Part shown: piece after piece, positions 1-64,000 of the stretch
Layout: each line of letters opens with the position of its first letter
Position numbering within the stretch: the stretch's first letter is position 1
Assembly: GCF_009497655.1 (NCBI RefSeq)
Contig: NZ_CP023317.1
Location: 3,377,501 to 3,441,500, forward strand
Origin: Priestia megaterium
GTDB lineage: Bacteria; Bacillota; Bacilli; Bacillales; Bacillaceae_H
Length of the DNA: 64,000 nt
Reading direction: 5' to 3'
The notes under the pieces: generated by a model
Seen by the model: the letters and a program-made list of their open reading frames with translations, nothing else
What the model was told of the DNA's origin: nothing
Database searches by the model: none
Made by a program: the position numbers and the translations under genes

Positions 1-1274
1 AGCACGCGTGCTACCGGAAGGTTTGGGGCTGGAACTTCCGGCTCAAATGCCGATACTTCGTTAATTAACAGCTTGTAATGCGTGCCGAAGTCAGCCATAG
101 AAACGACTACGCCTTCTCCTTGTTTACCGTCAAACACTAAGCGGGCCGGATCTTCGCGGTTACCGATACCTAGCGGAGAAACGATTAGTTTTGGCTTGTT
201 TACTGCTAGCGTCGGGTCTACTTCAAGCATGTGTGATTGAAGCACTGACTCACGTCCGGGAGCCAATTCATACGTGTAGTCTTCCATAAAGCCCGTTGAC
301 TGATTATGGCTCATCACTTTGAGCAAGCGGTCAAGCGCGGCTGTTTTCCAGTCTCCTTCACCGGCAAAGCCGTATCCCTGTGCCATCAAGCGCTGTACCG
401 CTAGACCAGGAAGCTGTTTCATGCCGTACAAATCTTCAAAGTTAGTCGTAAAAGCGCTGTAGCCGCCTTCGTCTAGAAAACGTTTAATCGCAATTTCATA
501 GCTTGCCTGTACTTTTACGCTAGACTCCCAGTCTTCTGCAGAATAATCACCGTAGACAAATTCATACGCGTCTGCATATTCAGCAAATAAATCATTGATT
601 TCTTCTTCCGTAACGGCATTGACATATTGAACAAGGTCACCGATTCCAAAGTAGTCAACCGTCCATCCAAATTGAATTTGCGCTTCGATTTTATCTCCTT
701 CTGTTACCCCCACGTTGCGCATATTGTCACCGAAACGCGCGACTTTAATGTTGAAGCTTTCGTTATAAGCAGCGGCTACGTCCATCCACTGTGCAATTTG
801 CTGCTGTACGTCGGGGCGCTCCCAGTAGCCTACTACAATTTTATTTTGCTTGTTCAAACGCGCGTTGATAAAGCCGTATTCACGATCACCGTGAGCGGAC
901 TGATTCAAGTTCATAAAATCCATATCAATTGTTTCCCAAGGAATACTTTCGTTAAATTGTGTTGCCAAATGAAGCAGCGGTTTTTGCAGTAACTTGGTAC
1001 CGCGAATCCACATTTTTGCAGGCGAGAACGTATGCATCCACGTGATTACACCGGCAACTTCATCTCGGTAATTCACTTCTTTCATCATGCTTGTAATCGT
1101 ATCAGCACTCACAGCTAAATCTTGCAGCACAAGCGGATAAGGTAAGACACCGCTTTCATTTAAAGCATCAGTCATACTTTGCGCGTGTGCTTTTACTTCT
1201 GCTAGCGCTTCTTTTCCGTAAAGGTGCTGTGAACCAACAATAAACCAAAATTCTTTTTGAGCTGTTTTTAACAT
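1..1274 (-). CDS. araA: L-arabinose isomerase, C-terminus cut by window edge
   Basis: This gene converts L-arabinose to L-ribulose, the first cytoplasmic step of arabinose use. The reading frame starts at ATG 1274 ([20 protein letters not shown]) and stays open to base 1, giving about 424 of the roughly 495 residues usual for the family. Family blocks seen are SAHGDREYG near residue 125 and [12 protein letters not shown] near residue 306, which carries one of the metal-binding glutamates. It lies 29 bp after araD on the same strand, so araB-araD-araA is read as one operon. Recognition is by remembered family sequence and by context; the remaining two metal ligands lie outside or near the edge. 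Confidence 0.96.
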
Positions 1275-1303
1275 GATAATCCCCTTTTCTGTATGTAAGT
1301 CTT

Positions 1304-2002
1304 TTAATTCCCTTGCCCGTAATACGCGTTTTGTCCGTGTTTTCGTAAATAATGTTTGTCTAATATGCGCTGCGGCAGCTCTTCAGCCAGCCCGTTTAAT
1401 TTTTGTGTAAAGAAGTTCATCTTGGATACTTCGTCTAATACGACGCTGTTCATTACCGCCGTTTTGGCGTCTTTTCCCCATGTGAACGGTCCGTGTCCTT
1501 GAAGTAAAATACCAGGAACCGCTAGCACATCTAAACCGCGCTTTTCAAACGTTTCAATAATCACCTTGCCCGTTTCCACTTCATATCCGTCATTCACTTC
1601 TTTTTCTGTCAAAAAGCGCGCGCACGGTACGGAACCATAAAAGGTATCGGCATGAGTCGTTCCCATTGCCTGCACATCAAGCCCTGCTTGAGCCCAAATG
1701 GTCGCCCACGTTGAATGCGTATGAGCAATACCGCCAATTTCGGGATAGTGTTTATATAGTACGGCGTGTGTCAGTGTATCAGAGGACGGATTAAGCTCAC
1801 CTTCTACCACGCGGCCATCTAGGTCTACGACTACCATATCTTTGGCCGTCATTTTTTCATACGTCACCCCGCTTGGTTTAATCACAAACAAACCGCTGTC
1901 TCGATCAACTGCACTTACATTTCCCCACGTGTACTTGACCAGTCCGTGTTTTGGCAAATCGAGGTTTGCTTGAAATACTTCTTCTTTTAATTTATCTAGC
2001 AC
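1304..2002 (-). CDS. araD: L-ribulose-5-phosphate 4-epimerase
   Basis: This class II aldolase-fold enzyme interconverts L-ribulose 5-phosphate and D-xylulose 5-phosphate, feeding arabinose carbon into the pentose phosphate pathway. The 232-residue length is normal. The zinc-binding [10 protein letters not shown] block lies near residue 95, the catalytic-site stretch THADTFYG near 117 and QGHGPF near 169. Translation appears to start at a GTG at 2002 which overlaps the araB stop by seven bases (GTGCTAG), with GGGAGGAG just upstream inside araB. This overlap points to translational coupling with araB. Confidence 0.96.
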
Positions 2003-3627
2003 AGTAACTCCTCCCGTTCTTCGCTGTGATGCTCGGCAGCTGCTTTTTCAATTACTAGCCCTTTTTTATATCTTTTAATAAATGCTTCAAACCCTTTTAC
2101 ATCGAGTTCGTCAGGGTAGATTTCCTGTGCGGTCACTTCTTTAAAGACTTTATTATCCAAGAAATCTTCTAAACTTTCATTCTCACTTTTATTGAGCATA
2201 TAAGAAGAAAGAATAGCCATGCCCCACGCGCCGCCTTCTCCTGCTGTGTCCATGACGGAAACCGGGGTATTAATTGCCGCTGCCATCATTTTTTGACCCA
2301 CTACCGGCGTTTTAAATAATCCTCCGTGCGCTAAAATGCTGTGAATCTTTACGTTTTCTTCTTTGACTAAAAGATCCATTCCTATTTTTAAAGCGCCAAA
2401 AGCTGTAAAAAGATGCGTTCGCATAAAGTTTGCTAGATTAAAATTGCTTTTTGCTGACCGGACAAATAGCGGACGTCCACTTTCTACTCCGGTAATATTT
2501 TCACCTGAGAAATAGCCGTAGCTAAGCAAGCCCCCTCCATCAGGATCAGCTTCTAACGCTTTATTTAACATCACTTGGAATAATTTATCCGACTCTACTT
2601 TTTGCCCCATCGCCTCCGAAAATTCACGAAACAATCCGAGCCAAGCGTTCAAGTCGCTTGAACAGTTATTCGCATGAACCATGGCAACTGGACTGCCGTT
2701 GGGCGTGGTAACCAAATCAATTTCCGGATAGACTTTTGAGAGCTTTTTATCTAGTACAATCATCGCAAAAACGGACGTTCCTACTGAAACATTTCCCGTG
2801 CGTTTTCTTACGCTGTTTGTCGCCACCATTCCCGTTCCTGCATCTCCTTCTGGAGGACAAAACGGAATGCCCGGCTGCAAATTTTTTGATTGATCTAAAA
2901 TACTAGCTCCTATCGCTGTTAACGTGCCTGCTTGCTCGCCTGAAGTATGAACTGCAGGCAGAATATCTGATAGTTGCCACGAATATCCTTTGTAAGAAAT
3001 GAGCTCGTCAAACTGCTTCATCATCGCTTCGCTGTAATTTTGCGTGCGTTCATCAATTGGAAACATTCCTGAAGCATCTCCAATGCCAAGCGCCTTACTG
3101 CCCGTTAGCAGCCAGTGAATATAGCCGGCTAGCGTTGTTATGTAATGGATGCGTGGCAGATGTTTTTCTTGATTGATGATTGCCTGATACAGATGCGCAA
3201 TGCTCCATCGTTCAGGAATATTAAAGTTAAAATGTTCAGTTAATTCTTTTGCTGCTTCGCTTGTTGTTGCATTACGCCACGTTCGAAACGGAACAAGCAG
3301 CTCACCCGTTTTATCAAACGCCATATATCCGTGCATCATAGCTGAAACGCCGATGGAGCCAACTGTTCGAATGGTGATCCCGTAGCTTCGTTCCACTTCT
3401 TGCTTCATTTCACGGTAAGCACTTTGCAGACCTGTAATAATATCGAGTAAGTTGTACGTCCAAAAACCGTCTTCTAAGAGATTTTCCCATTCATAACTGC
3501 CTGATGCGATCGTTTCAAAGTTTTCATTGATCAGCACCGCTTTAATACGAGTAGATCCAAGTTCAATCCCAAGGGACGTTTTCCCTTTAGCAATTGCTTG
3601 TTTTATGCTTTCTTGAGTTGTTTTCAC
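1996..3627 (-). CDS. araB: L-ribulokinase (FGGY kinase)
   Basis: This kinase phosphorylates L-ribulose with ATP. The protein has 543 residues, close to Bacillus AraB. The N-terminal phosphate-binding block [14 protein letters not shown] begins near residue 20, [13 protein letters not shown] lies near 262, and the C-terminal ATPase block [20 protein letters not shown] lies near 440. The start is a GTG at 3627 preceded by AGGAG at seven bases. It is the first gene of the operon, read away from araR, and its promoter contains an AraR operator and a nearby cre box. Confidence 0.96.
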
Positions 3628-3671
3628 GTTTAATCTCCTTTCTGATAGCTATAAAGATACCTATAGCAGTA

Positions 3672-3686
3672 AGGAAGCGCTTTCCG
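3672..3686. promoter_or_regulatory. cre box (CcpA) in the araB leader
   Basis: The near-palindrome AGGAAGCGCTTTCCG fits the CcpA catabolite-responsive element pattern. It lies between the araB start and the araB promoter, in the transcribed leader, where a bound CcpA would act as a block. It is called from the motif only. Confidence 0.75.
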
Positions 3687-3722
3687 TTTTATGTAACGCT
3701 GTTTGAATTTGTTAACAACTTA

Positions 3723-3752
3723 AGTATATTTATTTGTACGTACATTTGTCAA
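3723..3752 (-). promoter_or_regulatory. araBDA promoter with embedded AraR operator
   Basis: On the minus strand a TTGACA -35 (3747-3752) and a TATACT -10 (3723-3728) are separated by 18 bases. The palindromic ATTTGTACGTACATTT (3732-3747) fills the spacer and matches the known B. subtilis AraR operator ATTTGTACGTACAAAT at 14 of 16 positions. AraR bound here would block RNA polymerase until arabinose is present. Confidence 0.88.
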
Positions 3753-3899
3753 TAATAAAATTATATATGCACACAAATACTCAAAACACCCTACTATTCT
3801 CTTCTTAAACTTTTAAAAAATCGGTATTCAACCCTTAAATCATTTTCCTTTTGATTAAAAATTACGGAAATCTTTTCATTTATTCACGTTCATGATAAA

Positions 3900-3915
3900 A
3901 TATGTCCATACAAAT
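3900..3915. promoter_or_regulatory. probable second AraR operator, upstream of araR
   Basis: ATATGTCCATACAAAT matches the AraR operator consensus at 13 of 16 positions and lies 50 bp before the araR start. It is probably an autoregulatory site and, with the operator at 3732-3747, could allow cooperative binding or looping. Confidence 0.6.
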
Positions 3916-3965
3916 TTTACACATAAAAAAAGTTGAATGTATACAACTACGAAAGAAGTGAAAAC

Positions 3966-5072
3966 ATGAAGCCAAAATATCAGGTGATTATTGAAGATAT
4001 AAAAAGCAAAATTCTTTCAGGCGATTACAGCATTGGCGAGCAAATCCCGACTGAATCGGTCATGCAAGAAACGTATGGTGTCAGCAGACATACGGTTCGA
4101 AAAGCGATTTTAGAGCTGTCGAATGAAGGATTTTTAAGAAGCGAAAAAGGGTCTGGCACCTATGTAAGCAATCAGTATCAATCCAAAGCGAGCGGGACTT
4201 CTGCCAACAAAACGATCGGCGTTATTACCACGTATATTTCCGACTATATTTTCCCTTCGATCATTCGCGGAATTGAAAGCAGATTAAATAAAGATAATTA
4301 TTCGCTGCTGCTGGCGAGCACAAATAATGATGTGGAACAAGAAAAAAAAGCGCTGGAAATGATGCTTTCCTACGGAGTAGACGGCTTAATTGTTGAGCCT
4401 ACAAAAAGTAATTTGTACAATCCAAACATCTCTTATTATTTATCATTCAAAGAACAAGACGTTCCGTTTACGATGATTAACGCCTACTACGAAGAATTAG
4501 AGGTTCCGTTTTTTTGTTTAGATGACGTTCAGTCAAGCTACCTTGCCACAAATGAATTAATTTCAAAAGGACATACACAAATTGGACTTATTGCCAAAAT
4601 GGATGACCTGCAAGGAAAATACCGAATGAAAGGCTACATAAAAGCGCTCGGTGATGCAAAACTCCGCTTTCAGCCTGAGCATATTTTGTCTTTTAACACC
4701 GAAACAAAGCTCGATTTGTACGCTAATTTAAAAGAGTTTCTTACTGAAAATCAAGACGAAATGACCGCTCTTGTCTGCTATAACGATGAAGTAGGGTTAG
4801 AAGTCGTAAATGTATGCAGACAGCTTGGCATTTCCATTCCGGACAAGTTGTCAATTATTGGTCAAGACAATTCGTACATCGCTAAAAATGCGACGATTAA
4901 TTTAACAACGTTAACCCATCCGCAAGAACAAATGGGACGCGACGCGGCGGATTGGATCATTAAAAAGCTGCAGGGCAAAAAAGATTTGCCAAACGAAACT
5001 TACTATCAGCCTGTGTTAGTTGAAGGAGAAACGATTAAAGAATTAACTGCGAAGCGTGATGAAGTTCGTTAA
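3966..5072 (+). CDS. araR: arabinose operon repressor AraR (GntR HTH plus LacI-type sensor)
   Basis: This repressor has an N-terminal GntR-type winged helix (residues 1-70, with VSRHTVRKAILELSNEGFL) and a C-terminal periplasmic-binding-protein-like arabinose sensor (IGVITTYISDYIFPSIIRGI onward). The chosen ATG at 3966 gives 368 residues, near the 362 of B. subtilis AraR, and has AAGAAGTG upstream. An earlier in-frame ATG at 3933 would add eleven residues and is less likely. It is divergent from araBDA, the classical arrangement for a regulator of the neighbouring operon. Confidence 0.93.
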   Translation: MKPKYQVIIEDIKSKILSGDYSIGEQIPTESVMQETYGVSRHTVRKAILELSNEGFLRSEKGSGTYVSNQYQSKASGTSANKTIGVITTYISDYIFPSIIRGIESRLNKDNYSLLLASTNNDVEQEKKALEMMLSYGVDGLIVEPTKSNLYNPNISYYLSFKEQDVPFTMINAYYEELEVPFFCLDDVQSSYLATNELISKGHTQIGLIAKMDDLQGKYRMKGYIKALGDAKLRFQPEHILSFNTETKLDLYANLKEFLTENQDEMTALVCYNDEVGLEVVNVCRQLGISIPDKLSIIGQDNSYIAKNATINLTTLTHPQEQMGRDAADWIIKKLQGKKDLPNETYYQPVLVEGETIKELTAKRDEVR

Positions 5073-5113
5073 GAGAAGGCTTCCTTAGAGGTCTATAAAA
5101 CTTCTTATAAGAT

Positions 5114-5145
5114 AAGGGGATGCACATTATTGCATCCCCTTTTTT
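5114..5145 (+). terminator. terminator after araR
   Basis: The stem AAGGGGATGCA / TGCATCCCCTT with a six-base loop is followed by a run of T, a typical Rho-independent terminator 41 bp after the araR stop. Confidence 0.9.
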
Positions 5146-5160
5146 ATGTAACGATTCATT

Positions 5161-6144
5161 TTATAACGGAGCCTGAACGTTGATATATACTCCTTTTTCT
5201 ATCCTTTGTTTCGCTTGCTCTATTACTCTTTTAGCGGTAAGTGATAACTGAGATACAGGAGCCGCCCCATCTGAACCAATAACAAGAGGATCAACCCAGC
5301 GCATTTTTGTCGTTTGGTAAACATCATAACAAGACGCCGTTCCTGTTTCTACTTTGCTGTTAAAAAGAGCAGATAGCATCCCTTCAATGCTGCTATCTCC
5401 AGCGTTTTTCAGCAACCGAACCACATCGTCATCCTGCTTTAAAAAATCTTCCATAGACACTATATCTTTCTGCAAAGCAAGCTTGATAATTTCCGTCAGC
5501 TGATAGTTTCCAAACATATTAAGCGGATTCATAAAAAAGCCAATGACTTCTTTGTAGTAAGCATCCACAAACCACTCTGCCGCTGATAAATTACTGCACG
5601 CCATTTGTCCATTAAATCCGACAAGCTGATCCAAAAACGCATGCACTTCTTGTAAAGTAATCTCGCCGCATACGTACAAATCCCGCAGCGTATAATCCAC
5701 GCGGTCAGCGCATAAGCGCGGAGCGTTCTGTTCAAGCAGCGTCCACTGGCTTTCATCAAGTAAGATATCTCGCCAGTTTAAACCGGCGCTCGTTAAAATA
5801 GAAGGAATAGACGACCCGGTCACAATTTGTTCGTAAATCATTTCATGATAATTTTCTTCTTTTTGTTCCAAAACATAGTCAATCACATGAGAAAATGCCG
5901 TATGTGAAACGTCATGTAATAAAGCCGCTATTTGCTCTTCCAAAGAGCCTCCTAGCCTATGTACAAGCATCATCGCACCAACGGAATGATCATATCGAGT
6001 AGTATTCCATTTTTCATTTACAAACCGGCTCGCTCCGCCTTGGTAAATTCCTTTTAAACGCTGTACGGGGTCACTTTGAATCAGTTCTAAAAGAACGCCT
6101 TCTGCTTCAAAATTTCCGTACAGTTCATCATAAAGTGTAAGCAT
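5161..6144 (-). CDS. HD-domain metal-dependent phosphohydrolase
   Basis: The 327-residue protein carries an HD domain: RYDHSVGAMMLVHRL near residue 50, then ALLHDVSHTAFSHVIDY with the HD pair and a further histidine, and DRVDYTLRDL near 155. Such proteins hydrolyse phosphate esters of nucleotides, and the arrangement resembles dNTP triphosphohydrolase relatives such as B. subtilis YwfO, though this one is shorter. The start is placed at ATG 6144 (MLTLYDELYG), which has GGGAGAGAAGG just upstream; a longer frame to 6282 lacks a ribosome site and family similarity. The substrate is unknown. Confidence 0.82.
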   Translation of the reverse strand: MLTLYDELYGNFEAEGVLLELIQSDPVQRLKGIYQGGASRFVNEKWNTTRYDHSVGAMMLVHRLGGSLEEQIAALLHDVSHTAFSHVIDYVLEQKEENYHEMIYEQIVTGSSIPSILTSAGLNWRDILLDESQWTLLEQNAPRLCADRVDYTLRDLYVCGEITLQEVHAFLDQLVGFNGQMACSNLSAAEWFVDAYYKEVIGFFMNPLNMFGNYQLTEIIKLALQKDIVSMEDFLKQDDDVVRLLKNAGDSSIEGMLSALFNSKVETGTASCYDVYQTTKMRWVDPLVIGSDGAAPVSQLSLTAKRVIEQAKQRIEKGVYINVQAPL

Positions 6145-6374
6145 ATCCTTCTCTCCCTTTCCTAGCTTATTATGTTTAATCCTAAGGTCAAGACACAATG
6201 CTGTAAAGCCGCGTTGCGATAGTAACCTATTTTTTGTAACAAAATGTTCAATTTTCTTGCCGTCACACTCATAAAAAATCACTCATTGGGATGATTTTAT
6301 TTTATAACTTAAGTGATAAAGTTTTATGGAGAAATTTATTTACTAGTAGAAAGTAAGATAAAAAGGAGATATTT

Positions 6375-6755
6375 ATGAAAAAGCTTAGTATGCTGCTGCT
6401 CATTTTAGTCATTGCCGTAGTCGGCTGTTCAAAAGGAAACGAGCAAAAATCACAGGAAGTAAAAGGAACAATTGAAGTCCCTCAAACCATTAAAGCAAAT
6501 GAACAAACATCTATTAACGTGCTCGTTACACAAGGAGACAAAAAGATAAAAAATGCAGACGCTGTACAAATTCAAGTTGAAAAAGAAGGCTATATTAACC
6601 AGAAAATGATCCCTGCCAAACATCAGGGTAATGGCACATACAGCACTGACTACACGTTTAAAACAGACGGTGAATATACGATTACTGCTCACGTTACGAT
6701 AAAAGGCGACATGAAAATGTTTACGAAAAAAGTGACGGTTGGCGAGAAAAAGTAA
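6375..6755 (+). CDS. FixH/YtkA-like lipoprotein, copy 1
   Basis: This is a 126-residue exported lipoprotein. The signal peptide MKKLSMLLLILVIAVVGC ends in a lipobox cysteine at position 18. The rest is a single beta-rich domain ending in DGEYTITAHVTIKGDMKMFTKKV, the pattern of FixH/YtkA-like domains. A strong AAAAAGGAG precedes the ATG. A close paralogue lies at 14679-15062 on the other strand. The function is unknown; a surface or membrane-bound binding role is only inferred. Confidence 0.8.
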   Translation: MKKLSMLLLILVIAVVGCSKGNEQKSQEVKGTIEVPQTIKANEQTSINVLVTQGDKKIKNADAVQIQVEKEGYINQKMIPAKHQGNGTYSTDYTFKTDGEYTITAHVTIKGDMKMFTKKVTVGEKK

Positions 6756-6764
6756 ACTGCCTAT

Positions 6765-6800
6765 TAAAAAACGACCTCTGCTTGCCAGAAGTCGTTTTTA
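6765..6800. terminator. bidirectional terminator between convergent genes
   Basis: The stem AAAACGAC(C)TCTG / CAGA(A)GTCGTTTT has A and T tracts on both sides and lies between the convergent lipoprotein gene and the next minus-strand gene. Confidence 0.85.
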
Positions 6801-7178
6801 TTATTCCTTGGATTCTTTAATACGGTCAAGATACTGCTTCGCATGAAGCAAGCCAAGATTTTTTTCTTTTCGTATGTATTTTATAGCCTGAACGTCGCTT
6901 CGGCCATTCATAAGCATCAGATTGACTTTGTTTTCAAACGCTTCGTCCCTCTCTATTTCTAGCTGCTTCCACTCTTCCTTTGAATCACGTTTAGGTGTTG
7001 TTAGCAGCAGGATCACTAATATCATAAGAGCGCTGCTTGTCGTCACATAAAGCCAAAACCAGTCCAGAAACCAGCTGTTAATGACATTCAGTATGATGAC
7101 GATGGTGAAACCGAAATATAATTTTGTTTGATACCTACTCGTTTTTTTTGAATCTATTTTATTAAAAAATACCCTCAC
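6801..7178 (-). CDS. two-helix membrane protein with L7/L12-like C-terminal tail
   Basis: This 125-residue protein has two hydrophobic segments (about residues 20-40 and 42-62), a charged linker, and a C-terminal stretch AIKYIRKEKNLGLLHAKQYL. That stretch resembles the helix pattern of the ribosomal protein L7/L12 C-terminal domain (ALKYVREATGLGLKEAKDLV type), which recurs in Bacillus membrane proteins. The start is a GTG at 7178 with AAAGGAGG upstream. No function can be assigned. Confidence 0.65.
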   Translation of the reverse strand: MRVFFNKIDSKKTSRYQTKLYFGFTIVIILNVINSWFLDWFWLYVTTSSALMILVILLLTTPKRDSKEEWKQLEIERDEAFENKVNLMLMNGRSDVQAIKYIRKEKNLGLLHAKQYLDRIKESKE

Positions 7179-7251
7179 GGTCAGCCTCCTTTCAGCATTT
7201 TATCGGTGAGTTTTTCTACTAATCTCTCTTGGCTCAACCTGCAGTTTCTTT

Positions 7252-7935
7252 TTACCTAATGATGACACTTTTCGTAGTACCCTCGCTTGTCTGATAGCCA
7301 CCTGAACTGTTGCTGCCAATCACTTGTATGCTGCCGTAATCATGATAATCTTTGTTCGAAGAATGAGAGATTTGTAGTTGTTTTAACTCCGTTCCCTCTA
7401 AAACAAAGTAAGGGCCGTCATAACTCGTATTCTCGTACTCACCGGAAGAATGAAGGTGCGTGTACGCATAGCGACTAGTTGTAAAGAAGTGTTGGTTGTT
7501 AAGGATTTCTACCTTCGAAAAAAACTCATCTGCGGTCATTAATCGGTCATATTGAGCAGGCTTTCCATCAACTTTGTCACTTGTAACCGTCAACCAGTCC
7601 TCTCCTTGATCTTCACATGAAAAACATGAGCTGTAATGTAGCATCGTATAGGAGTTATAATCAGAAGGGTCTATCACTGTAAACCGCATAGAAGATATGT
7701 TTTGATCCCTATCTAGCGTTAAACGAAAATCCTCTATTTTTGCTTTATGCTGTGAGAGCTGCTGCTCTTTTCGAAAGAATTCCCAGCTTTTGCTTACTTC
7801 TCCAGACTTCAGCTCATCTCTCGTAAATAACAGCGTTTGTTTTGTACCTTTATAAACGACATTCCCGATACTGAGAATAAGGAGAGCAAGGATTGCCAGC
7901 CAGCAGATGGTTTCTGCCACCTTGTTTTTTGCCAT
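7252..7935 (-). CDS. membrane-anchored extracytoplasmic protein, unknown
   Basis: The frame starts best at ATG 7935 (MAKNKVAETICWLAI) behind GGGGGAG, giving 227 residues. One N-terminal transmembrane segment (about 8-27) is followed by a soluble region. It contains a CFSC pair near residue 106 and aromatic-rich strands, which suggests an exported domain. The family was not recognised. The gene stands alone on the minus strand. Confidence 0.6.
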   Translation of the reverse strand: MAKNKVAETICWLAILALLILSIGNVVYKGTKQTLLFTRDELKSGEVSKSWEFFRKEQQLSQHKAKIEDFRLTLDRDQNISSMRFTVIDPSDYNSYTMLHYSSCFSCEDQGEDWLTVTSDKVDGKPAQYDRLMTADEFFSKVEILNNQHFFTTSRYAYTHLHSSGEYENTSYDGPYFVLEGTELKQLQISHSSNKDYHDYGSIQVIGSNSSGGYQTSEGTTKSVIIR

Positions 7936-8066
7936 AGTTGTTCTCCCCCAGAAGTTAAATGTGTGCGTATCATAAAAGAAACACACATCATACAAATTAC
8001 CATTTATCCTAAAAAATATCAATTAATCTCACTAAGACTAAAAATCTATTGAATCAGCGACTTATA

Positions 8067-8105
8067 AAAAAGTGCAGGACTCTCTCAAGAGCCCTGCACT
8101 TTTAT
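8067..8105 (-). terminator. terminator after the feo operon
   Basis: The stem AAAAGTGCAGG(A)CTC / GAGCCCTGCACTTTT with flanking A and T runs lies just after the feoB C-terminal gene. Confidence 0.88.
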
Positions 8106-8112
8106 TTCATAT

Positions 8113-9516
8113 CTAAATAAGGTTAAACGCTTTTACCACTTGAGCAACCGTAAACGTAACGCCAATCGCAATCACTGTTGGAATCGCAAAAGCAAGAAAC
8201 GTCCACTTTGCATTTTTAGTTTCTTTATAAATATTCACAAGCGTTGTTCCGCACGGAAAATGCAGAAGCGAAAACAGCATCATATTAAGAGCCGTTAGCC
8301 ACGTCCAGTGGTGATCAAGGAAAATTTGTTTGAGTCTTGTTGCATCTTCAATTTCAATTAATGATCCTGTTGATAAATACGCCATTAGTAAAACTGGTAC
8401 AACAATTTCATTAGCCGGCAAGCCAATAATAAAAGCAGCTAGTATATACCCGTCTAGCCCTAGCGTCTTGGCAAACGGATCAAGAAACTGAACGAAGTGC
8501 ATTAAAATACTCGTATCGCCAATATAGATATTAGCCAATACCCACGTTAACACCGCTGCGGGTGCTGCAACAATAATCGCGCGTTTTAACACAAAAAGCG
8601 ATTTATCCAGCGTTGCGCGTACAATTGTATCTACAAATTTTGGCTTACGGTAAGGCGGAAGCTCGAGCGTATAGTGTGTTGGTACTCCGCGCAGTGCCGT
8701 TTTAGACAGTGCCCATGATACAAACAGCGTCACAACAATTCCAAATAACACGGTTCCCACTACCACAAGCGCCGTTACGAAAGTTTTAGCACTCCTTGTA
8801 AAGCCTGTTGCCATAAATAAAGAAGCTAACAAAATCAGCGTAGGCCATCTGCCGTTACATGGAACAAAGTTATTTGTTAAAATCGCCATCATACGTTCAC
8901 GCGGCGATTCAATAATACGCGTTGACATAATCGCTGCGGCGTTACATCCAAACCCCATCGCCATCGTCAGGGACTGCTTGCCGTGTGCGCCCGCTCGTTT
9001 GAACAAACGATCCATATTAAACGCCACGCGAGGCAAATAGCCGTAGTTTTCTAAAAGCGCAAACACCGGAAAAAAGATAGCCATCGGAGGCAGCATGACG
9101 CTAATGACCCAACCCGTACCGCGAAACAGTCCTAATACAAGAATTCCGTGTAGCCATTCTGGTGCATGCATCGCTTGAAAGAAAGCTGTTAAATATCCTT
9201 CCGCCCAGCCGAACCCTTCTGCAATTAATCCAGAAGGAACGTTTGCCCCTGCTATAGTGATATAAAAGATGATCGATAAAATACCAAGCATAATCGGAAA
9301 TCCCCAGATTGGCGAAGTGAAGACTTTATCCAATTTCTCCGTGCGCTGAAGCTTTGAGCGGTCTTGGTACACAACGGCTTTTTTACATATTTGCTGTGAC
9401 GACTGATAAATGCTTGCCACCATATTTGAACGATGATCTTTTTCTTTTGCCTGTTGCGCATAGCGCGTTAGCTGTTCCATCGCTAATGAGTTTTCAGGAG
9501 TTAACGGATTTCCCAT
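8113..9516 (-). CDS. feoB: ferrous iron transporter FeoB, membrane (Gate) half
   Basis: This 467-residue protein is the membrane part of FeoB: two nucleoside-recognition (Gate) domains with GCNAAAIMSTRIIESPRERMM near residue 190 and LPANEIVVPVLLMAYL near 373. FeoB moves Fe(II) into the cell driven or gated by its GTPase domain, here encoded by the next gene upstream. The two frames overlap by 23 bases in different phase. The ATG at 9516 has a near-perfect AAAGGAGG six to ten bases upstream, inside the GTPase gene, so this half has its own translation start and the split looks natural rather than a sequencing error. Confidence 0.9.
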   Translation of the reverse strand: MGNPLTPENSLAMEQLTRYAQQAKEKDHRSNMVASIYQSSQQICKKAVVYQDRSKLQRTEKLDKVFTSPIWGFPIMLGILSIIFYITIAGANVPSGLIAEGFGWAEGYLTAFFQAMHAPEWLHGILVLGLFRGTGWVISVMLPPMAIFFPVFALLENYGYLPRVAFNMDRLFKRAGAHGKQSLTMAMGFGCNAAAIMSTRIIESPRERMMAILTNNFVPCNGRWPTLILLASLFMATGFTRSAKTFVTALVVVGTVLFGIVVTLFVSWALSKTALRGVPTHYTLELPPYRKPKFVDTIVRATLDKSLFVLKRAIIVAAPAAVLTWVLANIYIGDTSILMHFVQFLDPFAKTLGLDGYILAAFIIGLPANEIVVPVLLMAYLSTGSLIEIEDATRLKQIFLDHHWTWLTALNMMLFSLLHFPCGTTLVNIYKETKNAKWTFLAFAIPTVIAIGVTFTVAQVVKAFNLI

Positions 9517-10234
9517 ATGCGCTGTTCCTCCTTTCTGTGTGGCTGATATCTTGCTGCTGATGCTGCTGAATCGTTTCTAAAAACGACGTGTCTCCATCAA
9601 GAACCCGTAAAGCAATCCAGCGGAGAGGAAATTGATTTCCCACAATAGAAGCAACTTGAGGTTCTAGCTCCTTTAGTGACGCTTCAATTTCTTTTGTATA
9701 CTGCACCTGGTAAGGAGTAAGCTTTACTTCCCCGCGCACGACTCCTTCAATCGCATCCAGCAAATTCGTAATGCCTTTTTTATTACGTGCTGATATAGGC
9801 ACAACCGGTACCCCTAACGATTCAGCGAGCTTTTTTTCGTTAATCACAATTCCTTTTTTCTTTGCTTCATCCATTAAGTTCACACAAATCACGACGTTTT
9901 CCGTCATTTCCATTACCTGCAGGGCTAGATTAAGATTTCGTTCCATCGCCGTTGCATCCACCACAACAACCGTCACGTCAGGTCTTTCAAATAAAATATA
10001 ATCGCGCGCTACTTCTTCGTCTGCCGAATTTGAATAAAGTGAATACGTTCCAGGCAGATCGACGATTGTGTAGAGCTGCTCGTGATGTTCAAACGTCCCT
10101 TCTGCTTTGGCTACAGTTTTTCCCGTCCAGTTTCCCGTGTGCTGCTTAAGACCGGTTAACCCGTTAAATAACGTACTTTTTCCCGTGTTCGGATTTCCTG
10201 CTAATGCAATGCGATACTCACTCAACGTCGTCAC
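9494..10234 (-). CDS. feoB: ferrous iron transporter FeoB, GTPase half
   Basis: This 246-residue protein is the G domain and helical insulator of FeoB: G1 GNPNTGKST, G3 DLPGTYSL, G4 NLMDEAKK and G5-like ISARNKKG are all present. It ends after FPLRWIALRVLDGDTSFLET, where ordinary FeoB continues into the membrane domain. The start is a GTG at 10234 that overlaps the feoA end by 17 bases; an in-frame TTG a few codons on is an alternative. It must partner with the separate membrane half. Confidence 0.9.
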   Translation of the reverse strand: MTTLSEYRIALAGNPNTGKSTLFNGLTGLKQHTGNWTGKTVAKAEGTFEHHEQLYTIVDLPGTYSLYSNSADEEVARDYILFERPDVTVVVVDATAMERNLNLALQVMEMTENVVICVNLMDEAKKKGIVINEKKLAESLGVPVVPISARNKKGITNLLDAIEGVVRGEVKLTPYQVQYTKEIEASLKELEPQVASIVGNQFPLRWIALRVLDGDTSFLETIQQHQQQDISHTERRNSAYGKSVNS

Positions 10235-10475
10235 CTACTTTTTTCACATAAATTTTTGAGCTTTCTTCTTTTCTGAGACCAATCGTTGTATGACTGACTT
10301 GATAAGCAACAGGATCTCCTAACGGGCTTTTTTGAAGCACTTTGATGATGGCTCCTGGAATAAACCCTAAATCTAACAAGCGGCGCTTTAAGGCACCTTC
10401 GATTTCAATTCGCTCTAGCTGCACCGTTTCACCTGTCGTAAATGTAGACAGCGGAGAATTTTTTACACTAGCCAT
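10218..10475 (-). CDS. feoA: ferrous iron transport protein FeoA
   Basis: This 85-residue SH3-like cytoplasmic protein shows the FeoA pattern: LERIEIEGALKRRLLDLGFIPGAIIKVLQKSPLG, then the strand with AYQVSHTTIGLRKEES. FeoA supports FeoB function. ATG 10475 has AAGGGGTG upstream. It is the first gene of feoA-feoB(G)-feoB(Gate), with overlaps at both junctions indicating coupled translation. Confidence 0.92.
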   Translation of the reverse strand: MASVKNSPLSTFTTGETVQLERIEIEGALKRRLLDLGFIPGAIIKVLQKSPLGDPVAYQVSHTTIGLRKEESSKIYVKKVGDDVE

Positions 10476-10900
10476 CTATTTTTCACCCCTTCTTGTTTTT
10501 TATACAAGGTTATATTTTTTTCGTTAGACCAACTTTTAAGGTAAAAAAATATACTCGTTGATTTGTAATAGGCTATTCTGCTTAAGCAGAAAAGTGAACC
10601 TGTCTGCATCAATTATTTAAAAATTTTAGTTTTCACTTATAATAATACCGAAAGTTTACCACAGGAAACTTTTTTAGTCCAGGGTAAATAACTGACTTTT
10701 TTCTTCTTTTTACTGAAGGCATAAAGTGGTAAGTGCTGGTCTATTTTTTCTAATAAAAGTAAGTCAAAAAATAATTACGTAAAAAGGAATTAATAAAAGT
10801 AAAAAAATGTAAAGTTGTGCTATACTAGTGAATGAGCTTTTTTGGAAAATAAAGTATGTATTAGTTTTAAAACCTACAAAAATCACTTTAGGGGGCTTTT
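10476..10900. other. intergenic region, divergent promoters
   Basis: No gene is seen in these 425 bases. The stretch is AT-rich. An extended -10 (TGCTATACT, 10818-10826) is placed suitably for the plus-strand gene at 10901. I could not find a convincing Fur box for the feo genes; the best window (about 10637-10651) matches only 9 of 14 informative bases. Confidence 0.5.
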
Positions 10901-11830
10901 ATGAAAAGGTTCAAAAGGGTTAGCGCAGTTGTTTTAGGTTTTGCTTTGTTATTTTCACCGCTTGCTCCGCAAACAGTTGCAGAAGCAAAAGTCGTGTGGG
11001 GGAATCAGGAACTGGTTAAAGGGCAAATAGGACGCGTTACCGTTTTAAAGAACACGAATCTTTACAACATAAAAAACAACAAGTTAGTAGCGGCTAGAAA
11101 AGTGACAAAAGGGCAAGTATTCCGCGTTTATTCTGAATCTAGCAAATTTGGTGGTCTGTATGGGGTATCAAAGGGTACCTATGCTCAAAAGTCATCAAGT
11201 ATTAAGTATGAAAAAGCCCCTAGTGACAAAATTCAAGCCTTAGGGGTAACAGTTACGAAGAAATCTTTAGCAAGCAACATTAATTACCCTCAGGTATCTG
11301 GTCTTATCAATAAACCATTTGAAGCTAGCTATAATCGAAAGTTCTTAAATATTGCGAAAGAAGCACAAAAAGAACATAACGAGCTAAAAGAACAAGAGAA
11401 GGAAGACCGCAAAAACGGCTGGGCGCCAGGTCCTTATTCTCGTAATATGACATACTCTGTACCTTACAATCAAGATAATATTTTAAGTGTTGCTGTTACG
11501 AATGATGCGTACGCTGGCGGCGTTCACGGCAACGCTTGGATTGATACTTACAATTACGATTTGTTAAAAGCTCGACAAATTAGCTTAAAAGATATTATTA
11601 ACACCAACACTAAGTTAAACAAGGTTAATAACTATATCCGGAATGAAATGATTGCGCGTAATAAAAAAGGTGCTCAGTTCTGGGTTAATGAATTTACGTC
11701 TGTAAATTTAAAAGACGATCAGTTTTACTATACAAGTAGCGGCATTGCCATTATATTTGGTGAGTATGAGTACGGCCCGTATTCTAACGGCATTCATACG
11801 TTTAAAATTCCGTCCACCATTTATAAATAA
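10901..11830 (+). CDS. secreted DUF4163/DUF3298-type protein
   Basis: This 309-residue protein has a cleavable signal peptide (MKRFKRVSAVVLGFALLFSP ... AEAK) and no later membrane segment. The C-terminal half fits DUF4163/DUF3298 (PdaC N-domain and RsiV-like): YPQVSGLINKPFEASYNRKF near residue 128, then VTNDAYAGGVHGNAWIDTYNYD near 205 and the final YGPYSNGIHTFKIP. A long leader and GGGGGC upstream precede the start. The role is unknown; it probably acts at the cell wall. Confidence 0.8.
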   Translation: MKRFKRVSAVVLGFALLFSPLAPQTVAEAKVVWGNQELVKGQIGRVTVLKNTNLYNIKNNKLVAARKVTKGQVFRVYSESSKFGGLYGVSKGTYAQKSSSIKYEKAPSDKIQALGVTVTKKSLASNINYPQVSGLINKPFEASYNRKFLNIAKEAQKEHNELKEQEKEDRKNGWAPGPYSRNMTYSVPYNQDNILSVAVTNDAYAGGVHGNAWIDTYNYDLLKARQISLKDIINTNTKLNKVNNYIRNEMIARNKKGAQFWVNEFTSVNLKDDQFYYTSSGIAIIFGEYEYGPYSNGIHTFKIPSTIYK

Positions 11831-11852
11831 GATAGTCGTACAAAAAAACATA

Positions 11853-11898
11853 AAAAAAGAAGCATGCGAACCATCAGTTCACATGCTTCTTTTTCTTT
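11853..11898. terminator. bidirectional terminator
   Basis: The stem GAAGCATG-GAAC / GTTC-CATGCTTC is flanked by an A run on the left and T runs on the right, and it overlaps the 3' end of the convergent small membrane gene. Confidence 0.85.
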
Positions 11899-12050
11899 TT
11901 TTCTGCAGAATAAGCGGAGCAAAAAAGAAAGGTGAGCCCTATTCCGCCTCCAACCATCATTGAATAGGAAAACGTATCTCTTAACGCTAGGCCGCCTATC
12001 ATTGACAATACAAACAGAAAATAAAACAGTAATGTGTAGTTCCTCTTCAC
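11874..12050 (-). CDS. small two-helix membrane protein
   Basis: The frame reads MKRNYTLLFYFLFVLSMIGG from a GTG at 12050 with GGGGAG eight bases upstream, giving 58 residues with two hydrophobic segments and a basic tail (SAEKKKKKHVN). The longer frame start at 12077 lacks a ribosome site. Nothing identifies the family. It probably shares a transcript with the small membrane gene upstream. Confidence 0.5.
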   Translation of the reverse strand: MKRNYTLLFYFLFVLSMIGGLALRDTFSYSMMVGGGIGLTFLFCSAYSAEKKKKKHVN

Positions 12051-12176
12051 AATCTCTACTCTCCCCTTCCTCATCATTTTCCGAAAACCAAATCATCCAA
12101 TACAACCACGGAAGAACTCAGGGCCGCATGCATTACGCTTCTTGTAGCAGACGAAAAACCGCTTTTCAAGGTATTT

Positions 12177-12344
12177 TTATAGTGTTTGAAAAAGTGAAAT
12201 GGTCAGAGCTAACGTCAGCAAGGAGCCTGCGGATGTTAACATCATTATTTTTCGGTTACTCTGATTCTTTTCAGGTTTTAAAAACTCTTGAATGGCTACA
12301 AACCAGATAACAAAAGTGATTAAAGAAAGTATCCCCATAGGCAT
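12177..12344 (-). CDS. small two-helix membrane protein
   Basis: This 55-residue frame starts at ATG 12344 (MPMGILSLITFVIWFVAIQE) behind GGAG at eight bases. It has two hydrophobic segments separated by KPEKNQSNRK. The layout is typical of unassigned Bacillus small membrane proteins. It lies 126 bp upstream of the similar small gene at 11874-12050. Confidence 0.5.
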   Translation of the reverse strand: MPMGILSLITFVIWFVAIQEFLKPEKNQSNRKIMMLTSAGSLLTLALTISLFQTL

Positions 12345-12478
12345 ACGAGCATCTCCATTCATATATGTATTTAAATTTTCAACACATCTAATCAACAAAC
12401 TTTCCGGAATAAGTTACTAAAATAAATGCTACTCTCTACTTAATATTAACATAAAATTCCATATTTTTTAATGTGTGA

Positions 12479-13054
<576 letters not shown>

Positions 13055-13115
13055 GGCGACCTTCTTAAAAAAGGCTGTTTTCATAAATATTATTGCTATG
13101 TTATAGAGGCTCAAA

Positions 13116-13150
13116 AGAAAACTCGCAGTAGAAATTTGCGAGTTTTCTTT
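13116..13150. terminator. bidirectional terminator
   Basis: The stem AAAACTCGCA / TTGCGAGTTTT lies between convergent genes, with A and T tracts on both sides. Confidence 0.85.
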
Positions 13151-13194
13151 ATTATATAAGGGACCCCGCTTCTTATAAACTGCGTCCTTACAAT

Positions 13195-14400
13195 CTATTT
13201 AACAACCAAATTGATCGTATCTTTTTGTATTTCATACTGACCCTTTATTTCTCCAATACCAGTGATAAAAAGTGAATCACCCGTTTCCAATGGTTTATCC
13301 TGTAATACGATAAGTAATTTATTTATATTTTTCAATCCAACCGCACAATAGGCAAGGGATGGTTGTTGAATAAGGTATTCTTGGTTAATTATCCTTACTT
13401 TTATATAATTTTTATGTAATAACCTGCCTTCCAAAGGAACAATATTCATCGGATCAAAGGATAAAGCAATGATTTCTCCTTCAATGAAAAGATGGGTTCC
13501 TATCTGTGCTTCGAATTCATCAAGTTCTTTCTTCCTTGATTCAACAGCAAAATTTACTGCTTCTTCTGTTTCATGGCTTATTTGAACATCTTCAATTGCC
13601 TGTTTTCGAGGGACAATATTAAGACGTTTAATTAAATCAAATAGTGTTACATTAATATCAAAAAAACTTTCCTTCCAATCAGGTGACAATTCATCCAGCA
13701 GCAAACACATAAATAAGCCTGAACTATAACAGCTCCGCCTTATATTGGAAGTGGATTCAACTACGTCTATTAGATTTTCCCCATATTTTTTTAAAATCAA
13801 ATCATTAGCAAGCGGGGATTTTTCTGAAAAAGCCTTTATTTCAACATACCAGGCAGGTCCTTCAACAGATTCAATTAAGTTTTCATATGTTAAATGCTCT
13901 TTTATTCCTTCTGTCCTTTTTTCCCTTAGGCTGATAAATTCGTTCAAATACTGCTTCTTTTTACTGATATCAGTTTCTAACAATGCATTATAAAGACTTT
14001 TCCTTTCGCGATTTCGAATTTCTACATTCTCTTTTGTTAAGGGATAGGTTATTCCCAGCGTTTCATCAGGAAAGCGTTTTTCCCCTTTTACATATTGATT
14101 TCCGTGGAATAATTCGTGAACCAATATCGAAAAAAATCCTTCATAGTCATCGTACAGTTCCATATCAGCAATAGCCGTAGGATAGCCATCAAATAGAATA
14201 AGCGTATTTCCCACAAACTGCTCGTCCCGTTTTAAAATTTCATATGATTTAGGAGGAATGTCATTATACCTAGGATGATTGAACAGGAATACACTGTTTT
14301 GGTCGTACAATGCATAGGCAACAAGTTCAAAATTTGGCCAATACCTTTCTACGTTCGTATTAGTTAAGTCCTTGGCAATTTGATTCAGAAAATGGTTCAT
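13195..14400 (-). CDS. putative HExxH zinc metallopeptidase-like protein
   Basis: The protein has about 401 residues from ATG 14400 (MNHFLNQIAK), which has GGGG at about nine bases; a TTG at 14415 is an alternative. The motif LVHELFHGNQ near residue 93 is an HExxH zinc-binding helix. About 55 residues later an ENLIESVEGPAWY stretch could give the third ligand. The C-terminal 100 residues form a separate beta-rich region. No signal peptide is seen. The family was not recognised. The gene is AT-rich compared with neighbours and is flanked by a remnant of the VOC gene, which suggests acquisition. Confidence 0.6.
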   Translation of the reverse strand: MNHFLNQIAKDLTNTNVERYWPNFELVAYALYDQNSVFLFNHPRYNDIPPKSYEILKRDEQFVGNTLILFDGYPTAIADMELYDDYEGFFSILVHELFHGNQYVKGEKRFPDETLGITYPLTKENVEIRNRERKSLYNALLETDISKKKQYLNEFISLREKRTEGIKEHLTYENLIESVEGPAWYVEIKAFSEKSPLANDLILKKYGENLIDVVESTSNIRRSCYSSGLFMCLLLDELSPDWKESFFDINVTLFDLIKRLNIVPRKQAIEDVQISHETEEAVNFAVESRKKELDEFEAQIGTHLFIEGEIIALSFDPMNIVPLEGRLLHKNYIKVRIINQEYLIQQPSLAYCAVGLKNINKLLIVLQDKPLETGDSLFITGIGEIKGQYEIQKDTINLVVK

Positions 14401-14549
14401 TCTTTTCATCCCCAATTGTTAATTCCCTAAGGAAAGAGAATATTCTTTTTTAGAAAAAAGGGTTTGTTCAATTTGACTGTCCCGTTAGTTGAATAAGATT
14501 ACTGTTATTATCCTAATTTTAACATAGGTTTCCTAACGTTTGGTTTACT

Positions 14550-14629
14550 GTCTAGGAAGAAACGAAATGATTAAAAAATTAAACCATTTTGTGTCAACGG
14601 TAAAAGACGTTGAAAAAGGAACTTATTAA
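14550..14629 (+). pseudogene. 5' remnant of a second VOC gene
   Basis: From a decayed ribosome site (TAGGAAGAAACGAA) the ATG at 14567 opens a 20-codon frame, MIKKLNHFVSTVKDVEKGTY, then stops. Its first 17 codons match the VOC gene at 12674 almost base for base, and the upstream bases match as well. It is therefore a truncated duplicate. Confidence 0.85.
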
Positions 14630-14661
14630 AAAAAGAGAATGCACAAGGCATTCTCTTTTTA
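14627..14661. terminator. terminator next to the VOC remnant
   Basis: The stem AAAAAGAGAATGC / GCATTCTCTTTTT with a five-base loop serves the minus-strand lipoprotein gene that ends at 14679. Confidence 0.88.
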
Positions 14662-14678
14662 AATGGCTATATAAGGTA

Positions 14679-15062
14679 CTACTCTTTAGACTTGCCTACC
14701 TCTACTTTTTTCGTAAACATTTTCATGTCATCATCTACCGTCACGTGAGCGGTAATCATATATTCGCCGTCTTCTTTAAACGTATAGTCCGTACTGTATA
14801 CACCTTTTCCTTCGTGCGGTGCTTTTGTCATTTCTTGATTGATGTAGCCTTCTTTTTCAACTTGGAACTGTACGTCATCTGCGTTTTCTACTTTTTTATC
14901 TCCTTGCGTCACAAGGACTTTAAGCTTGACTTGTTCGTTTGCTTGAATGGATTCCGGTACTTCAATCGTTCCTTTTACTTCTTTTGAACGTGAATCATTT
15001 GCCTTTGAACAGCCTACTATAGCTATCATTAAAACAAATAATACGATGCTGAGTTTTTTCAT
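14679..15062 (-). CDS. FixH/YtkA-like lipoprotein, copy 2
   Basis: This 127-residue lipoprotein is a close paralogue of the one at 6375-6755. It has the same signal peptide layout (MKKLSIVLFVLMIAIVGC) and nearly identical blocks EVKGTIEVP, VLVTQGDKK, QVEKEGYINQ, YSTDYTF and DMKMFTKKV. ATG 15062 follows AAAGGAGAAC. The two copies lie 8 kb apart in opposite orientation. Function is unknown; surface anchoring is inferred from the lipobox. Confidence 0.8.
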   Translation of the reverse strand: MKKLSIVLFVLMIAIVGCSKANDSRSKEVKGTIEVPESIQANEQVKLKVLVTQGDKKVENADDVQFQVEKEGYINQEMTKAPHEGKGVYSTDYTFKEDGEYMITAHVTVDDDMKMFTKKVEVGKSKE

Positions 15063-15224
15063 TATGTTGTTCTCCTTTGTTATGTAAATGTGAAGTCTTC
15101 CTGCAATTTCATATTATACTCATTTATCCGGTAAAAAGAGAAAAATTGCTTATTGTCCACATAAAGTTCTTATTTCTACAGTAGCTTTTACATCTTTTCA
15201 TTTCTCTAATCGTCATTTCCTTCA

Positions 15225-15265
15225 CAAAAAAGCTGAAGAAGCGTATTGCCTTCTCCAGCTTTACC
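15225..15265 (-). terminator. terminator of the 15267-15614 gene
   Basis: Read on the minus strand, AAAGCTG-GAGAAGGC pairs with GCTTCTTCAGCTTTTTT and ends in a T run directly after the gene. Confidence 0.75.
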
Positions 15266-15266
15266 T

Positions 15267-15614
15267 TTATCTCTGCGGTTCTTCTAGGGTATAAGCAGAC
15301 AGTGCGTTTTCGACCCATCGTACAAAATCTTTGCTTGCTCCCCAGTCAATATTTAATACTCCTTCTGCGCTTCCTGAAGGAATACACTTAACTTTGTTTG
15401 GACCCGACACATTTTCTAGAATAATGGTTAGTGATCCTCTGCCGCCGGTGCGGAAAAAATAGCGTTCAAACACAAGTGTGCACAGCTGCTTGCCGTCTCC
15501 AAGGTCATAATATTCTTTGTATAGTAAGTCACTTTCCGAATTATTTGCGTTCACAAGCTTTTTTGCTCCATCAAAAGGAAGCAGCGTCGTTTTAAATTCA
15601 ATTACCTTTCCCAT
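15267..15614 (-). CDS. small soluble protein, possibly DUF6054 family
   Basis: This 115-residue protein reads MGKVIEFKTTLLPFDGAKKL, then LYKEYYDLGDGKQLCTLVFE and NIDWGASKDFVRWVENAL. The layout resembles small Bacillus cytoplasmic proteins that I associate with DUF6054, but that is from memory and unsure. ATG 15614 with AAAGGGG upstream is preferred over the GTG one codon earlier. No partner genes suggest a role. Confidence 0.55.
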   Translation of the reverse strand: MGKVIEFKTTLLPFDGAKKLVNANNSESDLLYKEYYDLGDGKQLCTLVFERYFFRTGGRGSLTIILENVSGPNKVKCIPSGSAEGVLNIDWGASKDFVRWVENALSAYTLEEPQR

Positions 15615-15757
15615 CACTCAAGCCCCTTTCTATCGCAACAGATACCTACTACTTCTCTTTTTCCCTCTAAAAAACCTGCCGCTTCTCTTTATGTACAATA
15701 TGGTACAATAGAAAAGAAAAAGAATTGTTTGAACGGAAAAAGGAGCATACAACCTCT

Positions 15758-16177
15758 ATGAATACACGAGATCAACTTATCCAAAATGTGGTTTCCACGA
15801 TGCGAAACCAAACGAAAAAAATGCAGCTGTCGGTTATCCCCACTTTAAAATCATATATTCCTTTAAATGAATTTTTAGCGCTTCGCCTGCTGTATAAAGA
15901 AGGCAATCATATCGTTTCTGAGATTGCCGAGCATATGCATATCTCAAACAGCAGCATGACGTGCGTCAGCGACCGTCTCATGGAAAGAGAATTTGTCACG
16001 CGCGTACGCAGTCAAAAAGACCGCCGCGTTGTCTACTTATCGATTACGGGTAAAGGAAAAGCGTTTGCAGAAGAAATGGAAAAAGTGCTCACCAAAGAAT
16101 ACGGTGAAAAGCTTAGCCATTTTACGGATGAAGAATTACAGACGTTTCTTCGCTTGTTAAATAAAATGGATATTTAA
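15758..16177 (+). CDS. MarR-family transcriptional regulator
   Basis: This 139-residue protein has a winged helix-turn-helix: NHIVSEIAEHMHISNSSMTCVSDRLMEREFVTRVR around residues 50-85, then the wing DRRVVYLSITGKG. MarR dimers normally repress efflux or stress genes and release DNA on ligand binding. AAAGGAG lies 12 bases before ATG 15758. The frame is open further upstream but without a better start. Its target is not evident; neighbours on both sides are unrelated. Confidence 0.85.
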   Translation: MNTRDQLIQNVVSTMRNQTKKMQLSVIPTLKSYIPLNEFLALRLLYKEGNHIVSEIAEHMHISNSSMTCVSDRLMEREFVTRVRSQKDRRVVYLSITGKGKAFAEEMEKVLTKEYGEKLSHFTDEELQTFLRLLNKMDI

Positions 16178-16178
16178 T

Positions 16179-16217
16179 AAAAAACCAGATGCCCGCTAAG
16201 CAGGCCTCTGGTTTTTA
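16179..16217. terminator. bidirectional terminator
   Basis: The stem AAAAACCAGA / TCTGGTTTTT lies between the convergent MarR and anti-sigma genes. Confidence 0.88.
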
Positions 16218-16223
16218 TTTGTG

Positions 16224-17387
16224 TTAGTTGTCATTTACCTTCAAATTAAAGGCGTCTGAAGTTAAGTCTTTTGACCAGTCTTTTTCGTGTTCACTTACAT
16301 ACGGAATAAATCGAAGCATAGTGACGTCCTTATCATTTCGGTACTCTCCGTCCATCTCTATCACTGTGTCTGTTCCTCCTCCACTGCCGCTTTCAGAAAG
16401 ATTTCTTCCATTTTGATCTTTTATGTCTACACCAACATCCGTTCCGCCTCGGATGCTTCCGTTTGATGATGTAAACGTATAGTGCATTTTAATCGAAACA
16501 GGCGATACGCGAACTTCTTTAATAGACAATACGCCTTCTATTCCCTTTTCGCTAATCGGAATTTCCTTGTTTAACGGATACACTTTAGTATCAGCAATAA
16601 TTTTTGAGCCGTTTACGCTGGTGTGTACGGTCCAATTCCCTTTAATTTCTCCGTACGAATCCCGGTAGTTCCCGCTTTTCGTCTGACCAGGATTCTTTTC
16701 AAATTCGAGGCTTGTGAACTGCGCGCTGATTTGATAGTTTTTGTTTGGATCAATATGATCTAGCACGCTGTAGCCTTCCACATCGATTTTCCCGTCTCCG
16801 TTCGTGTCCGCTTGCGTTAGTTTTAAAGCGTACAGATAGTCCCAGCTTCCGTCTTTGTTTTTGATTGGTTCCTCTCTAATACTTGAAGCAGAATCAAAAA
16901 ACGACATATTACCAATTTTCACGCGCAGCTCTCCCGGTCGAATTGGGGTGTTTCGGTTAAGACCTAGTGCCGTTCTTCTAAATTCATCTGCGCTAATGGT
17001 TAACCCAAGCAGCACCTGTCCGTCATCAAGCATCATTTCATTTACTTTTACTTGAATGCCTTGGTCCGTTGCCGTTTCATTTACCGCTTTTTTATAGCTG
17101 CTCAAACTGCCTTCAGGCTTGTTCATAAGCAGCTCAATTTGCTGACCAAGCTGCTGACTAATTCGCATAGCCGATGCCCATACCGTTTCGTTTTTCATCA
17201 TCACAGGTGTTACAGCAAGCAACAGCACCGCAGCGGCAATCAGCGGACGCGCTTTTTTCCGCGCGGGCTTTATTTCACGTTTTAAGCGCTTTTTCATTCG
17301 TTTTTTCTCGCTTGCCGTTAGGTCGATTTCTTCATATTCATCAAAGTCTACAGAAGATCCGTTTAATAAGTCATATTGATTTTTCAT
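16224..17387 (-). CDS. DUF4179/DUF5643-type membrane protein, probable anti-sigma factor
   Basis: The 387-residue protein has a charged cytoplasmic N-terminus (1-43), one transmembrane segment (ARPLIAAAVLLLAVTPVMM, about 46-64) and a large extracytoplasmic part. It fits DUF4179 followed by a DUF5643-like domain, families that regularly lie next to ECF sigma genes. AAGGAGGGGCAGAT precedes ATG 17387. It starts 19 bp after the sigma factor stop, so the pair is one operon. The anti-sigma role is inferred from this layout. Confidence 0.8.
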   Translation of the reverse strand: MKNQYDLLNGSSVDFDEYEEIDLTASEKKRMKKRLKREIKPARKKARPLIAAAVLLLAVTPVMMKNETVWASAMRISQQLGQQIELLMNKPEGSLSSYKKAVNETATDQGIQVKVNEMMLDDGQVLLGLTISADEFRRTALGLNRNTPIRPGELRVKIGNMSFFDSASSIREEPIKNKDGSWDYLYALKLTQADTNGDGKIDVEGYSVLDHIDPNKNYQISAQFTSLEFEKNPGQTKSGNYRDSYGEIKGNWTVHTSVNGSKIIADTKVYPLNKEIPISEKGIEGVLSIKEVRVSPVSIKMHYTFTSSNGSIRGGTDVGVDIKDQNGRNLSESGSGGGTDTVIEMDGEYRNDKDVTMLRFIPYVSEHEKDWSKDLTSDAFNLKVNDN

Positions 17388-17406
17388 ATCTGCCCCTCCT
17401 TATTTC

Positions 17407-17919
17407 TTATTTAAAAATCGCTTTTAACTTTTTTCGTCCGCGCGACAGCCGGTTATATAAATTGCTGATGGTGGTCTCTTGTTTTTTCGCAATTTGCTTC
17501 AGCTCGACTTCTTGTAAGTAATACGCTTTAAACAGCTCGCGGTCTCCTTCACTTAAGTGACCTAAAAGTTCTTCCAAGTCGTCCCTTTGAACGTTATGAA
17601 CTCCTGGTGTTTCACCAAACTCCGCTTCACCAAGCGCTTCGTGCTGCGTTTTTATGTATTTGCGCTGATAGTCAATGGCTTTATACTTCGCAACAGCCGC
17701 AACCCAGTTTTTAAACGTATTTTTCTCCGAATCAAAGCGGTGAATATGATGCCACACCGCTAACAATACGTCGTTTACACACTCTTCTTCATAACCTTTC
17801 AGCGTGCCTAGATGCTTACGTACAATGGCCGTAATTAACCCTCCGTACTGATCGATTAACAGCTCTAATCCTTTTTCTTTTTTCCGTGTTATACACACAA
17901 CAATCCAGTCATCTTCCAT
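17407..17919 (-). CDS. ECF-type RNA polymerase sigma factor
   Basis: This 170-residue sigma-70 family protein has region 2 (GYEEECVNDVLLAVWHHIHRFD ... FKNWVAAVAKYKAIDYQRK, about residues 40-85) and region 4 (LSEGDRELFKAYYLQEVELKQIAKKQETTISNLYNRLSRGRKKL, about 120-168). There is no region 1.1 or 3. AAAGGAG precedes ATG 17919. The membrane gene immediately downstream is its likely anti-sigma factor. Confidence 0.9.
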   Translation of the reverse strand: MEDDWIVVCITRKKEKGLELLIDQYGGLITAIVRKHLGTLKGYEEECVNDVLLAVWHHIHRFDSEKNTFKNWVAAVAKYKAIDYQRKYIKTQHEALGEAEFGETPGVHNVQRDDLEELLGHLSEGDRELFKAYYLQEVELKQIAKKQETTISNLYNRLSRGRKKLKAIFK

Positions 17920-18067
17920 GACATTGCTCCTTTCCGCTTGCTTTTACATCTATTAATACGGATTCTTTTTACAAAACCTATCAATCTTCCTACATTAAAT
18001 TAAAAATAAGCTTGTTCAGTATTTCTCTCGCTGGTAAAATAAGCTAAAACCTTTGAAGGAGGCCGCT

Positions 18068-19081
18068 ATGATTACCTATCCTTTTCTGACATCCAACCCA
18101 ACTATCGGCGTAACCGCACCTTCTTCTGGTGTACCTCAAGCTCTTCATTCCATGTTTTCTTTATCGTGTGAACGAATGAAAGAAAAAGGCTTTTCTGTTA
18201 TACCGGGTGAAACCGTTTGGACGCAGCATAAAGCAAAATCTGCTTCTCCTAAAAAACGTGCAAACGAGCTTCAAGGCATGATTGCTGATGAAAACGTTGA
18301 TATCATTATTCCGCCTTGGGGAGGCGAGCTGCTCATTGAAATACTTGAACATCTTGACTTTACAAAATGGAAAACAAAATGGGTGCTTGGCTATTCTGAC
18401 ACCAGCGTTCTTTTGCTGGCTATTACACTTAATACCGGGATTGCAACGGCTCATGGAACCAACTTTGTGGATTTACGCGGAGAATACTGGGATCCAACGA
18501 CTGCGATGTGGCAACAGGTGCTGACGACCAAAGAAGGCGAAAGCGTAGCTCAAGTTTCTTCTGATTCCTATCAAACAGAATGGCAGCACGATAACCCGTC
18601 ACCATGCGTGTTTCATTTAACGGAACAAACGGCTTGGAAACATACAGAGTCAAGCGACGTTCATATCGAAGGGCGCCTGCTCGGGGGATGTATAGACGTA
18701 ATCAGACACTTAGCCGGCACTTCTTTTGGAGACGTCAAAGCTTTTCGAGAAAAACATATTCCTTCAGAACCGGTCATTTGGTATTTTGACAACTGTGAAC
18801 TGACGACTGTAGACCTTCGCCGTTCGCTTCTTCAGCTTAAGCTAGCGGGCTGGTTTGATAACTGCTCGGGCATTTTATTCGGTAGAAGCAGCGCTAATGA
18901 GCCCGTTGATTTCTACACTGCTGAAGATGTGTATCATGATCTTGCCTCCGACTTACATATTCCCGTTGTCTATGACATCGACTGCGGCCACCTCCCTCCT
19001 CAGCTCACGCTTATTAACGGCGCGTATGCGAGTGTTAACGTAGAGAGAGATAAGGGCACAGTTGTTCAATACTTTACGTAA
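18068..19081 (+). CDS. S66-family peptidase (LD-carboxypeptidase / MccF-like)
   Basis: This 337-residue cytoplasmic serine peptidase shows IGVTAPSSG near the start, the nucleophile elbow LGYSDTSVLL near residue 115 with the catalytic serine, GRLLGGCIDVIRHLAGT near 205 and the C-terminal catalytic histidine in DCGHLPPQLTL near 312. S66 members cut LD-peptides of murein or, like MccF, inactivate microcin C-type antibiotics. The start ATG 18068 follows GAAGGAGG; the TTG at 18053 lies before that site. MccF-like immunity versus murein recycling cannot be decided here. Confidence 0.85.
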   Translation: MITYPFLTSNPTIGVTAPSSGVPQALHSMFSLSCERMKEKGFSVIPGETVWTQHKAKSASPKKRANELQGMIADENVDIIIPPWGGELLIEILEHLDFTKWKTKWVLGYSDTSVLLLAITLNTGIATAHGTNFVDLRGEYWDPTTAMWQQVLTTKEGESVAQVSSDSYQTEWQHDNPSPCVFHLTEQTAWKHTESSDVHIEGRLLGGCIDVIRHLAGTSFGDVKAFREKHIPSEPVIWYFDNCELTTVDLRRSLLQLKLAGWFDNCSGILFGRSSANEPVDFYTAEDVYHDLASDLHIPVVYDIDCGHLPPQLTLINGAYASVNVERDKGTVVQYFT

Positions 19082-19120
19082 AAAAAGAGGCTTGTATATA
19101 AGTAGTTTATTTAATTGAAG

Positions 19121-19177
19121 AAAAATTCGAACGAACTTGATTCCTGATGGAGAATCCAATTCGTTCGGATTTTTTTA
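19121..19177 (+). terminator. terminator after the S66 peptidase
   Basis: A long imperfect stem AAAAATTCGAACGAAC...GTTCGGATTTTTTT closes 40 bp after the stop and ends in T7. Confidence 0.8.
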
Positions 19178-19225
19178 TGGATATGGTGCAAGTAGGTTTG
19201 TTTCATATATGTAGGTGCTTCTAAT

Positions 19226-19353
19226 GGTTGATTGGAGGGCAGGACGAAGACTCCTGCGGGAAAAACGGAACAAGTGAGACCCCGCAGGAGCGTTCGCGAC
19301 GAGGAGGCTCACCGGCCGCCCGCGGAAAGCGAAGTCTTGCACGGAAATCAACC
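19226..19353. repeat. structured interspersed Bacillaceae repeat (REP-like)
   Basis: A GC-rich block in AT-rich DNA is bounded by an 8-bp inverted repeat GGTTGATT / AATCAACC. Inside it are AAGACT / AGTCTT, the perfect 10-bp CTCCTGCGGG (19251-19260) / CCCGCAGGAG (19281-19290), and GTGAG / CTCAC. I recognise the core (GACTCCTGCGGGA ... GTGAGACCCCGCAGGAGCG ... GACGAGGAGGCTCACCG) as a non-coding repeat found in many copies in Bacillaceae genomes. No protein is supported in it. Confidence 0.8.
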
Positions 19354-19384
19354 GCGGTTCATTTCGTCGTTTCACAATTTTGTT

Positions 19385-19738
19385 TTACATATCTGTCATC
19401 AGTAATATAAACGTCCCAAACAGGAAAAAAGTTGCACCAAACCACGAGTGATAGTGCTCTTTTTGTTTTCTTTCAAACTTCCATTCTTCAAATCCTCGAA
19501 TTACGTACAGGAAAAAAAAGAAAAGAAACATAAAAACGGAGGTATAGGCTGGAGGTATAACAAAGATCAGCACTAAAAACGCAGCAAGCATCACCATTTC
19601 AAGTGTGATAAACAGCGGACGCCTTCCCTTAAAGCTTCTCCAATAGCTTTTTTTCATCTTTGTATTCAGCTTCTTTCGCATGGCAAGATCCAGAAAGATA
19701 TAAACGACTGCCAGAATCAGCAAATACACAAGCGCCAT
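19385..19738 (-). CDS. DUF4181-like membrane protein
   Basis: This 117-residue protein has four hydrophobic segments and a central RGFEEWKFERKQKEHYHSW stretch, the pattern of Bacillus DUF4181 proteins. GGAGGGACGGAA precedes ATG 19738. Function is unknown. It is a single-gene unit, convergent with the S66 peptidase gene across the interspersed repeat. Confidence 0.65.
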   Translation of the reverse strand: MALVYLLILAVVYIFLDLAMRKKLNTKMKKSYWRSFKGRRPLFITLEMVMLAAFLVLIFVIPPAYTSVFMFLFFFFLYVIRGFEEWKFERKQKEHYHSWFGATFFLFGTFILLMTDM

Positions 19739-19930
19739 TTCCGTCCCTCCTTCCGACTTAAAATATCCTTATACTTCCATTTTAAAGGACTTTCCATAAA
19801 TTTCAAGTCTCTAAAAAACTTTATCCAACTTATTAGTGCAAGCATTCATATATTTAAAAATCGCTAATATATTGACTAATGTACAGGTTGAATTCTCTGT
19901 ATAAACTCACCTAGAGGGGGACATCAAGTT

Positions 19931-20581
19931 ATGAGAATAAAAGAAGTGAAGCAAGGTGCACTCACAGCGCTGAAAAACCGCTGGGGATTCGCCGTACTGC
20001 TTACGTTCGTTACGTATCTAATTGCTGCCGGTATTCCAGGACTTATTGACTTTCTTGTTAACGGATTTCCAAGCGGGTCTGAAACCGAATACTCACAGTC
20101 TACCTTAGCTAATATTGTATCCCTGCTGCTCGTACCGCTCTTTTTTTCTTACTACTGGGTACTGCTGCGTTTAGTAAGAGGAGAAAACGTCTGCGTTAAA
20201 AGTGTGTTTGATTCGTTTTCATCTGCAGGCTTATACTTTAGAACACTCGGACTTTACTTGCTAACGATTATTTATACCGTGCTATGGAGCATTTTATTAA
20301 TCATTCCTGGCATCATCAAAAGTCTTGCCTATTCACAGGCTTACTACGTATTCCGCGATAACCCAGATTATTCGGTGAACCAGTCTATTACTGAAAGCAG
20401 ACGGTTAATGAACGGCTACAAGTGGACCTACTTTTTACTCCTTTTAAGCTTTATCGGCTGGGGAATTTTAAGTATGATCACGCTTGGCATCGGGTTATTA
20501 TGGCTCGTTCCGTATGTAACGACTTCGCTTGGCGTATTTTATGAAAAGCTAAAAGCAAATGAAACAGAAGTTGCTGAATAG
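19931..20581 (+). CDS. DUF975 family membrane protein
   Basis: This 216-residue integral membrane protein begins MRIKEVKQGALTALKNRWGF, the typical DUF975 opening, and contains LIIPGIIKSLAYSQAYYVFRDNP near residue 118 and ITESRRLMNGYKWTYFLL near 150. Five or six membrane segments are visible. GGGGGAC precedes the ATG. The family has no established activity. Confidence 0.85.
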   Translation: MRIKEVKQGALTALKNRWGFAVLLTFVTYLIAAGIPGLIDFLVNGFPSGSETEYSQSTLANIVSLLLVPLFFSYYWVLLRLVRGENVCVKSVFDSFSSAGLYFRTLGLYLLTIIYTVLWSILLIIPGIIKSLAYSQAYYVFRDNPDYSVNQSITESRRLMNGYKWTYFLLLLSFIGWGILSMITLGIGLLWLVPYVTTSLGVFYEKLKANETEVAE

Positions 20582-20583
20582 AA

Positions 20584-20620
20584 GAAAAACCGTATTCGAG
20601 TTGCGAATACGGTTTTTTTA
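20584..20620. terminator. bidirectional terminator
   Basis: The perfect stem AAAACCGTATTCG / CGAATACGGTTTT with T7 lies between convergent genes. Confidence 0.9.
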
Positions 20621-20629
20621 TGGATAGCT

Positions 20630-21546
20630 TTACGCTGCCTGATCTCCTCCATCAGAGGGCTTTAACTTTTGATTCTTCGCTTTTTTATTCACTAAATAAA
20701 TACTGATAATAATAAGCACTAGCCCTACAAGAAGTGACGATGTAAAAGGTTCGTCTAAAAAGAGCGTGCCAATGACAATTGAAATAATGGGAACAAGAAA
20801 ATTAAAGGACGCCACTTTGCTGGCCTCTCCTTTACTGATCAAATAAAAATAAATGAGCCACGCAACGGCAACAGAAAACAGTGCTAAAAATAAAAGCAGC
20901 AGTATAGATGATGAATTCCACACTATATGAGACCATCCTTCCACTCCGCTGCCGGTCGCTGTCATAACGACTCCGCCGACAAGACTTTGAATGGTAATAA
21001 GCCAAATGCCATCTACACTGTCACTAATACGTTTGATATAGACAGTTCCAATCGCCCAGCTCAGTGCCGTAAGCACAGCAAGAATAATTCCAACGGCTGA
21101 AGCATTAGCAGATAATTCTCCCATGCTGATGGTAGCTACACACCTACAAAACCAAGAAGCAAGCCACCTATCTTCACAGCGTTCATGCTTTCTCCAATCC
21201 ACATCCATGCAATGATGCCGATGAGCACCGGCTGCAAATAGACAATCACGCTGAAGACCCCTGCTGGCATAAACATAAGTCCAATCGTTTGCAGACCGTA
21301 GAATAAGATTGAATTAAATAGACCTGACACCATATATTTACGCCAGTTCTGCTTCCAGTGAAGCTGTTTAGCTCTTGGCAGTGCGACTGCTAATAAGATG
21401 ATTCCCGCACTTAATGACCGCAGTCCAGATAACAAAATAGGCGATGAATAGCCAAGCGCAAGCTTCGACATCGGCCATGTTAATCCCCAAATCAGTACAA
21501 GAGCAGCTAAAAGAATCCCATTAATAAAAGATGATGACTGTTTCAT
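20630..21546 (-). pseudogene. EamA/DMT-family exporter gene broken by a 2-bp frameshift
   Basis: Residues 1-136 (from MKQSSSFINGILLAALVLIW at 21546, AGGAG upstream) give the first EamA domain and end in GGLLLGFVGV at a TAG near 21136. The second EamA domain (ATISMGELSANASAVGIILA onward to 20630) continues in another phase. Removing one GT from GGTGTGTAGCTACC restores GFVGVATISMG and a single frame of about 305 residues, normal for ten-helix drug/metabolite exporters. A dinucleotide slip is thus the likely lesion, either in the genome or in the read. Confidence 0.85.
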
Positions 21547-22061
21547 ACAACAACCACTCCTACATATATGAATGTAAATGATTCACGCGTTCATTCCTCC
21601 TTGTATACTACGCTTCTTTTTCACTCGCTTCAACTGGATGCTTTTGATGTAATTTATGTATAGCAGTTATAGTAACTGAGTTTCTTTTATGACAGCGTAT
21701 CTTTCTTCTCTATGTGCTCATTTAGAAAAAAATAAAGTGTATCGCTAGTGGCGATATCACTTTTTACCTATAGCTTTTATACATCCTAAAAGCCTTGAAG
21801 CCATTCAGCTGCTGGGTTTCTGCTCCCCTTTTTCATTTAGCTGACATATTTTCTAATAAATCTATGAATCTCCTAAACATTTCTACCTAGATGAATTGTC
21901 AGAATTATTACAGAGAAGGTGACAATTCTACTTATATCGCCCTTTAATATTAAAACTATGTTACAAAATGTCGTAATTTGGAATTAGATGTTTACTTTTC
22001 CTGTCAGGATTGATAGACTCACAGTTGTGAATAAAACAAGTTATGGAAAGGGAGAAAGAAC
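21547..22061. other. gene-poor stretch with one orphan hairpin
   Basis: No coding region is seen in these 515 bases. A stem AAAGTG-TATCGC / GCGATA-TCACTTT followed by T5 lies at 21734-21766 and looks like a terminator without an evident gene. The part nearest 22062 should hold the promoter of the NlpC/P60 gene. Confidence 0.5.
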
Positions 22062-22904
22062 ATGCTAAAGAAAGCAAATCGTACAGTTATGAATATGGGG
22101 TTAGCAGCATTACTTGTTCCCGCTGCCCTAACATTTAGCACAACTTCAGCAAGTGCAAATGACGGAGGCGCTGCACCAGCACCCGTACAAGAAAAGGTAA
22201 CGCCAAGCGTACCTCAACAACAAGCAACTACTACTAATCAAAAAGTCATCGTAAACGTGAGTGCGTTAAATATTCGTCAAGGAGCTAGCTTTTCATCTCC
22301 AGTTGTTGGAACGGCAACACAAGGCCAAGAGTTTGCTATTTTAAAAGAAGCAAACGGCTTAGTTGAAATTGCACCAAACAAATGGATTTCAAAAAGCTCA
22401 AGCTACGTAACAATTGCATCAGGTAAACCAAGCGCAAGCCAAGTAAAAGGTGTAAGCACATCAACTCCTTCTACTTCTACAGCATCTGCATCTACATCTG
22501 CAGCAAAAGAAACTAGCACACCAGCACCTGCTCCAACAACAAGCACGGCTTCTGGAAGCACAGTAAATGTTGCACGTAGTTTAGTAGGATCACCTTACCA
22601 ATGGGCAGGAAACACACCAAGCGGATTTGACTGCTCAGGCTTTATCGCATACGTGTTCAACCATAGCGGTCACAGCATTTCACGTACAAGCGTAGCCAAC
22701 TACTGGAACATGGCGACAAAAATTTCGTCTCCACAACCAGGCGATCTAGTATTCTTCCAAAACACATACACAAGCGGCCCATCTCACATGGGAATCTACA
22801 TCGGAAACGGCCAAATGATTCATGCTGGTTCACACGGTGTAGCAGTAGCTGACCTAGATGTTTCTTACTATCAAGATCATTTCTTAGGATACGGACGCTT
22901 CTAA
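22062..22904 (+). CDS. secreted SH3b + NlpC/P60 cell-wall endopeptidase
   Basis: The 280-residue precursor has a signal peptide ending near ASASAN (about residue 32). A bacterial SH3 domain follows (VNVSALNIRQGASFSSPVVG, about 65-115), then a Ser/Thr/Pro/Ala-rich linker (about 130-165) and a C-terminal NlpC/P60 domain (about 170-280). The catalytic cysteine is in FDCSGFIAYVF, and histidines are in SHMGIYIGNG and MIHAGSHG. Such enzymes cut D-glutamyl-diaminopimelate bonds in peptidoglycan. GGGAGAAAG precedes ATG 22062. Confidence 0.92.
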   Translation: MLKKANRTVMNMGLAALLVPAALTFSTTSASANDGGAAPAPVQEKVTPSVPQQQATTTNQKVIVNVSALNIRQGASFSSPVVGTATQGQEFAILKEANGLVEIAPNKWISKSSSYVTIASGKPSASQVKGVSTSTPSTSTASASTSAAKETSTPAPAPTTSTASGSTVNVARSLVGSPYQWAGNTPSGFDCSGFIAYVFNHSGHSISRTSVANYWNMATKISSPQPGDLVFFQNTYTSGPSHMGIYIGNGQMIHAGSHGVAVADLDVSYYQDHFLGYGRF

Positions 22905-22907
22905 GAA

Positions 22908-22958
22908 AAAAATGCCCTCCAATCGTTAGATACGTTCTAACGATTGGAGGGCATTTAC
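22908..22958. terminator. bidirectional terminator
   Basis: The long stem AATGCCCTCCAATCGTTAGA / TCTAACGATTGGAGGGCATT lies between convergent genes. Confidence 0.92.
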
Positions 22959-22961
22959 TTT

Positions 22962-23633
22962 TTATCGCTGCGCGACAGAAAGAGCCTTTTCAATACGCGT
23001 TTGAAATTTATTTTTCCAGTCTTCCGCAAGTTCAGAAACTTCTAACGCCCGCTTCATCCCTTCTACATCTTTTGAATGATGGAAATATAAATCAAGCGTG
23101 AACCAAACGGATACTTGATCTGGATGAGCTTGAATTAATTTCACTTCCGCGTCTTTCGTAATTGTGCCTTCTTTCAGCACGCGGCAAAGGTAGCCGGTAT
23201 AGCTTGTCTCAATCATTCGTTTTAAAAGACCTTTAACGCCCGTTCTCTTTGTAATCGTGTCGCATGGATTTCGACCTTGCGTCACTTGAATAACAGCGTC
23301 CCCCACTTGATAAACGTCTCCAATGCATACGTCTTTTTCAACCATGCCCGCTAAGACAAGATTTTCTCCAAACGCAGACATCGGCAGCTCCGTATCAAAT
23401 TCTTCGTTCCATTTTTTATAGTGCTCATACGGATACACGCACACCGCACGATCCGGTCCGCCGTGATACTTTAAGTTCGCTACGCCGTCGCCTTGAAACC
23501 CTTCTTTTGCTAAAAAGGTCTCGTCTACTTGCTTTTTGCATATACCTGTCCGCATTTCTTTGTCAGAGCCGTATGCCATTTGTTCAGGCATGCCGGTTGC
23601 TAAATGAATCAGCTTTCTCTCGGGTGTTGTCAT
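22962..23633 (-). CDS. MOSC-domain protein (YiiM-like)
   Basis: This 223-residue protein has the MOSC pattern: VDETFLAKEGFQGDGVANLKYHGGPDRAVCVYPYEHY near residue 38, MSAFGENL near 83, and the cysteine of VTQGRNPCDTI near 121, followed by a 3-alpha tail. MOSC domains bind the molybdenum cofactor; YiiM-type members reduce N-hydroxylated compounds. AAAGAGGTG precedes ATG 23633. The substrate here is unknown. Confidence 0.88.
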   Translation of the reverse strand: MTTPERKLIHLATGMPEQMAYGSDKEMRTGICKKQVDETFLAKEGFQGDGVANLKYHGGPDRAVCVYPYEHYKKWNEEFDTELPMSAFGENLVLAGMVEKDVCIGDVYQVGDAVIQVTQGRNPCDTITKRTGVKGLLKRMIETSYTGYLCRVLKEGTITKDAEVKLIQAHPDQVSVWFTLDLYFHHSKDVEGMKRALEVSELAEDWKNKFQTRIEKALSVAQR

Positions 23634-23687
23634 TATGTTTACACCTCTTTTATCATTTTTACTAGTTTACCACATTTATAGAGCGTT

Positions 23688-23903
23688 TTATTTACTGGAT
23701 GTACTTATGAGCTGTCTCAGCGGCTTCCACTTAAGTCCTAATGCATAATTAATAGCGGTAGCTGCAACAAATCCAAGCAGCACTCCTGAAACGGTCGGCA
23801 TAAATAAAGATGGAAACACCGCTACGCACGCCAGTGTTACCAAAAAATTTCCGGTATACGACCATTTCGGATGCTTTGAAAAAAAGGTTTGAATACTATT
23901 CAT
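23688..23903 (-). CDS. small membrane protein, unknown
   Basis: This 71-residue protein has two hydrophobic segments (about 16-34 and 36-55) and a short basic tail. AAGGAGTT precedes ATG 23903. No family was recognised. It lies 55 bp upstream of the MOSC gene on the same strand and may share its transcript. Confidence 0.6.
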   Translation of the reverse strand: MNSIQTFFSKHPKWSYTGNFLVTLACVAVFPSLFMPTVSGVLLGFVAATAINYALGLKWKPLRQLISTSSK

Positions 23904-24263
23904 TTCTAACTCCTTTATATAACTACTTTGTCATTCCTCATGAATATCCTACCATTAAAAAGGAAATATTTCTCTCAAACGACGTATTATAGGTCGTTTT
24001 GTCTCTTTTTTACTTCTCATGCTGTAATTCCAAGAACCGGAAGTATCATAAATTTTTAAAAATATTTCACAATTATATTAAAAATATCTTCATTTCCCCT
24101 TTTTCTTTTGTTCAAAATGATTTAAGATAGTAGAGGCTGTCGAAATATAAGTTATTATGTCAGTTCTGCATGTTTTTTTACATATTAGCACATAGTAAAT
24201 ATTATTTTACACTTACGTCATTTTTTACAATGGCCTAAAAAATTTTGCCCATTTTTAACAAAA
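23904..24263. other. AT-rich intergenic stretch
   Basis: No gene, riboswitch core or recognised operator was found here. It separates the MOSC-side genes from the nupC promoter. Confidence 0.5.
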
Positions 24264-24325
24264 TTGGCGTAGAAGTTCCGTTTTTGTATAAAATAGAGGC
24301 CGATTTGCATAGTCATTTCTATGCA
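24264..24325 (+). promoter_or_regulatory. nupC promoter and leader hairpin
   Basis: TTGGCG (24264-24269) and TATAAA (24287-24292) are 17 bases apart, a good SigA-type promoter. The leader holds the stem TGCATAG / CTATGCA (24306-24325) before CGTCCCTC. No purine riboswitch consensus is present. Confidence 0.65.
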
Positions 24326-24370
24326 CGTCCCTCTTTTATAAATATAGAATACATGTAAGGAGAAAAGTAA

Positions 24371-25546
24371 ATGTCAATTTTAATGGGAATTATCGGGATT
24401 GTAATTATCTTAGCAGTTGCATTCCTCATGTCAAACGACAGGAAACTTATCAACTATAAAGGCATCGCAGTTATGCTTGTCATCCAGCTTGCTATCTCTG
24501 CTTTTATGATGAATACATCGATTGGTCGCAAGGTGCTTGACTTTATCACAAGTGTATTTACAAAGATCTTATCATTTGGTAACGACGGAATTTCGTTCGT
24601 GTTTGGAGATCTTGCAGGAAAAGGCATTTTCTTTATCCAAACGTTAGTTATGATTGTATTCGTTTCAGCATTATTAAGTATTTTAAACTACTCTCGTATT
24701 TTACCCTTTGGGATCAAATATATCGGAGGACTTGTTTCAAAAATTACCGGACTTCCCCAAATTGAAAGCTTCACAGCCGTGAACGCGATGATTTTTGGTG
24801 ATACAACGGCATTAATTGCGGTAAAAAACCACATCGGAGGTTTAACGCCAAACCGTTTATTTATCGTTACAACAACATCTTTAGTATCCGTTTCTTGTTC
24901 GATTCTAGGCGCATACATGCAGATGATCCCGGCTGAATACGTATTAATTGCCCTTCCGCTAAACGTATTCTCTGGTTTAATCGTTTCTTCTATCGTTGCA
25001 CCAGTAAAAGTAGAAGATGAAAATGAAGTCGATATCAAAGCGCCTGCTAAACAAGGCACGCTGTTTGAAGCAATCGGTGACGGAGCCCTAGACGGCGGAC
25101 GCGTTGCGTTAATCGTAGCAGCTATGCTTGTTACATACGTTGGTCTTTTAGCATTAGTGAACTACGTATTAAACGGTGTCATCGGATTAACGGTTCAAGA
25201 CATTTTAGGCTATATCTTCTACCCAATTGCCTTTATCATGGGTATCCCGGCAGACGAACTGATGAGAGCCGGCGGCGTAATGGGAACAAAAGTAGTAGCA
25301 AACGAATTCGTTGCCATGCTTGACTTCCAAAAAATGATGCCTCACCTTTCTGAAAAAACGATTGGTATCGTATCAGCTTACTTAATCTCATTTGCAAACT
25401 TCAGCTCAATCGGTATCGTTCTTGGTACGATCCAAGCAATCAACGGCGAACAAGCTTCACGCGTTGCAAAGTTTGGTTTGAAAATGCTGTTAGTCGCTAC
25501 AATGGGATCGATTTTAACAGGTATTATGGTTGGATTGTTTATTTAA
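24371..25546 (+). CDS. nupC: NupC-type concentrative nucleoside transporter
   Basis: This 391-residue integral membrane protein is a proton-coupled nucleoside importer of the CNT family. Recognised blocks are GAYMQMIPAEYVLIALPLNV near residue 176, DGALDGGRVALIVAAMLV near 235, MGIPADELMRAGGVMGTKVVANEFVAM near 290 and SFANFSSIGIVLGTIQAI near 340. AAGGAGAAAAG precedes the ATG. It forms a single-gene unit with its own promoter and terminator. Confidence 0.92.
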   Translation: MSILMGIIGIVIILAVAFLMSNDRKLINYKGIAVMLVIQLAISAFMMNTSIGRKVLDFITSVFTKILSFGNDGISFVFGDLAGKGIFFIQTLVMIVFVSALLSILNYSRILPFGIKYIGGLVSKITGLPQIESFTAVNAMIFGDTTALIAVKNHIGGLTPNRLFIVTTTSLVSVSCSILGAYMQMIPAEYVLIALPLNVFSGLIVSSIVAPVKVEDENEVDIKAPAKQGTLFEAIGDGALDGGRVALIVAAMLVTYVGLLALVNYVLNGVIGLTVQDILGYIFYPIAFIMGIPADELMRAGGVMGTKVVANEFVAMLDFQKMMPHLSEKTIGIVSAYLISFANFSSIGIVLGTIQAINGEQASRVAKFGLKMLLVATMGSILTGIMVGLFI

Positions 25547-25548
25547 TG

Positions 25549-25584
25549 AAAAAGCACTCACTTGTGGTGAGTGCTTTTTTAGCT
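25549..25584. terminator. nupC terminator
   Basis: The stem AAAAAGCACTCAC / GTGAGTGCTTTTTT lies directly after the nupC stop. Confidence 0.92.
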
Positions 25585-25597
25585 TTTCTATCTGTTT

Positions 25598-25918
25598 TTA
25601 ATTCATATCAACAATAGAAGTAACGCGGTAGTTATCATTATAGCTGACGTTTACTACGTATTGCTTCGATTCGCCTTCTTTCACCTTTCCCGTTACCTCT
25701 ATATACTCAAAACCACGGTCCGCAAAATCTGCTTTTTCCACCACTAAGTCTTTATGTCTTTTTTCTTTAAAGTATGTAATGGCTGCCTGCTCTGCCTTAT
25801 GGAACATTTGATCATTTTGTTTTTGCTCCATTTGTTTTTCTCTAGAATGATCTATGTAAATCCCTCCTCCTAAGAGTAGGAGTATAAGAACTGAACAAAA
25901 AATGAGAGCTTTTTTCAT
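25598..25918 (-). CDS. small membrane-anchored extracytoplasmic protein
   Basis: This 106-residue protein has an N-terminal hydrophobic anchor (residues 4-24, MKKALIFCSVLILLLLGGGI) and a small soluble domain ending in YVVNVSYNDNYRVTSIVDMN. The layout resembles small Bacillus exported proteins of unknown role. GAAGGAGAAAAAT precedes ATG 25918. Family not assigned. Confidence 0.6.
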   Translation of the reverse strand: MKKALIFCSVLILLLLGGGIYIDHSREKQMEQKQNDQMFHKAEQAAITYFKEKRHKDLVVEKADFADRGFEYIEVTGKVKEGESKQYVVNVSYNDNYRVTSIVDMN

Positions 25919-26462
25919 TATTTTTCTCCTTCTTTATATGGTTACAGACTGCATTCTCAATATCCATATAAGAGATTTTCACCTTTTACGGAGATTTTGA
26001 AGTAAGCTGAATTGCGATTGGGGCATTTCCTACTTCCCTTATCTAGACATTCATTGGATTAATACACTTTATCAAGATTTATCTCTTCCAAGCTAATCAC
26101 TCTTTTCTAATTGCCTATTATTAAATTATCACACATAAGAGTAAATAAAGGTTAGAATTTAATTATCCTATTTATCATTTTGCAAACCTTATCATACATC
26201 ATAATTTTAAAAACTGAAATAGCTAATAATGTGATTTTTCGGTGAGTTTTGTTTCTATTTTTTATGAATCACCCTGTTTTTTTCTAAAGGTCACTGTAGA
26301 CACTGGTAGTCTACGTATCGTTTAAACCTTAATGAATACGGTCTTTGGGATTTAAAAATAAAGACTAGTATTAGCTGGGGCACTATTTCGTTGGTAATAG
26401 TTTGCATAGAGGGTTTTAAAAAAAGATAATTATGTTTGAGGGGGAACTGATGAATAAATTAC

Positions 26463-26591
26463 ATGGTAAATTATACAGTAAGTAATGATACGAAAAGAAA
26501 AATTGAAAAAGTTAAGTATTATGGACTCAGATATATTTCGAGTGCAAATGATCGTACAAGGAATGTAATTCAAATTGTTCAATTTCACTAA
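26463..26591 (+). CDS. possible 42-residue peptide gene
   Basis: ATG 26463 opens MVNYTVSNDTKRKIEKVKYY and continues, 42 codons in all, to a TAA at 26591. A hairpin AACAAGGCA / TGCCTTGTT (26590-26622) follows. The good ribosome site GAGGGGGAACTG instead serves an out-of-phase ATG at 26450 (MNKLHGKLYSK, 11 codons), so the gene may be frameshifted or translationally coupled. The bases from 25919 to 26450 hold no other feature that I can support. Confidence 0.35.
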   Translation: MVNYTVSNDTKRKIEKVKYYGLRYISSANDRTRNVIQIVQFH

Positions 26592-26680
26592 CAAGGCAAC
26601 CAAATATATAGCTGCCTTGTTTAACTCCATATCTTCAAAAATATAAAATCACTATTTGTCTTTTAAAAAGCTTTACACCT

Positions 26681-28135
26681 TTATACGTCTAAAACGTCGT
26701 TTTTATCCTTAGGTTGCTTGAAAGGTTTGTTAAATATACTGAGATACATTGCTACTGTGCTAATGGAAATTATTAATATTATTGAGATAATTACAGATGT
26801 ATCTAATAATAAAATAAACCCTAATCCTGCTATGGAAGTAATAGTTGAAAGTATTGTCCATGTTGAAAATGTTTCTTTCATACTTAACCCGAAATATTCT
26901 TTAATCATCCAAAATCCTGCATCATTAACATGTGAGCATATTGAGCTTCCCGCTCCAGTTGCAAGAGTTACTAAGGCTAAATTAGCATCGTATTGAGACA
27001 GCATTGGAATAACTAATCCTGCAGTGGATATAGCGGCAACTGTGGCTGATCCTAAAGAGATACGTAATAATGCAGCAACTACCCAAGCAAGTATGATAGG
27101 TGACATTGAAGTTCCTTTAAACAATTCTGCTACATAATCTCCTACACCACCATCAATTAGTACTTGCTTGAAGGCACCCCCGCCTCCAATAATTAATAGC
27201 ATCATACCAATTGCAGCAATTGATGATGCACAGGAGTTCATAACTTCTTTTATAGGAGTATTTCTTGCTATTCCCATTGTATAAAATGCAAGAATTAAAG
27301 ATATCAACATTGCAGATGAAGGGTTTCCTATAAGACGAATTATTTCAATCGTTGTATCATCTTCAAATCCTACTGATTTTTGAATCATATCAAGAATTGT
27401 AGATATAGACATTAATAAAACAGGAAACATTGCAGTTAATACGCTTATGCCGAAACCTGGTGTTTCGTTAAGTTTGAACGTTTTTTGTTCACCTAAAGAA
27501 GCTATATTACCCGTCTTCTTGAATGCATCAGGTACGATTTTTTTAGCCATCTTAGTATATAGAGGACCTGCTATAATGACGGTTGGTATTGCAACAATAA
27601 TACCGTAGAGTAAAACTAATCCAATGTCAGCACCATACTCACCAGCTATGACTGTTGGTCCTGGGTGTGGGGGAAGGAAACTATGAGTTGCTAATAAAGC
27701 TGCAGCCATAGGAATACCTAAGTGCAAGATAGAGGCTCTTAATTCTTTCGCAATCGAAAATACAATTGGGATTAATAAAACTAATCCTACTTCAAAAAAT
27801 AAAGCTATACCTACAATAAACGAAGCAACTACAACAGCCCACTGAATTCTTTTTTCTCCAAATTTGTTAATTAGAGTCATGGCGATACGCTGAGCTCCCC
27901 CTGCGTCAGCAATTAATCTACCAAGCATTGCACCAAGTCCAAATATTAAAGCTATATGACCAAGTGTACCTCCTAATCCAGCTTCAATGGATGTGACAAC
28001 CTTTTCCATAGGCATTCCAAGTGCTAAAGATACAACAAAAGATACAATTATCAATGAAACAAATGTATTTAATTTAAATCCAGTAATCAAAATTAGCAAC
28101 AGAATAATCCCAATCGCTACTATAAACAATGGCAT
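26681..28135 (-). CDS. GntP-family sugar-acid permease
   Basis: This 484-residue protein has about 12-14 membrane segments and GntP family blocks: [33 protein letters not shown] near residue 53, [21 protein letters not shown] near 149 and [26 protein letters not shown] near 415. GntP proteins import gluconate and related sugar acids with protons. GGAGGTATATC precedes ATG 28135. It is the last gene of the pentonate cluster, like yjhF beside yjhG-yjhH in E. coli, so xylonate or arabinonate is the likely substrate. Confidence 0.88.
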
Positions 28136-28285
28136 GATATACCTCCAAAAAATAATTAAAATATTTTTACTTGCTCCACTTATTGAAACACTAATTTTAT
28201 ATTTTAATTAGTAAGTAACTCTAGGACGCTTATGCTATTTTGTTTACTAGTCATAAAGTACAACTATTTGAAAAAACGCCCTTTA

Positions 28286-28298
28286 GTAAACGCTTTCA
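28286..28298. promoter_or_regulatory. cre box upstream of the GntP permease gene
   Basis: GTAAACGCTTTCA (reverse TGAAAGCGTTTAC) matches the CcpA cre consensus closely. It lies in the 201-bp gap between the dehydratase and permease genes, so it may repress the permease promoter when preferred sugars are present. Confidence 0.7.
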
Positions 28299-28336
28299 AT
28301 TAAAGTCATAAATATTTTAAAATTAATATTAATAGG

Positions 28337-30325
28337 TTAATTCTGTACTAATGTTTTTTCTTTGTCTAATGCTTCTACGCCTGCTTTTAGAACCTCAATA
28401 ATTCGATCTGTGTCATAGATATTTCCACGCCATGTTCCTCCACTGACTGATTGAAGCGCAGCCCACAAACGAGTATCATCTGGAAGACCCGGATCCGGTT
28501 TTAGCTCTGGATGAAGGTCACGTTCTTGCAAGACTTTAGTTGCTTTTTCTAAAGAAAGTCTTGTATTCTCAGTTCCAACAAAATTAACTGAACCCACTAA
28601 TTGATTACGGTCAATAATGATTTCAATTATGTCTCCATCACGTAATCTTCCAATTGGTCCCCCAGCTAATGCCTCAGGTCCAATATGTCCGATACAGGCA
28701 CCAGTAGAAACACCAGAGAAACGCGCGTCTGTAATTAAGGAAACATGTTTTCCAAAAGACAAATGTTTTAAGGCCGATGTTAATTGATATGTTTCCTCCA
28801 TTCCGGTTCCTGAAGGACCACCGCCCATAACTACCATTATATCTCCTGCTTCTATGCCTCCTGTTTTAATCGATTTTATGGCTGCTTTTTCTGAAGTAAA
28901 GACCTTTGCTTTTCCTCTATGTCGATATACCCCGTCTTCTCCTACCACAGATGGATCAATAGAAGTTGATTTAATTACTGATCCTTCAGGGGCGATATTT
29001 CCTTTCGGGAATGTAACTGTGGAAGTTAGACCTTTTTCTTTTGCTTTGGCTGGATCCATAATAATATCATCAGGATTGATTCCATCAGCCTCTAACGATT
29101 GTTTTTTCATCATTGCACGTCTTTCTGATTTTTCCCACCAATCTAGGTTTGAACCAAGAGTTTCTCCAGTAACTGTTAGCACATCTTCATGCAAGACACC
29201 TAATTTTCTCAAATGAAGCATTACCTCCGGTACTCCACCTGCTAAGAATACCTTAACAGTTGTATGACCTACAGGACCATTTGGTAGTACATCGACTAAA
29301 CGAGGAACTTTTTTATTGATTCTAGTCCAATCTTCAACGCTAGGTATCTTACAATTAGCTGCATGAGCAATTGCTGGAATATGAAGTAATAAATTTGTTG
29401 AACCCCCGAAAGCTGCATGAATTACCATAGCATTCTCTATAGCTTTATCTGTAATTATATCTTTGGTGGAAATCTTTTTCTTCTCCATTTCTAAAGCCGC
29501 ACGTGCTGATTGCTTAGCCATCTCCATCCATACTGACTGGCCTGAAGGTGCTAGTGCCGAGTGGGGTAAAGCCATTCCAATTGCTTCTGCAACAACTTGA
29601 GAGGTACCAGCTGTCCCAAGAAATTGACATCCTCCTCCCGGTGTAGCACAAGCACGACATCCGAGATCAGCAGCTTCTTGCAAAGTAATTTCGTTATTTG
29701 CGTATCTTGCCCCAATTGTTTGAATCTTGCCTGCATCTTCTCCATTTGTAGGTGGAAGAGTAACACCTCCAGGAACAATGATAGTTGGCAAGTCATGCAT
29801 TGATGCCAGAGCTACCATCATTGCTGGAAGACCTTTATCACATGTAGCTACTCCGATAATTGCTCTGCGAGTAGGCAATGAACGAATTAATCTTCGATAA
29901 ACTATAGCCGCATCATTTCGAAAAGGCAGTGAGTCAAACATACCAGTAGTTCCTTGGGAGCGACCATCACATGGATCACTTACGAAACCTGCAAAGGGCA
30001 CGCCACCTTGTCTACTAATCTCTTGGGCTGATGCCTTCATTAATAAACCTATTTCCCAGTGCCCAGTATGATAGCCTAATGCAATTGGAGTACCATCATG
30101 ATTCCTGATTCCACCTTGAGTACCGAGAATTAGAACTTGTTTTCCCAGTAGATTTGAAGGTGCCCAGCCCATACCAACATTTTGGGATAATCCAAAAAGG
30201 TCACCACTTGGTGAGTCTAACAACATTTCGGGTGTAAGTGGGAGTGAACCATCTGCTCCCTTCGAATGAGTTTGAATTTTATAAAGAGATACATCCTCTT
30301 CGCCAAATATGGATTGCAATGACAT
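28337..30325 (-). CDS. D-xylonate-type dehydratase (YjhG/YagF, IlvD/Edd family)
   Basis: The 662-residue protein starts at ATG 30325 ([20 protein letters not shown]) behind GGAGG. It matches the YjhG/YagF branch of the IlvD/Edd family in length and sequence: [20 protein letters not shown] near 108 and [16 protein letters not shown] near 165 with iron-sulphur cysteines, [19 protein letters not shown] near 243, and [18 protein letters not shown] near 575. It should convert a pentonate (D-xylonate, perhaps also arabinonate) to 2-keto-3-deoxypentonate. It heads the central pair with the aldolase gene. Confidence 0.9.
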
Positions 30326-30436
30326 ATGTATTCCTCCGTTAATAAGATTTTTTATAAAAAAAGACATATTTTTATGTTGCTCATACTATTTTCTATTAAT
30401 TGGAGAATATAGGTTCCTCGAAAACAACATCTTTCA

Positions 30437-31366
30437 TTAATAATTTATGAAATTTTTTTCTGTCCCTAGTGCCTGGCCTAGTATTTGTTCTACTTGTTCC
30501 TTCTTTCTTTCACTAAGTTCACGAGCTGGAGCTATCATGTTTGTAGAAACTTTTATCCCTCTTAAGGAAAGAGCTTCTTTAATCACACTTACAAAAGGCT
30601 TATCTATTTGATATAAGGATAATAAACTTGATAACAGACGATGAGCTTCAATTGCGCGGGCATAGTCTTTTTCCATAAAAGATTGATAAATATTTATGGA
30701 AATCTCTGGTGCAAAATTAGCAGTACCAGGAATGGAGCCATCTCCGCCAAGAGATAACGTATTTAAAAAGTGATCATCGTATCCTGAGAAAACAGCGAAA
30801 TCAGGATAGGTAGCCTTTACAGTCAAGATCATTTCCCTTGTATGAGCAACTGAATCAACAGTTTCTTTAATACCTACAATGTTGGGATAAGATTCGACTA
30901 ACTTAAGAACAAGTTCCGGAGATAAATCTTGGCCTGTTAATGCTGGAAAATTATATAAAAGGGTGGGCATATTTACTTTTTCAGCAATTTGGGCAAAATG
31001 CTGAAAAAGATTATCCTCGGATAAAGGCCAATAATATGGGTTAATGACTACGATTCCATCCGCCCCTATTTCTTTGGCATGCATACTTAGTGAGATAGTC
31101 TCTTTTGTACTTGGAGTACCAGTGCCAATTAGAACTGGCAGACGTCCATTTACATATTCCACTGCAAATTCCGCTACTTTTTTCCTTAAAGAAACTGACA
31201 TTTGACTGAATTCTCCACCTGATCCTAAAAAAAACAGCCCATTCACTTTAGAATCAATTAGAAAATCAATTAAATTTTTCATTCCTTTTTCATCTGAACA
31301 TTCATTTTGATCTACTATTGTAGAGACAGGCGGAATTACCCCATGAAACCTTGTTATTTTTCTCAT
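30437..31366 (-). CDS. 2-keto-3-deoxypentonate/gluconate aldolase (YagE/YjhH, DHDPS family)
   Basis: This 309-residue (beta/alpha)8 class I lyase is very close to E. coli YagE/YjhH. GVIPPVSTIVDQNE comes at the start, FFLGSGGEFSQMS near 45 carries the family GxxGE signature, YYWPLSEDNLFQHFAQIAE is near 112, NFPALTGQDLSPELV near 139, and the Schiff-base lysine is in NIVGIKETVDSVAH near 166. Such enzymes split 2-keto-3-deoxypentonate into pyruvate and glycolaldehyde (Dahms route). ATG 31366 has AAAGGATGG upstream. Confidence 0.88.
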   Translation of the reverse strand: MRKITRFHGVIPPVSTIVDQNECSDEKGMKNLIDFLIDSKVNGLFFLGSGGEFSQMSVSLRKKVAEFAVEYVNGRLPVLIGTGTPSTKETISLSMHAKEIGADGIVVINPYYWPLSEDNLFQHFAQIAEKVNMPTLLYNFPALTGQDLSPELVLKLVESYPNIVGIKETVDSVAHTREMILTVKATYPDFAVFSGYDDHFLNTLSLGGDGSIPGTANFAPEISINIYQSFMEKDYARAIEAHRLLSSLLSLYQIDKPFVSVIKEALSLRGIKVSTNMIAPARELSERKKEQVEQILGQALGTEKNFINY

Positions 31367-31464
31367 TATATTTCCATCCTTTTAAAATTTAATAAAAACA
31401 AATTTTTTAAGCTCATATAAAAACTCAACTTAATTATTTAAATATAATTTTGTTGTATTTTGGC

Positions 31465-31493
31465 AAAAAGATATAGGAGATTGCTATATCTTC
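31465..31493 (-). terminator. possible terminator upstream of the aldolase gene
   Basis: On the minus strand AGATATAG / CTATATCT is followed by T5. It lies between the MFS gene and the aldolase gene, suggesting that the cluster is not one simple transcript. Confidence 0.55.
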
Positions 31494-31608
31494 TATTTGT
31501 TAAGAGATAACTTTCTTCTAGTAAAGGATCTCTTTAGATACGTGTAGTAGCTAGAATTGTTTCTTTTTAAATGCTTTAATTAACCTAATAAAAATTTAGT
31601 TATTATTG

Positions 31609-31643
31609 GCTAAGCAATATTATTATAAATCTTTGCTTAGCCT
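31609..31643. terminator. hairpin after the MFS gene
   Basis: The perfect 10-bp stem GGCTAAGCAA / TTGCTTAGCC lies 32 bp after the MFS stop. Its T tract is weak, so partial termination is possible. The rest of the 308-bp gap (31367-31674) holds no gene. Confidence 0.55.
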
Positions 31644-31674
31644 TCTTAATATCACATCGTTTATAATCATTTTA

Positions 31675-32979
31675 TTATTCTACTCTCTCTTGAATAGGGT
31701 TTTTCACTAAAAACCAATAACAAAATGCTGCACATCCTGCAATAATACCACCGGATATGAAGGCAAGAGAGTAAGATCCAGTCTTATCTACAATTAAACC
31801 TGCTATAAAGGGTGAAAGTGCTCCTCCAAAATAACCTCCAAAGTTTTGTATAGCGCCTACAGATGCAACCATAGAAGGAGGGGCAATATCTCCGGCAAGC
31901 GCCCAAGCACTTCCTGTAATTGCGGAAATAAAACAAAGTGCCAGTGTGAATAAAGTTATTTTCATAGTAAGACTATCCACAAAAGGAACAAAAATCACCA
32001 CAATAGCAGCTAATATAGCACAGATGCTAATTAGCGCACGTTTTGCCTTAACTGGAGACGTTATACCCTTATCTACTAGCTTTTTTGTAAGATACCCTCC
32101 AAAAATAGCACCAAATATTCCACCCACCCACGGGATACTTGCATAAATGCCTAGCTCTTGAAGGCTAACTCCATGCACTTCAACGAGATACAGAGGAAGA
32201 AAGACTAAGAAGATATTCCAAATCCAAATGGTACAGAAGAATCCTAAAATCATTCCCCAAACAGTTTTGTATTTAAATAACGATCTCCATTTAATCTTTG
32301 AATTTACTAGGTTTTCCTCAAAGCCAGCACCCTCTGATTGAATATATTCAAATTCTTCTTTAGAAAGTTTTCTGCTATGTTCAGGGTTTTTATAAAAAAT
32401 CCAAAAAGCAATACTAAATAACACTCCTGCAATACCGGTAATATAAAATAATGACCTCCATCCAAAAGCCAACATGATTGCGACTAAAAGAGGAGGAGCA
32501 ATAGCCGGACCCCATTTCGATGACGAATCCCAGAGGCCTGTTGCAAATCCTCTTTCTTTTTTTGGAAACCAGTAAGATGTTATTTTTGCACCTGTTGGCC
32601 AGCAAGGGGCTTCACCAGCCCCTAGAAGTAACCTTACAATAATAAATGAAGGTAGCTTACTGAAGAGCCCCATCATAAATGTAGCTCCACTCCACCACAA
32701 GACTGCAATTGAATATATCTTTTTTGTACCAAAACGATCAATTAGCCAACCAGCAGGAAGCTGCATTAAAGCATAAGACCATGAAAAAACTGTACCTAAA
32801 AGTCCTATATCTGTTTTTGTTAAATTTAACTCTTTCATCATTTGCGGAGCAGCAATAGATAGATTTGCCCTATCTAGGTAGTTGATAAACCCACCTATGA
32901 TTAACCAGATTACAACCGTCCATCTCCAATTTTTTTTGGGTGCAGCAGAAAGCACGGGCTCTTTAGTTTCAATTTGCAT
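31675..32979 (-). CDS. MFS sugar-acid transporter (anion:cation symporter type)
   Basis: This 434-residue protein with 12 membrane segments has the ACS-family signature block: INYLDRANLSIAAPQMMKEL near residue 33, GWLIDRFGTKKIYSIAVLWW near 77 and GAGEAPCWPTGAKITSYWFPKKERGFA near 119. Relatives import hexuronates, galactonate and other sugar acids. GGAGATAAACAA precedes ATG 32979. Inside this cluster it is a second uptake system beside the GntP permease. Confidence 0.87.
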   Translation of the reverse strand: MQIETKEPVLSAAPKKNWRWTVVIWLIIGGFINYLDRANLSIAAPQMMKELNLTKTDIGLLGTVFSWSYALMQLPAGWLIDRFGTKKIYSIAVLWWSGATFMMGLFSKLPSFIIVRLLLGAGEAPCWPTGAKITSYWFPKKERGFATGLWDSSSKWGPAIAPPLLVAIMLAFGWRSLFYITGIAGVLFSIAFWIFYKNPEHSRKLSKEEFEYIQSEGAGFEENLVNSKIKWRSLFKYKTVWGMILGFFCTIWIWNIFLVFLPLYLVEVHGVSLQELGIYASIPWVGGIFGAIFGGYLTKKLVDKGITSPVKAKRALISICAILAAIVVIFVPFVDSLTMKITLFTLALCFISAITGSAWALAGDIAPPSMVASVGAIQNFGGYFGGALSPFIAGLIVDKTGSYSLAFISGGIIAGCAAFCYWFLVKNPIQERVE

Positions 32980-33080
32980 TTGTTTATCTCCTAATCAATT
33001 AAAATAGATGAAAATAAAGGAAGTGATAGTTATGCACCTCCTTATCATTATTTGATTTCATACATTGATTAAAAATGGAA

Positions 33081-34547
33081 TTACGGTTTTACAAATACGG
33101 TTTTAATAGAAGTAAAAAATTCAATTGCAGCTTGCCCTTGCTCACGAGAATGAGAGCTAGATTGTTTCATTCCTCCGAATGGTGCTTGCAATTCTACTCC
33201 AGCAGATTCCGCATTGATACGCACAAGGCCAGCATCCATCTCACTTACGAATGAAAGCATACGCCCAATTGATTTCGTAAAAATGGAAGCACTCAGTCCA
33301 AACTTTACATCATTTGCAACATCCAGTGCTTCTTCTAACGTTTCAACCTTCATAAGTGCAAGTACTGGACCGAAAATTTCCTCTTGAGCAATAGTCATTC
33401 CACTAGTCACATTTTCAAATATAGTAGGCTCCACATAAAAACCATCAGCCAGCTCTCCTTCATCTAGACGCTTACCACCATAAGCTAACGAAGCCCCTTC
33501 TTCAACACCTTTTTCTACGTAGGCGAGTACTGTGTTAAGCTGGTCTTCACTTGCACAAGGTCCCATCCAAACATCTTTTTCGAGGCCGTTCCCAACTTTT
33601 ATTTCTTTCACTTTATCAATCAGCTTTTCTTTAAACTCTTCATAAATTTTACTTTGTATAATTACCCGACTCGTAGCTGTACATTTTTGGCCAGTGGAAC
33701 GCAAACCTCCACTAATAGTTGCCTCTACTGCTTGTTCAATATCAGCATCGTTAGCAACGATAACTGGATTTTTCCCTCCCATCTCTAATTGATATTTTGC
33801 ACCACGTTTTAGTGCACCCAAACCAACTTGTTTACCAACTGCATCGGATCCTGTAAATGTAATTCCTTTAATATCTGGATGATCAATAATGCCTTGTCCA
33901 ATAACAGAACCAGAACCCGTTACCATATTAACCACACCACTTGGCAAACCTGCCTCTGCAAAACATTCCATAACTTTTGCAGCAGTAACTGCTGCTTCTC
34001 GAGCTGGCTTCAATATGATAGCGTTTCCATATATAAGCGCGGGAGCAATCTTCCAAATAGGAATAGCTACTGGAAAGTTCCAAGGTGTAATAACACCCAC
34101 TACCCCAAGGGGAGCTCGAGTCGTGTACATAAATGCTTCAGAGTCTGTTGAAGGTAAAACATCTCCTATCTTTCTTAGACCCTCTCCTGCATAATAGCGT
34201 AGAATTGCAACGCCTCTTGCAGTTTCACCTTTTGCTTCTGAGAATGTTTTTCCCATCTCGCAGGTCATTGTCTTTGCTATTTCATCTAAGCGCTGCTCAA
34301 GCATATTCGCTACTTTATATAAATACTGACCACGATCGGCCCCCGATAGTTTGCTCCAAGCAATTTGAGCTTTTTTAGCAGAATTGACAGCCCTATCTAA
34401 ATCTTCTTTTCCAGAGTGCTGTACATACCCCACTACTTCATGCCGGTTGGCTGGATTAATGCTGCTATCAACTCTCTTAACAGAACCAGGTACCCACTCG
34501 CCAGCAACATAATTTAAATACATTTTTTCTTCCGTTTTTATACTCAT
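33081..34547 (-). CDS. alpha-ketoglutaric semialdehyde-type aldehyde dehydrogenase
   Basis: This 488-residue aldehyde dehydrogenase has [20 protein letters not shown] near residue 150, [12 protein letters not shown] near 232, the general base in [11 protein letters not shown] near 256 and the nucleophile in [12 protein letters not shown] near 289, then [11 protein letters not shown] near 387. It resembles GucD/YcbD-type enzymes that oxidise 2-oxoglutarate semialdehyde. ATG 34547 (MSIKTEEK) follows GGAGGAAAATACG and is preferred over the earlier frame start. Together with the downstream-pathway dehydratase it completes the Weimberg route to 2-oxoglutarate. Confidence 0.85.
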
Positions 34548-34650
34548 CGTATTTTCCTCCATATATCTAAATTAAAAGTTATTTAATTCTTAAATTTCTG
34601 ATATTTCAAAATAGAAAAGTAGTTTAATAATTAAGTTTGAATTTATTTAA

Positions 34651-35544
34651 TTAGACCGAAATTTTATTTGGTAACGTTACACTATTTTTTAATATACCAA
34701 TACTGGGAATTTCAATTTCAATCTGATCACCCTCTAATAATGTAAAGTCATTTGGTGGTACAATACATGTGCCCGTTAATAGTACGGTCCCATCAAAAAT
34801 TTCATTATCACGAGCTAAGAAGGAAACCAATTCTTCAAATTTTCTTTTTAATTGACGCGTACTAGCTGTTCCTTCTACTACAAGGTTTTCATGGCGATAA
34901 ATACGACATGTAATATCAAAGTTATATGGATCTTTTACGGATTCCGCGAGAAGAATAGCTGGTCCAATAGAACAAGAGTGCTTCCACATTTTTGCCTGTG
35001 GAAGATAAAGCGGATTTTCTCCCTCAATATCACGGCAGCTCATGTCGTTTCCAATTGTATAACCAAGGATTTCGCCTTCCTGACTAATAATCAAACCGAG
35101 TTCTGGTTCAGGAATTTGCCATTTAGAGTCACTACGAATATAGACTTCCTGATTAGGTCCAACTGTGCGAGCAGCTGTAGATTTAAAGAAAATTTCTGGA
35201 CGTTCTGCGTCATATACTTTGTCGTAAAATGTGGTAGCGTCTAAATTTCCATCTGTAGCTTCATAGTTTCTGGCATCTCGGCTCCGTTCGTAAGTAACTC
35301 CCGAAGCCCATACTTCTTGGGCAATAATAGGTACAAGTAGTGAAAGCTCTTCAATAGATTGTGGGATAGGCTTTGACTCAGAAATCATATTTTGAACAAA
35401 AGAAAGGGGAGAAATGTTTTGTGCGTGCGCTTGGTGGATTAGTTGCATAAACCCTTCCTGCTCGAGGGGGTAAACTATTCCCTCTGATGTAAGGGCTGCC
35501 AAAATGGGTTTTAAATCTTCACTCAAATATCGAATAATACGCAT
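34651..35544 (-). CDS. 2-keto-3-deoxypentonate dehydratase (FAH family, KdaD/XylX type)
   Basis: The 297-residue protein belongs to the fumarylacetoacetate hydrolase fold. WASGVTYERSRDARNYEAT near residue 78, YDKVYDAERPEIFFKSTAAR near 107, PEPELGLIIS near 144 with metal-binding glutamates, and NDMSCRDIEGENPLYLPQAK near 166 match the archaeal 2-keto-3-deoxy-D-arabinonate dehydratase pattern. It would form 2-oxoglutarate semialdehyde. ATG 35544 has GGAGG upstream. A 17-bp palindrome lies 17 bases before the start. Confidence 0.85.
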   Translation of the reverse strand: MRIIRYLSEDLKPILAALTSEGIVYPLEQEGFMQLIHQAHAQNISPLSFVQNMISESKPIPQSIEELSLLVPIIAQEVWASGVTYERSRDARNYEATDGNLDATTFYDKVYDAERPEIFFKSTAARTVGPNQEVYIRSDSKWQIPEPELGLIISQEGEILGYTIGNDMSCRDIEGENPLYLPQAKMWKHSCSIGPAILLAESVKDPYNFDITCRIYRHENLVVEGTASTRQLKRKFEELVSFLARDNEIFDGTVLLTGTCIVPPNDFTLLEGDQIEIEIPSIGILKNSVTLPNKISV

Positions 35545-35560
35545 AGAAAAACCTCCATTT

Positions 35561-35577
35561 GTTTTATAATATAAAAC
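35561..35577. promoter_or_regulatory. probable IclR operator at the dehydratase gene
   Basis: GTTTTATAATATAAAAC is a perfect 17-bp palindrome at the start of the cluster's structural genes. The same palindrome, with A/T exchanged at the centre, overlaps the promoter of the adjacent iclR-type gene. Confidence 0.7.
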
Positions 35578-35618
35578 CTAGTTTTTTAATATAGACAAAA
35601 GAGAAGGGACCCTCTTTA

Positions 35619-36383
35619 TTAAATCGGTATCCCATGTCCCATCTGCTCGGATAATTCGGAAGCTGCTTGTTTCAGTTGTTGAACGAAAATACCTAACTGG
35701 ATGTCATCTACTCCTGCTATAAGTGTAGAAAGGCTTATAGCAGCTATAACTTGATTGTCGTGGTTTCGAATAGGTGCTGCAATACAACGAACACCAGGTT
35801 CATTTTCCTGATTATCAACTGCATAGCCCTGACTTTGAACTTTTTTAAGTTCCTGCAAAAATTCAAATTCGTTTGTAATAGTGAATTCAGTTTGCTTAGT
35901 GTACTCATATCCAGCTAAAATTTTTTCTATTTCATCTCTTTCTTTAAAAGCTATTAGAGCTTTTCCTACTGCAGAACAGTGAAGTGGAATTCTTTTTCCT
36001 ATTCGGGAATAAAGAATAACCGCCAACGGACCTTCTACTTTATCAATATATGTTCCTGCTTTACCATCTAAGATGACTAAATGTGTAGTTTGTCCTGTTT
36101 TTGTTGATAAGTCTATCAGATATTTTTTAGCTAATTGTCTAATATCTAAAGACTGAATAACATAGTTTCCTCTTTCGAAAAGTTTCATCCCTAGCCCATA
36201 CTTTCCATTCTCGAGGTTTTGACTAATATAGCCACGTTGTTGAAGTGTTTTCAATAATGAATGAACAGTACTTTTATGAAGACCCATCTGATCACTTATA
36301 TCTGTTATCTTTAATTCTGTTGTATGTTCATCAAAGAGGTCCAGAATACGAAGGGCGCGATCTACTGATTGAATAATAGGCAT
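35619..36383 (-). CDS. IclR-family transcriptional regulator of the pentonate cluster
   Basis: The 254-residue protein has the N-terminal winged helix (ALRILDLFDEHTTELKITDISDQMGLHKSTVHSLLKTLQQRGYI, about residues 9-55). The C-terminal ligand domain contains VEGPLAVILYSRIGKRIPLHCSAVGKALIAF near 115 and ENEPGVRCIAAPI near 190. IclR proteins sense sugar acids and aromatic acids. GGGTGGA precedes ATG 36383. It is the first gene of the minus-strand cluster, equivalent to yjhI beside E. coli yjhG/yjhH. Confidence 0.9.
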   Translation of the reverse strand: MPIIQSVDRALRILDLFDEHTTELKITDISDQMGLHKSTVHSLLKTLQQRGYISQNLENGKYGLGMKLFERGNYVIQSLDIRQLAKKYLIDLSTKTGQTTHLVILDGKAGTYIDKVEGPLAVILYSRIGKRIPLHCSAVGKALIAFKERDEIEKILAGYEYTKQTEFTITNEFEFLQELKKVQSQGYAVDNQENEPGVRCIAAPIRNHDNQVIAAISLSTLIAGVDDIQLGIFVQQLKQAASELSEQMGHGIPI

Positions 36384-36399
36384 GGAGTTCCACCCTTTT

Positions 36400-36416
36400 G
36401 TTTTATATTATAAAAC
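36400..36416 (-). promoter_or_regulatory. probable IclR operator over its own promoter
   Basis: GTTTTATATTATAAAAC is a perfect palindrome. On the minus strand it includes a TATAAT -10 (36407-36412) with TTTGTA 17 bases upstream. A partial copy, ATTTTATAATATAAC, lies at 36438-36452. Autoregulation is inferred. Confidence 0.7.
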
Positions 36417-36452
36417 TTGTTTTTATTATTACAAACAATTTTATAATATAAC

Positions 36453-36738
36453 TATAATGCCTATTATTCAGAAAAGTCAAATGCTTTTTTTAACTTAATC
36501 AAAATATAAAAGTCTATACCTCAAACTGAAATTAAGAGTTAGCATTTCATGAACACCTTTTAACAAAATTCTCATAGTAATTCTTAAAAGAATGTGTACA
36601 AAATAGAACAGGAACATTTAAACAAAACCTAGCATATTTCATTTCATAGAAGAATAACAGAACTCATTACTGGAATAAAACGATTGAAGCATTAATTGTA
36701 ACAAAATAAAAAAGTGTAACTGACCATAGCCAATCTTT
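36453..36738. other. AT-rich spacer between cluster and nuclease gene
   Basis: No coding region, clear terminator or repeat was seen here. Confidence 0.45.
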
Positions 36739-37743
36739 TTATGAATACGATATTACCTTATATCTCTCTTTATATTTGTCCTCAAATTTCCTAACCTGAT
36801 TTTCTGTATAAAAATGTGCTACTTTATATTCCTCATTATTATAGGCTTCTGCAATTCTAAGAGGTTGTTTAACATCTTTTGGATAGTAAGTTGGCATTAT
36901 TGTAGATATACGATTATAAGTCAGAATGCCTGTCTCTTTGCTTTTTTCACGATTTAATACATAAAGCCCTTTAAATATCGCTTCAAAGCGTCCAGAAGAA
37001 GTTTTAGCATATGCAAATAGTGCAATCTTCTGATTCAGCTGATACATTCTTTTCTGAAAGTAGGCTTCGTTCTCTTCTGGAATTGTATTATATTCAATAA
37101 ACAGTTCTTCATTTTCAAGAAGTTGATTGTTCCACGTTTCATTAGGGAAAAATTTTAACCTTTTAATATCTGTATCTTCTTCAAACTTGTGTGGTGCTCC
37201 GCTTTTTTGAATTCCGTGAGCATAGCCAGCTCCAAACACATTGCAACAGTCTGCGACTAATCTTAAAGAAATATTATCGTCGGCATCTATATATCCTTGT
37301 TCAATATACGTATTTGGATCGTATTCCTTCTCCACATCCCATGGAATAAACCCTTTCTCCTTTGTTAGTAAATTAATTTTTTCTACTATCTGGTCAATCT
37401 TTTCGTGAATCTTTTCAAGAGATTCAGTAGCATCTATTCTGATAAATTCACAATCTAAGGCATTTACAATATCGTTTTTTCTAATTTCGTCTAATGTTTG
37501 ATTTATATTATTCTTATGATGGGCTTCATCAATTTCAATGGCCAAATTAAACTGTGGAAAATACAAATCAATTAATCCGTATTCAACCTTTTGGTGTTTA
37601 TTTGATCGTACTACATACTGTTGAGTATTTATTTTTATATCGTAATTATCAAGCAAATGCCAGATCCTTGTAATGATATAGTTTTCATCGTTTTTTTTAT
37701 TCGTTTTCGCTAATTGTCTTTTAATATAGTCATACTTGTTCAT
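36739..37743 (-). CDS. AbaSI-like modification-dependent restriction endonuclease
   Basis: This 334-residue protein begins MNKYDYIKRQLAKTNKKNDE and resembles AbaSI-family enzymes, which cut DNA containing hydroxymethylated or glucosylated cytosine. The N-terminal half is a Vsr-like PD-(D/E)XK nuclease: LIDLYFPQFNLAIEIDEAHH gives D59, E70, D72 and H75/H76, followed by EIRKNDIVNALDCEFIRID. The C-terminal half (about 150-334) should be the SRA-like base-recognition domain. It stands alone, as type IV enzymes do. Assignment is from remembered sequence pattern. Confidence 0.7.
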   Translation of the reverse strand: MNKYDYIKRQLAKTNKKNDENYIITRIWHLLDNYDIKINTQQYVVRSNKHQKVEYGLIDLYFPQFNLAIEIDEAHHKNNINQTLDEIRKNDIVNALDCEFIRIDATESLEKIHEKIDQIVEKINLLTKEKGFIPWDVEKEYDPNTYIEQGYIDADDNISLRLVADCCNVFGAGYAHGIQKSGAPHKFEEDTDIKRLKFFPNETWNNQLLENEELFIEYNTIPEENEAYFQKRMYQLNQKIALFAYAKTSSGRFEAIFKGLYVLNREKSKETGILTYNRISTIMPTYYPKDVKQPLRIAEAYNNEEYKVAHFYTENQVRKFEDKYKERYKVISYS

Positions 37744-38174
37744 TACTTTTCTAGATCCTCTCTTTTTCCTCTACTGTAGCACTATAAAAATGAATGCCTA
37801 AATAACCATATCCAAACGATAAAGACAGTGCAACTCTTTTGATGAACCGTCTACTGGGCCTCGCCTTTGTAATTCACCCCTCTTGTTGCTATAAGTTTCT
37901 GCTAAGTATTTTGATATACATACGTACACACTATTTTCAATATTTATATATTGGTAAAATAATTTATATATACAAAAATTAACCATCAAACATATCAAGG
38001 CTTAATTTCAGGATAATAAGTCCTTATTAATGTATATTAAGCAGTTTGATCTAATCTATTATTAAAATAAGGAAATTTAATATTGTAATATAACTATTTA
38101 TATGTAAAGATTAAACATGCATTATAAATACATAATAAATGCATGTTTAATGGTACAGGAGGAAATGCACTAAA
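37744..38174. other. gene-poor stretch upstream of the DUF4352 gene
   Basis: A 66-codon minus-strand frame (37798-37998) has no ribosome site and no recognisable product; I do not call it. The region nearest 38175 is AT-rich and should hold the promoter of the next gene. Confidence 0.4.
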
Positions 38175-38726
38175 ATGAAAAAATTTTTTAAGATTGGCTG
38201 TTTAGGATTTATTATTCTGATTGCACTTATTGTAGTAATTGCTGTCGTAGCATCAGGTGGAGACGATAGTGGTTCTGGATCTAGTTCTAACTCTTCAAAA
38301 TCAGAAGAACAAAAAGCTCATAAAGTGGGAGACACTTTTACAGTAGATGATAAAGCGAAAGTTTCTGTAACAAAAGTAGAGGAAAGAGAACAAGTTGGAA
38401 ACCAATATGCAAACAAAAAAGCTTCTGAAGGCGGTACACTTGTTGCTATTCAATGGACTGTTAAAAACATCTCTGACAAACCATTAGGTGCTTTTTCAAC
38501 CCCAACAATTAACCTCGTTGATGAAAAAGGTACAAAATATGACGCTGATATTGATGCAACATCAAATTATGCAGTTGAAACTAACATTGATAACTCTAAG
38601 ATTGCAAGTGATTTAAATCCGGGTATCAAAGTTACAGATGTTGACGTATTTGAGGTTTCAAAAGATAGTTATGCAAAAGGTAAATGGTACATTGAAATAA
38701 ACGGAAGTAAAGTTCAAATTAAATAA
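38175..38726 (+). CDS. membrane-anchored DUF4352 protein
   Basis: The 183-residue protein has one N-terminal hydrophobic segment (GCLGFIILIALIVVIAVVAS, residues 8-27). A Ser/Gly-rich linker follows, then an immunoglobulin-like DUF4352 domain (VGDTFTVDDKAKVSVTKVEE to the end, with VAIQWTVKNISDKPLG). Such domains are exported and of unknown role. CAGGAGGAAATG precedes ATG 38175. It is a single-gene unit with its own terminator. Confidence 0.85.
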   Translation: MKKFFKIGCLGFIILIALIVVIAVVASGGDDSGSGSSSNSSKSEEQKAHKVGDTFTVDDKAKVSVTKVEEREQVGNQYANKKASEGGTLVAIQWTVKNISDKPLGAFSTPTINLVDEKGTKYDADIDATSNYAVETNIDNSKIASDLNPGIKVTDVDVFEVSKDSYAKGKWYIEINGSKVQIK

Positions 38727-38743
38727 TACTTTTCCATACAGTA

Positions 38744-38780
38744 AAAGCTCACTAAACGTTCAACATTTAGTGAGCTTTAT
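38744..38780 (+). terminator. terminator after the DUF4352 gene
   Basis: The stem AAAGCTCACTAAA / TTTAGTGAGCTTT closes 18 bp after the stop. Confidence 0.85.
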
Positions 38781-38893
38781 TATGTTATCTATATCCTTGA
38801 GAGAGTATATTGGGAAACGGTCTTTTTTTCTGTAGAGAATGTTGAATATTAAGGAGATATTATATACTACTTCAGACAAATGCAATTTCGAAA

Positions 38894-39166
38894 TTATAAA
38901 TAGAGTCCTTTAATATAAATAGATGCGATATTCTTGGCAATTTGATCTACAGGGTGCTCATATTCATTACGAACAATTTCCCAAAGGTACATTTCATTGG
39001 TGAAAAACCATCCTCTTGCTACTAACTCGTTATGTACATTTTTACGTGCTAATCCATTGCGCTGCGCATAGGCAATGTCTTGGGAAATTCGTTGAATAAA
39101 CTTTTCCTGAATGTTTTTCCATTTCTCTGAAACGAGAGGAGAAATACAGGTTTGAAATATTCCCAC
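38894..39166 (-). pseudogene. fragment resembling a TetR C-terminal domain
   Basis: The 90-codon frame opens at a GTG and reads all-helical sequence: KWKNIQEKFIQRISQDIAYA near residue 15, then LWEIVRNEYEHPVDQIAKNI and ASIYIKGLYL. This resembles the ligand-binding C-terminus of TetR regulators, but there is no DNA-binding half. It directly follows another truncated frame (39180-39320). I read it as a gene remnant; a small intact gene cannot be excluded. Confidence 0.45.
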
Positions 39167-39179
39167 CTAACACTCTGTC

Positions 39180-39320
39180 TGCAACTTCTTCACTAGTTGC
39201 ACTTGAAAAATTTGCGTGTCTTGAATACCGGCTTTTTGGAGTTCCTGTTTAAAGGATTCTCCTTTTTTAGTTTTAATAATTAACAAATCTATACGAACTC
39301 CACTCCTCACAAAATGGGAT
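39180..39320 (-). pseudogene. short 3' gene remnant, unassigned
   Basis: On the minus strand an open frame reads HFVRSGVRIDLLIIKTKKGE, then SFKQELQKAGIQDTQIFQVQ and LVKKLQTEC before a stop. It has coding character (amphipathic, no early stops) but no start, so it looks like the tail of a lost protein. The family was not recognised. Confidence 0.35.
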
Positions 39321-39330
39321 TAATTCTGCT

Positions 39331-40179
39331 TTACTTACTTTCATTAATAATAGAGATATTAAGAGAAAACTCCTCAAAACTTACTTGTCCCAAGGCAAGC
39401 TTCATACTTTCAACAAATATACGTTCATTTTTAGTTAGTTCACGCTTTGCTTCCTTTTCAATCCATTCATGCTCAACGTCTAAAACATCTAACACATGCT
39501 TTTGTTTTGAAAAAGCCTCATAGTATCTTAATCCAAACTTTCTTTGGGAAACGGCATCAATATGAATGCCATCTGGATTTGCTGTTAAGCCTTTTGATGT
39601 TACAAAATAACAATTTTTTTCAGTATGGGCAACTTTAGATAATATCTGGTTTATTTGTTTATATTCTACGGCGCTTTTTCCAAATCCGACGTCTCCAAGG
39701 TAATGCCCCAACTCACCGATAATAATGGGGATATCTGGTGCATTCAATTCTTCTCTCAAATATTTAAACAATGAAAGCAGTTTATCTTCATACGTCTTAT
39801 AACGTTCTCTGTAACTGTCGCTTTCTCCTTGATGCCATAGAATTCCCACTAACTCACTTGTTTCCATTGCGAATTTTGCTTCAGAAATCGCGTGTCTTGT
39901 TAATAGTCCTTCAATTGTCCACTCATCAATTGAGCTTCCTCCTTCGGCACATGGTATTACCCCAATGGACTCGCCCGGATGATCCTCTGTCCAAGCTTGG
40001 GCAAAAGAGGCTGCTGGCCCGACGCCAGATATGTGACGATCAAAATTAAGTGGTTCTGCCATTGTTTGCCATCTACCGTTTCTCAACATATGTATATGCT
40101 CATTATAAATCGGCGGTACATCCTCAATAAATCCTCTGCCTGCCATATTTGATTGTCCAATTAATAATATAGATTTCAT
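39331..40179 (-). CDS. SGNH-fold carbohydrate acetylesterase (sialate O-acetylesterase-like)
   Basis: The protein has 282 residues from ATG 40179 (MKSILLIGQSNMAGRG), which follows GAAGGTATTTCT. Block I GQSNMAGRG carries the catalytic serine, PCAEGGSSIDEW near 80 and GILWHQGESDSY near 110 are the SASA/CE6 blocks, and the catalytic Asp-His pair is in NPDGIHIDA near 207. It should remove acetyl groups from sugars. No signal peptide is seen, so it acts in the cytoplasm. Confidence 0.85.
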   Translation of the reverse strand: MKSILLIGQSNMAGRGFIEDVPPIYNEHIHMLRNGRWQTMAEPLNFDRHISGVGPAASFAQAWTEDHPGESIGVIPCAEGGSSIDEWTIEGLLTRHAISEAKFAMETSELVGILWHQGESDSYRERYKTYEDKLLSLFKYLREELNAPDIPIIIGELGHYLGDVGFGKSAVEYKQINQILSKVAHTEKNCYFVTSKGLTANPDGIHIDAVSQRKFGLRYYEAFSKQKHVLDVLDVEHEWIEKEAKRELTKNERIFVESMKLALGQVSFEEFSLNISIINESK

Positions 40180-40270
40180 AGAAATACCTTCTTTCTCTTC
40201 CATGTTGATCACTTTTTTCTAATTTGCTCGTGCTTATACTTATAGAATTAGTTACACTCTCATATATAGC

Positions 40271-40498
40271 TTAATTGATGGTTTCAAGAGCTTGTTTCAA
40301 ATAATCCATTTCAGAGGTTATATCATCTATCTGTTGGTTTAACTGACTTACTTTATCAAGAGTATTCCGTGCATCCAATAAATTGATTTCTAACATCAAA
40401 CGGCTTGCTTCACTCTCAAGCTTCAATCTCTTTGCAAATAATACCTCGTGCTTTTTTATAATTTCCGATTTTAAATTTTCACTATTGTTTTCTTCCAT
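40271..40498 (-). CDS. small coiled-coil protein
   Basis: The 75-residue protein is almost entirely heptad-patterned, charged helix (LFAKRLKLESEASRLMLEIN, then NTLDKVSQLNQQIDDITSEM), predicted as a coiled-coil hairpin. GTGAGGTAGAAGT precedes ATG 40498. No homologue was recognised; it may be a structural or adaptor protein. Confidence 0.55.
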   Translation of the reverse strand: MEENNSENLKSEIIKKHEVLFAKRLKLESEASRLMLEINLLDARNTLDKVSQLNQQIDDITSEMDYLKQALETIN

Positions 40499-40999
40499 AC
40501 TTCTACCTCACTAACTTGTAATAACAGTATTTTATTGAAATGTAAATTTCCCTATATAATTTAATAATTACCTACAGGGAGGTTTATAACATGGTTAAAA
40601 TCCCCTTTTTCACCTACAGGAAAACCGCATTTACATAAGAGAAATAATAGGAACCAATTAAAATAAATTCCATTATTCGCTTTCCTTGGATGGCGTTCAT
40701 AAGTTTTTAGTGTTGGCATTTAAATACATACTGAACGTTCAGAAGCTCCCCTAACTGTCAAAAATAAATGAATTATTCCAAAATAAGGGAAAAACGAAAT
40801 CATTTTGTTTTTTTTGCAGGAAAAGAAAGCTCAGTATATAAAGATAACAGTATACATCAAAAAGTGTTGAGAAAATGTTATGATCATTTTCTATCAGCAC
40901 GAGATCCATAATTCGAGAAAAGAGCTTATATTAGTCCGTGTCTTAAGTATGCCTATTATATAGAATGGGTTACTTAGTAAATAAGGGAAGGTGATTTAT
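40499..40999. other. intergenic region with a TetR-type palindrome
   Basis: No convincing gene is seen. CTGAACGTTCAG (40731-40742) is a perfect 12-bp palindrome with the TGAACGTTCA core of Bm3R1-like TetR operators. A 15-codon frame with a good ribosome site (ATG 40591, MVKIPFFTYRKTAFT) is probably chance or a remnant. The gene at 41000 should be transcribed from the end of this stretch. Confidence 0.45.
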
Positions 41000-41188
41000 A
41001 TGTTAGGGGAAGAAGATTTAAAAGTAAATTGTATATCAGCTGCTATAGGTTTACTAATCCAACATAATATCATCACTCACCAGGAACTGGACAAACTAAC
41101 TAAAACAAATTATCACGTTTTTTATCATTTTCTCATGGATAAGCTAATTGAAGAAGAGTTTAGTAAGGATAGGGTTGTACAAACATAA
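41000..41188 (+). CDS. small protein, unknown
   Basis: The 62-residue frame starts at ATG 41000 (MLGEEDLKVNCISAAIGLLI) behind GGGAAGGTGATT. It is predicted mostly helical (LIQHNIITHQELDKLTKTNY). A terminator follows at 41260. No family was recognised. Confidence 0.55.
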   Translation: MLGEEDLKVNCISAAIGLLIQHNIITHQELDKLTKTNYHVFYHFLMDKLIEEEFSKDRVVQT

Positions 41189-41259
41189 GTGCTTCAACAA
41201 AAAAAGAAGCGCAAGATCCAAATCAGGAATCTCCTATTTCAAACGTAATTCGTATAGGG

Positions 41260-41302
41260 CTCCTTACATATTAGACATATATAATATGTAAGGGCTTTCT
41301 TG
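41260..41302 (+). terminator. terminator after the small gene
   Basis: The stem CCTTACATATT / AATATGTAAGG is followed by GCTTTCTTG; a moderate terminator. Bases 41303-41450 hold nothing further that I can support. Confidence 0.6.
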
Positions 41303-41450
41303 TTCAACAAAGCCTCCTATAGTTTAAATGTATTTCTTCACAGTCTATCATTTTAAAAGTCTTTTTATCAAAGGAAGCCTGCCAATATTGTTACAAAAAA
41401 GTCCTCTCCTCGTTTCAGGAAAAGAACTTATATGCAGTGAATTTTACAAG

Positions 41451-41936
41451 CTACTTCCAAGTCTGATCAAGTTTATCTGAATAGAAATGTAAGGCTTTTT
41501 TATAACTTAGTATTTCATTGTCATTTGTTGTATTTAGTAAGCATTTCAGTAGCAGTTCCATCGCTTTGCTATGCTCTTTTAAATTGTATAAGGTCATGGA
41601 ATAAAACACTTTAATTACGTGATTATCTGGGAATAATTCCATTCCTTTTAAAAATGTCTTTTTTGATTTTTCATACTCCCCCAAGGCTCTATACGTGCTG
41701 CCCAATCCCACTATTGCCCCTTCCATATCCTTAGAAGGTAATCCTATCTTTATGGCATTTTCGTAAAAGGGCACTGCCTTTTCTTCTTCTCCTAATACGT
41801 CAAAGCTCCAAGCACATTGATAGTTATATAAAGCATTGTCTGGAAATTCCTTAACTAATTCACTTAGCAATTCGTTAGATTCTTTGTGATTTCCATTCTT
41901 TCGTAACGCTAATGCTTTATCTAGTTTGTTATTCAT
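41451..41936 (-). CDS. tetratricopeptide-repeat protein
   Basis: This 161-residue protein contains three to four TPR helical hairpins: LRKNGNHKESNELLSELVKE near residue 10, YQCAWSFDVLGEEEKAVPFY near 40, VGLGSTYRALGEYEKSKKTF near 75 and YSMTLYNLKEHSKAMELLLK near 110. The opening resembles the tetratrico peptide repeat family common in Bacillus. It is cytoplasmic and likely binds a partner, which is unknown. CTGGAGAT precedes ATG 41936. Confidence 0.85.
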   Translation of the reverse strand: MNNKLDKALALRKNGNHKESNELLSELVKEFPDNALYNYQCAWSFDVLGEEEKAVPFYENAIKIGLPSKDMEGAIVGLGSTYRALGEYEKSKKTFLKGMELFPDNHVIKVFYSMTLYNLKEHSKAMELLLKCLLNTTNDNEILSYKKALHFYSDKLDQTWK

Positions 41937-42059
41937 TATCTAAATCTCCAGCCCTTCTTTTTCCCACTATTTATCTCTTAACATCCTTCCATATCCAGAA
42001 ATCCAGCGTATTTGTACACTTTATCTAGATCTATTTCTTGCTTTAACTATCCTTAATGT

Positions 42060-42353
42060 TTAATTTTTAAAGACTAACCCATTGTTCTGCAAAGCTTCTC
42101 TAAGTTTAGGTAAAGAAGCCGGCCCTATACCGTGAAATTGTAATATCTCTTTTTCACTAAATGTTGATAGCTGCTGCAAAGAAGTTATCCCGTTGTTTTC
42201 CAGTGCTCGTCTTGCTGGTGCTGATAGCATGGAAAGAAATCCATCTTCAGGTTTGCGTTCTTGCTCACAAGTTGGGCAGGTCGGACAACTACTGCTTTTA
42301 TAATATTTGTGTCCTTTATGACAGATTCTTAGATTTCCTTTTTGGGTTTTCAT
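42060..42353 (-). CDS. zinc-ribbon + RNA polymerase alpha-CTD-like helix-hairpin-helix protein
   Basis: The 97-residue protein has an N-terminal zinc-ribbon (CHKGHKYYKSSSCPTCPTCEQ, residues 11-31). Its C-terminal helical domain (SAPARRALENNGITSLQQLS, then EILQFHGIGPASLPKLREAL) is the fold of the RNA polymerase alpha C-terminal domain. AAAAGGAGAGG precedes ATG 42353. Similar small proteins are annotated in Bacillus by this domain alone. A nucleic-acid-binding role is inferred. Confidence 0.75.
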   Translation of the reverse strand: MKTQKGNLRICHKGHKYYKSSSCPTCPTCEQERKPEDGFLSMLSAPARRALENNGITSLQQLSTFSEKEILQFHGIGPASLPKLREALQNNGLVFKN

Positions 42354-42407
42354 TTTTAACCTCTCCTTTTCTCAAGAATTTTTTTAGCTTTTATCCCCTG
42401 CCACTTC

Positions 42408-42436
42408 TTCAATGGATGGTTTATGAAGGAACAAAA
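42408..42436 (+). repeat. 29-bp direct repeat, copy A
   Basis: The 29 bases starting TTCAATGGATGGTTTATGAA are identical to 47827-47855. They lie in the upstream region of the alpha-CTD-like gene. Confidence 0.85.
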
Positions 42437-42516
42437 CATCATACGTATAGTAAACTCATTATCATTAAATACTTATCAGTCTCGTTTTAGATAGTGCAGT
42501 TCCATTACAAATTATG

Positions 42517-43224
42517 CTAACACCTCACATGTTTGCGTTTGAAACCAATCCGTCCTCTATCTATATCCTTTTGAATGTTTTCGGAAGCAAGAAGAATACT
42601 ACTTTTTTTCTTATCCTTCTTAACTTCGACTGGACCTACTGTCTTTGCAGTTTCAAGGGCCTTTTCATGAAGTGGCAAATATGAAACACCGACTGTATAG
42701 ATAAAATTATTCATAGCCGATTTCGTTCGATCTGGAGAATCGTGAATCGTATTTTTCACTTGATTAAGCATATCAGCAATCTTGCTTGTGCTAAATTCAT
42801 CGTCAGGACGATTACCCAAAAGCCAGCAGTAGCAACTCCAACCTGCCGACATTTTAAGTTCTTCACCGCTTGCCACCCATCTATCAGCAACAGCTTGCGC
42901 AAAATCGGTTTCTGACAAAGTTACTGCAACTACATAATCGGATAGCATGTAGAAATACGCTTTATCAATCCAACGCTCAAAATCCTCCGCAGTCATCTCT
43001 GTTGGGTCTGCAATGATACCAGCAAAATACATAGCATCATAATTGCCAGACGCATAAAGCTGCTCGGCCAAAGCCTGATTTTTCTTGATTTTCTTTGCAA
43101 TCGGCTTCATTTTTCCTGTTGCTACTCCAAAAAGTGGATCGTGTGCACCATTGTTTATGTAAGTCTTTTTAATTCGTTCCGTACCAAGCGCTTCAAGTTC
43201 TTTCATAACCATTTCAAAATCCAT
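42517..43224 (-). CDS. AlkD-type DNA alkylation repair protein
   Basis: The protein has 235 residues from ATG 43224 (MDFEMVMKELEALGTERIKK), with GAAGGAGGG upstream. It is an all-helical HEAT-like repeat protein of the DNA alkylation repair family (NGAHDPLFGVATGKMKPIAK near 24, YDAMYFAGIIADPTEMTAED near 65). Members bind or excise alkylated bases, but many relatives have lost glycosylase activity. It is the last gene of a run of three small minus-strand genes with DUF1801/YdeI proteins. Confidence 0.82.
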   Translation of the reverse strand: MDFEMVMKELEALGTERIKKTYINNGAHDPLFGVATGKMKPIAKKIKKNQALAEQLYASGNYDAMYFAGIIADPTEMTAEDFERWIDKAYFYMLSDYVVAVTLSETDFAQAVADRWVASGEELKMSAGWSCYCWLLGNRPDDEFSTSKIADMLNQVKNTIHDSPDRTKSAMNNFIYTVGVSYLPLHEKALETAKTVGPVEVKKDKKKSSILLASENIQKDIDRGRIGFKRKHVRC

Positions 43225-43264
43225 CTTTCTATACCCTCCTTCTTCTCCGTTCATAATCTACTCT

Positions 43265-43636
43265 TTATTTCCGCCAAAAAGTTGAACAGTCTTTCTTATC
43301 TAACATATTAAACTCGATTATTTTCTTAAGTAATTCATAGTTTACTGGCTCAGTCCATAAAATTCGAAACAGACCTTTGGTAGCGCTGTATCCAGCCTGG
43401 GTGATGTCATGATTAAAGTGCGCCATGCCTGTTTCTTCAGGTGAAACGCTCAAATGATGTTTCGCTGAGGCAAAGCCGATGATAAATGTTCCATGATCAG
43501 TAAACATTGGAGTATTCCATTTAATTTGTGGTTCCAAATTCGGGAAAGTATTAGCAATCCAAGCCAAAACCTCCTCTGTTCGGTGACGGTGGTCAGGGCT
43601 ATCTATACGCGCTAAATATTCTGCAAAAACTTCCAT
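43265..43636 (-). CDS. DUF1801 protein (YdhG/YobC type)
   Basis: This 123-residue protein shows the DUF1801 pattern: [20 protein letters not shown] near residue 27, [20 protein letters not shown] near 49 and [20 protein letters not shown] near 86. Members have been called iron chaperone-like, but biochemical function is not settled. GAGGAGAAGATACT precedes ATG 43636. It lies 40 bp upstream of the AlkD-type gene, probably in one operon. Confidence 0.82.
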
Positions 43637-43775
43637 AGTATCTTCTCCTCAAATAAATTTTTTTAATCTACTCTACTTTTATACAAATCAAACATCAATC
43701 GTTCATTTAACCTTATTTCATTTTTAACTCAAATACATTAACGATTTATATTAGCGATGTTTTAAATAAAATGTA

Positions 43776-44369
43776 CTAATCATTTAATCCTTTTCCATTA
43801 AGAATGTTCGGAATGCATTTTTCAACCCTTGATGCTCGAGTCTTAGATTGTTTGGCCGCAGAAAAATGAAGAATATATGCTCTTTGCCGTCCTGGAGTCA
43901 ATGTAGTAAAAGCATCTTTTAGAGCAGGTATTTCATCAAATTTATGCTGTAGCTCATCAGGAATAATGAGTTCTTCAGGCTTTTTAGCTTTGACTTTTAA
44001 TCCGGCTTTTTCCACCTCAAGGGCCTCATAAATATAAGCTTTTAAGATAGCTTCCTTTTCAGCTATTTCTTGCACATCGGTAAAGCGAATTTGTCGCGCC
44101 CCTTGTACATTCTCCGTTTGTTGAATTAGAATACCATGAGAATCTTGTAACAGAGAACCTTTAGGAAATAGTAGCGCACAGTATTCTTTGAATCCATGTA
44201 TTAAAACAATGTTTTTTTTATCAAACGTATAACAAGGGTTCATCCACTTAAAATCTTCGGTCAACTCACAATCAAGAACAATCTTTCTCAACGTCTCATA
44301 TTCTTCTTTCCACTTTTTAGCTTTAGTTAAAAATTCATCAACCTTAGGATTCATTTTGCTATTTGTCAT
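43776..44369 (-). CDS. YdeI/OmdA family protein (DUF1801 + bacteriocin-protection domain)
   Basis: The 197-residue protein starts at ATG 44369 (MTNSKMNPKVDEFLTKAKKW). Its N-terminal half is DUF1801-like (EDFKWMNPCYTFDKKNIVLI) and its C-terminal half carries the OmdA pattern: LTPGRQRAYILHFSAAKQSK then TRASRVEKCIPNIL. This matches the B. subtilis YdeI architecture. Function is not established. It is the first of the three-gene run 44369-42517. Confidence 0.85.
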   Translation of the reverse strand: MTNSKMNPKVDEFLTKAKKWKEEYETLRKIVLDCELTEDFKWMNPCYTFDKKNIVLIHGFKEYCALLFPKGSLLQDSHGILIQQTENVQGARQIRFTDVQEIAEKEAILKAYIYEALEVEKAGLKVKAKKPEELIIPDELQHKFDEIPALKDAFTTLTPGRQRAYILHFSAAKQSKTRASRVEKCIPNILNGKGLND

Positions 44370-44534
44370 CAAGGAACACCCCTATTCAATTTTTTAATCT
44401 GTGGCTCTAGCAATGATATAGTCAGCCGTCAATTCATTTAATGGTGTTACTATTCTTCAAATGTAGGAAATGCCCTTCTTCAATTGACTTGATAGTTATT
44501 AAAATTATAAATATTTCAAGCAGGAAGTTAGGAT

Positions 44535-44840
44535 TTATTTTATCTTGAATATGGTCTTTCTATGATCCTGCTTTATACGTTTCAAGCGCAGCTCTATTTT
44601 TCTATCTAACATTTTATGTGCGGTTTGGAAAGTTACACATATGAACAGTAAGATAATAGCAATAATTATAGCGTCTGGCACTTGAAAGCAAAAACATAAT
44701 ACTGCTAAAAGAAAGGATATAGTACAAGTAAAGTTGATTACCCATTTTCTATTTCTATGAGCTTGAAGACTTTTTTCAAGCAGCTGCTTTTGTCCTTCTT
44801 CCCTTTTTATATCTTCTGAATTATTGAGTGTAGAGTTCAA
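44535..44840 (-). CDS. small membrane protein, unknown
   Basis: This 101-residue protein has a charged N-terminus, two hydrophobic segments (about residues 34-52 and 55-74) and a basic C-terminus (LDRKIELRLKRIKQDHRKTI). The start is a TTG at 44840 with AAGGAG eight bases upstream. The family was not recognised. Confidence 0.55.
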   Translation of the reverse strand: MNSTLNNSEDIKREEGQKQLLEKSLQAHRNRKWVINFTCTISFLLAVLCFCFQVPDAIIIAIILLFICVTFQTAHKMLDRKIELRLKRIKQDHRKTIFKIK

Positions 44841-44943
44841 TGTTATTTCTCCTTAGAAACTAATTTTATATAATTTTTATCTTGGTTATCTTTTCCCTTT
44901 AAGATGATAGTATAATTGGATGTTCTTAAAGAGAAAGCCAAAT

Positions 44944-45093
44944 TTAATTAATCGTTTTGGCAAGCGCATAGGCTTCTTTCGCGCTGATTATAATATCCTC
45001 CAACAATCTCATTTTCTCCTCTTCTTCAACATTTACATTTAATATAGAGAAACAAAACAAAACAAAGCAAGGAATGCCTTCATGTCGGTACAT
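44944..45093 (-). CDS. possible 49-residue peptide or remnant
   Basis: On the minus strand ATG 45093 opens MYRHEGIPCFVLFCFSILNV and ends LLEDIIISAKEAYALAKTIN. The C-terminal half looks like real helical protein, but no ribosome site is present and the frame is also open 8 codons upstream, so it may be a decayed gene. The rest of 44841-45492 holds only a hairpin AAAAAAGAAC...GTTCTTTTTT (45145-45195) without an evident gene. Confidence 0.3.
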   Translation of the reverse strand: MYRHEGIPCFVLFCFSILNVNVEEEEKMRLLEDIIISAKEAYALAKTIN

Positions 45094-45492
45094 ATAATGA
45101 CTCTGTTTGATAGCTACTCATACTAGATTCAAAGAACCTACAAAAAAAGAACATTAGTTCTCTATATTATATAGGAACAAACGTTCTTTTTTCAATGAAA
45201 ACTCTAAAGTTTTCCATATTATTTCTATGAATAACGTCGAATCTATAATAAAGAATATTTTAATTGTTGGACATCGTTCTACAGGCATTATTAATAAACA
45301 TTATATAATTGTAGAAAAAATATATAGCTTCCTTTCAGATTATTGATTTTCTTTAATCATAGTTAAACCAAGGTCACTACATGAATACATAGCTGTATAT
45401 AGATTGTATCTTTAATGTAAAATATTATTTTTTGGTAAATTTGGATTTTTTATTACATTTATATGATAATATAGACAAAAAAGGAGGGTAAT

Positions 45493-46146
45493 ATGAAAAA
45501 AATACTTAGTTTAGTTACATTATTTGTTTTTTCTATGGGAATAGCTTTACCAACGTTTGCAGAGGCGGCTTCGCAAAAGTTAATTCAACCAATTAATAAT
45601 GCACGAATTACAGCCGGATACCTCAACACTAAATACCAACAAAAGTTTGGCTTCAAACATTATGGTTGGGATTTAGTCTCAGCAACAAGTAATCGTACAG
45701 TTTGGGCAAGTGGTAAAGGGAAAGTTTTAGCCACTGGATATGATGGGGTTCTAGGTAATACGATTATAGTAAAATATCCTCAAGCATACATTCATAGTAC
45801 AAAAGCGACCAAAGACATTGTAATTCGTTATAATCACCTTGCATCAATAAAAGTAGCAAAAGGTCAAAGCGTCACAAAAGATACGTCTTTAGGTATTTAC
45901 GGAAACACAGGAAAGTATTCTACAGGAGCACACTTACATTTTGAAATCGATACAGATACTGTAAACTATCAATACTCTCCAACTTTAGGTTCAAGTTCTA
46001 ACATTATCAAAGCAGGTACAGCTAGCACTGTGCTTTCTCCAAAGAGTGTCTTGTACACTAAGAACTCTGCACCAGATAATCAGCAAATTTGGATTTTAGG
46101 TGATGGCTATCAATCATCGACTGAAGATAATTTACCTATTTTCTAA
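45493..46146 (+). CDS. secreted M23-family (LytM-like) protein
   Basis: The 217-residue precursor has a signal peptide ending near TFAEAAS. A lysostaphin-type M23 domain follows: KHYGWDLVSA near residue 55 gives the first His and Asp ligands and GAHLHFEIDTD near 150 gives the HxH. M23 enzymes cut peptidoglycan cross-links. A short C-terminal extension without a wall-binding domain follows. AAGGAGGGTAAT precedes ATG 45493. It is a single-gene unit. Confidence 0.85.
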   Translation: MKKILSLVTLFVFSMGIALPTFAEAASQKLIQPINNARITAGYLNTKYQQKFGFKHYGWDLVSATSNRTVWASGKGKVLATGYDGVLGNTIIVKYPQAYIHSTKATKDIVIRYNHLASIKVAKGQSVTKDTSLGIYGNTGKYSTGAHLHFEIDTDTVNYQYSPTLGSSSNIIKAGTASTVLSPKSVLYTKNSAPDNQQIWILGDGYQSSTEDNLPIF

Positions 46147-46161
46147 TAGAGGTTCGTTTTT

Positions 46162-46190
46162 AGACTGTCTTATTTGAGACAGTTTTTTTG
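46162..46190 (+). terminator. terminator after the M23 gene
   Basis: The stem ACTGTCT / AGACAGT with T7 follows the stop. Confidence 0.85.
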
Positions 46191-46269
46191 TGTCCAAGTT
46201 ATTGACTCAAGTCTAGTATGTATGTTCTCTTTATAAGGTATACTTCTAAGGAGAGGAGCAGTGATTAAT

Positions 46270-46470
46270 ATGCATTATAGTAAAAGAAATCAAGAACCTC
46301 CGATTCAAGAGGAAACAGAAATTTGGGAATGTACAGTAGAAGAGTGTAAAGGCTGGATGAGGAAAGACTTCTCTTACGATAGTCATCAGAAATGTCCTTT
46401 GTGTAAAAGTCAGATGGAAGCTAAAAAACGGCTTATTGATAAAATCCCCCGTAATCCGCATAAAAAATAA
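46270..46470 (+). CDS. YdjO-like zinc-ribbon protein (cold-inducible family)
   Basis: The 66-residue protein from ATG 46270 reads MHYSKRNQEPPIQEETEIWE, with two cysteine pairs (WECTVEECKGWMRK and KCPLCKSQM) forming a zinc ribbon. This matches B. subtilis YdjO, annotated as cold-inducible. A GTG at 46261 with closer ribosome-site spacing would add three residues. Its neighbour across a terminator is a cold-shock protein gene. Confidence 0.8.
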   Translation: MHYSKRNQEPPIQEETEIWECTVEECKGWMRKDFSYDSHQKCPLCKSQMEAKKRLIDKIPRNPHKK

Positions 46471-46592
46471 TATAAACCTATGCTTTCTAAAAGATTAAAC
46501 ACTATTTATCCATAAAGAAGTCTTGGTTCCTATTTGCTTTCTATTTCTGTTGTATGTTATAACTAGTTAACCTTGTACCAATCGTCTTGTCT

Positions 46593-46626
46593 AAAACCCA
46601 GGCTTTTTTAAAGCCTGGGTTTTTCT
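46593..46626 (+). terminator. terminator after the ydjO-like gene
   Basis: The stem AAAACCCAGGCTTT / AAAGCCTGGGTTTT with T run, 120 bp after the stop. Confidence 0.85.
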
Positions 46627-46658
46627 ATTGAACCAATAGTATGCTAATTATGAGACCA

Positions 46659-46693
46659 TAAAAAAAAGACCCCTTCACAGGAGTCTTTTTTTA
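46659..46693 (-). terminator. terminator of the cold-shock gene
   Basis: The stem AAAAAAAGAC(C)CC / G(A)GTCTTTTTTT lies directly after the csp gene. Confidence 0.8.
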
Positions 46694-46703
46694 TCACTTT
46701 TAA

Positions 46704-46904
46704 TTATGCTTTGTGAACGTTAGCAGCTTGTGCTCCGCGTTGACCTTGCTCGATATCAAAAGTAACTTTTTGACCTTCTTCTAATGATTTGAAACCTTCA
46801 CCTTGAATAGCACTGAAATGAACGAATACATCTTCTCCGCCTTCAACTTCGATGAAACCGAAACCTTTGTCTGCATTAAACCATTTTACTGTACCTTGTG
46901 TCAT
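46704..46904 (-). CDS. CspA-family cold-shock protein
   Basis: The 66-residue OB-fold protein has RNP1 (KGFGFIEV) and RNP2 (VFVHFSAI) motifs and the usual opening [20 protein letters not shown]. It binds single-stranded RNA and melts structure at low temperature. The start ATG 46904 follows AGGAGG; the longer frame to 47090 is untranslated leader. A hairpin lies two bases before the ribosome site. Confidence 0.95.
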
Positions 46905-46911
46905 AATGTTG

Positions 46912-46935
46912 CCTCCTGCTGTGGAATACTCCACA
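46912..46935 (-). promoter_or_regulatory. csp ribosome site with adjacent hairpin
   Basis: On the minus strand TGTGGA-GTAT-TCCACA (46920-46935) is followed two bases on by AGGAGG (46917-46912). A stable hairpin this close could tune ribosome access with temperature. Confidence 0.5.
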
Positions 46936-47707
46936 AATGTATTACTAATCTTGCCCAAACATACTATTTCAAGATAAAAACTTCTACTTAGGGTTTTTTC
47001 TTTTCTCAATATACCGAACAAAAATAAGTTATCTGTAGTGTAACACATAGTAGGATTGATAGCAAACAAGAAAAATATCCCCTTCAACAAGTTCTACCTA
47101 TTCATCTTTCCCCTACCAAGACTTATGGTAGGCATATGTAGCATAGCTTATAAATGCTCGAGCATATTGAATATGTATATATCTCCATTTATTATAGCTA
47201 TTCATGATAATTCACTATTTAACCTTTCTTATAAATAAAGGATATATGTAATCCAAAAAACACCTGTTAACTTTACTGAATTATAAAGAGGCTATTGGGA
47301 TATTCTATTTAGGGAAGAAGGAAAACAAGTTATTGATTACAACTAATCATTACAAAGCTTCTTACATTTGGGATGAGGTGTCTACAGCAGGCCTATTTCA
47401 GAAAACCTTATTGTAAATCGATGTATGTTTGATTCATAAGGGGATGGTAGTCATGAACGTAGTAAGAATATATATAATGGGTAGACAATAATATTCATTT
47501 ATCACTGTACAAATGAGGTGTTTGTCCCAGACCAAGAACGATTTCGTTCACATTGTATATTTTTTTAGTTCAATGCTTAAATGAGGTGTTTGTTAAAGAG
47601 AATATACTTTTTCAAGTGACTGTTTCATTAGGCAATGGAATTACGTAAATGAGGTGTTCCTTAAAGATCATATGCTGCATTAAAAGCTGATTTTTCCTTC
47701 TTCACAT

Positions 47708-47742
47708 GACGGGATGCATAATCGTTTGCATCTCGTTTTTGT
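47708..47742 (+). terminator. plus-strand terminator without an annotated gene
   Basis: The stem ACGGGATGCA / TGCATCTCGT (one G-T pair) is followed by TTTTTGTT. It implies a plus-strand transcript through the phased repeats. Confidence 0.6.
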
Positions 47743-47826
47743 TATACATACTATCTAAGGTATACTGGTTTATTTGTATGTAAGGCTTCCATTAAGGTGT
47801 ACGGAGTTTTCTTTAATTGTATCCAT

Positions 47827-47855
47827 TTCAATGGATGGTTTATGAAGGAACAAAA
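47827..47855 (+). repeat. 29-bp direct repeat, copy B
   Basis: The 29 bases starting TTCAATGGATGGTTTATGAA are identical to 42408-42436, 5.4 kb away. The copy ends at the A of the last phased ATGAGGT motif. Confidence 0.85.
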
Positions 47856-47907
47856 TGAGGTTAAGCGGTTTAATCGATGTTCGCTTTGTATAGTGATTCA
47901 AAACAAA

Positions 47908-47964
47908 AAAATAGCCAACGTAAAAAGCCACTTGTATAAAACAAGTGGCCTTTTGCTACGTTAG
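47908..47964 (-). terminator. terminator of the MFS gene at 47976
   Basis: The inner stem AAAAGCCACTTGT / ACAAGTGGCCTTTT is enclosed by a weaker outer pairing; on the minus strand it ends in T runs. Confidence 0.8.
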
Positions 47965-47975
47965 ATATGAGACTT

Positions 47976-49166
47976 TTATTTTTCTATACAAAGATTGCTC
48001 TGAGCTTGTTTAGTCTGTTTTCGTTTAGATAGAACGTTGTCGGCAACAATTACTACGACAGAAACGGCAAGAGCAAAAGCACCAATCCAAGGAATATAAT
48101 TCAACAATCCATTTTTGACAGCAACACCGCCGATACCAGCTCCAGCTGCCATTCCAAGTTGTCCAAAAGCACTGTGTAAACTAAGTACAATGCTTGCTGC
48201 AGAAGGAGCAAGGCTTATAAGCTGAAATTGTATTGGCGCGCCGGAAGACCAAGCTGAAAGCGCCCAGAAAATAAGCAATACATAGAAAAGAAAAGCAAAT
48301 TGACCGATAAACGGAAATAGCAATAGTGCAATAGCATGGAGTAATATTCCTCCAGTTAATGTACGAAATGATCCCCACTTATCTGTACTAAAACCTCCTA
48401 ATTTGGATCCAATAGCGCTAGCAATACCAAATATAAAGAGAGCTGTAGTTACCCCTTGATTGCTCATTCCGAATGTATTTAAGAAATACGGTGAAATGTA
48501 CGTAAATACAATGGAATATGAACCTAACCATAGAAACGTAATGAGCAAGTATGCTGAGATACGTGGTTTCATAAGAAATTTAAACTGCTCACGCAAAGGT
48601 ACAGGTTCTTCAGCAACTGTTTTTGGTATAGTAAACGACGCTAAGGCGGTGAAAAGTAATCCTACTACACCAAGCCCAATGAATATTAAATTCCAATCAT
48701 AATGCGAAGCCACAACTCTTCCTATAGGTACACCTACAACCAAAGCAGTACTTTGCCCCGTAACAACTGTAGCAATCGCACCTCCCTGCTTTCCTGGAGC
48801 TGCTAAAACTGCAGCAAGGGTTAAAAGCGTAACTTGAATAACGCCGGCACTAAGGGCAGAGATGATTCTAGCTGCCATTAGCATTTCATAACCTGTTATA
48901 ATCGCAATAAGAATATTGATGACAGAGAAAACGGTTAAAGCATAGACAAGAAGTTTTTTTCGTTCCAGTCGAGCAGTCATAGCAATTAGAAAAGGTGTCC
49001 CTGCTCCAAAAGCTACTGAGAACACGGTAATTAGCTGTCCTGCAGATGAAACTGAAATGTTATTGGCCTCAGCAATTCTGTCTAAGATTCCGGCAATAAC
49101 ATATTCTGATGTACCATTAAGAAAACTAATGGCAGCTAACAAATAAATTTTCCACATATTTGACAA
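47976..49166 (-). CDS. MFS efflux transporter (AraJ/drug:H+ antiporter-1 type)
   Basis: This 396-residue, 12-helix protein shows FLNGTSEYVIAGILDRIAEA near residue 16, the ARLERKKLLVYALTVFSVIN loop (motif A position) and LAAVLAAPGKQGGAIATVVTGQSTALVVGVPIGRVVASHYDWN, the AraJ-like motif C region. It should export a small molecule or drug. A TTG start at 49166 with AAGGTG nine bases upstream is likely. The promoter region holds a 20-bp palindrome, and an ArsR-family gene lies upstream on the same strand. Confidence 0.85.
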   Translation of the reverse strand: MSNMWKIYLLAAISFLNGTSEYVIAGILDRIAEANNISVSSAGQLITVFSVAFGAGTPFLIAMTARLERKKLLVYALTVFSVINILIAIITGYEMLMAARIISALSAGVIQVTLLTLAAVLAAPGKQGGAIATVVTGQSTALVVGVPIGRVVASHYDWNLIFIGLGVVGLLFTALASFTIPKTVAEEPVPLREQFKFLMKPRISAYLLITFLWLGSYSIVFTYISPYFLNTFGMSNQGVTTALFIFGIASAIGSKLGGFSTDKWGSFRTLTGGILLHAIALLLFPFIGQFAFLFYVLLIFWALSAWSSGAPIQFQLISLAPSAASIVLSLHSAFGQLGMAAGAGIGGVAVKNGLLNYIPWIGAFALAVSVVVIVADNVLSKRKQTKQAQSNLCIEK

Positions 49167-49195
49167 AATAAATCACACCTTTTGTTTTTATATTT

Positions 49196-49215
49196 CTGTA
49201 TTTCTAGAAATACAG
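49196..49215. promoter_or_regulatory. 20-bp palindromic operator before the MFS gene
   Basis: CTGTATTTCTAGAAATACAG is a perfect palindrome 30 bp before the MFS start. A related dyad, CTTATTTCTAT ... ATAGAAATAAG (49488-49510), lies at the end of the arsR-type gene. Both contain TATTTCTA, so the ArsR-family protein is the likely ligand. Confidence 0.65.
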
Positions 49216-49515
49216 ATTTAAGTTCGTAAATTAACCGAGTGTTTGAAAAGTTCACTGTAAAGAGCTAATCTTTGCGCGTAGACAACGTGACCTTTACAGT
49301 TTCTTAAAAGATGTTTTATAAAGGTGACACACCATGAATTTAACGCGCTTATGATAACGATAAGTGATTTGCTTTAGCCTTTTTATCTAAAGTACCAGTA
49401 ATGGATATACTCATAATTTAGATGAGGATACCTATTAAGCAATTTAGCCATAATCCAGACAAGAAAGATCATACCCCTTATTTCTATATTTCCTTAAGTA
49501 TAGAAATAAGAGAAA

Positions 49516-49803
49516 TTACTCCATCACATATGGAGCATACTTTTCAATTAACTCACGGTCTAGGCTGTAGTATATATATGTGCCTTCTTTATAAGTACTC
49601 AGAAGTCCGCAATCAGTTAATTGTTTTAAGTGATGGGATAAAGTTGATCCAGCAATTGATTCAAGTTTTGTCCCAATATCCGAACAACATAAATTTACTT
49701 CATTAGCAAGCAACCGAGCAATTTTTAATCGTGTTGGTTCACCGAGTGCTTTATATATTTTTATCGCCTGCTGTAACTTCGAGTTATTCTCTATTGTTAG
49801 CAC
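49516..49803 (-). CDS. ArsR-family transcriptional regulator
   Basis: The 95-residue winged-helix protein reads AIKIYKALGEPTRLKIARLL near residue 13, NEVNLCCSDIGTKLESIAGS near 34 and TLSHHLKQLTDCGLLSTYKE near 54. The CC pair sits where metal-sensing members have ELCVCDL, but metal sensing is not shown. The start is a GTG at 49803 with AGGA upstream. It probably represses the downstream MFS gene through the palindromes nearby. The 349-bp gap to that gene also has an inverted repeat ACTGTAAAG / CTTTACAGT (49254-49300). Confidence 0.85.
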   Translation of the reverse strand: MLTIENNSKLQQAIKIYKALGEPTRLKIARLLANEVNLCCSDIGTKLESIAGSTLSHHLKQLTDCGLLSTYKEGTYIYYSLDRELIEKYAPYVME

Positions 49804-50077
49804 CCCGCTTTCCTAAATCAATTAGATACATCATATGAGTACAAGCTAACATTACAGTAGCAAATACACTATTGAGATCTCATTTACTAAAGCCAAATGC
49901 ACTTTAAAAATAAAATCCTCAAAACAGTACTATAAGCACAAATGAAAATAATTTATTACAATCGCTAATCCTAATTATCTTCGGTTAATTTCTTGAAGTT
50001 TAATTCTCTTTCATGATACATTGGATTCTAATACAAATGAAATGCATATTAATTATACAGGAGATAACAAAATTGAT

Positions 50078-50956
50078 ATGAACAAATCACAAATTGAACT
50101 TATTGTCCGGATATCAGAAACAGGAAGTTTTACAAAAGCCGGTGAAGAGCTACATATGACACAACCTGCGGTAAGTCGCGCTGTAGCAACAATTGAATCG
50201 CAACTAGGAACGAAGTTAATCAAGAGAGATAAGAAGAACGGATTATCTTTTACAGATGTAGGAGAGCGCATATTAATTACTTTTAGAACAATCCTGAGTG
50301 AATTACAAAAAGTAGATGAATTAATTGTGGCTGAACAGGGGTTAGAAATTGGGAAGGTACACATTGGCGCTTACCGAACTGCTTGTACGAGGTTTATTCC
50401 TAAGATCATACGTACAATGGAAAGTCAGTATCCTGGTATAGAAATCAAGCTTTCGGAAGGTAGTGTAGATCAAGTAAAAGAGTGGTTACGTTCCAAATGC
50501 ATTGATGTAGGAATTATTATTCCTCCTGATAAAGATTTTGACACCGTACCTTTGATAAAAGATCAACTGATTGTACTTATGCACTCAAGCCATCCTTTAT
50601 CTCAGAAAAAAACAATAAGTATTCCTGACCTACAAGGTGAAGATATACTAATTGGAAAATGCGGTTATGAGGTACAAATTCATGCTTTATTCAACGAGTA
50701 TAACTTGACTCCTAAAGTACGGTTTGAAATGGATTATATAGAGACAGGATTAAGTATGATACAAGAAGGATTAGGAATTACCATTACAACGAAACAAAAT
50801 ATTTGGTGGTTGCCAGACCAAGTCGTTTTTCGTGAATTAAAACCAGATACGTTTAGAGATATCAATATAGCAGTGGTAGATAGTAAAGATACATCCAAAG
50901 CAACAGATGCCTTTATTCAAACAGCTCTCACTCTTTTTGCTCAAGAAGATGCTTAA
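50078..50956 (+). CDS. LysR-family transcriptional regulator
   Basis: The protein has 292 residues from ATG 50078 (MNKSQIELIVRISETGSFTK). The winged helix (KAGEELHMTQPAVSRAVATI, about 20-40) is followed by a LysR substrate domain (IGKVHIGAYRTACTRFIPKI near 88, MIQEGLGITITTKQNIWWLP near 226). AGGAGAT lies 14 bases upstream. Its 5' region and both ends of the gene recur in decayed form at 52979-53378, next to a CynX-type MFS gene, which suggests that this regulator or its relative controls such a transporter. Confidence 0.88.
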   Translation: MNKSQIELIVRISETGSFTKAGEELHMTQPAVSRAVATIESQLGTKLIKRDKKNGLSFTDVGERILITFRTILSELQKVDELIVAEQGLEIGKVHIGAYRTACTRFIPKIIRTMESQYPGIEIKLSEGSVDQVKEWLRSKCIDVGIIIPPDKDFDTVPLIKDQLIVLMHSSHPLSQKKTISIPDLQGEDILIGKCGYEVQIHALFNEYNLTPKVRFEMDYIETGLSMIQEGLGITITTKQNIWWLPDQVVFRELKPDTFRDINIAVVDSKDTSKATDAFIQTALTLFAQEDA

Positions 50957-50996
50957 ATAGCACTTAAAGAAACATGTGTTGCTATTTAGTGCATAT

Positions 50997-51040
50997 AAAA
51001 AAGACAGCCGGTTGATTCAAAAAGTGGCTGTCTTTTTTCT
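50997..51040 (+). terminator. terminator after the LysR gene
   Basis: The stem AAAAAGACAGCC / GGCTGTCTTTTT with T run lies 42 bp after the stop. Confidence 0.88.
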
Positions 51041-51135
51041 TTCTACTATTTTTAATCGTTGTTGACCAAACAAAAGGATGATGGAAGAATCCGTATACGA
51101 TCCTGATTAGAGAAAGGAATATTCAGTAACACGGC

Positions 51136-51555
51136 TTATTGTATACCGTTATATACTTTGTTTAACAATGTCTTTAGTTGAGTATTTTCTTCATCACTTA
51201 ATTGACGCGTGACGAAGAGGTGAACGTCTTTAACTAAAGGTGAAAGAGTTTCCTTTAACTCTTCTCCCCTTTCTGTAAGAAATAGATAGTGTAAGCGACG
51301 ATCTCGTTCACTGTACATTCTTTTTATGAGTCCTTTTTCCTCCATCGCATAAATCATTTCTACAATAGTTGTTTGTTTCTTATCAATTGCTTCTGCTAGT
51401 TCTGTTTGGGTTATCCCTTTGTGAGAGTCTAGAACACTAATGATGCTCCATCGTACTGGAGTCATGCCATAAGGTTTGAGCTTTTTCTTGAAATAATTCA
51501 TTGCTCTTACATCTGTACGATGAATAAGATGACTTGTTAAATCATGTAAATCCAT
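51136..51555 (-). CDS. MarR-family transcriptional regulator
   Basis: The 139-residue protein contains the MarR winged helix: SVLDSHKGITQTELAEAIDKKQTTIVEMIYAMEEKGLIKRMYSE (about 40-83), then DRRLHYLFLTERGEE. GAGGTGACGTT precedes ATG 51555. A 21-codon frame with an excellent ribosome site lies 65 bp upstream on the same strand. Its likely target is the adjacent CynX-type MFS gene or that short frame's own operon. Confidence 0.87.
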   Translation of the reverse strand: MDLHDLTSHLIHRTDVRAMNYFKKKLKPYGMTPVRWSIISVLDSHKGITQTELAEAIDKKQTTIVEMIYAMEEKGLIKRMYSERDRRLHYLFLTERGEELKETLSPLVKDVHLFVTRQLSDEENTQLKTLLNKVYNGIQ

Positions 51556-51619
51556 AACGTCACCTCAGAAAGATGAAAAAATATGTATTAAGCTAATAAT
51601 CGAGTAATATAAGGCTTTA

Positions 51620-51685
51620 TTAGTAGGCGATACCCACGCGTGATTCTATATAATCGCTACTATTCATCTGATCAAATGCATTCAT
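51620..51685 (-). CDS. 21-codon ORF upstream of marR-type gene
   Basis: ATG 51685 with GGGGGAG five bases upstream opens MNAFDQMNSSDYIESRVGIA plus a final Y, then TAA. The strong ribosome site on so short a frame suggests a leader peptide for the MarR gene, or the 5' stub of a deleted gene. No homologue was recognised. Confidence 0.45.
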   Translation of the reverse strand: MNAFDQMNSSDYIESRVGIAY

Positions 51686-51762
51686 GGGATCTCCCCCTCT
51701 TGCACACAGTAATATCACTCTACGTTTTAAAAGTTGTTATATGAGCTTTCTCAAAAGTTAAA

Positions 51763-51793
51763 ATAAAAACCACGATTTACTTCGTGGTTTTTA
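51763..51793 (-). terminator. terminator overlapping the MFS stop
   Basis: The stem AAAAACCACGA / TCGTGGTTTTT lies on the stop codon of the CynX-type gene and ends in T on the minus strand. Confidence 0.85.
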
Positions 51794-52978
51794 TTTCACA
51801 GGTAGGCCCTCTGCTTTACCCTTAGCTGGTTTGGTAATTTTCCACCCTAACAAGATAGCAATGAACCCTATAATTATAAGAAGATATAACGTCGGAACAA
51901 AACTTCCTAGATAATCATGAAGAAATCCAATTATGAACGGGCCGACTGCACCGATCATATATCCGATTGCTTGAGTCATTGCTGACCAAGTACTTGCTTC
52001 CATAGGGGAAGATGCCATATCTAATGGTAACAACAAAGTTAGCGACACCAGACCACCGGCACCAACTCCTAAACATATACTTGAAACAATAGGTGTTACG
52101 TTTGTAAAACATAAAAGAGATAAACCAATTATTATACTTAAGGTAAAGGCTGTAATCCAAAACCTTCTGCTCGGTAGCACTTTTAAAAGACTAGGTAATA
52201 AAAGCGTAGCTGGTAGCTGTGCAATCATAGCGATTGTACCTACAAGACCACCAAATGCTGGCGTCCACCCTTTTTCCTCTACAATGGCTGGTAGCCATGC
52301 TGCAAAACAATAAAATAGAAGAGTTACAATCCCTACAAAAGAAGTTAATAGCCAGGCTTTTTTATTTTTTAACGGTAAAGAAACCTTCGTCTTTTGTGAA
52401 AAATTACTCGCAGGAATACGAGATTGTTTTATCACCACAAGCCAAAGTGGAATAGCGAGTAGCGCAAGAATACTCCAAAATGCTAATCCATTTTTCCATG
52501 AATGATTGAACCAGTGTTGAAGTGGTGTCGTTAGCCCAATAGAAATAGATGCACCCACTACCATTGAAGTAGAGTATATGCCTATCATCGATGCTGCCTT
52601 GTCTGGAAAATGACTTTTAATGAAACCAGAAAGCAAAGGGCTTACAACACCAATTCCTGCACCAATTAATAAAGCCGTTATTAACAGGTAAATTGAGGAA
52701 TTTGTAAAGGCCCTTAGAAACGTTGCAATACCTATGCAAGTTATAGCAAAAGTAATCATCTTCTCTGGTTGATAGCGATTTGCTAAACGACCAGCAAATA
52801 ACGAACAAAAACCAAAACATACTAAAGGAATGGAAGTGAGCAAACTAGCTAAAGTTGAACTCATACCTAAATCCTTCGTTATTCCATGCAATACTGGGCT
52901 AACTGAAGTTAGACCCGGCCTAAGGTTAAATGCAGCTAGTATAAGTGCAAGTAGAAACAATTTATGACGATTGACCAT
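51791..52978 (-). CDS. CynX/NimT-family MFS transporter
   Basis: This 395-residue, 12-helix protein begins HKLFLLALILAAFNLRPGLT SVSPVLHGI in the manner of CynX/NimT (YeaN) transporters, with LLSGFIKSHFPDKAASMIGI near residue 110 and PLDMASSPMEASTWSAMTQA near 315. These export or import cyanate, nitroimidazoles and other small compounds. CCGGAGGTAATTAGT precedes ATG 52978. It is divergent from a decayed LysR gene whose promoter region it shares. Confidence 0.85.
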   Translation of the reverse strand: MVNRHKLFLLALILAAFNLRPGLTSVSPVLHGITKDLGMSSTLASLLTSIPLVCFGFCSLFAGRLANRYQPEKMITFAITCIGIATFLRAFTNSSIYLLITALLIGAGIGVVSPLLSGFIKSHFPDKAASMIGIYSTSMVVGASISIGLTTPLQHWFNHSWKNGLAFWSILALLAIPLWLVVIKQSRIPASNFSQKTKVSLPLKNKKAWLLTSFVGIVTLLFYCFAAWLPAIVEEKGWTPAFGGLVGTIAMIAQLPATLLLPSLLKVLPSRRFWITAFTLSIIIGLSLLCFTNVTPIVSSICLGVGAGGLVSLTLLLPLDMASSPMEASTWSAMTQAIGYMIGAVGPFIIGFLHDYLGSFVPTLYLLIIIGFIAILLGWKITKPAKGKAEGLPVK

Positions 52979-53086
52979 ACTAATTACCTCCGGTTGATTT
53001 CTTGAAGTTTAATTCTCTTTTATGGTACATTAGGTTCCAACATAAATAAAATGCATATTAATTATATGGAATATAACAAAATTGAT

Positions 53087-53378
53087 ATGACAAAATCACA
53101 AATTCAACTTATTGTTCAGATATCGAAAACCGGAAGTTTTACAAAAGGCGGTGAAGAACTACATATGACACAGCCTTAAGTATGGTACAAGAAGGATTAG
53201 GAATTACGATTACAACAAAAAAAAACTACTTGTCACTGCCAGAACAAGTAGTTTCTCGAGAGTTAAAGCCCAACACGTTCAGAAAAATTAATATAGCAGT
53301 GCTAGGAAAGGTACATCAAAAGAAACGGATGCCTTTATCCAAACGGCTCGTGCCCTGTGTACTGATGAAGATGCTTAG
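53087..53378 (+). pseudogene. LysR regulator pseudogene with internal deletion
   Basis: From 52979 the sequence follows 49970-50167 closely (TTTCTTGAAGTTTAATTCTC, then ATG 53087 and SQIQLIVQISKTGSFTKGGE in frame). It then jumps at 53176 to the part equivalent to 50751 (TAAGTATGGTACAAGAAGGA) and ends GATGCTTAG at 53378. About 583 bp of the ancestral gene are missing, which shifts the frame; further small indels follow. It cannot make a functional regulator. Confidence 0.9.
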
Positions 53379-53415
53379 ATATTTTTATCACTTACCTAAT
53401 AAAGGAATGCTCCTA

Positions 53416-53907
53416 TCAATGCTCCCCATTATCCGGCTTTACCTCTAGTTTCTTCGACATTATAAACTCACTCATATGTTGAAAACCATATAACAGAAGT
53501 TGTCTAACAGTCAAAATGGTTACGTACTGAAAAGGATTAATTTTCTTAAACTTAAAGATGCTGCCCTTTTTTAATTTAGGTACAACTACAAATGTAAATG
53601 TAGTATGAATCATAAAGTTTACAGCTATATACAGAGGCAATTTACGGTATGTGGATTTAAGCACCCACATAGATACAGTAAAAAAGGGCCCCCATGTCCA
53701 CACATCTTCACCAGGAATTTTCGGATGTATGCTTTGTTTAAAAGACCAAAAATTCTTTCTCTTAGCATAAGAATTAAGGTATTTAGTTACCATACAAATA
53801 GCAATGGACGCTGGAAGAAACCGTTTAAAATCTTTGCCTTTCATAAATGAAAAGCTGGACCAACAAGTGATAACTAACAGTATTAAAAATAGTCTATTCT
53901 TTTTCAT
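53416..53907 (-). CDS. four-helix membrane protein, paralogue of 57427-57900
   Basis: The protein has 163 residues from ATG 53907 (MKKNRLFLILLVITCWSSFS), with GAGAGGTG ten bases upstream. Four or five hydrophobic segments and the central block WTWGPFFTVSMWVLKSTYRK then PLYIAVNFMIHTTFTFVVVP are shared in pattern with the gene at 57427. This resembles small Bacillus spore-associated membrane proteins, but no function is assigned. Confidence 0.6.
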   Translation of the reverse strand: MKKNRLFLILLVITCWSSFSFMKGKDFKRFLPASIAICMVTKYLNSYAKRKNFWSFKQSIHPKIPGEDVWTWGPFFTVSMWVLKSTYRKLPLYIAVNFMIHTTFTFVVVPKLKKGSIFKFKKINPFQYVTILTVRQLLLYGFQHMSEFIMSKKLEVKPDNGEH

Positions 53908-54166
53908 GATTTTATACACCTCTCTATTTTAAGGTGTACATCTATTCTAAAATTACACAACGAATTATCTTAAGAGCATGCTGCCTAAGGATTATAATAT
54001 ATAATCGGTAAAAATTCGAACAAACTATTGACGATGTTTTCTTGTACATGTTGCCTCATAGTTGTATGCACAATACTTCCTGAAATTTTCAATTTTTTCT
54101 TACCAGGTACTTCTAAGGATACTGTCTCTCCACTTGGATATATTAATTCTTGTGGAGGTGATAGTA

Positions 54167-54334
54167 ATGGAAAACAAATACTCTAACAAGACAGCTTCAG
54201 GAACAGATGTACAACACGTGAAGCAAAAGAATGCTCAAGCATCTTCTGGCAAATACGGTACGGAATTTGCTAGCGAGACTGACGTACAACACGTTAAACG
54301 TCAAAACGCTCAAGCAAACAAAAACCAAAAATAA
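54167..54334 (+). CDS. short gamma-type small acid-soluble spore protein
   Basis: The 55-residue protein has two repeats, SGTDVQHVKQKNAQASSGKY and SETDVQHVKRQNAQANKNQK. They are joined at GTEFASET, which contains the TEFASE cleavage site of the germination protease GPR. This is the gamma-type SASP (SspE) family, stored in spores as an amino-acid reserve; SspE itself is longer (about 84 residues). GGAGGTGATAGTA precedes ATG 54167. Expression in the forespore is expected, but no clear SigG promoter was identified. Confidence 0.9.
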   Translation: MENKYSNKTASGTDVQHVKQKNAQASSGKYGTEFASETDVQHVKRQNAQANKNQK

Positions 54335-54338
54335 TGTT

Positions 54339-54376
54339 AAAAGGGTTCTTTCATGCTCGTTGAAAGAACCCTTTGT
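54339..54376. terminator. bidirectional terminator after the SASP gene
   Basis: The stem AAAGGGTTCTTTCA / TGAAAGAACCCTTT lies between convergent genes. Confidence 0.88.
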
Positions 54377-54385
54377 GATACAAGG

Positions 54386-55426
54386 TTATTCTTCGGGAAG
54401 TAATAAAATCTTCCCTAACTTCCCTTTATTTTTAAAATACACTTGGGCTTCTTTTGCTTTGTCTAAAGGGAAAATTTTATCGATAACCGGTTTAATTTCC
54501 CCCTCAGAAATGGCCTTAAGCATATCTTTAAACTCTGCTCTCGTTCCCAACACAGATCCATACATTGTAATATGTTTTAGATACAATGTTCTAAAATCAA
54601 AATTTGTATGCTGACCACCAGCAGAACCTGAAATGCAAAATTTCCCTCCGTTTTTTAAAACTTGAAGAGATATGGAAAACAAAGCATCTCCTACAACATC
54701 TAGAACGGAATCGACCGGGCCTCCGTTCAGTTCTAAAATGTCTTCTGAAAGAGTATCAGATTTATATGATAATACGTGTGTCGCTCCCAATTCCTTAATT
54801 CTTTCTTGATTCTCTAAGTCCCCCGTGATTGCAATAACTTTAGCACCAAAGACTTTAGAGGCAATCTGTACATTTAATGATCCCACACCACCATTTGCTC
54901 CAGTTACTATAACTGTCTCACCTGGTTGAGCTTGAATTTGGTTGACCATGTGCCAAGCAGTTAACCCACTTACCGAAAAAACAGCACTTTCTGAATAGCT
55001 TGATAGGGGCATGTCAAAGCAAAGTTCAGCAGGCCAGACCACATATTCAGCATAACCACCATCGTATTCTGAACCTATAAAGGACATATCATCAGAAATA
55101 TGTTCGTACCCTTCTTCTCCACTAGATATAAAAGGGAATAACACAACATCTTTTCCCACTATAGACTCCTCTACTAACTTTCCTGCTTTTACTACTTTTC
55201 CCGTTATATCAGATCCTGGTGTACGTGGAAACTGGACTCCTTCCGGTCGCCATCCAGATTTTGAGTCAGTACCGTAAGCACCCTCTCTCATCCAAATTTC
55301 TGTATTGTTAATAGCACAGGCCTTCACTTTTATAAGAACTTCATTTTCTTTGGGTTCAGGTATAGGAATTTCTACTAGGCTTAATTTACTTACGTCTCCA
55401 TAACCTGTTACTTGTACAGCTTTCAT
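54386..55426 (-). CDS. zinc-binding-type alcohol dehydrogenase (MDR, quinone oxidoreductase-like)
   Basis: The protein has 346 residues from ATG 55426 (MKAVQVTGYGDVSKLSLVEI), behind GAAGGGGAC. The GroES-like domain contains FPRTPGSDITGKVVKAGK near 66 and the Rossmann domain AQPGETVIVTGANGGVGSLN near 150 (GxGxxG type). The structural-zinc cysteine cluster is absent, as in quinone oxidoreductases. NADPH-dependent reduction of quinones or enones is likely. A VOC/HxlR pair nearby may belong to the same stress response. Confidence 0.87.
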   Translation of the reverse strand: MKAVQVTGYGDVSKLSLVEIPIPEPKENEVLIKVKACAINNTEIWMREGAYGTDSKSGWRPEGVQFPRTPGSDITGKVVKAGKLVEESIVGKDVVLFPFISSGEEGYEHISDDMSFIGSEYDGGYAEYVVWPAELCFDMPLSSYSESAVFSVSGLTAWHMVNQIQAQPGETVIVTGANGGVGSLNVQIASKVFGAKVIAITGDLENQERIKELGATHVLSYKSDTLSEDILELNGGPVDSVLDVVGDALFSISLQVLKNGGKFCISGSAGGQHTNFDFRTLYLKHITMYGSVLGTRAEFKDMLKAISEGEIKPVIDKIFPLDKAKEAQVYFKNKGKLGKILLLPEE

Positions 55427-55724
55427 AGAACAGTCCCCTTCTTTTTTACGAATATAGTTTTTAATATATTTCATACGGCTGCTTATAGTTTAGAAAAAAA
55501 CATGCATATTTCATTATGCACTCTTCTTTCTATTATCATCAAGTTTGGAGTCAGTATACTTTTACGGCCTTTTCTTTTTACTTCTGTTTCGCAGTGTCAA
55601 AAACCACTGGATCATTAAATTTAGAAATGTTAATAAACTCTCTTTTTTGTTGTTTTGTAACATGGCGCTACCATATAATAAAAAACACCAGCAAAAGATT
55701 TTGCTGGTGGAAAGAGATTATTTA

Positions 55725-56219
55725 TTAGTAAGCGCCTTGTGAATAAGTTAACTCATAGCTATGCGTATAAATTTCAAAAATATTTCCAAATGGATCTTCT
55801 ACATAAACCATTTTATATGGTTTTTCTCCTGGGTAATATTCTCTGATAGGCATACGTTGTTTACCACCATGTTGCTTAATTTTCTCTACAAGACCTTCAA
55901 TATCTGGATCCTGAATGCAGAAATGGAAAATGCCTGTTTTCCAATACTCAAAGTTATTTTCAGGTGTTTCATTTTCAGGGAACTCAAACATTTCTACGCC
56001 AATTTTATCTCCCGTAGCTAAATGTGCAATTCTGAATTTATCCCAGTCATTCCCAAATACATCTCGACACATTTGACCGATAGGTGTGTCATCATTTTCC
56101 ACATCTGAAGGTTCCATAATAACGTACCAACCGAACACATCAGTATAGAATTTAATTGCCTCATCTAGGTTAGGTACTGAAAGACCGATATGAGAAAATG
56201 TTTTAGGATATGTGAACAT
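55725..56219 (-). CDS. VOC-family (glyoxalase/bleomycin-resistance-fold) protein
   Basis: This 164-residue protein has paired VOC modules: TFSHIGLSVPNLDEAIKFYT near residue 8 with a metal-binding histidine, HLATGDKIGVEMFEFPENET near 67, GIFHFCIQDPDIEGLVEKIK near 93 and VYVEDPFGNIFEIYTHSYEL near 137 with a metal-binding glutamate. GGAGGAATATAAATT precedes ATG 56219. It is divergent from an HxlR regulator, which suggests induction by a reactive compound. Confidence 0.85.
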   Translation of the reverse strand: MFTYPKTFSHIGLSVPNLDEAIKFYTDVFGWYVIMEPSDVENDDTPIGQMCRDVFGNDWDKFRIAHLATGDKIGVEMFEFPENETPENNFEYWKTGIFHFCIQDPDIEGLVEKIKQHGGKQRMPIREYYPGEKPYKMVYVEDPFGNIFEIYTHSYELTYSQGAY

Positions 56220-56362
56220 AATTTATATTCCTCCAATTTTTTTAATGATTTTAGTGTTTGCTGTCGAACACATAAATAGTGTATTTCACAATTTTAAATT
56301 ATGGAAGAACGCACTTTTTTGTAAGAAACTAACCTAAAGGTAAGAAAGGACTGAAGAATGAA

Positions 56363-56698
56363 ATGAGCACTCCGATAGACGATACAGGAAAATTAAAATG
56401 TTCTATTGAATATACATTAGGAAAAATAGGTAACAAATGGAAAACGGTGATCCTATGGCATTTAGGCGTAGACGGGACATTAAGGTATAGTGAATTACGT
56501 CATTTGTTACCTGGTGTGAGCCATAAAGTAATGACGAAACAATTAAAAGAACTTGAGCAAGATAACTTAATTAATAGGACTCAGTACAATACCGTACCAC
56601 CTAAAGTGGACTATTCCTTAACCAGCAAGGGAAAAACGTTAATGCCCATCTTAGACCTGATGCATACATGGGGGAAAGAACATGGAGAAGGTTTTTGA
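56363..56698 (+). CDS. HxlR-family transcriptional regulator
   Basis: This 111-residue winged-helix protein shows CSIEYTLGKIGNKWKTVILW near residue 12 and RYSELRHLLPGVSHKVMTKQLKELEQDNLI near 39, the classic HxlR/DUF24 layout with the N-terminal cysteine C12 used by redox or aldehyde sensors. AAAGGA lies upstream of ATG 56363. It probably controls the divergent VOC gene. Confidence 0.88.
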   Translation: MSTPIDDTGKLKCSIEYTLGKIGNKWKTVILWHLGVDGTLRYSELRHLLPGVSHKVMTKQLKELEQDNLINRTQYNTVPPKVDYSLTSKGKTLMPILDLMHTWGKEHGEGF

Positions 56699-57426
56699 TT
56701 GGAGAGCTTTGACAAAAATATTTGCCTATCGTAAAATACTCTAAATCTTGGTAATCAATTAAGAACTGGTATATAGGAAGCAATACCGTTAGAAGGTAAT
56801 TTTGTACATATTAAATTAAGTGGTACTAAGGGTTATACAGTATTAGGAAATCTAACTCACCCTTAAAAGTGGTTAAGAGCATCAGAAAATGACATGGTCG
56901 AAAGCTTTGAGTGAAGATTAGAACTTGAATAACGTTATAAAAAAGCAACCTCGGCATTGGCCAATGAACGAAGTTGCTTTTTTATAAGGGTTTGTTCATA
57001 CGTATCCGAAGTATTGAAATATAAGAATATTACCATTTTATGTAATTAAAGGATATTTTCAATATGTCTATGCATATGAATAAAAGGTGCGCTTTTTATG
57101 CATCATCTCTTCAACTACTTGTAAGGAGAAATTCGTCATATCAAGGATGTATAAAAATCTGAATATTCTATAAAAGTGACCCTTGTAGAACCCTTACTCC
57201 CATAAGGGTTCTCTTTTTTCGTGTCTTCTGGAAAGAGACATTATGTTAACTAATAATGTATAGATTATACATCTTGAAAACAGAAAAAACTATCTGTTGT
57301 CCGGTTAGAAAGGTGGCTAGATAGTTTTTTTCTGTAACGCAATCATATTTTTTTGATGATTCAATTCATCTTGAGTAGTTTGCTCATAATATTATGTTTT
57401 ATTTGTATGTAGAGAAAAAACTAATA
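56699..57426. other. decayed, terminator-rich intergenic zone
   Basis: No intact gene is visible. An open frame without start (56781-56866, ...EGNFVHIKLSGTKGYTVLGN then LTHP and stop) looks like a gene tail. Three hairpin terminators are present: 56939-56984 (AAAAGCAAC / GTTGCTTTT), 57188-57220 (GAACCCTTA / TAAGGGTTC plus T6) and 57284-57332 (AAAAAACTATCT / AGATAGTTTTTT). Confidence 0.6.
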
Positions 57427-57900
57427 TTATGAAACAGGTTTTTCTGTTTTTGAAGGGTTCTCATACCATTTTTGAAACCCGTAAATAACTAATGAGGTGG
57501 AAAGCATTAGACTTAGAATAGATGTTCTTGAAATATGACTCTTTCCAACTCCGATTTTCTCTGCAAAAGGTACGAATACATATGTGAAAAATGAATCAAT
57601 AAGAGCATTCGTAAGTAGATACGGAAGGAATCCAATTTTATAGACCAATTTAAATATCCAGATTGTCCCTATAAAAAAAGGACCAAATACATAGAACATG
57701 TTGATGGATTTAAGTCCTGGTATAATAGGTTTTTTTAACTTCCACCAACCAAAATCAGTAGCAATAACAAATATTAGTGAAACAATAAGAGAAGTAAAAA
57801 TAGATACAGGAGTATATTTTTTCACTTCCTTTTTAGGAATAAATATTAGACTTATCCAAGATATAATTAAAGTAAGAAATGCAAAGAGTTTTGGATTCAA
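57427..57900 (-). CDS. four-helix membrane protein, paralogue of 53416-53907
   Basis: This 157-residue membrane protein starts at a TTG (57900) with AAGGGG twelve bases upstream. Its block FVFGPFF-like (MFYVFGPFFIGTIWIFKLVY) followed by LPYLLTNALIDSFFTYVFVP parallels the gene 4 kb to the left, and both end in a YGFQ segment. Function is unknown. Confidence 0.6.
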   Translation of the reverse strand: MNPKLFAFLTLIISWISLIFIPKKEVKKYTPVSIFTSLIVSLIFVIATDFGWWKLKKPIIPGLKSINMFYVFGPFFIGTIWIFKLVYKIGFLPYLLTNALIDSFFTYVFVPFAEKIGVGKSHISRTSILSLMLSTSLVIYGFQKWYENPSKTEKPVS

Positions 57901-58035
57901 GATATAGTCAACCCCTTATGGTTATAAGGCTAGTATGAGATTAAAATGATTTTGTTATTCAAGTTAAAAAAAGCCCATGTTTAAACATTTCTGTCTCTCT
58001 TTGCTTCTCATAAATAGTTTTATGTTAACTAGAAA

Positions 58036-58277
58036 GAAATAGCTGCTGCCATAACATCAAATGCTGTTCGATTTCTAAAGTATTAAAAATTAAAAAAACT
58101 GTTAAAGTTACAGGTGGTGCAACTAAATTTGCTAACAAACTTGCTAAATCTTATGATTACTATTCAAGAATTAAAAAGCCTGGTAGCAGAGTTGCTAAAT
58201 ACTCCAAAACAAAAGCTATGAAATTAGCGTTGAAAAGGACAGCTAGAGCTACACCAGGTGCTTTTGACGCATTATAA
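58036..58277 (+). pseudogene. frameshifted remnant of a basic, Gly/Ala/Lys-rich protein
   Basis: In one phase the sequence reads KEIAAAITSNAVRFLKY then stops. One base back, another phase continues KVLKIKKTVKVTGGATKFAN, KLAKSYDYYSRIKKPGSRVA, KYSKTKAMKLALKRTARATP, GAFDAL and a TAA at 58277. No start codon with a ribosome site lies upstream. Both parts have strong coding character, so this is probably the 3' end of a lost gene with a one-base lesion. The family was not recognised. Confidence 0.5.
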
Positions 58278-58373
58278 GTACCCCTAGAAATAGATACGTT
58301 TATTAATGATTTTCTAAAGTAAGTTTCACTACACCTTTGGAGTAGCTTATTCAGGTAAAGGGGATTGTTTTTT

Positions 58374-58562
58374 ATGTTTAGTAAAAAAAGAACCTATCAA
58401 ATATTAATAGCAATTGTTTCGATTGGACTTGTTGTTTACAACTACACATTAAAATCTAGTGTGAGTGAAGCGACAGATTCCTACGTTATTTTCCCTATTA
58501 GTATTGTGTTACTTTTATTATTTGCCTTTATGTACGTAAAAATAGATAAAAAAAATGATTAA
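58374..58562 (+). CDS. small two-helix membrane protein
   Basis: The frame from ATG 58374 (MFSKKRTYQILIAIVSIGLV) gives 62 residues with two hydrophobic segments and a charged tail (KIDKKND). AAAGGGGAT lies ten bases upstream, and a terminator follows. The family was not recognised. It directly follows the frameshifted remnant. Confidence 0.6.
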   Translation: MFSKKRTYQILIAIVSIGLVVYNYTLKSSVSEATDSYVIFPISIVLLLLFAFMYVKIDKKND

Positions 58563-58586
58563 AAACAGATTTTGTCTACCTTCCTT

Positions 58587-58620
58587 AAACCCCAGATAAT
58601 CAAAATATCTGGGGTTTTTT
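58587..58620 (+). terminator. terminator after the small membrane gene
   Basis: The stem AACCCCAGATA / TATCTGGGGTT with T6. Confidence 0.9.
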
Positions 58621-58742
58621 ATTATAAAGGTTTTAATATTTACATTAGATAACGACAAATACATAGCTTTTCTACAAATTGCCTATATCTTAGATTACTA
58701 AATATTAATGGATTTAATACTAATTCTGTTTATCTAGATGAA

Positions 58743-59312
58743 TTAAGGAGATACTTTTTCCTCAGGTTCATTAAAATAAATATTTTTCATCCACTCTTTT
58801 TTTAATAATGCATACTGAAGAGTATTTTCATACTTAGGTGTTCCATCTTCGTATTTAGTAAACGAAATAAACTCAACAAAACGTCCTTCTTTACGCATTC
58901 CTAATTTTTCACATAGTTTTTGTGATTTGTAGTTATCCTCCTCAACGTATGCATAGACTCTTCTTGCGCCCTTTTGAGTAAACAGATACCTAAAGAACTC
59001 CTTCACACTCTCGCTTGCGTACCCTTTCCCCTCATATTGAGCATTAAAGTGCCAACCAATGGAATAAGTATCTGGATCTTCCTTTAAGTAGAATATTTCT
59101 CCTATTAGATAATCACTGCCTTTTAAGCAGACTGCAACAAAAGAGTCATCTTTTTTTCTTTTTTGAGCTTTTAAAGTAGCTTCCTCTATTGTGTGAACTT
59201 TGTCTTCAAGAAAGCAGTTTACCCTTGGATTAGCCAAGTATTCCAAAAGAGCTTGAGAGTCTGCTTTAGAAAAGTTTCTCAATAGTAATCGATCAGTTTC
59301 AATCTTTTTCAT
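58743..59312 (-). CDS. GNAT-family N-acetyltransferase (RimJ/RimL type)
   Basis: This 189-residue protein opens MKKIETDRLLLRNFSKADSQ and has the acetyl-CoA loop in QYEGKGYASESVKEFFRYLF near residue 92 and AYVEEDNYKSQKLCEKLGMRKEGRF near 122, the RimJ/RimL subgroup. It transfers an acetyl group to a protein N-terminus, amino acid or antibiotic; the substrate is unknown. GGAGGATTTTTA precedes ATG 59312. Confidence 0.87.
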   Translation of the reverse strand: MKKIETDRLLLRNFSKADSQALLEYLANPRVNCFLEDKVHTIEEATLKAQKRKKDDSFVAVCLKGSDYLIGEIFYLKEDPDTYSIGWHFNAQYEGKGYASESVKEFFRYLFTQKGARRVYAYVEEDNYKSQKLCEKLGMRKEGRFVEFISFTKYEDGTPKYENTLQYALLKKEWMKNIYFNEPEEKVSP

Positions 59313-59417
59313 TAAAAATCCTCCTAGTCTATAGTTATGAGCTTATTTCTCTGAAAAGACAACAACAATAATTTAGGGGATAAAATAGCAATAATGGTTA
59401 GCTAAGCTTTTGTGGCT

Positions 59418-60299
59418 TTAGGTGTTAACGTCTTCAGCAACACGTTCACCAATATCAAGTACACGCGAAATATTTTGCACAATTTCAGGAAGACCAACTA
59501 CTGCCTCTTGAAACATCCAAATATAAGCTAGAACTGCATAAATAGCACCAGGCGTAGTACCCTGAACACCTGTAAGTCTAAGTAGTGTAGCTAGGGTTAA
59601 AAGAATGACGACAATCTCCATCATCCCCCATGTTTTAGCCTCAGCGTTAGAAATAGCAACACGCCACAAACGTAACCGTGCAAAATGTTTTTGAACAATG
59701 GTAAGTGGACGATGAACGACTATATCTGCCTCTTCTTCAATTCGGTTGTTAAGTGCGTGGTTCAAACGATAAGAACGTCGACCGAACCAATGATTTATGA
59801 TTAGTATTGGAATTATTGCCAATAAACTTAAGAACCCAATAAACCGGTCATAAAGAAATAACATGATAATAGCGCCCAAAAATCGAATAACCGTTGTTAC
59901 AACTGCCGGCAGCTCCATCTGAAAGAAATCTACTACCTCTCGAGACAATGAGACACGTCCTACAATTCGAGTTCCTTTTACTCCATCAGCACGCTGGCGC
60001 TCCACCATTTCTGCAGCAACATTAGAATAAATTCCAACGAATACTTTGGTATCGTAAACGTGCCTGAACAAGCCAACCCCTAGGTGAAGGATCCATAGTA
60101 GAGCAAGTGGTATAAGGCTAGCCGGATTCCCTTTAAGCAACCCATCGATTGCAAAACCAATTGTTGCAGCGTAAAGAAGATCGCAAACATTTTCAACAAG
60201 AGTGAGCATATAGGTAAGGCTAATTCCTTTACGATTTTTTGACCATATACCTTGAAGGAGTTGACCTACGGAGGATTTTTTCTTTTTTATCATTTGCAT
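59418..60299 (-). CDS. ABC transporter six-transmembrane domain protein without ATPase
   Basis: The 293-residue protein matches the transmembrane domain of exporter-type ABC proteins (ISLTYMLTLVENVCDLLYAA near residue 26, FFQMELPAVVTTVIRFLGAI near 125, LAYIWMFQEAVVGLPEIVQN near 255). It stops before any nucleotide-binding domain, and no ATPase gene lies nearby. Such stand-alone domains are known in annotation, but how they work is unclear. It is divergent from a MerR regulator and probably induced by it. Confidence 0.75.
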   Translation of the reverse strand: MQMIKKKKSSVGQLLQGIWSKNRKGISLTYMLTLVENVCDLLYAATIGFAIDGLLKGNPASLIPLALLWILHLGVGLFRHVYDTKVFVGIYSNVAAEMVERQRADGVKGTRIVGRVSLSREVVDFFQMELPAVVTTVIRFLGAIIMLFLYDRFIGFLSLLAIIPILIINHWFGRRSYRLNHALNNRIEEEADIVVHRPLTIVQKHFARLRLWRVAISNAEAKTWGMMEIVVILLTLATLLRLTGVQGTTPGAIYAVLAYIWMFQEAVVGLPEIVQNISRVLDIGERVAEDVNT

Positions 60300-60458
60300 C
60301 TTATCTACTCTTTCTTTTCTCTAATTAAACAAACTTTAATTCTATTCATTGCTTTATCTTCAAATTCATCATCAATTTGCCTTTTCACTTACTTTAATGA
60401 AATAAAGGACTCGTCATTGCTGTTTATATCCCCTTTCCAGTACAATGAACATCATAAA

Positions 60459-60477
60459 GTATATGGTTACCGTATAG
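60459..60477. promoter_or_regulatory. MerR-type dyad in the divergent promoter region
   Basis: GTATATGGTTACCGTATAG holds an imperfect dyad around GGTTACC, the style of MerR-family operators. It lies 15 bp before the MerR gene start and between the divergent genes. Confidence 0.45.
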
Positions 60478-60491
60478 TCAAGGAGGATTTT

Positions 60492-61313
60492 ATGAGTGAA
60501 GAGTTGGAAAAGTACTTTAGTACTGGTGAATTCGCGAATCTCTGTCGTGTAAAAAAGCAAACTCTATTTCATTATGAAGAGATAGGGTTACTTTCACCTC
60601 AAATAAAAAGAGAGAATGGATATAGGTACTATTCGTATGAACAATTTGAAGTCTTTCAAGTGATTGCCTTATTTAAAGAATTCGGTGTTCCATTAAAAGA
60701 GATAAAAGTTCTTTTAAAAGATAAAAAACCAATAAATATGATTACTCTTTTAAAGGAAAAATCTCTTGAAATTGAAGAAAAAATTAAGAGCCTTAATCAT
60801 TTACAAGCAATTATTCAAACGCGTTTACAGTTAGCAGAACATGCTTTAAAAACTGATTTTTCTTCTATTTCATTGCAATATTTAGATGAAGAAACCTTTA
60901 TGATTAGTGAAAATATTTTAGAAGAAGCCGAACAAAAATATACTACAGTTATTCCGGAGCTCATTCATTATACTCAACTTCATAAATTAGACCGAGGATA
61001 TCCAATTGGAGCAATGCTTGCGAGAGACCAAATCCAAAAAAAAGAGTTTTACAATTACGAACATTTGTATATCAAAATCCCAGAAGAGATAGAAAAAATT
61101 CATTGTCATACACGTCCCCAGGGACTATATGTTGTTGGGTATCAAAAAGGTGCCGAAACCGAACATGCTTACGATCGAATTATTCAATTCGTTAGAGAAA
61201 AAGGGTTAAAAATAGCGGAGTATGCATATGAGGAATACGTGATTGATGAGGTAATGGCGGATGGAATAGAGAATTCAATTACAAGAATTCAACTTCAAAT
61301 TCAAAGCCAATAA
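60492..61313 (+). CDS. MerR-family multidrug-responsive regulator (BmrR/BltR-like)
   Basis: The protein has 273 residues from ATG 60492 (MSEELEKYFSTGEFANLCRV), behind CAAGGAGG. The MerR winged helix (residues 8-75, HYEEIGLLSPQIKRENGYRYYSYEQF) is followed by a coiled-coil linker (EIEEKIKSLNHLQAIIQTRL) and a C-terminal effector domain (about 130-273) of the BmrR/GyrI-like kind. It should activate the divergent ABC membrane gene on drug binding. The longer frame to 60252 lacks a ribosome site. Confidence 0.88.
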   Translation: MSEELEKYFSTGEFANLCRVKKQTLFHYEEIGLLSPQIKRENGYRYYSYEQFEVFQVIALFKEFGVPLKEIKVLLKDKKPINMITLLKEKSLEIEEKIKSLNHLQAIIQTRLQLAEHALKTDFSSISLQYLDEETFMISENILEEAEQKYTTVIPELIHYTQLHKLDRGYPIGAMLARDQIQKKEFYNYEHLYIKIPEEIEKIHCHTRPQGLYVVGYQKGAETEHAYDRIIQFVREKGLKIAEYAYEEYVIDEVMADGIENSITRIQLQIQSQ

Positions 61314-61383
61314 CGTTTTTTAGTTTGTATTGCAAAGAGGTACTATATTTACTAAACATATGTGGCGTATACAGGCTAAAAAT

Positions 61384-61425
61384 AGAAAAACCAACCTATG
61401 AGCTCTAAAGGTTGGGTTTTCTGTT
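61384..61425 (+). terminator. terminator after the MerR gene
   Basis: The stem AGAAAAACCAACCT / AGGTTGGGTTTTCT with T run. Confidence 0.85.
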
Positions 61426-61541
61426 TTTGTAAACGGAGTATAGGAGAATTGCTTATTGCTTTTTTCTAAATGGAAATAATGAGGAAACTTGACTCTTCAT
61501 TACGACGAATTGCTTCTTTTAGCGCAATCACGTCTTTCTCA

Positions 61542-61955
61542 TTAATCCTCAACCTCAATTCCAGCTTCCTTGAATGGTTCTAATACTTCTAGATCGCACA
61601 TGGAAATATAGTCCACTGCTTTTAGATTCTTTAAGTTCTGAAACCCTTCAACAGATAGTACGTCAAATAAACTGTCTTCACCGTCCCAATCTGGCTTTAG
61701 AATATGATAAATTTCATTACCTCCATCAAAGCAAAGGGATTCAACCTTTTCCAAATCACTCTTTTCCAGAGTTAACTCTTCTAAATAATCTTTGATTTCA
61801 ACAATGGGTCCAGCTCCAGAATACCATTCGAAATTATTCGTATACTTATCTTTTAAATCGGTTAATTCTTTTAGAAATAATGGCTCTTGATCTAATAAAG
61901 CTTCAATAACCACTAATTTAAAATTAAAATCTTTAAACATTCCACTTTTCCCCAT
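61542..61955 (-). CDS. DUF6892-like acidic protein
   Basis: This 137-residue acidic protein reads FKDFNFKLVVIEALLDQEPL near residue 7 and ends in leucine-rich-like turns (FQNLKNLKAVDYISMCDLEV). The pattern resembles DUF6892, often found with polymorphic-toxin immunity genes, but this is from memory and unsure. GGAGGTAGCAAA precedes ATG 61955. No toxin gene is next to it in this window. Confidence 0.55.
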   Translation of the reverse strand: MGKSGMFKDFNFKLVVIEALLDQEPLFLKELTDLKDKYTNNFEWYSGAGPIVEIKDYLEELTLEKSDLEKVESLCFDGGNEIYHILKPDWDGEDSLFDVLSVEGFQNLKNLKAVDYISMCDLEVLEPFKEAGIEVED

Positions 61956-62069
61956 TTTGCTACCTCCGATTTTATCTCTGTATTAGGCTTGTAATCGCCC
62001 CTGCACTATTCGTATTATAACAATCATCTATAAATAAAACCTACTTATATTGTTGACTTTGACAGCCCC

Positions 62070-62110
62070 AAAAATAAGAGCCCCTGTAAATGAAGGTCCG
62101 CTCTTATTTA
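62070..62110 (-). terminator. terminator after the microgene at 62117
   Basis: The stem AAATAAGAGC / GCTCTTATTT ends in T5 on the minus strand directly after the 21-residue frame. Confidence 0.75.
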
Positions 62111-62116
62111 CTTAGT

Positions 62117-62182
62117 TTAATTACTACTGCAAGCTGCTAATGCTAGCAATAATACAGCAGAAGTTGCTAAAACCTTTTTCAT
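62117..62182 (-). CDS. 21-residue lipoprotein-like microgene
   Basis: ATG 62182 with GAAGGTG five bases upstream reads MKKVLATSAVLLLALAACSS plus N, then TAA. It is a complete lipoprotein signal peptide with lipobox LAAC and only three residues after the cysteine. A terminator follows at once, so it looks like a real transcription unit rather than a truncated gene. It resembles entericidin-like micro-lipoproteins. Confidence 0.6.
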   Translation of the reverse strand: MKKVLATSAVLLLALAACSSN

Positions 62183-62349
62183 ACATGCACCTTCAACTCT
62201 CTAATAACCATTCTCCACCTATTATTTATTGTTAATAAAAGGTAGAAACTTTGTATATTTTATCATGTTTTTTGTATTCATGAACATCACTACTACCTAA
62301 CCTAATAATCTTATTTTTGTACGGACTGAAGTTCTTCTTTATAGGTAAC
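62183..62349. other. AT-rich spacer
   Basis: It should hold the promoter of the microgene; nothing else is seen. Together with the dgoT terminator it fills the gap to the galactonate genes. Confidence 0.4.
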
Positions 62350-62396
62350 AAAAAAGCATAAACCCGTTGGTCTCCAACAAAATTTATGCTTCTTCT
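62350..62396 (-). terminator. terminator after dgoT
   Basis: On the minus strand AAGCATAAA / TTTATGCTT is followed by TTTTTT, with an inner pairing GTTGGAGACCAAC. Confidence 0.85.
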
Positions 62397-62486
62397 TTAA
62401 TAAATCTTTTACGAATTCTCTTTTAATCCCGCCACAAATAATTCCAGATGTATGATTCCTAAAAAACTATAAGATTATAAACAGCC

Positions 62487-63806
62487 TTACACAATATCTC
62501 GATTCAATTTTTCATCTTTAACCACTTTAATTCTTTCCACTTTTCCTACAAGGAAGATATACGAAAGTGCTCCTAAAAGGGCCAATGCCGCTATGAATAC
62601 TAGCGCTGGAGCAAAGTTGCCTCCTTTAGCTAAGAAACCAATAACAATCGGAACAATAATAGAAGCTAGACCGCCGATAAAGTTAAAAACTCCGCCTGTT
62701 AAACCGACTAAGTGTTTAGGCGCTAGCGTTGAGACAAAGACCCATGTAATAGAAGCCAGACCATTTCCAAAAAACGCAATAGCCATAAACATGATAATGA
62801 GAGATGTGCTATTTACATAATTGGCTCCGATAATTGAAGTTGATAAAAGCAGCCCTACGATAATAGGTGTTTTTCTTGCAATACCTAGTGATACTCCTTT
62901 TTTCACTAAGGCGTCAGATACAAAGCCAGATAATAATACTCCTACAAACGCTGCTAAAAACGGCGCAGATGCTAAGAATCCTGATTTTAAGAAATCTAAC
63001 CCTCTGTATTCCACAAGGTACGTTGGAAACCAGGTAAGGAAGAACCATAAAGTAGAGTTGACGGCAAACTGTCCTAAGTAGATGCCCCATAGCTTTCTGT
63101 GAGAAAAGGCTTCTTTAAGATTTCCCCATTCGAACTTTGCTCTTTCTCCTTTCGTATCAGCAGCTTTAACTAAGCCTCCACCTTCTTCGATATGCTGTAA
63201 TTCTGCTTTATTTACTTTACTATGCTGAGAAGGATCACGATAAAAGATATACCATATAATGCCCCACGCTATACCAATAACCCCTGTAGTAATAAACAGA
63301 CCTCTCCACCCTAAAAAGTGCTGAATGGTAACTAGTGTAGGTGTTAAAAATGCTAGCCCTGCAAACTGTCCTGAAGTATAAAAAGCAATTGCTGATGCTC
63401 TTTCCTGATTTGGAAACCAGCTGGTAACTACTTTATTATTGGTCGGAAAAGCCGGTGCTTCGAATGCTCCTGTAGCTAAACGCAGACCAAAAAGACTCAC
63501 AAATCCCTTAGTAAATCCTTGCAGCAGCGTAACAATAGACCAGGTAATTAAACTAAAGGCATACGTAGCACGAGCGCCAAAGCGGTCAGCCATTACCCCT
63601 CCTGGTATTTGTAAAGCAGCATAAGCCCATCCAAAGGCTGAAAATATGAGACCCAGTTCTACTGATGATAGCTTTAGATCTTTGGACATGGCTGTGGCAG
63701 CTACAGAAATATTACTTCGATCCATATAGTTGATGACAACGCTTATGAAAATAAATGCTAAAACACGAAATCTAACGCGAGTCGGCTTTTCGCTATACCC
63801 CTTCAT
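62487..63806 (-). CDS. dgoT: MFS sugar-acid transporter, probable D-galactonate permease
   Basis: The 439-residue ACS-family MFS protein shows VINYMDRSNISVAATAMSKD near residue 20, VMADRFGARATYAFSLITWS near 70 and GAFEAPAFPTNNKVVTSWFP near 112. Relatives include GudP, ExuT and DgoT. The choice of galactonate rests on the adjacent dgoD. A second, related transporter lies in the pentonate cluster. GGGGGAT lies seven to twelve bases before ATG 63806. Confidence 0.8.
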   Translation of the reverse strand: MKGYSEKPTRVRFRVLAFIFISVVINYMDRSNISVAATAMSKDLKLSSVELGLIFSAFGWAYAALQIPGGVMADRFGARATYAFSLITWSIVTLLQGFTKGFVSLFGLRLATGAFEAPAFPTNNKVVTSWFPNQERASAIAFYTSGQFAGLAFLTPTLVTIQHFLGWRGLFITTGVIGIAWGIIWYIFYRDPSQHSKVNKAELQHIEEGGGLVKAADTKGERAKFEWGNLKEAFSHRKLWGIYLGQFAVNSTLWFFLTWFPTYLVEYRGLDFLKSGFLASAPFLAAFVGVLLSGFVSDALVKKGVSLGIARKTPIIVGLLLSTSIIGANYVNSTSLIIMFMAIAFFGNGLASITWVFVSTLAPKHLVGLTGGVFNFIGGLASIIVPIVIGFLAKGGNFAPALVFIAALALLGALSYIFLVGKVERIKVVKDEKLNRDIV

Positions 63807-63835
63807 TCCCTTATCCCCCTGTATATGACTAGTTT

Positions 63836-63878
63836 AAGAAAAGATCTGACTGACGGTCATTTATCAATCAGATCTTTT
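63836..63878 (-). terminator. hairpin between dgoD and dgoT, possible attenuator
   Basis: The stem AAAAGATCTGA / TCAGATCTTTT with an 18-base loop lies between the two genes; on the minus strand TTTTCTT follows. Partial readthrough into dgoT is likely. Confidence 0.65.
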
Positions 63879-63898
63879 GTACTAAAATGGTTTCCCCT

Positions 63899-64000
63899 TT
63901 ACCATTCCGCTACAGAACCATCTTTATGACGCCATACTGGATTACGCCAATTATGACCAATATCAGCCATTTTTCTAACATGGTCTTCATTAATCTCAAT
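63899..64000 (-). CDS. dgoD: D-galactonate dehydratase, C-terminal end only
   Basis: The last 33 codons read IEINEDHVRKMADIGHNWRN then PVWRHKDGSVAEW and a TAA. This closely matches the end of E. coli DgoD (VEIDEAKV ... DWRNPLWRHEDNSVAEW). DgoD, an enolase-superfamily enzyme, converts D-galactonate to 2-keto-3-deoxygalactonate. The rest of the gene lies beyond the window. A related enolase-superfamily dehydratase cannot be fully excluded from this short piece. Confidence 0.8.
   Translation of the reverse strand: MEINEDHVRKMADIGHNWRNPVWRHKDGSVAEW

Follow-up and report, generated by a model that had tools for sequence, protein, structure and literature searches.

A seven-gene cluster of Priestia megaterium encodes predicted Weimberg and Dahms exits from 2-keto-3-deoxypentonate

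The window analysed here is a stretch of 64,000 nucleotides from Priestia megaterium (assembly GCF_009497655.1, contig NZ_CP023317.1, positions 3,377,501-3,441,500). Its positions 26681-36383 hold seven intact open reading frames (ORFs), all on the minus strand (Table 1), and the gene names proposed in the initial annotation were borne out by the ORFs, profile scores and solved relatives. The permease scores 643 bits against the GntP profile TIGR00791 (cut-off 293) and is the likely importer of the cluster. The MFS protein is nearest to the D-galactonate transporter subfamily (295 bits, under the cut-off of 395), and the IclR regulator scores under every curated NCBIfam cut-off. As also stated in the initial annotation, none of the seven genes encodes a sugar dehydrogenase or lactonase; the cluster does not make up a complete sugar-to-acid Weimberg or Dahms pathway, and an external sugar acid as the likely input is supported at the gene level. 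One SMP-30-type match lies elsewhere in the genome, and no sugar dehydrogenase was recognised by reading the ORFs of at least 150 aa in the 12 kb around it. No transposase family was found among the 19 scanned window ORFs outside the cluster, nor was a repeat marking both cluster ends.

Table 1. Genes and sequence features of the cluster, in window positions.
Feature	Position	Strand	Evidence or remark
gntP, GntP-family sugar-acid:H+ symporter	26681..28135	-	63% identity to E. coli YjhF
cre-like sequence TGAAAGCGTTTACT, yjhG-gntP gap	28285..28298	-	1 mismatch to consensus
yjhG, IlvD/EDD-family pentonate dehydratase	28337..30367	-	66% identity to E. coli YjhG
yagE/yjhH-type class I aldolase, Dahms exit	30437..31366	-	Schiff-base Lys167, Tyr138, Ser49, Tyr112
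Gap before yagE, 308 bp	31367..31674	-	10-bp stem 31642-31633 / 31617-31608
MFS transporter, anion:cation symporter type	31675..32979	-	Profile match
Alpha-ketoglutaric semialdehyde dehydrogenase (KGSADH/ALDH), Weimberg last step	33081..34562	-	Cys294, Glu260
KdaD-type FAH-fold 2-keto-3-deoxypentonate (KDP) dehydratase (fah), Weimberg exit	34651..35544	-	Five active-site residues
Operator-like palindrome GTTTTATAATATAAAAC	35561..35577	.	16 bp upstream of fah start codon
iclR, IclR-family regulator, conserved IclR-FAH-dehydrogenase core	35619..36383	-	Profile match, neighbourhood comparison
Operator-like palindrome GTTTTATATTATAAAAC	36400..36416	.	16 bp upstream of iclR start codon

YjhG scores 1211 bits against the YjhG/YagF profile TIGR03432 (curated cut-off 808), and its cysteines C133, C176 and C247 sit in motifs that are also present in E. 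coli YjhG; its product is expected to be KDP. The aldolase belongs to the DHDPS family, has E. coli YagE as its best solved relative (E 3.9e-102) and keeps the Schiff-base Lys and Tyr motifs of YagE/YjhH, with residue roles taken from the available part of PMC9795676. It matches seven NCBIfam families, none of them above its cut-off. The genome also encodes a glycolate oxidase above the GlcD cut-off, a possible sink for the Dahms products.

The dehydrogenase scores 892 bits against NF042993 (cut-off 770), alone among 21 matches in the genome in exceeding the cut-off, and the catalytic residues C294 and E260 are present. In the FAH protein, Glu117, Glu146, Glu148, Asp167 and Lys185 correspond to the Sulfolobus active site (Mg2+ ligands and a Glu/Lys dyad), and none of the five varies across the 106 aligned rows. 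Their positions were taken from the nearest solved relative and from section 12 of PMC9795676, which prints residue 164 as Glu where the aligned chain has Asp. The cluster protein is far closer to the archaeal FAH protein than to any other solved one; its single-sequence structure model (mean pLDDT 35) was too poor for use.

The cluster thus encodes both exits from KDP: an FAH dehydratase with KGSADH (Weimberg) and a YagE/YjhH-type aldolase (Dahms). At the gene level, and with catalytic residues conserved, this agrees with the earlier proposal that the extra dehydratase and dehydrogenase form a Weimberg branch beside a Dahms aldolase. The D-xylonate operons of E. coli, yjhI-yjhH-yjhG-yjhF (and yagEFG/XynR), are of the Dahms type. 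The order iclR...yagE-yjhG-gntP parallels yjhI-H-G-F, with identities of 51% (aldolase), 66% (dehydratase) and 63% (permease), whereas the yjh locus, which we examined, lacks genes for an FAH dehydratase, a KGSADH and an MFS protein. The suggestion that four genes mirror yjhF-yjhG-yjhH-yjhI is therefore right as to gene order but fails for the regulator, which is 34% identical to YjhI over 215 residues and not its orthologue. Because this IclR protein is so distant from YjhI and follows the Bacillales FAH-dehydrogenase core, it is no less accurate to describe the cluster as a yjhHGF-like half combined with a Weimberg half. The Weimberg (Route II) clusters of Caulobacter, Pseudomonas and Sulfolobus share the FAH-fold KDP dehydratase and KGSADH with the present cluster, which differs by lacking both a sugar dehydrogenase and a lactonase, by its added aldolase, and by YjhG standing for XylD or the archaeal enolase-type dehydratase (available parts of PMC10107873 and PMC9795676). 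The IclR-FAH-ALDH clusters of other Bacillales (Paenibacillus, Neobacillus, Aneurinibacillus and others) contain the same core, with the palindrome of Table 1 in about half and with entry by YjhG or other dehydratases.

Two exits from KDP are already known elsewhere. Sulfolobus solfataricus has a two-exit KDP system in which the aldolase is encoded elsewhere. According to the accessible portions of the respective papers, Herbaspirillum huttiense uses Route II and Route III from KDP (PMC6336799), and P. putida BP8 the Weimberg route and the same Route III (PMC10107873). Both pair the dehydration with a dehydrogenase/hydrolase route, whereas the cluster pairs it with an aldolase.

We surveyed 397 genomes of the order and compared 36 YjhG loci over neighbourhoods of about 9 kb. 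Both exits are present in two loci, those of the P. megaterium genome and of one congener, while 20 loci have Weimberg genes only, six the aldolase only and six neither within about 9 kb; two are ambiguous. Most relatives with YjhG carry only one exit beside it, and two exits in one cluster are indeed unusual, as had been claimed. Counted by genome (n = 36, YagE type taken as 54% identity or more), FAH alone occurs in 20, the YagE type alone in six, neither in three and both in seven, one of the YagE-type matches among these seven holding two stops. Across relatives, the exits are nearly exclusive to one another. The Weimberg half occurs widely among Bacillales: of the 88 distinct FAH loci, 54 unite IclR, FAH and dehydrogenase genes, and IclR proteins of at least 50% identity are found in 66 Bacillales FAH loci. 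A YagE-type aldolase (at least 50% identity) is present in five of 91 FAH loci (L031, which is the congener, L093, L103, L104 and L119).

DHDPS proteins 38-44% identical to the cluster aldolase (L033, L040 = L097, L071, L109, L110 and L114) at first seemed to mark further dual clusters. Since these proteins have different motifs (SSGEF/STGEF, YNIP and FDE/FDD) and fall in a clade of their own (six rows, support 100/98), they were left out of the dual-cluster count. NCBIfam names neither this group nor the YagE-type aldolases; of six aldolases tested against it, the L119 protein alone exceeds a cut-off, scoring 5 bits over that of DapA; we take this as a family-level match. Neither a native Weimberg-plus-Dahms cluster nor a Bacillales Weimberg pathway appeared among the listed titles and abstract openings of the literature searched, which covered few subscription papers. 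The Weimberg/Dahms pair is absent from the available parts of PMC5507952 and PMC11998424, as are the search terms for the LarA group-22 substrate from PMC11770544.

Over 9826 bp, the cluster is 94.2% identical to that of the congener, which sits at another chromosomal place, and this conservation at a different place argues against chance assembly. The data do not support a recent transfer from one congener to the other, since the identity resembles that of backbone pieces (93-96%). In neither genome is any of the seven ORFs interrupted, and codon positions 1 and 2 are more conserved than position 3. Third-position identity is 0.79-0.84 for IclR, FAH, ALDH and YagE and 0.92-0.94 for MFS, YjhG and GntP; gene histories within the cluster differ. 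Special conservation of the 308-bp gap was considered and dropped, its identity to the congener, 0.945, being close to that of the adjacent MFS gene (0.971 overall and 0.929 at third positions). One Lysinibacillus combines the same YjhG-GntP lineage and a YagE type with an FAH protein from another lineage, a pairing which suggests that the dual cluster was assembled more than once; this locus has no orthologue of the cluster IclR and no palindrome site. Overall, the cluster resembles a mosaic made up of two halves of pathways.

The palindrome GTTYTATANTATARAAC precedes iclR and fah in two exact copies, the only ones in the genome, and a promoter-like sequence (36480-36451) lies upstream of the iclR copy. 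We scored start sites with a palindrome model from whose training set the window was held out, leaving aside four loci that were duplicates and any start that lay too close to an end. Sites of at least 14 bits lie near 53 of 100 fah starts, 18 of 61 yjhG starts, 3 of 12 yagE starts and 31 of 73 iclR starts (the last partly training data), against a background of 28 of 1324 for other ORFs; the counts are 2 of 87 for ALDH, 0 of 11 for gntP and 0 of 3 for MFS. No site at 14 bits is found at 47 of 100 fah and 9 of 12 yagE starts. A plain pattern count allowing three mismatches gives four occurrences in the window, which 11 of 100 shuffles reach (not significant). Some relatives carry the palindrome upstream of yjhG, of yagE or of the MFS gene, and in three relatives an MFS orthologue (76-77% identical) located elsewhere in the chromosome is preceded by it. 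The palindrome, new here and found in the Bacillales sequences searched, appears to mark an IclR-FAH regulon of Bacillales KDP metabolism and is the putative operator of IclR. Two E. coli regulators of the IclR family, XynR and YjhI, respond to 2-keto-3-deoxy-D-xylonate (available part of PMC13279387).

Within the window, the palindrome is not found before yagE, yjhG or gntP, so that the two halves need not share control. The 308-bp gap, which is without an operator and whose stem lacks a T run, may be where another transcription unit begins; the terminator scan called none in it, and the promoter scan over the cluster found 35 candidates, no better than the 37.3 expected from shuffles. The cre-like sequence was matched to the cre consensus; the window contains eight such matches versus 5.6 expected, a weak excess that 27 of 100 shuffles reach.

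Taken together, we consider it on balance probable that the cluster serves pentonate import and two exits from KDP, with iclR and fah under IclR control. An extracellular pentonate, most likely D-xylonate or D-arabinonate by reports on YjhG and KdaD relatives, would enter through the GntP and/or the MFS carrier and be dehydrated by YjhG to 2-keto-3-deoxy-D-pentonate. The FAH protein would convert this to alpha-ketoglutaric semialdehyde for oxidation to 2-oxoglutarate, and the YagE-type aldolase would cleave it to pyruvate and glycolaldehyde. IclR would bind the two palindromes, upstream of iclR and of fah, and repress both genes, and an accumulating pathway intermediate, probably KDP, would relieve this repression. 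What the analysis shows directly is the gene content, the conserved catalytic residues, the palindrome with its spread among relatives, and the differing gene histories; the substrate and its stereochemistry, the operator role of the palindrome, the effector, repression, the transcription units and flux through both exits are inferences. The palindrome would tie scattered Bacillales sugar-acid genes into one testable regulon. Oxidative pentose metabolism is best studied in Proteobacteria and archaea. The dual cluster offers a natural setting for studying how a cell splits one intermediate between 2-oxoglutarate, which is formed without loss of carbon, and the pair pyruvate and glycolaldehyde; metabolic engineers otherwise set this choice by hand. 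An engineered P. putida with both routes appeared to use them simultaneously (available part of PMC6978631).

A more specific version, which we regard as doubtful, is a switch in two stages. Here, yagE-yjhG-gntP, which has no palindrome, would be expressed independently of IclR, and a low-level Dahms route would consume pentonate and make KDP at all times. Once supply exceeded the aldolase, KDP would accumulate, IclR would leave its two sites and the carbon-conserving Weimberg exit would open, a combination that would have been selected more than once in Bacillales. If so, the cluster routes one intermediate by the concentration of that intermediate.

We think it unlikely that the exits instead serve different substrates, the FAH protein taking D-KDP from YjhG and the promiscuous aldolase handling acids beyond the reach of the FAH enzyme, such as L-KDP or 2-keto-3-deoxyhexonates that arrive via the second transporter. 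Hexonates are the best-known substrates of GntP proteins, and the two transporters of the cluster come from different families. Since KDG-type aldolases reportedly accept either C4 epimer, and C5 as well as C6 substrates (available part of PMC9795676), the cluster aldolase may serve another acid. However, the cluster contains only one dehydratase able to feed the aldolase, and the YagE-type gene adjoins yjhG without nearby FAH genes in six of 36 loci, which ties this aldolase to the YjhG product.

Less likely still is a passive mosaic with no division of labour, in which nearly all flux takes one exit and the other is heading for loss. The near exclusivity of the exits by genome (20 of 36 with FAH only, six with YagE only) would fit, as would the uneven third-position identity to the congener, which piecewise exchange would give. 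Yet all seven ORFs remain open in both congeners, with codon positions 1 and 2 more conserved than position 3, and the Lysinibacillus combination means that the pairing recurs.

It is very improbable that the dehydrogenase and the FAH protein act in the breakdown of glucarate/galactarate, on the model of the B. subtilis glucarate genes, with YjhG and YagE working in an unrelated pathway. The family name of NF042993 refers to glucarate/galactarate breakdown, but none of the four KdgD matches in the genome is above the cut-off (best 140 versus 374 bits), on which ground we set the pathway aside. Action on glucarate products, named in the initial annotation as grounds for refuting a pentonate role, is weakened by the same result. 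In addition, the cluster dehydrogenase is the only one in the genome to exceed the NF042993 cut-off, the active-site residues of the KDP dehydratase are retained in the FAH protein, and FAH and/or ALDH genes lie near yjhG in 22 of 36 loci.

The cluster (26681-36383) is filled by seven intact ORFs on the minus strand, transcribed in the order iclR, fah, aldehyde dehydrogenase, MFS, yagE-type aldolase, yjhG, gntP. The gene names of the initial annotation agree with curated models: YjhG/YagF (1211 bits, cut-off 808), alpha-ketoglutaric semialdehyde dehydrogenase (KGSADH; 892 bits, cut-off 770) and GntP (643 bits, cut-off 293) all score over their cut-offs. The MFS protein is nearest to the D-galactonate transporter subfamily (295 bits, under the cut-off of 395) and the IclR regulator to KdgR (200 bits, under the cut-off of 275). 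The best solved relative of the aldolase is E. coli YagE (E 3.9e-102); many solved aldehyde dehydrogenases match the dehydrogenase about equally, which leaves the NCBIfam model as the basis for its name. The Sulfolobus FAH active site (Glu143, Glu145, residue 164, Glu114 and Lys182; PMC9795676) aligns with Glu146, Glu148, Asp167, Glu117 and Lys185 of the window's FAH-fold dehydratase, all five unchanged in every one of the 106 aligned rows, and the aldolase keeps the Schiff-base Lys167 plus the proton-relay tyrosines and serine of YagE, so that both chemical exits from 2-keto-3-deoxypentonate (KDP) look to be encoded by functional genes. We propose that a pentonate would be imported and dehydrated by YjhG to KDP, which would then be dehydrated and oxidized to 2-oxoglutarate (the Weimberg exit) or cleaved to pyruvate and glycolaldehyde (the Dahms exit). 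The genome also encodes a glycolate oxidase that scores over the GlcD cut-off, a possible sink downstream of the latter branch.

As first annotated, there is no sugar dehydrogenase or lactonase among the seven cluster genes. The genome holds one SMP-30-type lactonase match, ~1 Mb from the cluster, and no sugar dehydrogenase was recognized among the ORFs read in the 12 kb around it; an external acid would therefore be the simplest reading of the input. Several Paenibacillus and other loci have a GH43 xylosidase-family gene next to yjhG or close by, in most cases alongside Weimberg genes (L113, L115, L117, L118, L123, L129, L146, L147 and L149), suggesting that xylan breakdown is linked to xylonate use. 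Because of this neighbourhood, D-xylonate is favoured as the substrate of this YjhG lineage, with D-arabinonate, which should yield the same D-KDP, as an alternative. The D-KDP dehydratases examined in one study belong to the FAH family and its L-KDP dehydratases to the DHDPS family (PMC7374468), and FAH membership here fits D-KDP as substrate.

YjhG orthologues occur in 36 of 397 genomes of the order, and the flanks of all 36 loci were inspected over up to ~9 kb per side, contig ends shortening some. Both exits lie near yjhG at two loci, the window and L031 from the same genus, which bears out the initial annotation's view that two exits in one cluster are unusual, though dual loci exist elsewhere. 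Twenty loci have only FAH and/or the dehydrogenase near yjhG, six have a YagE-type aldolase (at least 53% identity) adjoining yjhG and no Weimberg genes, two are ambiguous (a 36% DHDPS protein in L128; a 54% aldolase several genes off in L132), and six show neither exit within up to ~9 kb per side. At the whole-genome level, FAH is present in 27 of the 36 genomes and the aldolase (at least 54% identity) in 13; seven have both, six the aldolase without FAH, 20 FAH without the aldolase, and three neither. In one of the seven, G056, the aldolase match (G056:C55:75765-76670) has two internal stops while FAH and YjhG are retained, possibly a second exit in decay. Outside the YjhG sample, the Lysinibacillus fusiformis S4 locus L119 carries FAH, dehydrogenase, YjhG, GntP and aldolase, and L093, L103 and L104 combine FAH, dehydrogenase and aldolase (52-58% identity) with other dehydratases; the combination is thus unusual, not unique.

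The YjhG, YagE, KdaD and KGSADH families are known, as are both pathways. Two-exit KDP metabolism has been described in Herbaspirillum (PMC6336799) and in P. putida BP8 (PMC10107873), and an engineered P. putida apparently used the Weimberg and Dahms pathways simultaneously (PMC6978631). Among the literature matches listed, which consist of titles and abstract openings and include few subscription papers, no native cluster joining the Weimberg and Dahms routes was described, whether in Bacillales or elsewhere.

FAH orthologues (E <= 1e-100) were found in 12 of 61 genomes searched, and in 2 of 10 from the window's own genus; an FAH-fold match of some kind, mostly weak, occurs in 57 of the 61. 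A named-genome scan yielded 259 confirmed relatives; the 80 best of them, together with 11 further regions, gave 91 loci, or 88 distinct loci after removal of three duplicates, all selected on FAH. ORF clustering recovered FAH in 86 of the 88 (the other two dropped by the overlap filter), the dehydrogenase in 73, IclR in 63, YjhG in 32 and a different 734-residue IlvD/EDD protein in 27, with IclR, FAH and dehydrogenase all present in 54. The IclR-FAH-dehydrogenase Weimberg core is therefore widespread in Bacillales, and its entry enzyme is variable.

A larger Bacillales cluster (L093, L069, L045, L110; also L173, L175 and L177) has the operator-like palindrome of the window and, at many of its loci, the FAH-dehydrogenase core as well. 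Its members, not all present everywhere, are a TRAP transporter, a 2-hydroxyacid dehydrogenase, a nickel-pincer (LarA-like, group 22) isomerase, an unnamed 316-residue protein that matches U32 weakly, and a protein of the galactarate/altronate-dehydratase type; its 734-residue IlvD/EDD protein scores far under all curated cut-offs. The cluster looks like an uncharacterized sugar-acid route, which may start with an epimerase. Locus L109, recorded as Pseudomonas sp. ISL-84, has its genes in the same order as Cytobacillus oceanisediminis (L110, L114), with which it also groups in the FAH tree; the assembly is probably mislabelled or contaminated.

The palindrome GTTYTATANTATARAAC recurs 5' of iclR in relatives. 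A weight matrix was built from 26 training sites, excluding the window, sister and duplicate loci; behind the two exact copies in the window (see table), the third-best place reaches 11.4 bits, and no site of at least 14 bits arose in ten block shuffles. The plain pattern with three mismatches is found four times in the window, a count reached by 11 of 100 shuffles and not significant alone, so what carries the case is the pair of exact copies and where they lie. Both are the only exact copies in the 5.24-Mb genome; one more site has a mismatch, which is chance level because a reversed control pattern also matches once.

Features in and around the pentonate cluster (weight-matrix scores for palindromes)
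Feature	Coordinates	Position	Score (bits)
Palindrome	35561-35577	before fah	25.5
Palindrome	36400-36416	before iclR	25.5
Variable interval	25580-36704	nucleoside transporter to nuclease	
PvuRts1I-like restriction endonuclease, SRA domain	36739-37743	adjoins cluster	
SASA-type carbohydrate esterase (PF03629)	39331-40212	close to cluster	

Across loci, sites of at least 14 bits between -250 and +90 of the start (four duplicate loci and near-end starts excluded) accompany fah in 53 of 100 cases, iclR in 31 of 73 (partly training data), yjhG in 18 of 61 and yagE in 3 of 12; the dehydrogenase has 2 of 87, gntP 0 of 11 and MFS 0 of 3, against a background of 28 of 1324 other ORFs. Among aldolase-only loci, the site lies 41 bp 5' of yagE in L140 and L144 and at or just 5' of the yjhG start in L145, L150 and L151; L152 has none. 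Genomes G304, G343 and G362 carry unlinked palindromes 5' of an orthologue of the window's MFS protein (76-77%) that is accompanied by a 2-hydroxyacid-dehydrogenase gene (the one in G304 comes closest to the glyoxylate/hydroxypyruvate reductase GhrB, under its cut-off), and also 5' of a TRAP-transporter cluster. Thus, in Bacillales the palindrome ties both exits and the MFS transporter together. In the window, the weight-matrix scan found none before yagE, yjhG or gntP. Promoter-like matches were no commoner than in shuffles, and the 308-bp mfs-yagE gap contains a 10-bp stem without a T run; transcription of yagE-yjhG-gntP may continue from mfs or may begin within this gap.

The palindrome's position before iclR makes IclR the candidate protein binding it. 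The regulator would probably sense KDP, by analogy with E. coli XynR and YjhI, which do so (PMC13279387). In Salmonella, a YjhI-related IclR governs a xylonate operon whose uncontrolled expression costs growth, likely through toxic intermediates according to the authors (PMC12445098); by extension, such build-up could be relieved by a second exit.

The YjhG and FAH trees place L119 differently. For YjhG it is the sister of the window's clade (9 rows, 100/99); for FAH it belongs to a clade with proteins from Lysinibacillus, Sporosarcina and Cytobacillus (12 rows, 96/97), and the window's FAH groups with L031 and five other-genus proteins (7 rows, 98/87). The dual sets of the window and L119 thus differ in make-up, which suggests at least two assemblies. 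The aldolases of the window, L031, L119, L140 and L144 group together with moderate support only (89/89). Third-position identity to the congener is 0.79-0.84 for IclR, FAH, dehydrogenase and aldolase and 0.92-0.94 for MFS, YjhG and GntP, a split that fits piecewise exchange, to which codon constraint could contribute. Block 26677-36490 and its counterpart in the congener share 94.2% identity over 9826 bp but occupy different chromosomal places; in the congener, ~5 kb of other DNA separates the nucleoside transporter and PvuRts1I-like nuclease that flank the window's cluster. This interval is variable across the genus: G001 has ~5 kb of other DNA in it, and its pentonate cluster lies ~3.5 Mb away. 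Copies of the endonuclease are 95% identical in G001 and 49% in G008, and none was found in seven other congeners searched; the carbohydrate esterase lies beyond it.
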